A DNA stretch of 42,984 bases from an uncultured Bacteroidales bacterium. Lineage in GTDB: Bacteria > Bacteroidota > Bacteroidia > Bacteroidales > Muribaculaceae. Within the stretch, counting starts at the first letter, position 1. Each line of letters begins with the position of its first letter. A program made the translations under genes and the position numbers. This document shows, piece by piece, positions 1-42,984 of the stretch. The stretch is from the NCBI GenBank assembly GCA_902796035.1, contig CADBNR010000030.1:1-42984 (forward strand). The letters run 5' to 3'. The notes under the pieces are model-generated. The model searched no databases. It was not told where the DNA came from and saw only the letters and a program-made list of their open reading frames with translations.

Positions 1-213
1 CATAGCCCGCTATGCTCCCTTCTCGACTTGCGATAATCCCTCAAAAATCCCCTTTGAATGAAAGAAAGTTAAAAGTAAACACACTCTAAGAGGACTATTC
101 TAAGATTCATACAAAAACTCGTTTTAGATGCATAGAGGTAACCCTACAGAATTGGCAGATAGTAATGAACTTTTCTACATTAATAATCTCAAATAATCAC
201 AGCTCACCATTCA
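1..213. other. Intergenic stretch at left edge, downstream of the res gene
   Basis: No gene is supported here. Positions 1-14 are a short inverted repeat (CATAGC-CC-GCTATG) that could be part of a terminator or of an element continuing outside the window. The reverse strand of about 1-60 stays open, but it is too short and too close to the edge to call. The rest is AT-rich and carries no recognisable signal. Confidence 0.4.
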
Positions 214-3200
214 CTATTTATTGGCTGTCATGGCATCAATGAGATCCTGATAACAGGTAACTTTGTGGTAGTGAACGGATTCAGTGGAAATTTCGTTGAA
301 CAGTTGCGTACAACAGTCAATTTTAGCATTTTCTATTGCGTTGAGCTGCATTGATTGTAGCGAGCCTTTGGTCTCAGCGATAAAGAAAATGTGTTTGACA
401 TTACCTTTCTGCATAGCAATCGCCCAGTCGGGAGCATAACTGCCGACGGGTGTAGGTATCTGGAACGAGCGCGGCAGCTTCGCGTAAACCACGACTTCGC
501 TTGCCTCGTCGAGGTCGTGGGCGAAGTTGCGCTCACCGAGACTGTCGGAAACAACATAGTCGGTTACGTGCTTGGTTGCCTGATATGCTTTATCAAATTC
601 CGCTTTGCTTGCAGCAGTGAAAATGTTGGAGTCATAAGTGCCATCTGTAAGATGGTAGTGGATATGATCTACAATCATTGTTGCTTTCTGCTCCCGAATA
701 ATCTGAACGACTTTGCGGATAAATTCTTCGGGGTTGTTGCGGAACAAAGCGAGCTTAGAAGGACGCAGACCTTGAAGAATCTTGGCGGCGGTGCGACGTG
801 TAATGTTCGCGCCCTTTGCCACCTGTCCGATAAGGTCGTATTTTACCGAGGAAGTGCTGACATCGGTCAACTCTTGTGAGGTCGATTTTGTATCGCCGAA
901 CTCTGTTACTTCCTGGGCGTCCTGTTGTCCTTCAATCTTAATATAGCGGAGAGTGCGAACTTGCAACTCGTCCGTGTTAAGATGAAGAACCGACTGCTTG
1001 ATCAACTCGTCAGAGTTGTAGCTGACGGTGTAAACATACTGATGGTTGATGGCTTTCCATAGAGCCTGAAACTCATCGCGATAGAAATTGGCGTTGAGCT
1101 TCGGCTCCGGTAATTTCGTCTTCGCTCCGTTCTCTGTCATGCCGTCAAGGAGAGACGGGTCAAAGATAGAGTCGATAAGGCGAGTAACACCCTCGGCCAT
1201 CGGTTGGAGCTTTGCACCAAGAGGCGCGAGCGTACCGGCTTCGCGGTCTGCATGATACTTCGGGGTTATGTTGCCAGATTCGTCAACATAATCATTATCC
1301 TCAAGATAGACCATGATACGGTTTGCCTCGCGGTCATTGATGACGTAGGGCTGTCCGTCGAGTATAATTGTCTTACCCTCGAAATAGTCAGAAGTCGCTT
1401 TAGATGCACGTTCACGCAGAGCCTCGCGGGTTTCACGCTGGAGAGCCGAAGTAAAGTCAGAGTAACTTTCATTGGCAATGACCGTCAACACATTTATGTT
1501 GTGGACTTCCTCGCCGAGCAATTCCTTGTCCTGACGAATGCCGTTGCGGTCTACACAGATACGCAAGCCTCGTCCAACTTCCTGACGTTTGGCGGTGGTT
1601 GAATTGCTGTGGCGAAGCGTACAGATTTGGAACACGTTGGGGTTATCCCAGCCCTCGCGGAGCGCGGAGTGAGAGAAGATGAAGCGGGTAGGCTCGTCGA
1701 AACTCAATAGACGTTCTTTGTCGCGAAGAATGAGGTCGTAGTCCGATGCTTCTTCCGACACGTCGGAGCCGCGCTTAGTTTTTGTTTCGACCATCTTGCC
1801 TTTCTTGTCAATGGAGAAGTAGCCGCGATGCACCTGATACGGATAGAAGCGGCGCAGATACTCGTTGTATTCCTCATCGAAGATGTGGAATTCGTCATTG
1901 ACAAGACGCGCGTATTCTTCCTCGAAGATAGTCTGGAACACTCCCTTTTCAGGTGCTCCGTCCTTGTCGTAGCGACGGTATTTAGCGACTTCGTCGATAA
2001 AGAAAAGCGACAGACACTTTATGCCCTTTTTGAAAAGCTGACGTTCCTTCTCAAAGTGGGCTTTGATAGTCTCGCGGATCTGAACGCGCTGCATGTGCAG
2101 TTCGTTCGTGTCGCCCACGAGGTCGCCCTTACGGAGGGTAACTCCGTTGGTGAACGTAACGTAGGCAGTGGGCTGAGTATTTGAGCCGGGGAAAATCTCG
2201 GCAATATCATAGCCCTTGTACTGGAGCAGTTCGTTGGACTCGACGTAGAGCGAATCACCGACACCGAGGGTTTTGAAATGACGGCGAGGCTCACCGGCGG
2301 CATTCTTGACCTCGATGCAAATACGTGCCATCGGGGGCTTGCTCGGTGAGAGGATAATGTTTTCGAGATACATATATCCGTTGGTGCCTCGCAGGTTTTT
2401 CAGTTCAAAACCGATAACCTTGATGCGCTTGACAAGACGCTCGCGGTAAGCGTCGAGAGCGTCGAGTGCATATACAGTGTCGTGTTTCGTGCGGTGAGTT
2501 GCAGAATAGTTCAAAACGAAAAGCGGGTTGAACTTTTTGAGTGCCGTCTGCGTAGCGGCACCCTCCATCTTCTGCGGCTCGTCCATGATGATGATTGGGC
2601 GGTTGGCGGCAATCACGTCGATAGGACGGCGAGAAGCGAACTCGTCACGCTTCGAGTAAATGATACGGCTTTCTTTTGAGCGTCCCCCCTCTTTTAGGGA
2701 AGCGGCAAAAGCCTGGGTATTGATAATCATCACATTCAGTCCCGCATCCTGCGAGAACTGGTCGAGCTGATTGAGGTTCGAGCTGTTGTAGACAAACCAA
2801 CGGGCTTTCTTTCCGTAATGCTCCATGAAGTGTTCTTCGAGCATACGGAAAGACTTAGCCACGCCTTCGCGGATAGCGATGCTTGGCACAACGATGATGA
2901 ACTTCGACCAGCCATAGAGCTTGTTAAGTTCAAACATCGTCTTGATGTAGACGTAGGTCTTACCCGTGCCGGTTTCCATCTCCACATCGAGGTTGACGGC
3001 ACCGAGTCCGTCAATCTTGGTCAAAGATTTGGAAAGAGGTACTCCTGCCGAAGTCTGCACCGAGTGAAGATTGTCGAGCAGTTGCTTGGCGGAAAGTTCC
3101 ACGTCAGCATTACGGTAGCCGTCATCGTCACCGTCGAAGCGAAAAGTACCTTTTTGCTGACGGCCCAGGTCGCGGCGGTAGTGAGTGCCGTCGCGATTTG

Positions 3201-3276
3201 GTTGCCCGGTGAAGATGGCGGTAGTATTGTTGACCGCATCCGTCTGATAGCCCTGAATCTTAAACTTGAATTTCAT
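214..3276 (-). CDS. res: Type III restriction enzyme Res subunit (DEAD-like helicase plus PD-(D/E)XK nuclease)
   Basis: ATP-dependent restriction subunit (1020 residues) of a type III restriction-modification system. With Mod it recognises asymmetric sites, moves on DNA using ATP, and cuts unmodified DNA. Visible in order: a Q-motif-like GYQTDA (9-14), Walker A TGTGKT (102-107), the DEPQ box typical of Res proteins (232-235), a later helicase motif HSALREGWDNPN, and an arginine-finger motif QEVGRGLR. The C-terminal endonuclease is marked by APDW (PD at 949-950) and ETKG (E968, K970), the PD...ExK pattern of this family. Length is normal for Res and no break is seen. It starts 5 nt after the mod stop, so the two are co-transcribed and probably translationally coupled. 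Family knowledge supports the function; the recognition site cannot be read from the sequence. Confidence 0.93.
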   Translation of the reverse strand: MKFKFKIQGYQTDAVNNTTAIFTGQPNRDGTHYRRDLGRQQKGTFRFDGDDDGYRNADVELSAKQLLDNLHSVQTSAGVPLSKSLTKIDGLGAVNLDVEMETGTGKTYVYIKTMFELNKLYGWSKFIIVVPSIAIREGVAKSFRMLEEHFMEHYGKKARWFVYNSSNLNQLDQFSQDAGLNVMIINTQAFAASLKEGGRSKESRIIYSKRDEFASRRPIDVIAANRPIIIMDEPQKMEGAATQTALKKFNPLFVLNYSATHRTKHDTVYALDALDAYRERLVKRIKVIGFELKNLRGTNGYMYLENIILSPSKPPMARICIEVKNAAGEPRRHFKTLGVGDSLYVESNELLQYKGYDIAEIFPGSNTQPTAYVTFTNGVTLRKGDLVGDTNELHMQRVQIRETIKAHFEKERQLFKKGIKCLSLFFIDEVAKYRRYDKDGAPEKGVFQTIFEEEYARLVNDEFHIFDEEYNEYLRRFYPYQVHRGYFSIDKKGKMVETKTKRGSDVSEEASDYDLILRDKERLLSFDEPTRFIFSHSALREGWDNPNVFQICTLRHSNSTTAKRQEVGRGLRICVDRNGIRQDKELLGEEVHNINVLTVIANESYSDFTSALQRETREALRERASKATSDYFEGKTIILDGQPYVINDREANRIMVYLEDNDYVDESGNITPKYHADREAGTLAPLGAKLQPMAEGVTRLIDSIFDPSLLDGMTENGAKTKLPEPKLNANFYRDEFQALWKAINHQYVYTVSYNSDELIKQSVLHLNTDELQVRTLRYIKIEGQQDAQEVTEFGDTKSTSQELTDVSTSSVKYDLIGQVAKGANITRRTAAKILQGLRPSKLALFRNNPEEFIRKVVQIIREQKATMIVDHIHYHLTDGTYDSNIFTAASKAEFDKAYQATKHVTDYVVSDSLGERNFAHDLDEASEVVVYAKLPRSFQIPTPVGSYAPDWAIAMQKGNVKHIFFIAETKGSLQSMQLNAIENAKIDCCTQLFNEISTESVHYHKVTCYQDLIDAMTANK

Positions 3277-3281
3277 AGGGC

Positions 3282-5180
3282 TTACAGGATTTTACGGATG
3301 GTATCGGGTGAATAGTGACGGAAGATTTGCTCGAAGTTGTCAAGGACATTGTCATTGGCGGCGGAAGCGTCACGCATTACGAAGTATTGCGGCTTCATCT
3401 TCGCAATCTCCGTCACGGTAGACTCGTTCACGTCGGTATCGAAAGTAGCGACAAGGTAAGTGCCATCGACAAAGAACACCTTTTTGCCGTTAACTTCCTT
3501 CTCTTCGATTTTTGCTGACAGCTCTATATTGAGTTCCGGCATCACTTGGAAAAGCAAGTCGAGCGGGGTGCGGTCCGACTTCACGTTGTCAACGGTCGTG
3601 AATATATTCTGAGCGTCAAAGTTCTCAGGCGTATAGAACACGTCCTCCATGTTAGACGAGTCGAGTTTGAGGACCCGGAAGCCGATGTCGAGGTTTTGGC
3701 CGTTCAGACCCGCTTCCTCTTTTATTTTTTTACCTGCTCGGCGAATACGTTCCTCTCCGATTTGACAGATGGTTTCGTAGCCAGCCTTGCGTGCTTCGCT
3801 CTTTTCGTCAGTTACTTCGGGAAGTTGCACCATTATAAACTTACGATGCCCTCCATCCTCTGCATTGAGTTTCATTACGGCGTGTGCTGTGGTCGCACTG
3901 CCACTGAAGAAGTCAAGAACAATGTCCGTAGAGGAAAACTCGGACAATTTGATTAACTCGGCAATTAAAGTACGATTTTTCGGATTATCGAAAGGCAAAT
4001 CAATTTCTTTAATGATTTGCGAAACCTCAATATCCGTCCAGTTACTTGTTCGTAAGGTGGTGTCAGTTGGTGGAACCCAATGGTAGACACCTCCGTTCTT
4101 ACCTTTGCCATTAAGGTCACGTTTAATAAAATCGGTTATACCTGTTTTCTCAGAGTATTCCTCTAATGTCATTTTCGATGCAAATTCTCTTTGGTATTTT
4201 TTGAAATTTGCAACTGCAATATCCGCTTTTTCTTTCGAGCTACGCCATTGACCTGTCTCAGGTGTAAACCCTAATACATCATAGCGCATTGTAGGTCTAT
4301 CCGCATTACTCCAAAAACCTTGCCATTGCCCTTCAGTTTTAGCCACGGCCTTTTTCTGTCTAAGTGCCCGCATAACAAAATCTTTTGATTTTGCATAAAC
4401 TAAGACGTATTCAAATCCTACGTTAAGAGTTTGGAGTCCATTATCAGCAAACTGGGAATTAAGGCTTTTAACTCTGCGACGAGTTAAGATAGTATTGCGA
4501 AAATTTGAAGCACCAAAAATTTCGTTACAAACACGACGCATATTCTCCAGCTCGTTATCGTCTATGGATATAAAAATTACACCATCATCAGATAATAGGT
4601 CACGAGCGACTTTCAGACGAGGATATATCATATTGAGCCAGTCAGTATGAAATCTACCGTTGCTTTCAGTGTTGCGTTGCATAGGGTCTACAACCTGATT
4701 GCCGTCTTCATCGAAAAGTCCGCTTGTCTGTTCAAATTCCTCTTTACCCTGTGCGAAGTCATCGTTATACACGAAGTCGTTGCCGGTATTATAAGGGGGG
4801 TCAATATAAATCATCTTGATGGCACCAAGATAGTTCTCACGTAGAACTTTCAGCACATCAAGATTATCGCCCTCGATATAGAGATTTTCGGTGTTCCAAA
4901 AATCAACGGAAGCATCGAGGTCTGGACGCAGAGTTTTGTCGGTTTCTTCATTGGCGAGACGGGATGCAGCACGTTTATCAGGCCATGTGAACTGATAACG
5001 TTCTTCTGCCTCGTCGAGCAAGTCCTTCGACAACTCATCGCGGAGTTTGTCGAAGTCGATGGCAAGTTCGGCGGTGCCGTCCTTGCTTATCCGCTCAGTA
5101 ACGCATTGAGGGAACAAAGCGGCTATCTTAGCCACATTGCCATCCGAAGCGTCAAGAGTTTTCATTTTCAATTTTTCCAT
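3282..5180 (-). CDS. mod: Type III restriction-modification Mod subunit, beta-class N6-adenine DNA methyltransferase
   Basis: Methylates adenine in the recognition site and gives the Res complex its sequence specificity. The protein has 632 residues. The catalytic motif IDPPYNTGND lies at 126-135 (DPPY 127-130), and the SAM-binding motif DFFSGSATTAHA comes later, at about 423-434. This motif order (catalytic first, SAM-binding second) is the beta class used by type III Mod proteins. The region between them, about residues 225-400, would hold the target-recognition domain, and its DNA (about 3950-4510) is clearly more AT-rich than both ends of the gene. The ATG at 5180 lies inside the end of the upstream gene (13-nt overlap); a second ATG five codons later is an alternative. 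No simple-sequence repeat that would cause phase variation is visible. Confidence 0.94.
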   Translation of the reverse strand: MEKLKMKTLDASDGNVAKIAALFPQCVTERISKDGTAELAIDFDKLRDELSKDLLDEAEERYQFTWPDKRAASRLANEETDKTLRPDLDASVDFWNTENLYIEGDNLDVLKVLRENYLGAIKMIYIDPPYNTGNDFVYNDDFAQGKEEFEQTSGLFDEDGNQVVDPMQRNTESNGRFHTDWLNMIYPRLKVARDLLSDDGVIFISIDDNELENMRRVCNEIFGASNFRNTILTRRRVKSLNSQFADNGLQTLNVGFEYVLVYAKSKDFVMRALRQKKAVAKTEGQWQGFWSNADRPTMRYDVLGFTPETGQWRSSKEKADIAVANFKKYQREFASKMTLEEYSEKTGITDFIKRDLNGKGKNGGVYHWVPPTDTTLRTSNWTDIEVSQIIKEIDLPFDNPKNRTLIAELIKLSEFSSTDIVLDFFSGSATTAHAVMKLNAEDGGHRKFIMVQLPEVTDEKSEARKAGYETICQIGEERIRRAGKKIKEEAGLNGQNLDIGFRVLKLDSSNMEDVFYTPENFDAQNIFTTVDNVKSDRTPLDLLFQVMPELNIELSAKIEEKEVNGKKVFFVDGTYLVATFDTDVNESTVTEIAKMKPQYFVMRDASAANDNVLDNFEQIFRHYSPDTIRKIL

Positions 5181-6862
5181 GTATTATGTTGTTTAATTTT
5201 AGACATAAGATGTGAAGAAGTAAGTGGATATTTTTGCTTAAGATACTCCGGGAAAGGCTGCATGAAACCGAACAGCCGATCTAAAACAGATGAACTCTTG
5301 GAGTGCTTTTTTATTTTTGAAAAATAGTCTCTTACAATTTTTTCAAAAGATTTATTTGAAAATAAATCTGCATATAATATTAAAGTATCTATGTCAATTA
5401 TTAGCAATTCTGAAATAGCTTTTGACACAATACCTTGTTGTTGTAATTCATCAGAAAAATATCTATTAAGAATATATGTTATGCCATAATTGAGATAGTT
5501 TTGGTTTCCTAAAACTAAAACTGGATAAATACGCTTAGGATGTGCTTTCTTATCCCAAATAAAATCCTCATCAATTAATGCTTTAACATTCGTGGCTAAT
5601 TGCTTTATTGCGCCAGCTCGGCCATTGTTTTTTTCAACGAATTGTGAATAAAGATAATTAGACACGACTTCATATGATAGTGATGTCTTCTCTTTGGCTC
5701 TAAAACTATAATCCTTTAGTTCAAAAAGGAAACACGATGACCAGTTTCGTACATAAAAATCTGGTGCTGACTTTTTTTGAATTTTATCACATTCTTCACC
5801 TGAAAGAGAGAAAGGACTATCAGGATATACACTTTTTTTGAGTAAAGGGAATAATAATATTTTTTCCGAAAAATCTGTTGATATAATTTTTCGAACTTTG
5901 TCGCCATTCCCAAAAGCTTCTGAAAGGTCAAAAATTAGACTTTGGTATAATTTACCAAACAAAAATGGGAGGCATATAACTATATACTCATATTCAGAGA
6001 CACGGATAAGAGGGTGCGCTCTAAAGTATGAATAATCGACATTATTGCTCTCATCAATCGTGCTATTTATTGAAATGGATAATTCATTGAAAAACTTAGG
6101 AGCTGGGTCACTATCAGAAAATACAAATCGACAATAGTGCACTTTACTATTATATGATTCAATAAATATTCCACATATCATTGAGATAAATGTGCGGGTA
6201 TCGGTGCATCCATATTTATCAAGCACTTTTTCAAGGCAAGGAGCCAATTCGCGATGAGACGCACAAAATTCTAAGAATAAAGTGGATTTGTAAACATATA
6301 CCAGTGGCGAAGTGAGAATATCAAAGTTGCTATAATCACTATTTTCGACTAAGGTAGCAGCAACTCCATTTGCTATGATATCCTTAGCTGTATCGATGTC
6401 GGCATTTTCGTAATTATCAGGTACACTAATATTTGTTACTATGCGTTCATTCGTCAATAAAAGAATGGTGAACAAATTAGCTCCCTTGATCTCTGCTCCG
6501 TTCTGAATTTTATCAAAGTTCCACGGGGAATGAGGACCTGAATTACATAACAAAATTTTGAGTAATTCAAGTCCCGTCTGCATACAGACAAGATGATGTT
6601 CTGCAATACTTTCATAGATTCTGTTTAGTTCTCTATCAAGGAGATGTATAATTTTTTTCCCTTTATCGTGTGGGAACAGACGAGAACAAATTTCATGATA
6701 ACCTGATGATAGTTTCCTATCATAAATAATTTCTAAAGCTAAATAAACAAGTTCAAGACGATCAAAGCGACATATAAGATTTTGGATATCAGGCAATGTG
6801 TCAAAGCCAAAATCTTTGAAATGAATTAGTATATTAGGTTGAATGAGACCTCTGTTTATCAT
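5168..6862 (-). CDS. Unrecognised protein embedded in the type III operon, with PD-(D/E)XK nuclease-like signature
   Basis: I do not recognise this 564-residue protein by overall similarity. Near residue 367 it has SAPDFYVRN followed at 378-384 by FLFELKD, which gives D368...E381-x-K383. This is the spacing and hydrophobic-strand context of a PD-(D/E)XK nuclease core. A helix with Q421 (AIKQLATNVKAL) follows, as is common in that fold. No signal peptide or clear membrane segment is seen. The N-terminal 350 residues look mixed alpha/beta with no motif I can name. The gene is much more AT-rich than its neighbours. It starts with ATGA on the DUF4391 stop (4-nt overlap) and ends 13 nt inside mod, so it is a true member of the operon. 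A second nuclease or an accessory specificity factor is an inference from motif and context. Confidence 0.85.
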   Translation of the reverse strand: MINRGLIQPNILIHFKDFGFDTLPDIQNLICRFDRLELVYLALEIIYDRKLSSGYHEICSRLFPHDKGKKIIHLLDRELNRIYESIAEHHLVCMQTGLELLKILLCNSGPHSPWNFDKIQNGAEIKGANLFTILLLTNERIVTNISVPDNYENADIDTAKDIIANGVAATLVENSDYSNFDILTSPLVYVYKSTLFLEFCASHRELAPCLEKVLDKYGCTDTRTFISMICGIFIESYNSKVHYCRFVFSDSDPAPKFFNELSISINSTIDESNNVDYSYFRAHPLIRVSEYEYIVICLPFLFGKLYQSLIFDLSEAFGNGDKVRKIISTDFSEKILLFPLLKKSVYPDSPFSLSGEECDKIQKKSAPDFYVRNWSSCFLFELKDYSFRAKEKTSLSYEVVSNYLYSQFVEKNNGRAGAIKQLATNVKALIDEDFIWDKKAHPKRIYPVLVLGNQNYLNYGITYILNRYFSDELQQQGIVSKAISELLIIDIDTLILYADLFSNKSFEKIVRDYFSKIKKHSKSSSVLDRLFGFMQPFPEYLKQKYPLTSSHLMSKIKQHNTWKN

Positions 6863-7458
6863 ATCAATTCTTTTAGCTTTTGAATTTCAAGAAAAAGTTC
6901 TCTTTTCCGGCGTGGCTGCTTGGTGGCGTTCATCTGACGCTCCAATGCAGCAATTTGGCGGAGACGTTTGTCGTGTTCTTCATCGACCTTAATTTGCTCG
7001 GTGAGCGACTTGTCTTGCTCGACCGAGAATTGACCGATAGAAGAAACGATAGACTGCCATACGGCATCAAGATTGAGGCCGGAAAGCCCAACTGTGGCAG
7101 AGTCCAAAGACTGCCACGTAGAGATAAATAACTTTGAGTGGTACACGGCAAGCATAGCCTCATCCTCGAAATGTAGGAGATATATTACGCGCTGCGGAAT
7201 ACTTTTAGCAAGAAGAACGATATTCTTAGGGTCAAAATCGCGAGTTTTGAGCGTGACTTCAATAACAAATATCTCCTTGACCTCTGCTCCTTCGGCGATA
7301 ACCGGAAGTGTACGAGGAGCAATCCAGTTAACGAAGTCAATGCGAGAAACGTCGCCATCGAAACTTTCACGTTGCGATGGTTTCCAGTCGAACCGCTTAA
7401 ATAACTGCGACTTAGGAAGCGGTCGCTTGACTTCTGTGGATTGTGGCAGACCTAACAT
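6859..7458 (-). CDS. DUF4391 domain protein of the restriction/helicase operon
   Basis: A small protein (199 residues from the ATG at 7458) of the DUF4391 type, which I know as a companion of SNF2-like helicases and type III-like methylase genes in bacterial defence loci; its biochemical role is unknown to me. The start MLGLPQSTEVKRPLPK fits the usual N-terminus of the family and lies one nucleotide after the helicase stop. A TTG four codons upstream (7470) would also be open. A beta-rich core (about 40-110) contains EIFVIEVTLK and RVIYLLHFED, and the C-terminal 45 residues are a charged helix likely to form a coiled coil. It overlaps the next gene by 4 nt (ATGA). Its conserved place between helicase and methylase suggests an adaptor or regulatory part of the complex. 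Confidence 0.82.
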   Translation of the reverse strand: MLGLPQSTEVKRPLPKSQLFKRFDWKPSQRESFDGDVSRIDFVNWIAPRTLPVIAEGAEVKEIFVIEVTLKTRDFDPKNIVLLAKSIPQRVIYLLHFEDEAMLAVYHSKLFISTWQSLDSATVGLSGLNLDAVWQSIVSSIGQFSVEQDKSLTEQIKVDEEHDKRLRQIAALERQMNATKQPRRKRELFLEIQKLKELI

Positions 7459-7459
7459 A

Positions 7460-10400
7460 TTATCGGACAATCAGAAAACATATTAACTCGAAATCGTCGA
7501 GGCCACGAACATCGTTGCCGAAAAGCGAGCCGCTATCGCCGTCGAGGAACGAAAAGAGGTCGGTGGATTCCTTGACCTTGATTAGTGACGAGATGGCATC
7601 GCCCAGTAGACGGGAGTAAGTACCCATACGCTGACCGTCGCGAGTCTCGGCATTGAACTTGCGGCAAAGGTCGAGGATAGGCTCGGACTTGCCTCGGCAA
7701 AGATGACGCATCCGGTCAAGGAGGTCTTTCGGGTCGAGGTGATCAACAATCACCTCCGAGTCCTTCGAGATATAGACCATATAGAACGGGTGAAGCCTGT
7801 TCTTGCGGTCGATGTTGATTTCGTTGTTGCGATTTTTGAGAACGAAAATCACACCGGAAGGCGCGTCTTGTGCCGACGGCACAATGGCATGGAGTCCGTG
7901 GGGAGTATGTTCTATGTCGTGGTTTTCACGCATATAGTCGAGCAAGTCAAGGCGGAATTCATTCAAGCCCAGGTCCATTATAGAGACGCCAGAATTCATT
8001 TCCTCAATATCGACGACTTCTTCTTTGAGTCGTTCCAACTGATCACGGCGATATTTGAGGTCACCCTGTTCTTCGGCCGAAAGCGGGTTGTCATCGCCGG
8101 TGGCGGTGAGAACCGATACTTTCATGCGAGCCTCGACACGACCTTTGAGATTGATGTAATCGTCAAGATCCATGTCGGGCCAATAATTGACCAACTGGAT
8201 AACCGCGTTGCGCGAGCCGATACGGTCGATACGACCGAAACGTTGGATGATGCGCACGGGGTTCCAGTGAATGTCGTAGTTGATGAGGAAATCGCAGTCC
8301 TGGAGGTTCTGACCTTCCGAGATACAATCGGTGGCGATAAGCACATCTATTTCCTCATCAAGGTTTGGATAAAGCGCAGACTTTTCTTTGGAGACGGGCG
8401 AGAAAAGTGTCAGGACTTTATTAAAGTCCATTTTCTCGCGGAGTTTGAGTGTAGAACGAGCTTCAACGTCTCCCGACACCAGGGCTGTGTTCAGCCCGGT
8501 ACGCTCCTTTATGAGCGGTGCGATGTTCTCGTAGAGATACTGAGCAGTATCGGAGAAGGCGGTGAAGACTATAATCTTTTTGTTGTCGCCATTTATTGGA
8601 TTGGCAAACTTATTGCGAATGTCCTCAATGAGCATCTGCAGTTTGCTGTCATGTTCAGGGGTGATGTCGGCAAGCATGAACAGCAACGTGTTCAGATTGT
8701 CGAGGTCTTTGGCAAGATAGCTGCGCCACTGAACATAATCCATATCCTCAAGCGCGATCTTCGTCTTCCTGTTACCGATGAAAACTGTGTCCTCCCTTTC
8801 GTCAAAGTCAAGGCCGTAAGAGAAATCATAGTCGCAGACCATTGAAGATTCATGTTTGGAAGCAAGGTCGTCAATGGCATTTATGGTAGCTTCGATATAT
8901 TTCCTGATTCGTTCAAGTGTAAGCCTGAAGGAGTTGACAGAACTTTCAAGGCGTTTGAGCAGGTTGATGCTCATAAGTTGCCTGATGCCACGTTCACGAC
9001 CACTGCGAGATAGATTTCCGAAGCGTCCGTCTTCGCGCACCTCCATGTACTTCTCCAGCTTGCTCGGCAAGATGAAGTCGGAGGGCGTGTAGATAGCGAG
9101 ATTAAGCTCGCTGACACTGACGAAAATATCATTGAAGCTGACCGCAGTAGGCAGGTCAGTAAGTTTCGGGGCACGGGAGATTGGTTTCAATCTCTCCGGG
9201 AACTTACCAATATCGGTAGTATCGTAATATTGCTCGATGTGCTTGCGCGAGCGAGCAATGGTAACGCTGTCGAGAACTTCAAAGAAATCGAAGCTCAACA
9301 TTTCAAGCAATGTCTTTGTAGTGCGCTCCTCGGCAGGGAGTTTGGACCAACGATTGAAAGCGGTCTGCGCCTGACGGAAAATATCGTCGAGCGAACTTGA
9401 CGTTTTGAGCTGCGCGTCCATAATCGAGCTGTCGCCCTCGTAAGCGAGGGCAAGCTGATTGCGCAGGTCATTGAAGCGATTGTTGACAGGGGTGGCTGAC
9501 AACATGAGCACCTTAGTCTTGACACCGGCCCGGATAACCTTGTTCATCAACTGGAGATAGCGGTTCTCGCGCGGATTCTCGTCGTTCTCGTCGGTGGTGA
9601 CTTTGCCGCCGTTGCGGAAGTTATGGCTCTCGTCTATGACCACGAGGTCATAATTGCCCCAGTTTATATGTTCGAGGTCGAGGCCGTTGCTTTGACCGGA
9701 CTGACGCGAAAGGTCGGTATGATAGAGAATATCATATCGCAGACGGTCGGCGACAAGTGGGTTATTGACGTAGTTGCTACGGTAAGTAACCCAGTTGTCA
9801 TGCAGCTTCTTCGGGCACAGGACGAGAACGGACTTGTTTCGGTTCTCGTAATACTTGATGACCGAAAGAGCGGTGAATGTCTTGCCGAGGCCCACGGAGT
9901 CAGCGAGAATGCAACCGTTGTATTTTTCCAACTTGTTGATGATGGCGAGAGCAGCGTCGCGTTGGAAGTTGTAGAGCTTGTTCCAGATAACGCTCGACTT
10001 GAAGCCGGTAGCTTCGTTCGGAAGCACATCTTCCGAAATGTCTTCGAGAAACTCATTGAAGATATTGTATAACGTAACAAAGTAGATAAACTCCGGGGAG
10101 TTTTCTTTGTAAGCGTTAGTGATGTTGTCAAGCACTTCTTCTGTAACGACCTGCAGTTTTGCACTGTCGTACCATACCTGATCAAACAGATTAAGATAGA
10201 ATTGCGACAACGGCGCATCTGTACGTTGAACAAACTGATATGCATTGTTCCCTCGTTCGCAGCCAAGGTCAACTGTCGTGAAGCCGGTTATCGGCATATA
10301 GTTGGTTTCATCTACGTTGATGAAACCCATCATATTCTCGTTGGTGCGGTTGGATTTGAAGCAGACTTTTCTACGAATCCAGTCAGCGCACTCTTTAGCG

Positions 10401-10705
10401 ACCGCCTTGAGCGACAATTCGTTGCGTAGTTTTATCTCAAATTCCGAACCGAAGAGGTCTCGCTCTCTATTGAGTCTCGGAATATAGAACTCCCTCCGCT
10501 GTTTGTCGGTTTTTTCAGTAATAAAAGATGGCGATGTAAATATAAAGCGCAACTCATCAATATCTTTCAGCTGCTCCCTGAGTTCCTGAAAGGCATATAT
10601 TGAGAAACTTGCGGCGGCAATAGACACACGACTACCGGATTTGATAGTAGCTACCAAATCATCACGCAGTGTCTGATTGACGTTATCAATGAGTTGAGGT
10701 TGCAA
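7460..10705 (-). CDS. SNF2-family helicase with PLD-like N-terminal region
   Basis: First gene of the defence operon, 1081 residues. The helicase core is clear: Walker A ILADSVGLGKT (266-276), Walker B VVIDESHNF (DESH 358-361), motif III LMLSATPVNN, then the second RecA domain with ATDCISEGQNLQ and a motif VI of QRFGRIDRIGS. This arrangement is that of SNF2-like translocases in defence systems such as DISARM-like and type III-associated cassettes. The first 180 residues (SIAAASFSIYAFQELREQ, then FIFTSPSF) resemble the phospholipase-D-like module often fused to such helicases, but I see no intact HxK motif, so it is probably non-catalytic. The start is TTG: the frame has a stop three codons upstream (TGA at 10712-10714) and no ATG near the N-terminus. 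It overlaps the 7470 TTG of the DUF4391 frame and ends 1 nt before its ATG. Confidence 0.88.
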   Translation of the reverse strand: MQPQLIDNVNQTLRDDLVATIKSGSRVSIAAASFSIYAFQELREQLKDIDELRFIFTSPSFITEKTDKQRREFYIPRLNRERDLFGSEFEIKLRNELSLKAVAKECADWIRRKVCFKSNRTNENMMGFINVDETNYMPITGFTTVDLGCERGNNAYQFVQRTDAPLSQFYLNLFDQVWYDSAKLQVVTEEVLDNITNAYKENSPEFIYFVTLYNIFNEFLEDISEDVLPNEATGFKSSVIWNKLYNFQRDAALAIINKLEKYNGCILADSVGLGKTFTALSVIKYYENRNKSVLVLCPKKLHDNWVTYRSNYVNNPLVADRLRYDILYHTDLSRQSGQSNGLDLEHINWGNYDLVVIDESHNFRNGGKVTTDENDENPRENRYLQLMNKVIRAGVKTKVLMLSATPVNNRFNDLRNQLALAYEGDSSIMDAQLKTSSSLDDIFRQAQTAFNRWSKLPAEERTTKTLLEMLSFDFFEVLDSVTIARSRKHIEQYYDTTDIGKFPERLKPISRAPKLTDLPTAVSFNDIFVSVSELNLAIYTPSDFILPSKLEKYMEVREDGRFGNLSRSGRERGIRQLMSINLLKRLESSVNSFRLTLERIRKYIEATINAIDDLASKHESSMVCDYDFSYGLDFDEREDTVFIGNRKTKIALEDMDYVQWRSYLAKDLDNLNTLLFMLADITPEHDSKLQMLIEDIRNKFANPINGDNKKIIVFTAFSDTAQYLYENIAPLIKERTGLNTALVSGDVEARSTLKLREKMDFNKVLTLFSPVSKEKSALYPNLDEEIDVLIATDCISEGQNLQDCDFLINYDIHWNPVRIIQRFGRIDRIGSRNAVIQLVNYWPDMDLDDYINLKGRVEARMKVSVLTATGDDNPLSAEEQGDLKYRRDQLERLKEEVVDIEEMNSGVSIMDLGLNEFRLDLLDYMRENHDIEHTPHGLHAIVPSAQDAPSGVIFVLKNRNNEINIDRKNRLHPFYMVYISKDSEVIVDHLDPKDLLDRMRHLCRGKSEPILDLCRKFNAETRDGQRMGTYSRLLGDAISSLIKVKESTDLFSFLDGDSGSLFGNDVRGLDDFELICFLIVR

Positions 10706-11090
10706 TATGGGTCAATCGCTCTCGCAGCCATTGACTCCAAATGGCGAATTAGATTGGTTTATATAAACGAAAAGCGGGAGCCTACCAAGCTCATTCCGCC
10801 TTCAGGGTCGTAGGAAATACCATTACCGTGGAACGAGCAATGGCAGACACCCCGCGAAGCATGAATATGTAATCATTCCAACCCATTCCACAAACAGGGA
10901 ATAAGTCGGAACCACATAAACGCTCCCAAGGGCATCTACAATTGCTTCATTCTTGACGGTAAATTCAAAATTTCCTACGTTTTGAAGGCCAAGAAATAAA
11001 GCGTTGTAAACGCCTTTCGTATGTAAAACGAACCGCCCAATACCCGGTGTTAATCCTCCTCTGAGGTACCGCGCATCGCGAGGTTCAAGG
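10706..11090 (-). other. Leader or repeat-like element upstream of the helicase gene; no convincing gene
   Basis: About 385 bp between a strong promoter match and the TTG of the helicase. On the minus strand two short frames are open: one at 10823-11095 without an early ATG, the other ending at 10759-10761. Neither dominates, which argues against a normal gene. Two consecutive hairpins are visible: ACGAA/TTCGT (11016-11020 with 11028-11032) and GCGTT/AACGC (11001-11005 with 11009-11013). I have a weak, unverified memory of similar translated sequence recurring in Bacteroidales genomes. It could be a structured RNA, a long 5' leader, or a copy of a dispersed repeat. Confidence 0.45.
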
Positions 11091-11122
11091 CAAAATTAAT
11101 GAAAAAATCCGCCATGTGCAAA
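11091..11122 (-). promoter_or_regulatory. Bacteroidetes-type promoter upstream of the defence operon
   Basis: On the minus strand TTTG (11119-11122) and TAATTTTG (11091-11098) are separated by exactly 20 nt, a full match to the TTTG-N19/21-TAnnTTTG consensus of the Bacteroidetes primary sigma factor. Transcription would begin near 11085 and run through the hairpin-rich element toward the helicase gene. Confidence 0.7.
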
Positions 11123-11129
11123 AAAATCA

Positions 11130-11166
11130 CACGATCTTTTGCACGATCTTTTGCCACAATCTTTTG
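11130..11166. repeat. Three copies of a 12-bp direct repeat upstream of the promoter
   Basis: CACGATCTTTTG occurs at 11130-11141 and 11142-11153, and a one-mismatch copy CACAATCTTTTG at 11155-11166. The copies sit just upstream of the -33 box at 11119-11122 (minus strand), about one helix turn apart, where an activator or repressor could bind. They may also be a chance slippage product. Confidence 0.6.
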
Positions 11167-11288
11167 CATATAGAAAATAACCGATGTGGAATGAATAGTG
11201 ACGAGTGTGGCAAGAAGGACTTACCCATAATATATCCATGTTAGGTTTTTCAACATCTCATGCAAAATCCAACATGAGGGAGAACAAC

Positions 11289-11321
11289 AAGGGTGCGCCG
11301 GCAGATTGCGGGCGCACCCTT
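11289..11321 (-). terminator. Hairpin terminator of the nusB-DUF5606 operon
   Basis: An 11-bp perfect stem, AAGGGTGCGCC (11289-11299) with GGCGCACCCTT (11311-11321). On the minus strand it is followed by TTGTTGTTCT. It lies about 60 nt after the stop of the DUF5606 gene, the last gene of the housekeeping operon. Confidence 0.75.
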
Positions 11322-11383
11322 ATGATATAGCATCGGCTTGGCTGATGTGAATTCTGTATTAGATACTTTGGTCCTTCTTAGGG

Positions 11384-11821
11384 TTACTCGGCTTTGTCCT
11401 CGGCGGGTGTCTCGGCGTCGGAAGTGTCGGCGGTGTCCTCGACGAACTTGGTGAAGCCGTCGGCCAGGAGGATGTTGTACCATTTGTAGAGCTTCTTGAT
11501 GTCGCGGTCGCGGACGCGGAGGCGGTCGTAGTCCGTTACGACTTCTCCGAATGACTGGTGAAGCTGCTCGGAGTTCATCGAGTCGCCGTCAATAGGCTGG
11601 CCGCCGGTCTTGTCGTAAAGCATCTGCATGATCTCGGCAAGCGGGGTGTCTCCGCTTTCGGTGTACATCGAGATGTCGCCCAACGATACCACCTGGTCGC
11701 GCGAATGAACCGGGAAACGACGCTTGGTCTCTACATCCTCAACTATCAGGGTGCCACGTCCCTGGCTCAATATCTTCTGCAGTCCGGGCTTGCCCGTGAT
11801 CGAAATGATTTTCTTTAACAT
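11384..11821 (-). CDS. DUF5606 family protein
   Basis: A 145-residue protein that I recognise as the DUF5606 family, found broadly in Bacteroidetes with no established function. The conserved N-terminus MLKKIISITGKPGLQKILS is followed by a small beta domain (about 1-60, LIVEDVETKRRFPVHSRDQV) and a helical second half (about 60-130) ending in an acidic tail. It has no signal peptide or membrane segment, so it is probably cytoplasmic. It is the last gene of the housekeeping operon, 65 nt after coaE, and a strong hairpin follows. No separate promoter is visible in the 65-nt gap, so co-transcription with coaE is likely. Confidence 0.85.
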   Translation of the reverse strand: MLKKIISITGKPGLQKILSQGRGTLIVEDVETKRRFPVHSRDQVVSLGDISMYTESGDTPLAEIMQMLYDKTGGQPIDGDSMNSEQLHQSFGEVVTDYDRLRVRDRDIKKLYKWYNILLADGFTKFVEDTADTSDAETPAEDKAE

Positions 11822-11886
11822 TGCTGTATCTGTTATTTATTGATTTCTATAATAGTTGCCCTCACGAAAACCGATGGCATTGATTT

Positions 11887-12465
11887 CTAATTTATGTCGG
11901 GTATGGCGTCAAGCAGGGGAGTGGTGCCGTCGTTGACTATCTGAAGCGTATGGCGGGATTGGCATATATTCTGTTCCTCGCGCTGAGCCTCGATCCGAGC
12001 CAGAGCCTGCTCCCGGGTCAGTCCGGAACGCTTCATGACGCGCTCCACGCGAATGTCGGGCGGTGCGGTCACTTCCCAAACTTCCTGACACATATCGGCG
12101 AGTCCGGAACTGAAAAGTATGGCCGATTCCACAAACACCGTGTCATGACGGTAATCGGTATGGGTGTCAATCCACATCTTCAGGTCATCGCGCACCAGTC
12201 CGTGCACAAGGCTGTCGAGCCATTCTTTCTCAATGCGGTCGGCAAACACGTATTCCGCCACCTTGCGACGGTCCAGCTCTCCCTCGGCGCTGTATATCTC
12301 CTCGCCCCACCGGTCGCGGAGCGAACGCCTGACGTAATCGGATCCGTCCATCAGACGCTTGGCCTCGAGGTCGCAGTCGTACACATCGTAGCCGCGCAGC
12401 CTCAGTATGCGCGCTACCGTGCTTTTACCTGTCCCGATGCCGCCTGTCAGTCCTATAAGCCTCAT
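11887..12465 (-). CDS. coaE: Dephospho-CoA kinase
   Basis: Catalyses the last step of coenzyme A synthesis, ATP-dependent phosphorylation of the 3'-hydroxyl of dephospho-CoA. The protein is 192 residues, normal for the family. The P-loop GLTGGIGTGKSTVAR lies at residues 5-19, and DCDLEAKRL (about 35-43) carries the conserved substrate-binding Asp. It starts on an ATGA overlap with the stop of the YbbR-like gene and is therefore translationally coupled. The usual C-terminal arginine and IxNDGT-like end (IVNDGTTPLLDAI) is present. Nothing looks damaged. Confidence 0.95.
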   Translation of the reverse strand: MRLIGLTGGIGTGKSTVARILRLRGYDVYDCDLEAKRLMDGSDYVRRSLRDRWGEEIYSAEGELDRRKVAEYVFADRIEKEWLDSLVHGLVRDDLKMWIDTHTDYRHDTVFVESAILFSSGLADMCQEVWEVTAPPDIRVERVMKRSGLTREQALARIEAQREEQNICQSRHTLQIVNDGTTPLLDAIPDIN

Positions 12466-13436
12466 CGTTTCACAAGGGTGTATTCCACGCTGTCGGCCTT
12501 GATCTCGGGATTGACCACATAGTCGGGCACGTTGCCGAGTCTGACCGGTATCTGGTTGGTGCGCGTCAGTCCGGTATCGGCGTAATCCACCGTTACGGAA
12601 ATCGGGACTTCGGTATCGTTGAATTTGCTCATAGGCACATAGTACGACACAGGCACACGGTTGGGGAACAGCATCAGGCTCTCGCCCTGCGGCACACCGC
12701 GCGACTCGATTGTGACGTATCCTTCCTTGTGCACCAGCGGCTCCACATTAATCTGCACGTCTATTTCCGGCGGCACGATGCGTATGCCCGGGATGGGGCG
12801 TATGCGCACCTCGAACATCTCGGTCTGCGACAGGTCCCGCTCCTTGAGGACTTCGGTCACCACCTGAGAGATGGTGTCCGTTTCGTCTCCATAGGAATAT
12901 ATGCGCACTCCGCGTTGCATGGGCACCGGCTGTCCTGCTATGATATTGCCAGACGATGCCGTCACATCAGCCATGATACGTACCGGTACGCGTTTGCCCG
13001 GCGAATCTGTGTAGTAGCATCGAAGCGAGTCGAGCGACGTGGCTATTATCTGTATGCCGTTGCCGAAAGTGGCTTTCAGCACGGTGTTCAGGTCGGTCTT
13101 GGACATCCGGAAGATTCCCCGGTCGGAATAGTCGCGGAAATTGATGTTGATCTGCGGATGTTTCAGCACGCCGCTACACAGTATGTTGGTACCCTTGTCG
13201 CGCAGGGTGACATGCATGGTCTGCGGCGGCTGGTTGATGAACGTGACGGAATCCGGCACATTCTCCAATTGCACGCGCACAGTGAAAGTCTCGGTCACCG
13301 AATCGTTCAGCGCCAGGATGCACCAGAACAACGCGCTGACAGCCACGAACACCAGAAACAGCAGTACATTGCGGAACTGGCCGGAGGTACGTACCTTCAG
13401 CCAGGTGTCACGCAAGTCTCGTTTCCTGAGCGGCAT
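12462..13436 (-). CDS. YbbR-like domain protein (membrane-anchored)
   Basis: A 324-residue protein with one N-terminal membrane helix (about residues 22-44, NVLLFLVFVAVSALFWCILA) and an extracytoplasmic part made of YbbR-like beta domains (for example about 50-110 and 240-320, each with alternating hydrophobic strands and proline turns). In Firmicutes the related CdaR regulates a cyclic-di-AMP synthase. In Bacteroidetes the gene lies between yajC and coaE, as here, and its role is not known to me. It starts 12 nt after the yajC stop and overlaps coaE by 4 nt. Confidence 0.85.
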   Translation of the reverse strand: MPLRKRDLRDTWLKVRTSGQFRNVLLFLVFVAVSALFWCILALNDSVTETFTVRVQLENVPDSVTFINQPPQTMHVTLRDKGTNILCSGVLKHPQININFRDYSDRGIFRMSKTDLNTVLKATFGNGIQIIATSLDSLRCYYTDSPGKRVPVRIMADVTASSGNIIAGQPVPMQRGVRIYSYGDETDTISQVVTEVLKERDLSQTEMFEVRIRPIPGIRIVPPEIDVQINVEPLVHKEGYVTIESRGVPQGESLMLFPNRVPVSYYVPMSKFNDTEVPISVTVDYADTGLTRTNQIPVRLGNVPDYVVNPEIKADSVEYTLVKR

Positions 13437-13448
13437 CGCAGAGGCGGA

Positions 13449-13820
13449 TTATTTTTCTTCTTCCTTGTCCTCTTTCTCTTCCTTTACTTCCTTGGCTTTC
13501 TTCTCCTTTTTGGCGGGAGCTGCTTCCTCGACGGCAGGGAAGACGCTGGTCTTGTCCACCTTGAGGGTAACGCCCGGAGCCACCTCCATCGTGACGGTGG
13601 CGTCCTTCACGTCGCGCAGCCTGCCGTGGATGCCGCCGGCGGTCACAACGCGGTCGCCCGTCTTCATGGCCTCGCGCTGACGCTTGATTTCCTTCTGCTT
13701 CTTGTTCTGCGGACGGATCATCAGGAAATAGAAGATGGCGATCATGGCCACGATCATGATTAGTCCTTCCATGCCGCCACCTGCACTCTTGGCGGCCTGC
13801 AGTAAAATAGTTGTCAACAT
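13449..13820 (-). CDS. yajC: Preprotein translocase subunit YajC
   Basis: An accessory subunit of the SecDF-YajC complex that assists protein export through SecYEG. It has 123 residues. One membrane segment (about 17-35, LIMIVAMIAIFYFLMI) is followed at once by the family signature RPQNKKQKE and the soluble domain with GDRVVTAGGIHGR. The C-terminus is a lysine/glutamate-rich tail (about 95-123) of low complexity, longer than in E. coli YajC. It is second in the nusB operon, 56 nt after nusB. Confidence 0.94.
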   Translation of the reverse strand: MLTTILLQAAKSAGGGMEGLIMIVAMIAIFYFLMIRPQNKKQKEIKRQREAMKTGDRVVTAGGIHGRLRDVKDATVTMEVAPGVTLKVDKTSVFPAVEEAAPAKKEKKAKEVKEEKEDKEEEK

Positions 13821-13876
13821 AGTATTCTTGCTTTAAATTTTCTAATTAATAACGTGTAAACAGCAGCTTTTGTGCA

Positions 13877-15274
13877 TTACAGCGCCTTGTGCAGTATTCC
13901 TTTTTCTTTCAGCATCCTGAGGATGTCGGCCAGCAGGCCGTTGATGAAGGACCCGGATTTGGCCGAACTATAGCACTTGGCGATCTCGATGTATTCGTTG
14001 ATGCTGACCGAAACGGGAATCTTGGGGAAGTTCAGAATCTCGGCCAGGGCTGTGGTCATTATAACGACGTCCATGAAGGCGAGGCGGTCGGCTTCCCATT
14101 CGCTGGTGCGCAGGGCCTGCTGTATCCAGGAGCCGTATTCGGCCTGTCCCTTGATGGCGGCCTTTAGCAGCTTCGGACCGAACTCACGGTCCTCGTCATC
14201 CTTGAACTGCGGCATTATGGCGTTGTGGTCGCCCTCTTCCACGCGTCGTAAGGTCTTGAGCACGAATGTGCCGATGATGTTGATGTCGTCGTTCCAGAAT
14301 ACGGAGGTTTCCTCCAGCCATTCCAGAAGGGCGGTGTTGTCGAATATCACCTTGCGGAACAGCTCCTTCCAAAGTTCGGCGTCCTCGGCCATGCCGCACT
14401 CCGGACGCTCCATGTATTCCTTATATATATCGGAGCCAAGCACGGAGCGGAGCAGGCTTTCCATCAGCAGCGGATCCTCGCTCATCCAGTTGATGTGGTA
14501 GTTGTTCACTTCCTTGACCAGCACGGGATTTTCGCGCAGGGCCTTTACCAGGCGGTTGTCTACGAACCGCATGTTTGGGTTGAGGGCTTCCGACGATGTC
14601 ACCGCACGGTTTCGGGCCTCGTCCAGCTTGCGTTCCTGGAAGTCGGTCAGGTCTACGGCCAGTGCCAGCAGGCGGATGTAGAGCTGGCGGGTGGCGTCGA
14701 AGCTCTTCAGCAGCGTGGCGGTGCAGTCATCCACACTTCCCTGCGACGACATGAAGTCCGACAGTGTGTCGTTCATCATCTGCTGCATGCGCTCCACGCC
14801 GCGGAAGGTGTAGGAGGGGAGGCTTTCGGCATATTCAGTTATGGCCGGGGTGAGCATGACCAGTTGGTTGAATGTCTCGCGCCACAGCGTGTCTTCGGCA
14901 GCGCCGTCGCCATTTTGCGAATCCTTGATGTAGTTACGGAAAATTCCGGAATCCTTCAAAGTCTGCGCCAGATCGTCGACTGTGTTGACGAACACGGGAT
15001 TTTCGGAAAGGCGTCTCACTGCGGCAGATACCCGGTCGTCTTCCTTGATCCGCTCCATGAAACGGCTGGTTTCAAGCGGATAGGACTTGCGGAATTCCAC
15101 GCGTCGGGCCAGCATCACGAACAGTGCCAGCATGTCGACATACAGACCGTAGGCATAGCGCTTTTCCTTCGTGGGCTGGGCAGGGGGTTCCGCAAGTTGG
15201 AACTTCTTGCTTACCAGCAGGCACGAATACAGCACCTGCACTACCTTGTTACGTATCAGTACTCGGTTTATCAT
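13877..15274 (-). CDS. nusB: NusB transcription antitermination factor, long Bacteroidales form
   Basis: NusB binds boxA RNA with NusE (S10) to allow antitermination, chiefly on rRNA operons. The C-terminal 140 residues carry the NusB fold (for example EADRLAFMDVVIMTTALAEIL, then PVSVSINEYIEIAKCYSS and FINGLLADIL), and the start MINRVLIRNKVVQVLYS matches the family N-terminus. At 465 residues it is more than three times the length of E. coli NusB, with a large helical segment between the two. Bacteroidales NusB proteins are known to be long, but this is at the long end. It is the first gene of the operon, 66 nt downstream of a consensus promoter. Confidence 0.88.
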   Translation of the reverse strand: MINRVLIRNKVVQVLYSCLLVSKKFQLAEPPAQPTKEKRYAYGLYVDMLALFVMLARRVEFRKSYPLETSRFMERIKEDDRVSAAVRRLSENPVFVNTVDDLAQTLKDSGIFRNYIKDSQNGDGAAEDTLWRETFNQLVMLTPAITEYAESLPSYTFRGVERMQQMMNDTLSDFMSSQGSVDDCTATLLKSFDATRQLYIRLLALAVDLTDFQERKLDEARNRAVTSSEALNPNMRFVDNRLVKALRENPVLVKEVNNYHINWMSEDPLLMESLLRSVLGSDIYKEYMERPECGMAEDAELWKELFRKVIFDNTALLEWLEETSVFWNDDINIIGTFVLKTLRRVEEGDHNAIMPQFKDDEDREFGPKLLKAAIKGQAEYGSWIQQALRTSEWEADRLAFMDVVIMTTALAEILNFPKIPVSVSINEYIEIAKCYSSAKSGSFINGLLADILRMLKEKGILHKAL

Positions 15275-15339
15275 CGATTATTCAGCTTCTTATTTCAGCT
15301 TTCAATATATAAGGAGTCCTCCGACTCCATATTTGACCA

Positions 15340-15371
15340 CAAAGTTACATCAAAAAGCCGAAACTGCCAAA
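15340..15371 (-). promoter_or_regulatory. Promoter of the nusB operon
   Basis: On the minus strand TTTG (15368-15371), a 20-nt spacer, and TAACTTTG (15340-15347) match the Bacteroidetes consensus exactly. The expected start of transcription is about 60 nt upstream of the nusB ATG at 15274. Confidence 0.8.
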
Positions 15372-15404
15372 TTTGCACACATGTCGGCATTTTGTAACAA
15401 TATG

Positions 15405-15438
15405 TTTACATTTTTTAAAAATTATTTCACTAACTTTG
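15405..15438 (+). promoter_or_regulatory. Probable promoter of the TonB-dependent receptor gene
   Basis: TAACTTTG at 15431-15438 is a full match to the -7 element. The -33 element is weak (TTTA near 15405, spacer 22 nt). Transcription would start near 15445, leaving a 5' leader of about 47 nt before the ATG at 15492. It diverges from the nusB promoter, about 60 nt away. Confidence 0.6.
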
Positions 15439-15491
15439 CACTTGAAACGAGAAAATCCGCATCGAAATATATACCACCAATAACAACAGAT

Positions 15492-18236
15492 ATGAAGAGA
15501 ATTTTTCTCGCCATGGCCGTGACGGCAGCCGGACTGGGCTTCGCAAACGAAGCCCGGGCCGACATAGAATGTCGCGGTCAGGTAGTCGACGATCAGGGAG
15601 AGCCTCTGATCGGCGCATTGGTACAGCTTCCCGGCACCAGCAAGGTAACGTCGACGGACATTGACGGATACTTCCGTCTGTCAGTGCCCGACAACGCCAA
15701 GGAGCTGAAAATCACGTATGTGGGCTATAATGGCGCCGACGTGCGCGTAGCCTCGAAAATGGGAGTGATCAAACTGAGCCCCAATGCCAAGATGCTACAG
15801 GACGTGATCGTGACGCAGTCCGTGGCCCGCACGCGCCAGACGCCTGTGGCTTTGTCGTCGGTAGACCAGCTGCAGATCGAGACCAAATTAGGAGCCCAGG
15901 AGTTTCCCGAGATTCTGAAGACCACTCCCGGCGTATGGGCCACGCCCGACGGCGGCGGCTTCGGTGACGCCAAGATCAACATCCGCGGCTTCAAGTCGGA
16001 GAACGTGGCCACGCTGATCAACGGTATTCCAATCAACGACATGGAGTGGGGCGGCGTGTACTGGAGCAACTGGGCCGGACTGGCCGACGTGACCAGCAGC
16101 ATGCAGAGCCAGCGCGGCCTCGGAGCAGCGTTGCTGTCGGCTCCTTCGGTGGGCGGTACCATCAACATCACCACCCGCAGTCTCGACGCCAAGCGCGAGG
16201 GTACCGCATGGTACGGCATGGGCAACGACGGCATGAACCAGTATGGTCTGATGCTGTCCACCGGCCTTATGAAGAACGGATGGGCCATCACCGTGCTGGG
16301 TTCGCGCCGCTGGGGCGACGGTTACGTGCAGGGCACCAACTTCAACAGCTACAGCTATTTCGTCAACGTGTCGAAGAAGATAGGTGAGAACCAGCAGCTG
16401 TCGCTCACAGCGTTCGGCGCTCCACAGAGCCACTATCAGCGCAGCCGCCAGGACGGCCTCACCATCGAAGGCTGGCAGAACGTGCGCAACTATATGGACG
16501 GCGAGAGCCCGTACCGCTACAACCCCACGTTCGGATACGGCCTCAACGGCGAGCGCAAGAGCTCGAGCTATTCATTCTATCACAAGCCCCAGATCTCGCT
16601 GACGCACATCTGGCAGATAGACTACAAGAGCTCGTGGACCAATACGCTGTACATGTCCATCGGCACCGGCGGCGGTTACAGCGGTCAGGGCCACGGCACA
16701 TACAATGGCACCAGCCTCTCCAACTCGTCATGGTACGGTGCATCGCAGGGCAAGCTCAACGACCTGTTCCGCTGCGCCGACGGCACATTCGACTATGCCG
16801 CCATCCAGACAATGAACATGGAATCTACCACCGGTTCGAATATGGTGATGTCCAGCAGCAACAACAACCATGAATGGTACGGCTGGGTATCGACCTACAA
16901 GAACGAGTTCATTCCCAAAACGCTGACATTCACCGGCGGTCTTGACGTGCGCTATTACATCGGCAAGCACAACAACAAGATCATCGACCTCTACAACGGC
17001 GAATACTACATGAACTTCGAGAGCCGCAAGAACGTGAAGCCGGAGAACAACGCCGCCGCCGCCGACCCGAACTGGAAGTTCGAGCACCTGGGCGTGGGAG
17101 ATGTGGTTTACCGTAACTTCAACGGATACACCGTGCAGGAAGGTGTTTACGCCCAGCTGGAGTATACCGGACTGGACAACAAACTGAACGCCGTCGTGTC
17201 CGGATCGCTGAACAACACCTCGATGTGGCGCCGCGACTTCTTCTATTACGACAAGGAGCACGAGCGCTCAAAGACCAAGAACTTCATCGGCGGTACCGTA
17301 AAGGCCGGCTTGAATTATAACATCAACCGTTACAACAACGTGTTCATCAACGGCGGTTTCATCTCGCGTGTGCCCTTCTTCAGCAACGGAGTGTTCCTGT
17401 CGCAGGCCACCAGCAACGTGATCAACCCCAACCCGAAGAACTCCAAGATATGGAGCATCGAGCTTGGCTACGGCTATCACTCGGAAGTGTTCTCGCTGAA
17501 CGCCAACCTCTACTATACCGAATGGCTTGACAAGTGCGACCGCACCACCACCCGTACGGGCGAGATCCGTCAGGGACCTCTGGCAGGTCAGATGTACACG
17601 CTGAGCATGTCGGGTGTCAACGCACGCCACATGGGCTTCGAGGTCAATGCCAAGTACATCCCCGTCCGCTGGATGGAACTGGAGGGTATGTTCTCGTTGG
17701 GCGACTGGATCTGGAACTCGAATCCGACCGGTTACTTCTATTCCGAGCATGGTCAGCCTCTGGCCGACCTGGCCGGTACGGTGGCATCGGGCATCCTAGC
17801 TCCCGATCACGCACACGCCACGGTGATGCAGAAAGGACGCAAGATCGGCGGCTCGGCTCAGACCACGGGCTTCCTGGGCGTGACGTTCAAGCCCTTCAAG
17901 GAATTCCGCATCGGCGCCGACTGGGTATGGAGCGCACGCAACTATTCCGACTACGAGATCTCAAGCGACTCCTATACGGCCAACTCGGAAATCACGGTGG
18001 AGGATCCCTGGAAAATTCCATGGGGCAACGAGCTTGACCTGCACGCCAGCTATCGCTTCAAGATCGCCGGCAAGGTCACGGCCACTCTGATAGGTAACAT
18101 CAACAACTTATGCGACTACAACTATGTGAAGGACGCATACACGCTGACCAGCCAGAAGGGTGCATGGAACAACGCCTTCCGCGTGTTCTACTCCTTCGGC
18201 CGCACATTCAGCGTGAAACTCAAGATAAACTTCTAA
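15492..18236 (+). CDS. TonB-dependent outer-membrane receptor with carboxypeptidase-regulatory-like domain
   Basis: An outer-membrane transporter energised by TonB, 914 residues from the ATG at 15492. The frame is open further upstream to 15171, but that part overlaps nusB and lies before the promoter. Visible in order: signal peptide MKRIFLAMAVTAAGLGFANE...; a CarboxypepD_reg-like domain (about 25-95, CRGQVVDDQGEPLIGALV, then TDIDGYFRLSVP); the plug domain (about 115-240, with INIRGFKSENVATLINGIP and SVGGTINITTRS); and a 22-strand barrel ending in the aromatic strand SFGRTFSVKLKINF. The following gene is a lipoprotein rather than a SusD. The substrate cannot be told from the sequence; glycan, peptide and metal-chelate import are all possible. 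Confidence 0.92.
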   Translation: MKRIFLAMAVTAAGLGFANEARADIECRGQVVDDQGEPLIGALVQLPGTSKVTSTDIDGYFRLSVPDNAKELKITYVGYNGADVRVASKMGVIKLSPNAKMLQDVIVTQSVARTRQTPVALSSVDQLQIETKLGAQEFPEILKTTPGVWATPDGGGFGDAKINIRGFKSENVATLINGIPINDMEWGGVYWSNWAGLADVTSSMQSQRGLGAALLSAPSVGGTINITTRSLDAKREGTAWYGMGNDGMNQYGLMLSTGLMKNGWAITVLGSRRWGDGYVQGTNFNSYSYFVNVSKKIGENQQLSLTAFGAPQSHYQRSRQDGLTIEGWQNVRNYMDGESPYRYNPTFGYGLNGERKSSSYSFYHKPQISLTHIWQIDYKSSWTNTLYMSIGTGGGYSGQGHGTYNGTSLSNSSWYGASQGKLNDLFRCADGTFDYAAIQTMNMESTTGSNMVMSSSNNNHEWYGWVSTYKNEFIPKTLTFTGGLDVRYYIGKHNNKIIDLYNGEYYMNFESRKNVKPENNAAAADPNWKFEHLGVGDVVYRNFNGYTVQEGVYAQLEYTGLDNKLNAVVSGSLNNTSMWRRDFFYYDKEHERSKTKNFIGGTVKAGLNYNINRYNNVFINGGFISRVPFFSNGVFLSQATSNVINPNPKNSKIWSIELGYGYHSEVFSLNANLYYTEWLDKCDRTTTRTGEIRQGPLAGQMYTLSMSGVNARHMGFEVNAKYIPVRWMELEGMFSLGDWIWNSNPTGYFYSEHGQPLADLAGTVASGILAPDHAHATVMQKGRKIGGSAQTTGFLGVTFKPFKEFRIGADWVWSARNYSDYEISSDSYTANSEITVEDPWKIPWGNELDLHASYRFKIAGKVTATLIGNINNLCDYNYVKDAYTLTSQKGAWNNAFRVFYSFGRTFSVKLKINF

Positions 18237-18248
18237 AAGAGGAAAGAC

Positions 18249-19706
18249 ATGAAAACAATAATGAAATTCATTGCGCCTGCGGCGCTGATGATGCTGGGTC
18301 TTGCCTCGTGTGGTGAAGACAGCTGGAACAACCACCTGGACGGTTTCGAGGGTGGCGAGAATATGGATCAGGTTGTGCCCGGTATCAACTATACGCTGAC
18401 GGCCGCCGACTACAAGCGGTTTGCCGACAACCGCTTCAACAAGGCCTTAGCAGCCAAGGAGGAGGCCGACGGCACGTCGCCTAACGCCGTAAAGGCTCTG
18501 GCCGCCGTGGCAAACCAGCAGTATATCACTCCGGCCACTCCCGCCGAACTGTATATGCCCAACCTGCTGAACGACTCGCTGTTCGCATACTATGCCGTCA
18601 GCAACGGTTCGTCAATCAACGTGACATACCGCGAGGTGAGCGAAGTGCCCGAGCTGATACAGGGCGTGAACGCTTCCTCAAGCTATAAGGTGACATCCGA
18701 CGATTATCAGACGATATATGCCGGTGATGAGGATTACATCGACGCCTTCTCGCCGATGCACCCCGTGTCTGCGTGCATGAGTGACGTACTGAAGGAGGCT
18801 CTGCCCGATGCTGAGGCCGGAGACTTCGTAGTGGCTCAGTATAGCGAGACCGACACCAACCCGAACTTCAATCTTGACGGACCCGACTACGGCACCGTCA
18901 GCGTGTCGAAGTACGGCGCGTACAAGTTCGACGGCTCGGCGTGGGCAGTGCAGGACGTTAGGATGATTCAGGCCGCCGACTTCGCGTCGATGGGTCTGAC
19001 ATACGGCAACTTCTCAGGCACACAGGCTGCCGAATATCTGCCCAAGTTCCTGGCGCTGACTTATCCCTACGCGCAGGAGGACGACGAGATGTATATAGGC
19101 TATAAGTACTTTGCCAACAAGGAGACCACCAACGCCTGCGCACTCTGGGCCTTCGACGGCACCAAGTGGTATGACAAGGTTGCCACCAACGGCGTGCAGG
19201 AGGTGACCAACCAGTTCGTGAAGCGCGATGGCAAGTGGAAACTCGATCCCTCCATCACCATCACGCTGCCTACCGGAAAGGGCCAGGCATACAGTGCCAC
19301 CTTCTATCAGGCTTGCGTGGACTGGGTGAAGGACAACGTTCCCGACGGCGACAAGTACATTACCAGCTACGGCAACAATGACTACTACACCGGAGCGTCG
19401 GCCTATCAGAATAACATCGACCTGCGTCCCGGCTCGGCACGCCTGCAGTATGCCGCAGCATACGAGGGGATGACCGACGAGGAGGTTGTGGCCACAATGA
19501 AGAAGCGTTTCGAGGACCAGGTTGCACCCGCCGTGCTCCACGAGTGGTATCCCGACATGGCGCCGATGGGCGATTTCCATCCCACAGTCACCATCCACTT
19601 CTTCATCTACGACGGCGCGACGAAGGCCGAGACCATCGTGTTCGAGTGCGAGAGCAAGGGCGAGTTCAAGTTCGTGAGCTGCACCTGGAACGATACCGAA
19701 GAATAA
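18249..19706 (+). CDS. Unrecognised outer-membrane lipoprotein paired with the TonB-dependent receptor
   Basis: A 485-residue protein with a lipoprotein signal peptide whose lipobox is LASC (about residues 18-21), so it is lipid-anchored and probably surface-exposed. It starts 12 nt after the receptor stop, which implies a shared transcript and a joint role in uptake. The mature part has no SusD-like TPR signature. The middle has three similar short segments (YKFDGSAW, WAFDGTKW, FVKRDGKW), each a short strand and aromatic turn typical of small beta repeats. I do not recognise a family and assign no substrate. A transcription terminator follows. Confidence 0.8.
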   Translation: MKTIMKFIAPAALMMLGLASCGEDSWNNHLDGFEGGENMDQVVPGINYTLTAADYKRFADNRFNKALAAKEEADGTSPNAVKALAAVANQQYITPATPAELYMPNLLNDSLFAYYAVSNGSSINVTYREVSEVPELIQGVNASSSYKVTSDDYQTIYAGDEDYIDAFSPMHPVSACMSDVLKEALPDAEAGDFVVAQYSETDTNPNFNLDGPDYGTVSVSKYGAYKFDGSAWAVQDVRMIQAADFASMGLTYGNFSGTQAAEYLPKFLALTYPYAQEDDEMYIGYKYFANKETTNACALWAFDGTKWYDKVATNGVQEVTNQFVKRDGKWKLDPSITITLPTGKGQAYSATFYQACVDWVKDNVPDGDKYITSYGNNDYYTGASAYQNNIDLRPGSARLQYAAAYEGMTDEEVVATMKKRFEDQVAPAVLHEWYPDMAPMGDFHPTVTIHFFIYDGATKAETIVFECESKGEFKFVSCTWNDTEE

Positions 19707-19714
19707 ACTGACGG

Positions 19715-19738
19715 CACAGTGCCAATAATGGCACTGTG
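19715..19738 (+). other. Perfect hairpin downstream of the lipoprotein gene
   Basis: CACAGTGCC (19715-19723) and GGCACTGTG (19730-19738) form a 9-bp stem with a 6-nt AATAAT loop, 8 nt after the lipoprotein stop. It has no T-run and may protect the 3' end of the messenger RNA ahead of the true terminator. Confidence 0.5.
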
Positions 19739-19761
19739 GCGCAAGTATAAACCCGATAAAG

Positions 19762-19790
19762 GGGCCGATAGGAATATCGGCCTCTTTTTT
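19762..19790 (+). terminator. Intrinsic terminator of the receptor-lipoprotein operon
   Basis: GGGCCGAT pairs with ATCGGCCT around the loop AGGAAT and is followed by CTTTTTT (19784-19790), a classical rho-independent terminator about 55 nt after the lipoprotein stop. Confidence 0.88.
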
Positions 19791-19807
19791 GTTATAACAG
19801 TAGGGAC

Positions 19808-19828
19808 GTCAAAGCCGTGGGCTTTGAC
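19808..19828. promoter_or_regulatory. Perfect 9-bp inverted repeat upstream of htpG
   Basis: GTCAAAGCC (19808-19816), GTG, GGCTTTGAC (19820-19828). It sits between the terminator and the htpG start (19866), with no T-run, so it looks more like an operator or RNA hairpin than a terminator. No clear TAnnTTTG box is visible in this 75-nt gap. Confidence 0.5.
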
Positions 19829-19865
19829 CACAGTATTAGTGCGATAGTAAAAAACATAAAAGATT

Positions 19866-21914
19866 ATGCCAACCGGAAAAATTGGGGTAACAACTGAAAA
19901 TATATTCCCCGTCATCAAGAAGTTCCTGTACAGCGACCATGAGATATTCCTGCGCGAGCTGGTGTCAAACGCCATCGACGCCACCCAGAAGCTGAAGACT
20001 CTGTCGTCGTTCGGCGAATACAAGGGCGAACTCGGCGAGATGGACGTGCGTGTCAAAATTGACAAAGAGGCAGGAACGCTGACCGTCAGCGACCGCGGTA
20101 TCGGTATGGACGCCGACGACATCGACCGCTACATCAACCAGATCGCGTTCTCGGGCGCCGAGGAATTCTTAGAGAAATATAAGGACACTGCCAATTCAAT
20201 CATCGGCCACTTCGGACTCGGATTCTATTCGGCGTTCATGGTGTCGAAGAAGGTCGTGATCCGTTCGCTGAGCTATAAGGAGGGCGCAAAGGCAGTGGAA
20301 TGGACATGCGACGGCAGCCCCGAATATACGCTGACCGAGACCGACAAGGAGGGCCGCGGTACGGACATCATCCTTTACATCGATGAAGACAGCAAGGAAT
20401 TCCTGGAGCAGGCGCGCATCGACACGCTGCTGAAGAAGTATTGCCGCTTCCTCCCTGTTCCGGTGATTTCAGGCAAGGTCAAGGAGTGGAAGGACGGTCA
20501 GTATGTCGACACCGACAAGGACAACGTGGTGAACGACACCGAGCCGCTGTGGACGCGCAAGCCGTCGGAACTGACCGACGAGGACTATCTGAAGTTCTAC
20601 CACGAGCTGAAGCCGGGCGAGGAGGATCCGATGTTCTGGATCCATCTGAACGTTGACTATCCCTTCAACCTGACCGGTATCCTCTATTTCCCGAAGATCA
20701 AGGCAAACGTGGACGTGAACCACAACCGCATACAGCTGTACTGCAACCAGGTGTATGTAACCGACCAGGTGGAAGGCGTCGTTCCTGAGTTCATGATGCT
20801 GATGCAGGGTGTGATCGACTCGCCCGACATCCCGCTGAACGTGAGCCGAAGCTATCTGCAGGCCGACTCGCAGGTCAAGAAGATTTCAGGTTATATATCG
20901 AAGAAGGTGGCCGAAAAGCTGGACAAGATGTTCAAGGAAAACCGCGCCGAGTTCGAGAAGAAGTGGGACGACATCGAGGTGTTCATCAAGTACGGTATGC
21001 TGACCGACGAGAAGTTCTACGAGGCCGCCAAGAAATTCTTCCTGCTCAAGGACGTGCAGGGCAAATACTACACGCTGGAGGAATACAAGACCTTAGTATC
21101 GGCCGAGCAGACCGACAAGGAGGACAGCGTGATATATCTGTACGCCACGGACAAGACCGCGCAGTTCGGTTATATACAGGGAGCCGAGGACAAGGGCTAC
21201 AACGTGCTGCTGATGAATGGTCAGCTTGACCAGCACGTGATCCAGATGCTGGAGTCGAAGCTGGAGAAGACACGTTTCGTGCGCGTGGATTCCGACACTC
21301 CGGAGCGCCTGATACGCAAGAGCGACGACAACGCCACCGACCTTGACTCGCTAGAGATTGAAGTGCTGACCGGCATGTTCCGCAGCCAGCTGCCTACGGT
21401 GGAGAACACCAACTTCATCGTGGAATACAACGCGCTGAAGGGCGACGACGCACCCGCGACACTGACGCAGAACGAGATGATGCGCCGTATGAAGGACATG
21501 GCGGCCATGCAGCCCGGCATGAATTTCTACGGCCAGATGCCCGATATGTACTCGCTGGTGGTCAACACCGAGCAGCCTGCCGTGCGCAAGGTGGTGAAGG
21601 AAGCCGCCGGAGCGTTGACCGGTGAGCTGACGCCGTTGCGTCGCAAGGTTGACGAGCTGAACGAGGAAATCACCTCGCTTCGCACCGAAATCAAGGAGAA
21701 GAAGGAAGAAGACAAGGCCGAGGCCGAGCAGAAGATAGCCGCCAACGAGAAGGAGGCCGGCGACCTGCGCAAACAGCAGGAGGACATCATCGCCGCCTAC
21801 GCCGCCAAGCAGCCCGTAGTGCGTCAGATCATCGACCTGGCTCTGCTGAAGGGCAACATGCTGAAGGGCGAGGAACTCTCCAGGTTCATCGCACGCTCGG
21901 TCACACTGCTGTGA
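19866..21914 (+). CDS. htpG: Molecular chaperone HtpG (Hsp90)
   Basis: An ATP-dependent dimeric chaperone, 682 residues. The N-terminal GHKL ATPase shows FLRELVSNAIDATQKL (the E and N of the ATP-binding helix), DRGIGMDADD and the lid motif GHFGLGFYSAFMV. The middle domain has NVSRSYLQAD with the catalytic-loop arginine. Before the C-terminal dimerisation end there is a strongly charged helical segment (about residues 580-650, with EKKEEDKAEAEQK) that makes the protein longer than E. coli HtpG (624). I believe longer forms are usual in Bacteroidetes. It is a single-gene unit: a terminator precedes it and a hairpin follows. Confidence 0.96.
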   Translation: MPTGKIGVTTENIFPVIKKFLYSDHEIFLRELVSNAIDATQKLKTLSSFGEYKGELGEMDVRVKIDKEAGTLTVSDRGIGMDADDIDRYINQIAFSGAEEFLEKYKDTANSIIGHFGLGFYSAFMVSKKVVIRSLSYKEGAKAVEWTCDGSPEYTLTETDKEGRGTDIILYIDEDSKEFLEQARIDTLLKKYCRFLPVPVISGKVKEWKDGQYVDTDKDNVVNDTEPLWTRKPSELTDEDYLKFYHELKPGEEDPMFWIHLNVDYPFNLTGILYFPKIKANVDVNHNRIQLYCNQVYVTDQVEGVVPEFMMLMQGVIDSPDIPLNVSRSYLQADSQVKKISGYISKKVAEKLDKMFKENRAEFEKKWDDIEVFIKYGMLTDEKFYEAAKKFFLLKDVQGKYYTLEEYKTLVSAEQTDKEDSVIYLYATDKTAQFGYIQGAEDKGYNVLLMNGQLDQHVIQMLESKLEKTRFVRVDSDTPERLIRKSDDNATDLDSLEIEVLTGMFRSQLPTVENTNFIVEYNALKGDDAPATLTQNEMMRRMKDMAAMQPGMNFYGQMPDMYSLVVNTEQPAVRKVVKEAAGALTGELTPLRRKVDELNEEITSLRTEIKEKKEEDKAEAEQKIAANEKEAGDLRKQQEDIIAAYAAKQPVVRQIIDLALLKGNMLKGEELSRFIARSVTLL

Positions 21915-21949
21915 TAGTGAATAGTGAATAGTTAATAGTCAGTAGATAA
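21915..21949 (+). repeat. Degenerate 7-bp tandem repeat immediately after htpG
   Basis: Beginning directly after the htpG TGA, units TAGTGAA, TAGTGAA, TAGTTAA, TAGTCAG and TAGATAA follow each other without spacing. The 7-nt period places TAG stops in all three forward frames. Confidence 0.6.
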
Positions 21950-21952
21950 TAG

Positions 21953-21985
21953 ATGCCCCGCTGCAGTGAGACTGTGGCGGGGCAT
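21953..21985. terminator. Bidirectional terminator between htpG and the polyene operon
   Basis: ATGCCCCGC (21953-21961) pairs with GCGGGGCAT (21977-21985), with an inner CAG/CTG extension. A T-rich tail (TGTGCTTTGTT) follows on the plus strand. It lies between two convergent genes, 19 nt from the stop of the esterase gene on the minus strand. Confidence 0.7.
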
Positions 21986-22003
21986 TGTGCTTTGTTATCG
22001 GGA

Positions 22004-26261
<4,258 letters not shown>

Positions 26262-26299
26262 ACGGCTTGAATGGATTCTTGATCAGCTATTGTGTCCGG

Positions 26300-27613
26300 T
26301 TATTTATGGTTTCTGAGGTCGATGAATTTCATCGGCTTGCGCGATGTGCTGGGGAACAGGATCTTGTTTACGTCGTCGGGGTCCAGTATCTCGATGATCG
26401 GCGCCACGCGGATGCGCGAGCGGAAACGGTCTTTCAGTTCCTTTATCACATCGAACGCGGGGCGCGAGTTGAGTCCTACCTTCACCACCACCTCGTCGGT
26501 GCCGGCGAAGCTGTCGCGCACCAGCACAACGTAGTTGGCCACGTAAGGTGTGTTGTCCAGCACATCGTAGATGGCCGGGGGATAGACGGTGGTGCCTTTC
26601 AGCTTTATCATATTGTTCTTGCGGCCCACAATGGGAGTGAGGCGGAAGGAATTGCGGCCGCACTTACACTGTCCGGTGATCTTACGCGATATGTCGCCGG
26701 TGCGGAACCGTAGCAGGGGCATTCCCTCCACGCCGAGGGTGGTGACAACCACCTCGCCAGGCTCGCCGTCCGGCACGGGCTTGTCGTCGTCGCCGATTAT
26801 CTCCACTATGATCAGTTCCGGATGCACATGGCCTCCGCAGCCGTAGGGGCATTCGGAGAACGTCGCGCCCATCTCGGTAGACGAATATGTGGCGAACAGT
26901 TCCACGTCCCATTTCTCCTTGATTCGTTTACCAAGGAGATTTAACGAAAAGTCCTGTTCGCGCAGACCCTCGCCGATGCCGATGATGCGGCGTATGCTCG
27001 ACGCGCGGAAGTCGATGCCGTTCTTTTCGGCGTAATCTATCAGACGGAGTATGAACGACGGCACGCACATGATGGTGTCGGGCTTGATGCGATGTATGGT
27101 GTCCCACTGAAGTTCTGGGATGCCGTTGCCCACGCGGATCACCGACGCGCCCAACTCGCGGATGCCCAAGAAGTAAGCCAATCCGGCCATGAAGCGCTTG
27201 TCGAGCGTGGTCATAAGCTGGATGATGTCGCCGGGCCGCACACCCGCGCAGCTGAACGACTTCTTCTCGTTGTAGGCCAGCCGCTGCAGGTCGAGTTCAG
27301 TGCAGCCGAATGTCACCGGGTCGCCGAGGGTGCCGGATGTCGTGATGTAGTCAATCACCTTGGCCTTTGGTACGCACAGAAAATCATTGTTGTACAGCTG
27401 CAGGTCCTTTTTGGCAGTGAAGGGTATGCGCTGCAGGTCGTCGACGGTGCGGATGGATGCCGGGTCGATGCCGTTGTCGCGGAACATGCGCTGATAATAA
27501 GGCGAGTTGGCGGCCAGATAGCTCACGGCCTCGCGCAGACGCGCGTCCTGAAAATCGCGTATCTCCTCGGGCGAGGCAAACTCTATGTCGTTCTTTATGT
27601 CGTTTGATGTCAT
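26300..27613 (-). CDS. AMP-forming ligase, PaaK/phenylacetate-CoA-ligase-like
   Basis: A 437-residue adenylate-forming enzyme. The AMP-binding signature YITTSGTLGDP (about 120-130) is followed by ATYSSTEMG (the A5 motif), LLRFRTGDIS (A7-like) and the C-terminal IKLKGTTVYPPAIYDVL of PaaK-type ligases. A cluster CPYGCGGH and a later CKCGR suggest a metal site, as in some PaaK relatives. In aryl-polyene pathways a ligase loads the aromatic starter, such as 4-hydroxybenzoate or a cinnamate, onto an acyl carrier protein or CoA. That role here is inferred from context. It lies 38 nt before the exporter and 32 nt after the hydrolase gene. Confidence 0.85.
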   Translation of the reverse strand: MTSNDIKNDIEFASPEEIRDFQDARLREAVSYLAANSPYYQRMFRDNGIDPASIRTVDDLQRIPFTAKKDLQLYNNDFLCVPKAKVIDYITTSGTLGDPVTFGCTELDLQRLAYNEKKSFSCAGVRPGDIIQLMTTLDKRFMAGLAYFLGIRELGASVIRVGNGIPELQWDTIHRIKPDTIMCVPSFILRLIDYAEKNGIDFRASSIRRIIGIGEGLREQDFSLNLLGKRIKEKWDVELFATYSSTEMGATFSECPYGCGGHVHPELIIVEIIGDDDKPVPDGEPGEVVVTTLGVEGMPLLRFRTGDISRKITGQCKCGRNSFRLTPIVGRKNNMIKLKGTTVYPPAIYDVLDNTPYVANYVVLVRDSFAGTDEVVVKVGLNSRPAFDVIKELKDRFRSRIRVAPIIEILDPDDVNKILFPSTSRKPMKFIDLRNHK

Positions 27614-27645
27614 TGTAGTCTTAATTCAAGATTCAATATTCCCAA

Positions 27646-28554
27646 TTATCTCATGAACGGAAGGTTACGGAGCCACGCAATGAATCGGCCGCGCCATTTG
27701 ATGGCTTCTGCCGTTGTCTTGTCGGGATTGGCGCCGAATCCGTGTCCGCCGGTCTTGTACTGTATGTAGACGTGCGGAACATGGTTGGCCGTAAGGGCCG
27801 AATCCATCAGTTCGGAATTGTGGTATTTCACGATGGGGTCGTCCACGCAGTTCATCAGGAATGTCGGAGGCATATCGGGGCGAGCGCGGTGCTCCATCGA
27901 AAGGGAATCCTTCATTTCGGGGCTTATGGCCTTACCCTCACCCAATAAGCCGCGGCGCGAACGTTTGTGTACCGATTCGTCCACCAGGGAAACCACCGGA
28001 TATATAGGAGCGATGAAGTCTGGTTTCAGGGATACGGACGGCTTGACGCCTACCTGCGACAGCACGTCTGTGTCGAACATGGTGCCGGCCATCAGTGTGA
28101 GGTGTCCGCCCGCCGAGAATCCCATGACGCCGACCTTGTCCGGATCGATGCCATATTTGTCGGCGTTCTCGCGCACCAGCTGGATGCTGCGCTGCACGTC
28201 CTGAAGCATATCGGGGAAGCGGTTGCCACGCTTCACCAGGCGGTCGTGGAAAATGAATCCGGGCACTGTTCCCACGCGGTATTCCAATACGAAAGCCGCG
28301 ATGCCCTGAGTGTTGAGCCATCGCGCCACGCCGTCACCCTCCGTTTCCTTGTCCAGCCAGAAGTAGCTGCCCCCCGGGCATACTATAATAGCTGGCGCGG
28401 AGCCGTTTTCGTGGGGAGCTTCGCTCACCGGGTAGGGCGTCAGCCTTACCTTAGACCTGCACCCGGTGCCTTCCCATATATTGAAGGCCTGGCCATGCGC
28501 CGACATGGCCGCGCACAGCGTGGTAAAAAACAATATATATCTAATTCCTTTCAT
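27646..28554 (-). CDS. Secreted alpha/beta-hydrolase, BD-FAE/acetyl-xylan-esterase-like
   Basis: A 302-residue exported esterase of the BD-FAE type, a family first seen in Bacteroidetes and active on feruloyl, acetyl or similar esters. A signal peptide (MKGIRYILFFTTLCAAMSAHGQ) precedes the oxyanion region IIVCPGGSYFWL (about 56-67), the nucleophile elbow GFSAGGH with Ser147, an acid in NCVDDPIV, and a catalytic His in TGGHGFG. It overlaps the oxidoreductase gene by 14 nt and is thus a member of the operon. A secreted esterase is not a standard part of aryl-polyene gene sets that I know of. Confidence 0.85.
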   Translation of the reverse strand: MKGIRYILFFTTLCAAMSAHGQAFNIWEGTGCRSKVRLTPYPVSEAPHENGSAPAIIVCPGGSYFWLDKETEGDGVARWLNTQGIAAFVLEYRVGTVPGFIFHDRLVKRGNRFPDMLQDVQRSIQLVRENADKYGIDPDKVGVMGFSAGGHLTLMAGTMFDTDVLSQVGVKPSVSLKPDFIAPIYPVVSLVDESVHKRSRRGLLGEGKAISPEMKDSLSMEHRARPDMPPTFLMNCVDDPIVKYHNSELMDSALTANHVPHVYIQYKTGGHGFGANPDKTTAEAIKWRGRFIAWLRNLPFMR

Positions 28555-30055
28555 GTTCCAGAATCTGGTTGATTATATAATCCTCTCCTAAAATGGCATC
28601 CACGGTCTTGATGGCCGTCAGCGGTACGCCACAGATGCCGTGCAGCATCACGTTCTGGCCGGTGAGGTACAGGTTCGAGAGCTTGGTGCGCACCGGTATC
28701 TGCGAATAGAGTATGTCCTCCGAATCGTAGGTATAGCCGAACATCGAGCCCTCCTTTACATTGTAATAGTCGCGGATGGTGAGCGGCGAGGCGGCATAAA
28801 TCTTGTGTATGCACTTGCGGATGTCCGGGTAGATGGTTTCAAGCGCGTCGATCAGTTTTGCGCCGCAGTCCTGTTTCCAGTCCAGGTAATCCTGACCGCG
28901 CCGGCCTGAAGCGGTGTCTTCCCACTGACGAACCTCGTCGAATTCCATGGGGCAGTGTATCAGCAATCGAGAAGCGAACGGGCCCTGCTCCGGCTCCGGC
29001 GGCGTCATATAGAGGAATCCGTGCGGCCAGCGGTTCTGGTTCTCCTCGTGCGTGGCCTGGTTCCACATCATGCCGTAGTCGCGCAGGTAATATCCGGTGT
29101 AGGGTATGTAGGGGAACCTGTCGGGTTTCAGATCGATATACAATGAGAAAGCCGAGAATGAATTGGGTATGCTGTTGAGGCGGTTGGTGAACGCCGTGGT
29201 GAATGTCTTGGGCGGCAGAATCTTCAGCAGCGACACGGGATGTATGGAGGATATCACCAACTGCGGCGTGAAGGTGCGTCCGGACTTCGTGGTTACGGCC
29301 GTGATGGTTTTGTTTTCGACAGTGATGGCTTGCACGGGGTCGCCGGCTATTACCTGTCCGCCACGGTCGGTGATGCACCGGGCCAGCGCGTCGGCCAGCT
29401 GCTGGCTGCCGCCCACGAAGCGAGACGCGCCGGAAATGAACAGCACGTTGATCAGGGCATGGACGTATGCCGGCGAATGCCCGGGAGTGCCGCTATATAT
29501 CGGATTCAGGTATGCCAAGAGTTCACGAAGCACCTCGTTGCGCACGTGCTTGGCTATAAGACGGTCGGCAGGCATACTGAACCGCCCGTATTCCCCGGTC
29601 ATGTCGGCAATGCCGGGGCGGAGATTGAACAGCGGTATGCGTTCCGTAATGTCGAACAGCTCATCGATATAGGCTTTGATACCTTCTTCTTCTTCAGGAA
29701 ACTGCGTGGCAAGTACCTTGACGAAATTCTCCCGCCCCGAGCCTATGACGTACGACTTGCCGTCCTTGCCGTAATAGATGCGGTCGGTGCAGTAGGGGTT
29801 GAGGTGCTCTATCTTCAGCCGGTCAAGGATGCCGAGGTAATCGCATATCCTGGACAGGTTGCCCCCGGGCTGGAATCCGCCCATGATGTGCATACCGGTC
29901 TCAAACAGTTTGTCGCCGCGCCGGAAGCATTGCAGACCGCCGCCGATGGTGGCGTTTTTCTCTATCACAGTCACCTTATATCCGTTGCGCGCTAATAGCG
30001 CTCCGGTGAAAAGTCCGCCGAGTCCGGCTCCGATTATCAGGCAAGTCTTGTCCAT
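28541..30055 (-). CDS. FAD-dependent oxidoreductase, phytoene-desaturase (CrtI)-like
   Basis: A 504-residue flavoprotein. The ATG at 30055, 5 nt after the previous stop, gives MDKTCLIIGAGLGGLFTG, with the GxGxxG dinucleotide fold at the very N-terminus, then VTVIEKNATIGGGLQ. This rejects the 27-codon upstream extension. The pattern continues with GMHIMGGF and the conserved C-terminal NLYLTGQNVMLHGICGVP of the CrtI/amine-oxidase superfamily. Family members desaturate, isomerise or saturate polyene chains; flexirubin-type clusters carry such genes too. A role in tailoring the polyene chain is plausible but unproven. It may be peripheral on the membrane. Confidence 0.88.
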   Translation of the reverse strand: MDKTCLIIGAGLGGLFTGALLARNGYKVTVIEKNATIGGGLQCFRRGDKLFETGMHIMGGFQPGGNLSRICDYLGILDRLKIEHLNPYCTDRIYYGKDGKSYVIGSGRENFVKVLATQFPEEEEGIKAYIDELFDITERIPLFNLRPGIADMTGEYGRFSMPADRLIAKHVRNEVLRELLAYLNPIYSGTPGHSPAYVHALINVLFISGASRFVGGSQQLADALARCITDRGGQVIAGDPVQAITVENKTITAVTTKSGRTFTPQLVISSIHPVSLLKILPPKTFTTAFTNRLNSIPNSFSAFSLYIDLKPDRFPYIPYTGYYLRDYGMMWNQATHEENQNRWPHGFLYMTPPEPEQGPFASRLLIHCPMEFDEVRQWEDTASGRRGQDYLDWKQDCGAKLIDALETIYPDIRKCIHKIYAASPLTIRDYYNVKEGSMFGYTYDSEDILYSQIPVRTKLSNLYLTGQNVMLHGICGVPLTAIKTVDAILGEDYIINQILEHERN

Positions 30056-30060
30056 AGCGT

Positions 30061-31995
30061 CTACAAGGGTTGTAACAGACCCTCGTCGGTAAGTGAGAAT
30101 GAGATGTCGGCCTCCGACTGCGCGTCCTCGGGCCACACCGTGTGAATGAAATGTAAGTTATCGGGGATGTGCGGCGTATTGACCGCCACATCGTATTGTT
30201 CCAGGGATTCGATATATGCCGAGACCTGCACGTCGGGATGTACCATAGCAAACAGCAGCGGCACCACGCCGATACCGGCATTGTGTATTGCCACCGAGCG
30301 GCATGAAGCGGGCAGATGGTCTATGGCCATGGAATAGTTGTCGGCCTGACGCAGCGCGCGCTTGCATTCCGACACTGTCTTCCATCCGCGCCATGCGTAT
30401 TTGTAAAGGACGAGAGGAATGAAGTATTCCGTATTCTCCTTGCGCCGGGCGGTTTTATTGTATGCCTCGCAGATAGTGGCCCGTGCGCGGGAAGCCTGCT
30501 TCAGTATCGTCAGTGGCGACTCCGGGTCGTATGGAATGCGGTCGAGCACTTCTATCGAGATGTCGCCCTTGCGCAGCATGAAGTCGAGTTTCGGCAGCAC
30601 GTGTCCGGCGCCGTGAAGCACTAACGGCAGTACGTCCAACTCCAGCTCGCGCGCCAGGTGGAACGCGCCCTGATGGAACCGCGCTATAGTGCAGTCCACC
30701 GAACGGGTGCCCTCAGGGAACACCATGATGGAATAACCCCGGTCGCGCAGGTCGCGCAGCTTGGGCAACAGGTTGTCTATGCCGGCCGAAACGGGATAAT
30801 ATTCGGCATAGCGTATCATGTCGCCGAACACCGAATTGTTCCATACCCAGTCGTTGGTCAGGAATACGATCTTGGGATAGAGGGCCATAATCACCGGGAG
30901 GTCCAGGTGCGACTGATGGTTGCAGACAATCAGCGCCGGCTTCCTGAAATCCTCCTTGTCGTTTATGTACGTCACGGGCGAGGCCGCGGGCAGATGGTTG
31001 CCTATGTATCGCGCCACATCCTGCAGCTTGCGGTGGTAGCGTGTGCGTTTCTTTTCGTTTGGTCTGCCGAACTTGAACAATGCGATGCCTAAGGGAGTGA
31101 GCACCCCCAGGCAGCTGACCAGATAGAACGACAGTGCATAGAGCGAGCGGAACAGGCGGCGCAATGTCATGGCCGCTGGCTTACGCTCGCCTTTCTTGCG
31201 CGTGAAGAATTTCCACTCACGGCCGAAGGCCCGTTTCTGCCGGAAGTAATACCATGTGCGGACCGGGATGCCGTAGACGATGGCTGCGACGCAGAGTATA
31301 GTGTTCAATATGCTGATGCGCGTGAAGTCGAGAGCCGGCTTGAAATGCGACACGCGCTCGGACTGCGGGGGATAATACACATCGATGGGCACCGACACGA
31401 TCCTTACACCGTTCCATGCCGCGAACACCAACAGTTCCAGCTCGGCCTCGTATCGGTAAGTGAGCATCCGGAGTCCGTGCAGATGCTTAAGCGGATATAC
31501 GCGATAGCCGGTCTGGGTGTCGGTCAGATTCCTGCCCGTCTGGACACGGAACCAGAAGTTGGAAAACTTGTTGGCGAACGAACTCTTGCCGTTGATGTCC
31601 ACTCTGGTCAGGTCGCGGGCGCCGACCACGAGCGCGCCGGGATGCTCTATTACGGCCTGCACCATCTTCGGGATGTCGGAGGCGCGGTGCTGCCCGTCGG
31701 AATCGATGGTCATGGCATAATCGAATCCTCGTTGCCGCGCATGACTCAGCCCGGTTTTCAGAGCATACCCTTTGCCTCGGTTGCGAGGGTAGGACACAAT
31801 GTCGGCGCGATCCTTGAATTCGCGCAGCGCTTCTGCGGTGTTGTCTGTGCTGCCGTCGTTCACCACTATTACATCGGGGGCATATTCCAGCACATCGGTC
31901 AGTACATGGGCCAGCGTTCCGGCATTGTTGTATGTCGGGATAATCACGCAGATGCCGTGGCTGCGCATGGCCTTGCTGACTGACGATGCTGTCAT
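30061..31995 (-). CDS. Glycosyltransferase family 2 - lysophospholipid acyltransferase fusion with C-terminal Rossmann-like domain
   Basis: A 644-residue multidomain protein. Residues 12-235 are a GT-A glycosyltransferase of the dolichol-phosphate-mannose-synthase type (VIIPTYNNAGTL, VVNDGSTDNT, metal motif DSDGQH at 98-103). A membrane helix near 285-305 leads into an LPLAT acyltransferase with the catalytic NHQSHLD (H360, D365) and FPEGTR (426-431). A final domain (about 525-640) has YKYAWRGWKTVSECKRAL, then VAIHNAGIGVVPLLFAMVHP, and resembles the tail of the exporter at 23322. In aryl-polyene clusters such a fusion is thought to attach sugar and acyl groups to the polyene lipid. It starts by ATGA overlap with the dehydratase gene. 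Confidence 0.88.
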   Translation of the reverse strand: MTASSVSKAMRSHGICVIIPTYNNAGTLAHVLTDVLEYAPDVIVVNDGSTDNTAEALREFKDRADIVSYPRNRGKGYALKTGLSHARQRGFDYAMTIDSDGQHRASDIPKMVQAVIEHPGALVVGARDLTRVDINGKSSFANKFSNFWFRVQTGRNLTDTQTGYRVYPLKHLHGLRMLTYRYEAELELLVFAAWNGVRIVSVPIDVYYPPQSERVSHFKPALDFTRISILNTILCVAAIVYGIPVRTWYYFRQKRAFGREWKFFTRKKGERKPAAMTLRRLFRSLYALSFYLVSCLGVLTPLGIALFKFGRPNEKKRTRYHRKLQDVARYIGNHLPAASPVTYINDKEDFRKPALIVCNHQSHLDLPVIMALYPKIVFLTNDWVWNNSVFGDMIRYAEYYPVSAGIDNLLPKLRDLRDRGYSIMVFPEGTRSVDCTIARFHQGAFHLARELELDVLPLVLHGAGHVLPKLDFMLRKGDISIEVLDRIPYDPESPLTILKQASRARATICEAYNKTARRKENTEYFIPLVLYKYAWRGWKTVSECKRALRQADNYSMAIDHLPASCRSVAIHNAGIGVVPLLFAMVHPDVQVSAYIESLEQYDVAVNTPHIPDNLHFIHTVWPEDAQSEADISFSLTDEGLLQPL

Positions 31996-32369
31996 TGTTC
32001 CTGAAGTATTAACGAGAGTTTAGCCATCACGGTGTTGTCGGCGATGGAACGGGCCGCGGCCTGAAGCTTGACTGTGCCTGTATCCGAGCCGTCCGTAATC
32101 TTGCCGAATTCATAGTGCACATCGGGTGTGGCCTGCGGTTCCATTACGATCAGGAACTTGGCGTTCACCACTTCGCGGACGGAGTATTTCCGGCCACGCA
32201 GCGCGCCGAACAGCTCCACGGCCATCTGTACAATGCATACGCCCGGAGTGATAGGCTTTTCGGGGAAGTGTGCTTTATATATGACGCTGTCGGGCAGCAG
32301 ACGGATGTCGGCGGTCATGGCCTCCGGGTCCGTGCGCCCGATGCGGTATAAGTTATTGTTGAGGGTCAT
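31992..32369 (-). CDS. Hotdog-fold 3-hydroxyacyl-ACP dehydratase-like protein
   Basis: A 125-residue hotdog protein from the ATG at 32369; a TTG two codons earlier is also open. The signature HFPEKPITPGVCIVQMAVEL has the catalytic-type His of FabZ/FabA dehydratases and the following PG turn that starts the central helix. It would remove water from 3-hydroxyacyl-ACP to make double bonds of the polyene. It is the second such protein in the operon besides the one at 38160; aryl-polyene systems use a pair of dehydratase subunits. It overlaps both neighbours (17 nt and 4 nt). Confidence 0.85.
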   Translation of the reverse strand: MTLNNNLYRIGRTDPEAMTADIRLLPDSVIYKAHFPEKPITPGVCIVQMAVELFGALRGRKYSVREVVNAKFLIVMEPQATPDVHYEFGKITDGSDTGTVKLQAAARSIADNTVMAKLSLILQEQ

Positions 32370-32814
32370 TGGCAAGGGGAGTGAATGAATAGGAGATATC
32401 GTGCGACAGGTTGCGCACGGTCAGCGTGTCGCCTTTCTGAAGGACATCGTGCTTCTTCGGCATCCGGTCCGACAGACCGTACAGCCGGTCGAGGCAGACG
32501 CGCAGGTCGGCGCGCAGCACACGACGGATGTACCATTTGTCTAGGAACGATACCACGTGGTTCAGCTTGACCTTGCCCCGGCGTATGTCGTAGGTGAAGT
32601 CAATGGCCGAAACACCGAATTCGTTGATGATGCTGCCGGATATGGCATTGTTGTCCAGACGCGTGAGGGCCACGCCGGTCAGACCGGCCTTCTGCATGGC
32701 CATTTCGAAGCCATAGCGGAAGACGGTGTCCTGCGGCAGTGCGTCCGGGTTCTGACTGTATGCCGAGAGTCCGCCGGTAAGGAGCAGGCTAAGATATACT
32801 AAAAAGCGCGTCAT
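32353..32814 (-). CDS. Small exported protein of unknown function in the polyene operon
   Basis: A 153-residue protein with a signal peptide (MTRFLVYLSLLLTGGLSAYSQ), so it is periplasmic. The mature part (about 22-153) contains a beta-rich stretch (GVALTRLDNNAISGSIINEF, then AIDFTYDIRRGKVKL) and ends in short strands. I do not recognise a family. It overlaps the LolA-like gene by 26 nt and the dehydratase gene by 17 nt. Its place next to a LolA-like carrier suggests a part in moving or anchoring the product in the envelope. Small envelope proteins of unknown role are common in these clusters. Confidence 0.75.
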   Translation of the reverse strand: MTRFLVYLSLLLTGGLSAYSQNPDALPQDTVFRYGFEMAMQKAGLTGVALTRLDNNAISGSIINEFGVSAIDFTYDIRRGKVKLNHVVSFLDKWYIRRVLRADLRVCLDRLYGLSDRMPKKHDVLQKGDTLTVRNLSHDISYSFTPLANDPQQ

Positions 32815-33421
32815 TTACGGGCGAGGGTGTCTTTATGTTCTGAAGCTTTATCTCGGTGCGGTCGCCGTTCTTCTCATACAGCTCTATCTGCTGCACCTGA
32901 CAGTCCGTGCGGCGGAACTTCAATATGATTTTGGAGAACATCTGCTTGATATTCTTGCGTTTGGGTACGAGGGTCACATCCCATGTCGGTGCCGTCTCGT
33001 TGATGGCGATGGTGAAGTCGCCGGTGTCCGACAGGGCACGTCCCGTCACGGTGCTCATCATGATGCGGGCTATCTCCTTGAACAGCTTGTTGTTGCGGGT
33101 GTCTATCACGTCGTTGCGCTTGTTGTTGGCCACCGACACCTTCGCGCCGTTGAGGATGAAAGTGTATTTGTAAGGCGACACATATTCCCAGCGCAGTTTG
33201 TCGGGCTTGCGGTAATACATCTTGCCTTTCGACACCATTTTCTCGCGGAGCATGGCCAGATGCTTGGTCTGTGTGAAGTCGCAGGTCATGGAGGGCATCT
33301 TTGCCGCGGCCGCATTGATCTTGGCTGCGGTTTCCTTATATCGTGCGCCGGTCAGTGTCGCCGGGAATACGGGCAGCGACATCACGACAAGCATTGTGAG
33401 CAAAAGCAGTTTCTTCATCAT
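32789..33421 (-). CDS. LolA-like outer-membrane lipoprotein/lipid carrier
   Basis: A 210-residue periplasmic carrier. The signal peptide (MMKKLLLLTMLVVMSLPVFPA) is followed by the LolA-type start (SMTCDFTQTKHLAMLREKMVS) and the hallmark GKMYYRKPDKLRWEYVSPY of the half-barrel that holds lipid chains. Operon-encoded LolA-like proteins occur in aryl-polyene clusters, where they are thought to carry the polyene lipid across the periplasm; the general LolA of the cell is probably elsewhere. It follows the small transporter gene by 8 nt. Confidence 0.87.
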   Translation of the reverse strand: MMKKLLLLTMLVVMSLPVFPATLTGARYKETAAKINAAAAKMPSMTCDFTQTKHLAMLREKMVSKGKMYYRKPDKLRWEYVSPYKYTFILNGAKVSVANNKRNDVIDTRNNKLFKEIARIMMSTVTGRALSDTGDFTIAINETAPTWDVTLVPKRKNIKQMFSKIILKFRRTDCQVQQIELYEKNGDRTEIKLQNIKTPSPVNDALFSIS

Positions 33422-33429
33422 CTTCTAAT

Positions 33430-33786
33430 TCATTTATAAGCCACGAGGGCGCATCCGGCCATGATCAGGAACACACCGATCCAGCGTGTCATCGGCACCG
33501 TCTCGTGAAATACCAGTATGGCCATGAACGCGGCTATCACGTAGCTGATGCTCGCCAGCGGATAGGCCATGCTGAGAGGGTAGTGCTTCAGTATGTACAT
33601 CCACAGGATGGACGCGCCGGCAAACAGGGCGCCGCAGGCGGCGAATGCCCAGTTCGTAAGCAGGCTCAGCCAGAATTCGGACGTCCAGGAGAAGGCCGGC
33701 ATACGAGCCAGCGCAATCTTCAGGGCGACCTGACCCACGGCCAGCATCAGGCTTTGAAGCACGGAGAGTCCTATCAGCAGCCACAT
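33430..33786 (-). CDS. Four-helix SMR/EamA-like small membrane transporter
   Basis: A 118-residue protein with four membrane helices (about 2-23, 38-62, 68-90, 96-117) and the typical LAYPLASISYVIAAFMAI-like pattern of the EmrE/EamA half-transporter family (here from about residue 74, MAYPLASISYV). Relatives such as ArnE/F flip undecaprenyl-phosphate-linked sugars. In this cluster it could flip a polyprenyl-sugar donor or the lipid product. It overlaps the preceding ketosynthase-like gene by 13 nt. The substrate is inference. Confidence 0.8.
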   Translation of the reverse strand: MWLLIGLSVLQSLMLAVGQVALKIALARMPAFSWTSEFWLSLLTNWAFAACGALFAGASILWMYILKHYPLSMAYPLASISYVIAAFMAILVFHETVPMTRWIGVFLIMAGCALVAYK

Positions 33787-34589
33787 GGCGAGGCGAGAGT
33801 TAGTTTAATCAGCGAGACCGAATTCCCGGCCCGTGTCACGACCAGGGCCGATTCCATATAATTGGCTTGAGCCGAGAGCGTTTCTAAGGCCGAGCAGATT
33901 CCTTCGGCATCGGCATCGGTACAGTACGAGTCATCACTGTTAAATATCACATTGGAATTCATACTCGTAATAGCAGATTCAAGCTTCTTGGGATCGGGAC
34001 TGTGTAATATAATGACCTTCTCGACCTCGATTGGTTTATCGCCAAGGGGTTCGGATGCGAGCATAAACGCGGCGGATGCCTCGCGGAAATCGGAAGGAGC
34101 TATTTCGGGATGCGCTGCGTGGCGAATCTTTCTGATGGCGTCGGTCAGCTCATCGTGGCAGCCTACCAAGGCGTTGTTTATCTCGCCGGCGCGGATCTGC
34201 AGCCAGGCGTCGAGCAGAGCGCTGGTGAACGAGACGCCCCCCTGCGAATAGGTCATGTTGTAGCCGTGGCATTTCAGCAGGATGCCCGTCATGGAGGCGA
34301 TGGTGTTGTGGGTGGACTGCATGAACAGTGTGGGCTTCAGCAGTTGCTCGCCGTTGCGGCAGATGTCGGTCAGGAATTTCTCGGAATTCTCCATACAGCC
34401 CATGGCCGTGCCGGTGATGATGGCGTCGGGACATTCGATGCCGCTGTGACGCAGCGCTTCGAATGACGTGTACACGGCCCGTTTCAGGATGCGGCACATA
34501 CGGCGCGCCTCGCCGGGCGTCACATATTTCCTGACATCGGCTTCCTCGTCGTGCAGACAGCTGCCGGATATGATGTAGCATTTGTTCAT
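33774..34589 (-). CDS. Short ketosynthase-like protein without active-site Cys (chain-length-factor-like)
   Basis: A 271-residue protein related to the N-terminal part of beta-ketoacyl synthases (AIITGTAMGCMENSEKFL; LLKCHGYNMTYSQGGVSF; AGEINNALVGCHDELTD). Where active ketosynthases have TACSS, this protein has YSQGGVSF, so the nucleophilic Cys is missing and a Gln is nearby, as in chain-length factors of aromatic polyketide systems. It directly follows the full ketosynthase (4-nt gap), the arrangement of a KS-CLF pair. In characterised aryl-polyene systems a short KS-like partner helps the KS set chain length; the same role is likely here. It lacks the second half of the thiolase fold. Confidence 0.82.
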   Translation of the reverse strand: MNKCYIISGSCLHDEEADVRKYVTPGEARRMCRILKRAVYTSFEALRHSGIECPDAIITGTAMGCMENSEKFLTDICRNGEQLLKPTLFMQSTHNTIASMTGILLKCHGYNMTYSQGGVSFTSALLDAWLQIRAGEINNALVGCHDELTDAIRKIRHAAHPEIAPSDFREASAAFMLASEPLGDKPIEVEKVIILHSPDPKKLESAITSMNSNVIFNSDDSYCTDADAEGICSALETLSAQANYMESALVVTRAGNSVSLIKLTLASPCGC

Positions 34590-34593
34590 GGCC

Positions 34594-35793
34594 TCATTCC
34601 GCTTTAGAGATTATCAACGCGCTGTCGTTGCCGCCGAATCCGAACGAATTGTTCATGACGTGCGTCAGCTTTATATCGAACATCGTCGTGGTGACGGGCG
34701 CATGGTGGGGGTCGGTGGGGTTGACGCATCTCAGTGATGCCGGCACGAACGAGTGGCGCAGCGCCAATATCGAGATTACGGCCTCGATGGCTCCCGATGC
34801 ACTTGTGGTGTGGGCCGTGAAGCCCTTGGTCGACGAATAGTAAGGCACCTTGCCGGGCCATATACGTTTTATGGCTGCCAGCTCCGAATCGTCGTTGTTT
34901 GGAGTGCCGGTACCGTGGGTGTTGATATATGAGATGTCTTCGGGACGTAGACCTGCCGATTTCAAAGCCTTGGACATGGCCAAGAAGGGCCCTTCGCCGT
35001 CCTCGGACGTGGCGGTCTGATGGAAGGCGTCACAGGCGTTGCCGTAGCCGGACAGTATAGCCAGAGGTTTTGCTCCGCGTCGGCGTGCCGATTCCTCGCT
35101 TTCCAGCACAAGGTATGCCGCTCCTTCGCCGAGGTTGATGCCGCAGTGGGTGCTGTCGAACGGCGTGCAAGGTTGTGACGACAGTATCATCAGCGTGTTG
35201 AAGCCGTTGAAATGGAACCTGGACAATGCCTCGGTGCCACCGGCGATGACGCGGTCGGCAAGGCCGGCCTTGATCATGTTGGCGCCCAATATCATGGCGT
35301 TGGCAGCCGAGGAACAGGCCGTGGACGTTGTCGTTACCATTCGGAACGGCCCGCACATCGACGCCATCAGGTCGGTGGCGCTGCCGCAGTCGTTGTATTG
35401 CAGATTCCGAGCGGACTCGCCCTCGAAGTCGTTCTGCAACGCCTCGGCGAAATGCTTTTCTGTATAATCCATGCCGCCCACGGTGGTGCCGTTGATCAGC
35501 ACGTCGTCGCGCAGGACGTCGGGCGACAGACCGGCGTCGGCTATGGCCTCGCGGGCCGCAATGGCTCCGATCATGACGGTGCGCATCCGGCTTACAGGTG
35601 CTTCGGCCCGGAGCATGGCGGCTAACTCGGCGTCAGATGCCGGTACCTCGCCGGCGGGCAGGTCACGATGAACCGTATCGAGATACTTCACCGTTCCGAT
35701 GCCCGAACGCGATTCGCGCAAGGCCGTCAGCATGGCGTCGACACCTATGCCAAGCGCCGACACTATCCCCATACCCGTCACATATATCTTCAT
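34594..35793 (-). CDS. Beta-ketoacyl-ACP synthase (FabF-like), catalytically complete
   Basis: A 399-residue condensing enzyme that elongates the polyene chain with malonyl-ACP. All catalytic residues are visible: Cys160 in TTTSTACSSAANA, His293 in NTHGTGTPNNDDSE, Lys323 in SSTKGF and His328 in AHTTSASG. The start MKIYVTGMGIVSALG is typical of FabF. It lies 15 nt after the acyl carrier protein gene and 4 nt before its Cys-less partner, so the three are probably made together. Length is slightly below the E. coli FabF length of 413. Confidence 0.93.
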   Translation of the reverse strand: MKIYVTGMGIVSALGIGVDAMLTALRESRSGIGTVKYLDTVHRDLPAGEVPASDAELAAMLRAEAPVSRMRTVMIGAIAAREAIADAGLSPDVLRDDVLINGTTVGGMDYTEKHFAEALQNDFEGESARNLQYNDCGSATDLMASMCGPFRMVTTTSTACSSAANAMILGANMIKAGLADRVIAGGTEALSRFHFNGFNTLMILSSQPCTPFDSTHCGINLGEGAAYLVLESEESARRRGAKPLAILSGYGNACDAFHQTATSEDGEGPFLAMSKALKSAGLRPEDISYINTHGTGTPNNDDSELAAIKRIWPGKVPYYSSTKGFTAHTTSASGAIEAVISILALRHSFVPASLRCVNPTDPHHAPVTTTMFDIKLTHVMNNSFGFGGNDSALIISKAE

Positions 35794-35808
35794 GCCGTGT
35801 GCAGATCC

Positions 35809-36066
35809 TTATTTCTTGCGGTTCTTGCTGACGTAGTCGGCGATGCTGGCAACGGAGCTGAATATCTTCTTGCCCTCGGCCGGATTGCCTAACTTGATGC
35901 CGTATTCGCGTTCCATCAGCACTATCAGCTCAAGGGCGTCGATGGAGTCAAGGCCAAGGCCCTCGCCGAACAGGGGTGCGTCGGCGTCGATGTCAGCCGG
36001 GGTCATGTCCTCGAGGTTCAGGGCCTCGATAATCTGTTCTTTCAGTTGGTTTATCAGTTCTTCCAT
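35809..36066 (-). CDS. Acyl carrier protein (first of two)
   Basis: An 85-residue acyl carrier protein from the ATG at 36066; the frame is open further upstream but would overlap the neighbour. The phosphopantetheine-attachment motif is GLDSIDALEL with the Ser near residue 39, preceded by an acidic helix and followed by the second helix MEREYGIKL. It carries the growing chain for the condensing enzymes around it. It sits between the half-ketosynthase gene (11 nt) and the ketosynthase (15 nt). The second carrier at 39514 has a slightly different motif (GIDSLDFVDI), which suggests separate jobs, for example starter versus chain. Confidence 0.93.
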   Translation of the reverse strand: MEELINQLKEQIIEALNLEDMTPADIDADAPLFGEGLGLDSIDALELIVLMEREYGIKLGNPAEGKKIFSSVASIADYVSKNRKK

Positions 36067-36077
36067 AGTTGAAGTAT

Positions 36078-36620
36078 TTAGTCTTTTATGTATAAATTCA
36101 ATATTGCCTGATAATTGTCGTCGTTTTCGTAATCCACCCAACCCGACACTATAAGCGGCGTGTCCGATTCGTCGAATGCAGCCTGCACGGTCCGCGTTTC
36201 CGCCTCGCTGTCGTATTCCGGCAGGACGTACATTGAGCTTTCTCCCTGCATCTTGTGGCGGATTGCTATTTCGCCGGTGACGATGTTAGCCAAGGTATAG
36301 ACGAACAGGGCCGGGGAGGGGTAGTAGTTCTCCGGGTCGCGGATGGTGTTCTCGTAATTGCGGTCGGTGGCCAGCGAGCCGGCGCGGCCGAAAAGTATTA
36401 CTGACCCTTCAGCCTTCTGTTCGGGCGTCAGGCCTTCCAACAGAATTTCGGCGGCTACGAATCCGGTCTTGCACAGACCGTCCATCTTGAAGAATTTGGG
36501 ATAGCCGTTACATACCTTGCGGTATATTTCCGACAGGGAAAGTCCGCAGAGCGAATCAATCCTGTTGCCGTCTGTATTCAAGCATCCGGGTTGTATCTCG
36601 ACTTGTTTCAGCAGTCTCAT
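36078..36620 (-). CDS. Second Cys-less ketosynthase-like protein
   Basis: A 180-residue protein from the ATG at 36620 (ATGA overlap with the previous stop). It looks like part of a ketosynthase: GLCKTGFVAAEILLEG, ILFGRAGSLATDRNYENTI, then LANIVTGEIAIRHKMQGESS. The last stretch aligns with the strand-helix before the catalytic Cys of ketosynthases, but no Cys follows (QGESSMYVLPEYD). The family occurs in flexirubin/aryl-polyene clusters of Bacteroidetes, where I know it only as a ketosynthase-like accessory protein. A non-catalytic partner of the upstream ketosynthase is likely. Confidence 0.78.
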   Translation of the reverse strand: MRLLKQVEIQPGCLNTDGNRIDSLCGLSLSEIYRKVCNGYPKFFKMDGLCKTGFVAAEILLEGLTPEQKAEGSVILFGRAGSLATDRNYENTIRDPENYYPSPALFVYTLANIVTGEIAIRHKMQGESSMYVLPEYDSEAETRTVQAAFDESDTPLIVSGWVDYENDDNYQAILNLYIKD

Positions 36621-37747
36621 TCGGCACCTCCTTTCCTGTAACATATACCGGCATTGGAGCCTCCGAAGCCCGACAGCAGCTTTATGAAAGCCTTCTTGTC
36701 CGTGGCGCGTGGCGCATCCGTCACATTCAGTTGGCGTGACGTGCCCTGCTCGGAAAATCCGCGTGTCGGAATTATGGCGCCGTGGTCCACGGCGTGCATC
36801 GACATGATAGTCTCGATCACTCCGGCGGCACCGAGCGTATGGCCGAAGTAGCCTTTCAGACCGTTTACAGGAACCTGCGCGAGTCCGGCACGGTCCACGG
36901 CTATGGATTCCATCTCGTCGTTATAGTTTGTGGCGGTGCCGTGCAGGTTGACGAACGCCAGTTCCGTGGCATCCACGTGCTTCAGCAGGTCGCGGAGCAC
37001 ACGATATGACCCTTCGCCGGTGCGCGACGGGCCGGAGATGTGGTTGGCGTCGTTATGATTCGAAGAAGCAACATAGACCCAGTCGGACTCACCGACATGG
37101 TCGGTGGTTTCGAGTATTATGGCTCCGAAAGCCTCTCCTAAATTCAATCCCGTGCGGTTGGCATCGAATGGCTTGCAAACATCCGTGCTAAGAGCCTTGA
37201 ATGACTGGAAGCCGGAGACAATGAACCGCGACAGCAGGTCACCGCCTACCACCACGGCACGTCGATACTGACCGGAACGTATCATGCGTGTCGCCATCAG
37301 CTGGGCGCATACGCCCGACACGCAGGCGTTTGATACGGTGACGGGTGTGTTCCGGTTGCCGAAATGTCCGGCAATCTTTCGGGCCGACCAGTCAAGATAC
37401 GCGCGCGGGTCATCGGGATTGGTTTCTAACAGGTCAACGTTCCCCTTGGTGGAGGAAAGAATGAATATCGTGTCGGAATCCGACAGATCGGCATTGCCGA
37501 CGGCCTCCTTTATACAGTAAATACACAGAGCCTCGAACAGAGTAAGCCCGTCGCGGCCCGGCATATCTTTAAGTTTTCTGTTCCAATAGTCGCGCGGCAG
37601 CAATGAGCCGACGAATGTCTCGGGCAGTCCGAACACGCCGGGACGCGGTTTCAGCTCGCTGCGTCCCTGACACAATGCCTCATAATTGCATTCGGACCCT
37701 TCGCCCAGCGGAGTGACCATGTATGTGCCTCTTGCGACTATGTTCAT
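36617..37747 (-). CDS. Beta-ketoacyl-ACP synthase, second catalytically complete copy
   Basis: A 376-residue condensing enzyme from the ATG at 37747 (ATGA overlap with the thioesterase stop). Catalytic residues are present: Cys142 in VTVSNACVSGVCA, His269 in NLHGTATNYNDEM, Lys298 in LKGYFGHT and His303. The sequence differs much from the ketosynthase at 34594 (NACVSG instead of TACSS), as in aryl-polyene clusters where two ketosynthases divide initiation and elongation. It is followed by the Cys-less half-ketosynthase, so the operon has two parallel ketosynthase-plus-partner pairs. Confidence 0.92.
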   Translation of the reverse strand: MNIVARGTYMVTPLGEGSECNYEALCQGRSELKPRPGVFGLPETFVGSLLPRDYWNRKLKDMPGRDGLTLFEALCIYCIKEAVGNADLSDSDTIFILSSTKGNVDLLETNPDDPRAYLDWSARKIAGHFGNRNTPVTVSNACVSGVCAQLMATRMIRSGQYRRAVVVGGDLLSRFIVSGFQSFKALSTDVCKPFDANRTGLNLGEAFGAIILETTDHVGESDWVYVASSNHNDANHISGPSRTGEGSYRVLRDLLKHVDATELAFVNLHGTATNYNDEMESIAVDRAGLAQVPVNGLKGYFGHTLGAAGVIETIMSMHAVDHGAIIPTRGFSEQGTSRQLNVTDAPRATDKKAFIKLLSGFGGSNAGICYRKGGAE

Positions 37748-38163
37748 AGCACTTCCCATTTCTTTTGCCAATTACGGTAGAATTCCGGCGATTCCCACAC
37801 CAGCTCGTAGTTGCGGTCCATGAACACCTGCACCGAACGGCCTGTGGCGCACACGGTACCGGTGTCGCGGTCGCGTATCTCGTAGTCGAACACTATCTTG
37901 GCCGACTCGGTGGGGCGGTAGGTGATGATGATTTCAGGATGCGACTCATAGCGCAGCGGCGACTTGAACTTGAAGTCCATCTCCACTAACGGCGCGTAAT
38001 AACCGTTGCCGAAAATGGTCATGTATTCCAGACCGTACTTCGCGCCGAACGCCTCGCGCGCATCCTCGAAATAGAGCATGTACGATCCATGCCACACTAT
38101 GTTCATCGAATCCACTTCGCTGAAGCGGATCTCGAACGGATGTACGGCGGTCAGTGTCTTCAT
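37744..38163 (-). CDS. Acyl-CoA/ACP thioesterase (4HBT hotdog family)
   Basis: A 139-residue hotdog thioesterase from the ATG at 38163 (ATGA overlap with the dehydratase stop). The N-terminal strand FEIRFSEVDSMNIVWHGSY has the catalytic-type Asp of the 4-hydroxybenzoyl-CoA thioesterase family and the WHGSY turn, followed by the helix YFEDAREAFG. It would hydrolyse or proofread acyl carriers, or release the aryl starter. It overlaps its neighbours on both sides by 4 nt. Type is sure; its acyl substrate is not. Confidence 0.88.
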   Translation of the reverse strand: MKTLTAVHPFEIRFSEVDSMNIVWHGSYMLYFEDAREAFGAKYGLEYMTIFGNGYYAPLVEMDFKFKSPLRYESHPEIIITYRPTESAKIVFDYEIRDRDTGTVCATGRSVQVFMDRNYELVWESPEFYRNWQKKWEVL

Positions 38164-38618
38164 GCTTTCCCGGTATTTGCAGCCTGTGACTCGATGTCGC
38201 TCAGTGCTATTTTCATGGTGGCTTCCGCTATTGTCTCGTCGCCGCATACGGTCCGGCCTTCCACCATCAGCATCCCCATGATTTCCTCTACGGTATTTAT
38301 CGAGGTGCGTATGGTCTCGCCCACTCTGGGGAGCCGGTGTATCCTGAAGCCACGCACCGCGCCGATGAAGCCGAGCTGTATGCCCTGTTTCAGCACATAC
38401 TTGTTGTAATAGCCGATGCGCGCGGCGCAGGTCTGCGCCATGTTCTCGATCAGCCCGGGCGCGGTGAAACGACCCTGCTCGGTGAAGATATTTTGGTCCG
38501 AAACTTCCGTTTCGGTCACGGTAAGAGAGGGGTCGTAGTGCAGCAGACGGCCTACCATTACGAATGGCGGCTGCTGCGGCAGAAGCTCGTGAATGTCGAT
38601 GCTTGCGAAATCAGTCAT
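38160..38618 (-). CDS. Hotdog dehydratase (FabZ/ApeI-like)
   Basis: A 152-residue hotdog protein from the ATG at 38618. The N-terminal LLPQQPPFVMVGRLLHYD is the typical start of the ApeI/FabZ-like dehydratases in aryl-polyene clusters (the usual FabZ form is LPHRPPFLLVDRV). The central-helix region reads RFTAPGLIENMAQTCAARIGYY, with a Glu in the helix. It would act with the second dehydratase at 31992 to create the conjugated double bonds. The start overlaps the acyltransferase gene by 8 nt. Confidence 0.87.
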   Translation of the reverse strand: MTDFASIDIHELLPQQPPFVMVGRLLHYDPSLTVTETEVSDQNIFTEQGRFTAPGLIENMAQTCAARIGYYNKYVLKQGIQLGFIGAVRGFRIHRLPRVGETIRTSINTVEEIMGMLMVEGRTVCGDETIAEATMKIALSDIESQAANTGKA

Positions 38619-39507
38619 CGGTCCAGAGATTGAAGTAATTGTACCATTGTTCGGGGTATTGGCGCACGGTCTCCTCCAGCAATCCGGCATATTCGCGCAC
38701 CAGAGCCTCGGCGCGTTTGCGGGGAGGCATTTCAATCGGTGCCGTCAATTCGCGCACGGTGATGCGGTATTTCTTCTTGCCGGCTTTCATAACGGCCACG
38801 AACAGCATGGGCGTCTGTTTGGCGGCCGCCAATAGGAACGGTCCCTGCGGAATCCGGGCATCGGCACCGAACAGGGGCACTTTGTACGCCTTGGCCGAGC
38901 CGAATACGCGGTCGGCAGGCATGGAGACTATCTCGCCGTTGTCTATGGCCTCGTTCAGGGCGAAGATGTGACTCATGTCCCGGCGCATCGGCACCATTCG
39001 GATGTTGCCTCGCCCGAACAGCTTCGAACGATTGGCCATCACCGTATCCTTCTCGCCGGCGAACACCAGCGCGTTGATGCGTTTCAGCTCAGACACGAGC
39101 GAATAACCGGCCAGCTCGTAGTTGCCTATATGCGAGCTTAACTGCACGAATGCGCCGGGCTGACGCTGCAGGCGGTCGAAATGCTCGAAACCGTCAATCT
39201 CGATGTCGAACTTGTGTCCGGCATACATATAGAACCGGTCGATCACCACCTCGGAGAAGGCACAGAAATTGCGCCACACCATACAGGCCGATTTGCGGCG
39301 GTTCAGTCCCAGGCGCCGGCGTGCGAAACTGTATGCCGTGCGCCGTCCGTTGCCGTTGATCAGCAGTGTGGGCGGCAGTACGAAGATGCGTGTGAAGACA
39401 TAAAAGAACCGTACATCGATCACCCGCATTATGCGCACGAGCCATCGATGCATCCATCCGTTGCCGTATGTGGTTCCGGACCAGTCGTTATGTGTCAGTT
39501 CCGCCAA
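38611..39507 (-). CDS. LpxL/HtrB-type lysophospholipid acyltransferase
   Basis: A 298-residue membrane-associated acyltransferase. The start is a TTG at 39507, 6 nt after the acyl carrier protein gene. It is preferred over the ATG 18 codons later because the included WSGTTYGNGWMHRW fits the conserved N-terminus of aryl-polyene acyltransferases. The catalytic HX4E motif is SSHIGNYEL, followed by MVPMRRD and the family pattern PADRVFG and GPFLLAAAKQTP. It would transfer an acyl chain, perhaps the polyene itself, onto a lipid or sugar. The presence of a second, LPLAT-type acyltransferase in the operon suggests two acylations. Confidence 0.87.
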   Translation of the reverse strand: MAELTHNDWSGTTYGNGWMHRWLVRIMRVIDVRFFYVFTRIFVLPPTLLINGNGRRTAYSFARRRLGLNRRKSACMVWRNFCAFSEVVIDRFYMYAGHKFDIEIDGFEHFDRLQRQPGAFVQLSSHIGNYELAGYSLVSELKRINALVFAGEKDTVMANRSKLFGRGNIRMVPMRRDMSHIFALNEAIDNGEIVSMPADRVFGSAKAYKVPLFGADARIPQGPFLLAAAKQTPMLFVAVMKAGKKKYRITVRELTAPIEMPPRKRAEALVREYAGLLEETVRQYPEQWYNYFNLWTDD

Positions 39508-39513
39508 CTATCC

Positions 39514-39759
39514 CTATCTGCCTACCTTAGTGGCGATGTATTTGTAGAAATCGTCCAGGGTCTTGACGTTGGCCATCTCCTCGGGCTTGATCTTGAAGCC
39601 GAAGTTCTTCTCCACAATCACCACAATGTCCACGAAATCGAGCGAGTCGATGCCAAGGTCCTCCTTGAGGCTGGCCTCGGGCTTGATCGCGTCTTCGTCT
39701 ATCTCCAGGTCGTCGATTAAGAATTTGTTTACTTTCAGTTCGATATCTGTCTGATTCAT
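39514..39759 (-). CDS. Acyl carrier protein (second of two)
   Basis: An 81-residue acyl carrier protein with the phosphopantetheine motif DLGIDSLDFVDIV (Ser near residue 37), an acidic first helix and a typical fourth helix. It lies 84 nt after the methyltransferase gene and 6 nt before the acyltransferase. That 84-nt gap is the longest between genes in the operon, so a second start of transcription there is possible, though I see no consensus promoter. Confidence 0.93.
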   Translation of the reverse strand: MNQTDIELKVNKFLIDDLEIDEDAIKPEASLKEDLGIDSLDFVDIVVIVEKNFGFKIKPEEMANVKTLDDFYKYIATKVGR

Positions 39760-39843
39760 CTTGCTAATAACGTTTGTCGGGAGTCGTATGGCGTCCCGTA
39801 TAAATTCAGTTATGAATGCGCACCGACTGTGTGTGCGGATGAG

Positions 39844-40941
39844 CTATGCGAGTGAGCACACCAGAATGGAGTGCCCCTGGCCGAGGTTGTCGTGTACGGT
39901 GTCGACCTTGAGGCCGGCTTCGCGCACGAGTCGGTACAGGTCCTCGGAATGGAACATCTTGCTGTTGCCGTTGGCGAGGGCCGTGAAGTATAGGCTGGTC
40001 AGCGTCAGGCAGAGGGCGGCGGGCTCGAAGCGCTGGCGGTCCCACAGCGTCTCCATTATGTACAGGCGCGAGTCCGCGTCCATCACCTTGGCGGCGCGGC
40101 GCAGGATGCTGACCACCTGCTCCTCGCTGAAGCAGTCCAGGAACTGGCTCATCCACACGGCGTCGAAACGGCGCCCCGCAGGCATTTCCTGTGATTCGTC
40201 CAACAGGTTGACGCCTATGCCGTCTATGCGGTCGGCTCCGGGATGGCCGTCCACGTTGCGGCGCATCATGCCTATCTGCTGCGGCAGGTCGAGGATGGTG
40301 ACCTGTACTTCCGGGTCGTGCGCCACGCATTGCAGGGCCCAGCGGCCGGTGTTGCCTCCCACATCCAGCAGCGTGCGCGGCCGGTCGGCGAACACGATGT
40401 CAAGAGCCTCCGGAAACGAGCTGTCGCTGTAGAAATGGTCGAAACCGAACCAACTATTCTGTACCTCCTTAGGTAACGAAGAAAGACCCTCGTATATTGT
40501 GGGCCAGTCGCCTAAGGTCGGGAGGCCGGCGGGCCTGCCCTCCTTCAGGGCTTCGTCCAGATGGAACCATCCGCGATAGTTCACGTCGTGGTTGAAATCG
40601 ATGTTGGCGCGCGTGGCGGCGTCATTTATCAGGAACCAACCGGTCTTGGAGAGGGTGAAACGGTCGGTTTCGGGGTTTACCAATACGATGCCGATACACA
40701 GGGCAGCCTCAAGCAGACACTTGGAGGCATATTCCGAAATATCGGCGCGGGCGGCCACCTCGGGGATGGTCAGTCCGTGGTCGCTGTCGCGGAGCATGTC
40801 GAGGATGCCCCACTTCAGCATGATGCGCGCGGTCTGGAACACTACGGGTGCGAATGCTATCATCTCCGCCTCGCGCTGCGCTTCGCGCGCGCTGAGACGT
40901 TCCTTGCAATACCGCTGCTTTAAACTGTCAGAAAGATGCAT
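39844..40941 (-). CDS. SAM-dependent O-methyltransferase-like protein
   Basis: A 365-residue class I methyltransferase with the layout of plant-type and polyketide O-methyltransferases: an N-terminal winged-helix dimerisation domain (about 20-105, WGILDMLRDSDHGLTIPEVA) and a Rossmann domain whose motif I is LLDVGGNTGRWAL. It would methylate the aryl head group, a common decoration of aryl polyenes. No promoter of the consensus type is visible directly upstream (40942-41080), so transcription may come from further right. It is the first gene of the cluster on the minus strand. Confidence 0.85.
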   Translation of the reverse strand: MHLSDSLKQRYCKERLSAREAQREAEMIAFAPVVFQTARIMLKWGILDMLRDSDHGLTIPEVAARADISEYASKCLLEAALCIGIVLVNPETDRFTLSKTGWFLINDAATRANIDFNHDVNYRGWFHLDEALKEGRPAGLPTLGDWPTIYEGLSSLPKEVQNSWFGFDHFYSDSSFPEALDIVFADRPRTLLDVGGNTGRWALQCVAHDPEVQVTILDLPQQIGMMRRNVDGHPGADRIDGIGVNLLDESQEMPAGRRFDAVWMSQFLDCFSEEQVVSILRRAAKVMDADSRLYIMETLWDRQRFEPAALCLTLTSLYFTALANGNSKMFHSEDLYRLVREAGLKVDTVHDNLGQGHSILVCSLA

Positions 40942-41080
40942 ATTATTAATTTATTAGTTATGCCGGCACACTCACGTCTGCCGGCACATTGCCTTATAAG
41001 TTTTAGGTCAGAGCGACGAGTGATGAGGTGATTGGGATTGTAGATACTTTGTCACTCATCACTATGACTTAGCACTTTGA
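40942..41080 (-). other. Intergenic region with hairpins between the secreted-protein gene and the polyene operon
   Basis: Two copies of the self-complementary TGCCGGCA (40961-40968 and 40979-40986) can pair with each other, and AGTGATGAG (41019-41027) pairs with CTCATCACT (41055-41063). The latter lies just after the stop of the secreted-protein gene and may end its transcript. I see no promoter of the Bacteroidetes consensus. Confidence 0.45.
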
Positions 41081-41614
41081 TTATTTTCCTTTCTTGATTT
41101 TCTTAGCCAGGTTCTTGGCCAGGCCTTCGAAAGTCTCCTCGATTGCGATGTCGAAGGTAAAGCCTGAACTCTCGTGCTGGAAGCTCAGCTTGGCCACTTC
41201 CTTGCCGGCATTGTCGCTGATGGTTACAGTGCCTTCAAGCTCGATGGCGTGGCCGCCCTTGAACGACATCACGTTTACGTGATAGTCCAGATCCTCAACG
41301 TCTACCACCATTTTGTAGGCTGCGTTCTGATCGGTATCGGTAAGGCGGAAGCTCTTGCTGTTCTCGTTGAACTCGCGAACGAATTCGCTGGTCCAGTCGT
41401 CCATGTTGTTATCGATGGCGGCGAAACGAGCGTCCTTGCGCACGGGTTTCTTCTTGTCGTAGGTGGTGTTGGTCATGTCGAGCTTAACAAATGCCGCATC
41501 CGTCGAGTTCTTGAGCGATGCGATGCTTCCGCTTACTACTTCAAGCTTGTCGCCTGCCATGGCTGCCAGGCCGCCCAGGACCAGTGTCAGCATCACGAGC
41601 ATTAATTTTTTCAT
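41081..41614 (-). CDS. Small secreted protein of unknown function
   Basis: A 177-residue protein with a clear signal peptide (MKKLMLVMLTLVLGGLAAMA), so it is exported to the periplasm or anchored outside. The mature part starts with GDKLEVVSGSIASLKNS, continues with beta strands (AFVKLDMTNTTYDKK; YKMVVDVEDLDYHVNVMSF; HAIELEGTVTISDN) and ends in a lysine-rich amphipathic helix. I do not recognise a family. It has its own promoter-like sequence and is 139 nt upstream of the polyene operon on the same strand. Being in the operon is possible but not shown. Confidence 0.8.
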   Translation of the reverse strand: MKKLMLVMLTLVLGGLAAMAGDKLEVVSGSIASLKNSTDAAFVKLDMTNTTYDKKKPVRKDARFAAIDNNMDDWTSEFVREFNENSKSFRLTDTDQNAAYKMVVDVEDLDYHVNVMSFKGGHAIELEGTVTISDNAGKEVAKLSFQHESSGFTFDIAIEETFEGLAKNLAKKIKKGK

Positions 41615-41693
41615 GTCTGAAAAGGCTTTGTTGGTTATTAATAGTGTGCTTTATGTTGTTATAAAGGAACACTCTATCATTGTCTTCTGAGTG

Positions 41694-41724
41694 CAAAGTT
41701 AGCAAAATAATGCAATACTAAAAA
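41694..41724 (-). promoter_or_regulatory. Probable promoter of the small secreted protein gene
   Basis: On the minus strand TAACTTTG (41694-41701) matches the -7 consensus. The -33 position holds TTTT rather than TTTG, at a 19-20-nt spacing. The start of transcription would leave a 5' leader of about 75 nt before the ATG at 41614. Confidence 0.6.
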
Positions 41725-41915
41725 ATTTTAACACTTTTAGCGTGTGTCAAAACGGCAAAAAATGTCCGAAATTAGTATTATAAAGTGCGCTATTCTGTTC
41801 CAAGACGCCCAAAATCGGGGATGAAACGACAACAGTCCTAATAAATGACAGCCTCGTATCAGTTATAGGTCATACGCCCAACATATTAGGTTTTATTATT
41901 GTTGAACAGGCGTTA
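41725..41915. other. Intergenic stretch between two minus-strand genes
   Basis: AT-rich, with no open frame of note and no clear hairpin. I see no gene or known signal in it. The promoter-like sequence at 41694-41724 lies at its left edge. Confidence 0.4.
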
Positions 41916-42836
41916 TTATAAAGAAAGAGCGCTGACTTCGTCATGGGAAAGACCGAGCAAGTCAGCTATCGCGTCCAACGACAGACCCTTGTTTCGCATG
42001 GTGCCAATAATGGATGAATAAGCATCCTTGCGTCCTTCTTTACGACCTTCCTTGCGTCCTTCCTTGCGTCCTTCCCTACGTCCTTCCCTACGTCCTTCAT
42101 TCCGTCCTTCCTCAAGAGCTTCCTCGCGCACAATTTCTCCCCATTGCCTCACACCTTCGCGGTCGTCCAATATCTTCTGGCGCGACTGACTGTAAGCCAC
42201 GACTTCTTCGTTGGCCAGATGACTCATGTCGGCTGCCTCGAACAGCTCGTCAAATTCCGGATATCCCTTCGGCTTGCTTTCCATATTCTCTATGTTTTTA
42301 AATAAAAACAACCATCTTTCCACATCTGTTTCACACTCCTCGAACGTTTTCCTGTCCATCATCGTCAGGTCAAGAAAATAGTTGTTGAGCCTATATGAAA
42401 ATCTCTCCCTACAGGTAAAGTCATATAGACCGACCTCTCTGAACGGCACCGGCTTGTGACCGCATAGATGAAAATCCATGATGAACACTCCGTATACATC
42501 GCTGAGATTGTATGCCTTGTCACCTCTTTTGACTTGATGCATCAGGGCCGAACAGCAATATGTCAACGCGCGGTCGCTGAACGTCGGCTGGATGCTACGC
42601 TGCATCTCCACGATAATATGATGCCCGTGCTGGGTGACGCAATATATGTCGAATACGACTCTTTTGTCTTCGGATGTCTCAGGAATCGTTTCCTTGTCCT
42701 GGAAAGAGACATCTACAATCTTATCTTCCGGATTCAGTATGTGATTCAGAAACCGGATCAAGACATTTTTATGTTTCTCGCTTCCGAATGTCCGCTTGAA
42801 CGCATAGTCGGACATCAGGTTCATATAGCGTGCCAT
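41916..42836 (-). CDS. Rpn-family PD-(D/E)XK nuclease/transposase-like protein with EGRK repeats
   Basis: A 306-residue protein of the Rpn/PDDEXK-transposase family, thought to be recombination-promoting nucleases with a possible phage-defence role. The nuclease core shows VVFDIYCVT (D63) and HHIIVEMQRS (E77, Q79, the ExQ variant common in this family), with the family start YMNLMSDYAFKRTFGSE. Residues about 242-270 are a run of EGRR/EGRK tetrapeptides encoded by a 12-bp tandem repeat, ending in KDAYSSIIG and a short C-terminal helix-turn-helix-like end. Such repeats are known to vary in copy number between strains. It has its own consensus promoter. Confidence 0.88.
   Translation of the reverse strand: MARYMNLMSDYAFKRTFGSEKHKNVLIRFLNHILNPEDKIVDVSFQDKETIPETSEDKRVVFDIYCVTQHGHHIIVEMQRSIQPTFSDRALTYCCSALMHQVKRGDKAYNLSDVYGVFIMDFHLCGHKPVPFREVGLYDFTCRERFSYRLNNYFLDLTMMDRKTFEECETDVERWLFLFKNIENMESKPKGYPEFDELFEAADMSHLANEEVVAYSQSRQKILDDREGVRQWGEIVREEALEEGRNEGRREGRREGRKEGRKEGRKEGRKDAYSSIIGTMRNKGLSLDAIADLLGLSHDEVSALSL
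42026..42109 (-). repeat. Seven-copy 12-bp tandem repeat inside the Rpn gene
   Basis: Seven units of 12 bp related to CCTTGCGTCCTT (variants CCCTACGTCCTT, CTTTACGACCTT, CATTCCGTCCTT) follow without gaps. Each unit codes for one EGRR/EGRK-like tetrapeptide, so changes in copy number keep the frame. Confidence 0.9.
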
Positions 42837-42867
42837 AAGACAATTCTGCTACTATGTTCTATCGCAA

Positions 42868-42899
42868 CAAATTTATATATAATTTATTGCAATTGCAAA
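42868..42899 (-). promoter_or_regulatory. Promoter of the Rpn-family gene
   Basis: On the minus strand TTTG (42896-42899), 20 nt, then TAAATTTG (42868-42875): a full consensus match. The start of transcription would be about 25-30 nt upstream of the ATG at 42836. Confidence 0.75.
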
Positions 42900-42984
42900 T
42901 TAAGAGCTTGTTTAATAATAAATGTTAATGATAGGGCGGTCATTCGTCAGGCAGATTCCCTCTTGCGTTGAGGGAGTTATGGGG

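Follow-up and report, generated by a model that had tools for sequence, protein, structure and literature searches.

The stretch of DNA analyzed here (42,984 nucleotides; hereafter the window) is one whole contig that ends at position 1, and the region downstream of res (position 214) lies outside the view. Five open reading frames, all on the minus strand, were confirmed in a tightly packed block at positions 214 to 10705 (Table 1). From the helicase gene to res, the first three junctions are overlaps of 11, 4, and 13 nt and the last, between mod and res, is a gap of 5 nt, in agreement with the initial annotation, which had described overlaps or gaps of at most 6 nt.

Table 1. Features of the operon and of the region preceding it
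Feature	Position	Strand	Description
Predicted promoter	11091..11122	-	TTTG-N20-TAATTTTG; conserved box upstream of leader
Structured leader RNA candidate	10706..11089	-	about 385 nt, ends at helicase start codon; alignment, covariation, folding
Leader 5' domain, model R1	10992..11088	-	hairpin plus small hairpin
PLD-like/SNF2 helicase, chassis gene 1	7460..10705	-	1081 aa, TTG start
DUF4391 protein, chassis gene 2	6859..7470	-	203 aa
U564 (564-aa ORF)	5168..6862	-	slot A cargo between DUF4391 and mod
Predicted PD-(D/E)XK core of U564	5510..5905	-	residues 320-451: E333, P367-D368, E381-x-K383, Q421
Type III Mod, chassis gene 3	3282..5180	-	632 aa
Type III Res, chassis gene 4	214..3276	-	1020 aa

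The helicase is covered over nearly its whole length by the PADLOC "HKD+Snf2" model C3a139 (E 5.5e-119), and 11 orthologues with 40-75% identity were found, one of them on an archaeal plasmid. Despite the HKD in the model's name, the window helicase lacks HxK in residues 1-235, and a functional nuclease is therefore improbable for its PLD-like domain; an active HKD nuclease was rejected for this protein. This does not hold for every relative: HxK is missing from the same region in 10 of 12 aligned helicases, the window's included, and the two exceptions have HVK at 129 (L081) and HDK at 180 (L077). The second gene matches DUF4391 far above chance (PF14335, E 5.5e-32). Its structural model (pLDDT 94.1) has an alpha/beta domain plus long C-terminal helices, but assigning an action by fold failed, since even this confident model matched nothing in the PDB at E ≤ 0.001. 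Mod (PADLOC MTase_III, E 6.5e-198) carries DPPY at 127 followed by FSGSA at 425, which is the beta-class order (DPPY before FxGxx) of type III methylases. Res (PADLOC REase_III, E 1.8e-283) has the motifs GTGKT at 103, SAT at 258, and ETK at 968 and a C-terminal endonuclease domain (PF19778, E 4.6e-30), giving the combination of an SF2 motor with a PD-(D/E)XK nuclease. The two translocases and one methylase recognized at the outset are, in other words, two SF2-type motors and a single Mod.

Sequence comparison indicates that helicase, DUF4391, Mod, and Res are a conserved four-gene chassis, known from bacteria and an archaeon. We examined 152 loci from Bacteroidota, plasmids (11 records selected from 102 matching), and viral contigs (the best 80 of 102 matches, equal to 74 loci). 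A complete chassis, defined as the four genes in order on one strand, was present in 78 of them; the other 74 failed this definition, many at contig ends, and two loci with the order Res-SNF2-DUF4391 (L081, L082) are excluded from the 78. Of the 78 complete loci, 31 are bare, and the bare set occurs on plasmids of E. coli, Enterococcus, Leuconostoc, Methylotuvimicrobium, and Mycolicibacterium. Extra ORFs of at least 90 aa lie inside the chassis in the remaining 47. The cargo of sister loci includes SIR2, zeta toxin, RhuM, Schlafen, YhcG, and AbiGi, among others, and loci of the same genus whose helicases are 77-91% identical nevertheless have different genes in the same slots. Cargo thus turns over within the chassis. 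Of 30 cargo ORFs compared with Pfam, one of which sits after res, 9 had no match. Many neighbor genes were named by eye in the locus surveys, and the names relied upon were checked. Some of the slot ORFs counted are short or lie on the opposite strand and may not be genes.

The cargo of the window, U564, matched no family in Pfam or NCBIfam. Two short peptide patterns, used to scan genomes, found homologues at 51 loci, all from Bacteroidota by title. In an alignment (A8) of 34 rows, consisting of 47 full ORFs thinned to 32, the partial sequence of L132, and the window protein, residues E333, D368, E381, and K383 are invariant in 34/34. The structural model is confident and PD-(D/E)XK-like (pLDDT 87.0, pTM 0.88): a helix with the glutamate is followed by the aspartate and the ExK on adjacent strands, the element order of that superfamily. 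The first 10 PDB rows obtained with the model were chains of BspD6I and Can2, both of which we take to have the PD-(D/E)XK fold, at scores that are not significant (best E 0.036, none reaching 0.001; TM-scores of 0.16-0.21, normalized by query). A known family was rejected: none of the 34 members matched Pfam at E ≤ 0.01, a sequence search of the PDB gave nothing at E ≤ 1, and in PADLOC one of 34 matched, to JetB with E 0.0041, an identity that we dismissed because it rests on a single member with an edge score. From motif and model, U564 is best read as a member of an unnamed Bacteroidota family and as a predicted PD-(D/E)XK nuclease, which bears out the nuclease-like character first ascribed to it.

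The surroundings of the family were inspected at 61 loci (50 of the 51 scan loci, L132 being equal to L009, plus 11 others; L104/L146 and L107/L154 are the same two genes counted twice). A chassis within 8 kb was found at 0 of the 61, with contig ends limiting the view. At 41 loci the gene has no same-strand neighbor of at least 100 aa within 50 nt; a close same-strand neighbor is present at the other 20, and therefore not all are solitary. A few homologues adjoin other methylases, namely HsdM (L153) and one of the Eco57I/TaqI_C type (L111), and an N6_N4_Mtase lies two genes away at L110, but a protein of at least 250 aa with an NPPY/DPPY-type motif occurs within 8 kb at only 5 of the 61 loci. 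Since the chassis is absent and such proteins are few, the family does not appear to need a restriction-modification (RM) partner. The gene occurs in more than a single strain: one genome (G043) has a relative with 85% identity over 80 visible residues, and another (G012) has a relative in the same slot with 24-35% identity, its gene being split over two contigs. Most chassis relatives lack it. A phage-borne origin was rejected, as neither the phage collection nor a single-protein search of viral contigs gave a match, and a search of viral contigs with alignment A7 gave just 2 loci.

How does the operon compare with described systems? Classical type III RM enzymes such as EcoP1I and EcoP15I have the composition Mod2Res1. 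The window operon shares with them the DPPY and FSGSA motifs of Mod and the Walker A motif, helicase core, and C-terminal endonuclease domain of Res, but differs in its extra upstream PLD-like/SNF2 and DUF4391 genes, its variable-cargo slots, and its structured leader. DISARM carries DrmB (DUF1998) beside the DrmA helicase; no DUF1998 was found among the five proteins, and the DrmD and DrmA models match them by partial helicase alignments only. The BREX protein PglZ has no Pfam match among the five proteins either (the contig ends beyond Res, where a further gene may lie), nor have DUF499 and DUF3780, which occur in type-2 BREX-related (BR) systems with an HKD-SNF2 helicase, as far as the accessible text of PMC12839542 describes them. 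The BR systems are alike, by the same text, in having an N-terminal HKD/PLD-SNF2 fusion that adjoins a methylase and embedded auxiliary nucleases. An additional ATPase has been reported for some m4C type III systems (Eco86II, BspHIV; Murray et al. 2021, PMC8259958), and the parts of that paper at hand mention, for more than 500 genomes, an extra SF2/SNF2 gene of unknown function that precedes mod and res, as the SNF2-like gene does in the window. Alignment of the Eco86II helicase (E. coli NCTC86, 963 aa) with that of the window is limited to the helicase core, where two stretches of 185 columns show 31-32% identity. The two Mods align over 171 columns (26%) and a further 72 (36%), the two Res proteins have no significant match, and DUF4391 is not annotated at the Eco86II locus. 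By these alignments, Mod and Res of Eco86II are of another subfamily than those of the window, which places the window operon outside the Eco86II subfamily. On the missing domains and divergent alignments, we rejected the chassis as a DISARM, BREX, BR, or Eco86II cassette. No name for the full gene set was found in the literature searched (5.39 million papers), where DUF4391 appeared in a single paper, in an unrelated table.

That defense genes are embedded in RM operons is already known. Excerpts of the respective reports describe DarTG2 embedded in type I RM (PMC12255303) and PrrC embedded in type I RM and released when a phage blocks restriction (PMC3710099); "guilt-by-embedding" candidates (Payne et al. 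2024, cited in PMC12988326) belong to the same class. In the DarTG2 and PrrC cases, as described there, an autonomous effector gene likewise lies inside an RM operon; in the window, the host operon differs in being an SNF2-DUF4391 type III chassis, and PADLOC offers no convincing match for the U564 family.

We consider it likely that the four genes make up an extended type III RM chassis that holds an optional, swappable effector, and that a folded leader heads the operon. By homology, Mod and Res would act as in other type III systems, recognizing DNA and cutting it where it is unmethylated, and the SNF2 motor and DUF4391, as a conserved accessory pair, might load, remodel, or clear DNA for restriction. 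U564, whose family usually lies outside RM operons, is best read as optional effector cargo and may be coexpressed from slot A as a second line of defense. The initial annotation had envisaged all five proteins as parts of one system, and an obligate five-part defense complex is indeed what the tight junction overlaps might suggest. We now regard such a complex as very improbable and largely refuted: the search for the ordered five-gene set found U564 in 1/78 complete chassis loci, the chassis without it is widespread and often bare (31/78), the slots differ within one genus, and the U loci are without the chassis (0/61). Of that first interpretation the gene block, the motors, the methylase, and the nuclease-like U564 remain, and the single system does not. 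By analogy with PrrC, U564 could instead be a guard that the Mod/Res or helicase complex keeps in check and that is freed when a phage blocks restriction. Its embedding with start/stop overlaps and the few homologues beside other methylases would fit, but a family with so few RM neighbors (0/61 and 5/61) does not need such a partner, and we think this role unlikely. There is hardly any probability left for identity with the published three-gene m4C type III cassette: both have an SNF2-like gene ahead of mod and res, but the core-only helicase alignment, the partial Mod alignment, the unmatched Res, and the unannotated DUF4391, all in the comparison with Eco86II, speak against it. The reading as a chassis with exchangeable cargo has a practical side. 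One four-gene chassis can be traced from phylum to phylum, with alternative cargos numbering in the dozens, and for this reason it serves as a trap in which new effectors can be found, of which U564, missed by the libraries searched, would be one.

Transcription of the operon may start at the predicted promoter and yield one transcript whose folded leader probably controls expression. A TAnnTTTG box, which we take to be the Bacteroidetes promoter consensus, is present in 21 of 23 leader copies or candidates, in 20 of those 21 at -8 to -12 from the start of the 5' domain and in the other (L210, start trimmed) at -21. The background is 2.7% of random 68-nt stretches. The box combined with an upstream TTTG was seen in 9/23, against a background of 0.26%; the leader copies are related, and therefore these counts are not independent. 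In alignment A12, which comprises 16 related sequences and from which the structure itself was derived, 97.2% of cells are paired. Compensatory changes affect 21 pairs, with 73 cells altered on both sides, compared to maxima of 13 pairs and 22 cells in slid controls, and shuffles scored as high in 0/500 cases on four measures and in 20/500 on further pair types. The covariation is strong and exceeds the controls, for a structure taken from the alignment of related sequences. The leader is predicted to fold into a nearly continuous long hairpin (z = -10.1), and its distance to the next start codon is 366-389 nt in 13 of 17 cases measured. Rfam gave no match at the gathering score across the window and none at E ≤ 5 for positions 10600-11384. 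Inspection of the alignment by eye raised the idea of a two-hairpin switch close to the start codon, which is not claimed.

Relatives contain 14 near-full copies of the leader, of which 12 lie ahead of an SNF2 helicase gene, one ahead of a helicase remnant and mod (L325), and one at a contig end. A copy stands directly before mod (L221), a partial copy precedes Zorya, and one genome (G023) has three copies before different operons. Upstream sequence of sufficient length was available for 13 chassis helicase genes of the same genus, and in front of 4 of these (L214, L219, L220, L223) the leader is missing or partial. The same leader also stands ahead of other helicase-led restriction operons of the genus. 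We tentatively propose, at somewhat less than even confidence, a new cis-acting RNA family common to unrelated anti-phage operons, with the chassis as an effector socket. The operons concerned, all in one gut-bacterial lineage, are SNF2-DUF4391 type III RM, SNF2 plus type IIG, and Zorya. Alternatively, the leader might act as DNA, that is, as a palindromic mobile element or recombination scaffold whose copies allow defense genes to be swapped. The nearly continuous hairpin, the several copies per genome, and the copies directly before mod or a helicase remnant and mod are consistent with this, but the fixed spacing to the promoter-like box (8-12 nt in 20/23) and to the start codon (13/17) argues for RNA, as do G-U pairs, which are numerous when the operon strand is read and would become A-C on the other; we therefore hold a DNA element to be rather unlikely. 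A functional leader RNA would provide RNA-level control common to different defense operons, and if the leader is indeed shared in this way, different defenses would answer to one RNA-level switch. The defense-island regulators that we met in the literature, as far as the accessible texts go, are proteins (RptR, WYL proteins).

Searches for the leader beyond the genus gave weaker matches. Among 154 genomes of the order, the leader was found in the window, with one weak match elsewhere (L343/L344), and blastn gave no match in L337 and L341. A search with R1 of 84 + 76 loci gave, beyond the window and L331, weak matches only (L336, L010, L335, L340, and L074, the last scoring 26.2 bits close to where a leader would be expected); a match in L169 was rejected because it sits in a transposase-like ORF, named by eye. 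Partial blastn matches in L332, L334, L338, and L339 have no recognized defense gene adjoining. Two weak copies (L336, L344) precede lipoprotein-like genes, and a zeta-toxin-like ORF, recognized by eye, lies further on from the partial match in L338.

The operon is a type III restriction-modification (RM) system with an accessory motor and embedded cargo, a variation on a known kind of system. Its five open reading frames, their strand and their tight junctions, as reported in the initial annotation, were all borne out when the ORFs were re-read, and four of the five products were recognised with Pfam and PADLOC. The PADLOC model "HKD+Snf2" covers the helicase over almost its entire length, although the HxK motif is absent from the first 235 residues of this helicase and of 9 of 11 aligned orthologues; it is present in that stretch at two loci, L081 and L077. 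The L081 helicase keeps it as HVK, unlike most others. The predicted structure of the DUF4391 protein is confident (pLDDT 94.1), and comparison of the model with the PDB gave no solved relative at E ≤ 0.001.

Genes of the operon and the noncoding region that ends at its first start codon
Feature	Position	Strand	Product
Whole operon	214-10705	-	
Leader	10706-11089	-	candidate structured RNA, ~385 nt
Helicase	7460-10705	-	PLD-like/SNF2 helicase
DUF4391	6859-7470	-	DUF4391 protein
U564	5168-6862	-	564-aa protein
mod	3282-5180	-	type III Mod
res	214-3276	-	type III Res

The nearest published case is that of Murray et al. 2021 (PMC8259958), who describe m4C type III systems with a gene for an extra SF2 ATPase 5' of mod. 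This ATPase gene is present in >500 genomes; its product is dispensable for methylation and was not observed in the active preparation. Effectors embedded in RM and BREX loci are likewise established (PMC12255303, PMC3710099, PMC12839542, PMC12988326). In the open-licence literature searched, DUF4391 appeared in a single paper, as an unrelated table entry. Assignment of the four genes shared between loci (helicase, DUF4391, Mod and Res; here, the chassis) to the Eco86II cassette was rejected; the Eco86II locus of E. coli NCTC86 is a different cassette. The features that would surprise a specialist are the unnamed family of predicted nucleases and, most of all, the leader RNA that several operons share.

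Complete chassis, with all four genes in order on the same strand, were present at 78 of the 152 loci examined. At least one internal extra ORF (≥90 aa) was found in 47 of the 78 and none in 31; U564 itself occurs in one. Extra ORFs lie between DUF4391 and mod (slot A) at 31 loci, between mod and res (slot B) at 33 and between helicase and DUF4391 at 9. Broken down by source, one or more extra ORFs occur at 7/7 loci from the genus, 8/10 from the order, 2/3 from the class, 8/9 from the phylum, 2/11 from plasmids and, among the viral matches listed, 20/38. The 109 extra ORFs, some of which are short or on the opposite strand and may not be genes, fall into 83 similarity clusters. Among the extra ORFs submitted to Pfam or PADLOC, recognised cargo comprises DUF4365/Aga-type REase, HNH, an AbiEii-like ATPase with DUF6577, a KAP NTPase with a pentapeptide protein, ORF6N, DUF2971 (PDC-S31), SIR2, RhuM, Schlafen/AlbA_2, Abi_2, YhcG, Fic, zeta toxin, AbiGi and AbiJ; in three sets tested, 3/10, 2/10 and 4/10 ORFs had no Pfam match, the last set including one ORF that lies after res.

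In the genus of the window, the helicases share 77-91% identity with the window's own (66% for an additional copy, L223), and the slot genes vary from locus to locus. Two genomes carry a U564 homologue in the same slot as the window, 85% identical over 80 visible residues in G043 and 24-35% identical in G012, and their remaining chassis proteins are 60-90% identical to those of the window. Since slot genes differ while chassis proteins stay alike, replacement of the slot genes outpaces change in the chassis. One contig (G804:C9) has a chassis with other cargo and a separate U564 homologue ~21 kb away (L078 and L104).

The chassis is widespread. The helicase was found in 19/101 relatives (E ≤ 1e-100), in 32/393 genomes of the order (E ≤ 1e-60; roughly one-third of these carry remoter helicases, 33-38% identical), in 8/395 genomes of the class (E ≤ 1e-150), and in 102 plasmid records and at no fewer than 74 loci of the viral collection (both E ≤ 1e-60); DUF4391 was found in 27/395 genomes of the phylum, 24 of them above the cut-off. 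Annotated plasmids of E. coli, E. faecalis, Leuconostoc, Methylotuvimicrobium and Mycolicibacterium carry the bare four-gene set. Extra genes lie within it in Aeromonas and the archaeon Methanomethylovorans. A mod region that is fragmented, interrupted or trailed by more methylase pieces was seen in Listeria, Acinetobacter NEB149 and a Lactococcus plasmid. Two loci (L081, L082) have the rearranged order Res, helicase, DUF4391, with a 315-aa gene between Res and helicase in L082. At a further locus (L220, G040:C40), the helicase is 77% identical to that of the window, but the other three chassis proteins fall in a remoter subfamily, a pattern resembling recombination between the front and back halves.

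U564 matched no Pfam or NCBIfam model. Homologues were found in 6 of 101 relatives searched, in 9/393 genomes of the order and at 51 loci of the genome collection, all Bacteroidota by record title; two viral-collection contigs (L298, L299) also encode relatives of 26-29% identity. In an alignment of 34 sequences, which are 17-32% identical to U564 of the window, residues E333, D368, E381, K383 and P447 are invariant and P367 and Q421 near-invariant. The AlphaFold2 model (pLDDT 87.0, pTM 0.88) has a mostly helical N-terminal half and a helix/strand order that fits a PD-(D/E)XK core. No PDB chain matched it at E ≤ 0.001; the top ten rows were BspD6I nickase/subunit chains and Can2 (E 0.036-0.37, query-normalised TM 0.16-0.21), followed by R2 proteins, Hjc, LmuA and unrelated chains. 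None of 61 homologue loci lies within 8 kb of a chassis, although L012 does have an SNF2, a remoter one (202 bits). A same-strand neighbour of ≥100 aa within 50 nt was absent at 41 of the 61 and present at 20. We read U564 as a putative autonomous nuclease taken up as cargo; it may simply be expressed together with the RM proteins or be kept inactive by their complex. At six Aequorivita loci (L143, L148, L152, L157, L158, L159), a ~265-aa protein is encoded 10 nt downstream, possibly a two-gene version of the system. Adjoining methylases are HsdM (L153) and Eco57I/TaqI_C (L111), and L110 has an N6_N4_Mtase nearby.

We conclude that the noncoding region upstream of the helicase is a real structured leader. 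Nine other loci of the genus carry it at 69.7-76.8% identity over 368-429 nt, and L220 has a 58-nt match. The consensus structure from 16 aligned copies comprises 85 pairs, with pairing in 97.2% of cells, and both sides changed in 21 pairs and 73 cells of this structure, which was derived from the same alignment; sliding the partners by 1-3 columns gave no more than 13 such pairs and 22 such cells. Shuffles reached the observed values in 0/500 cases on four measures and in 20/500 on further pair types. In helix 6, all seven pairs changed on both sides. Furthermore, the window copy folds with -167.8 kcal/mol, compared to -113.7 (SD 5.3) in 100 shuffles (z = -10.1). A TAnnTTTG box stands just 5' of the leader in 21/23 copies or candidates (2.7% of random stretches of the same loci), and an upstream TTTG at the correct spacing in 9/23 (background, 0.26%); together they form a predicted promoter of the Bacteroidetes type. 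Between the 5' domain and the next start codon, taken as the first start of the ORF, there are 366-389 nt in 13/17 measured cases, the exceptions being L326 (300), L330 (321), L074 (434) and L010 (847 nt). The leader had no match in Rfam, and a search of the open-licence literature for structured RNAs heading defence operons gave no paper on it, as judged by title and start of the abstract.

Is the leader tied to defence? A DNA search of 61 relatives gave 25 matches in 20 genomes. Of 14 matches of ≥300 nt, 8 precede the chassis helicase and 4 another HKD-SNF2 helicase, followed, in the 3 where the contig continues, by a type IIG enzyme (PADLOC-tested in L327, assigned by similar start in the other two); of the remaining 2, one precedes a 117-aa helicase remnant and then mod, and the other lies at a contig end. 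Among 11 shorter matches, the 5' domain lies ahead of a four-gene Zorya operon (L331, G027:C68; 82 bits; ZorA, B, C and D by PADLOC), the 3' end ahead of an HKD-SNF2 helicase (G021), and the 3' hairpin with weak 5'-domain matches (24.1 and 19.3 bits; G010, G013) ahead of an HKD-SNF2/type IIG-like pair (L335 tested); for the other 7, either no defence operon was recognised immediately downstream or the match was not placed. A copy also lies immediately upstream of mod in L221, and weak matches in other families precede the same chassis (L074) and a type II RM pair (L010). Two observations count against a strict link. Lipoprotein-like genes, named by eye, follow weaker copies of the 5' domain in L336 (G014:C56; 26.9 bits, also matched by blastn) and L344 (G100:C6; 30.1 bits). 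Of the 13 chassis helicase genes of this genus that have sufficient sequence upstream, 4 (L214, L219, L220, L223) lack a full leader. Given the lipoprotein-like contexts, the RNA family may extend beyond defence; we conclude that, in this genus, it is concentrated upstream of helicase-led defence operons.

The second helicase operon (L326, L327, L329, L330, L333), of which no description was found in the literature searched, encodes an HKD-SNF2 protein of ~1135 aa, followed, on contigs that extend far enough, by a type IIG enzyme and a protein of ~150 aa. It is headed by the same leader, in L333 by the leader's 3' end.
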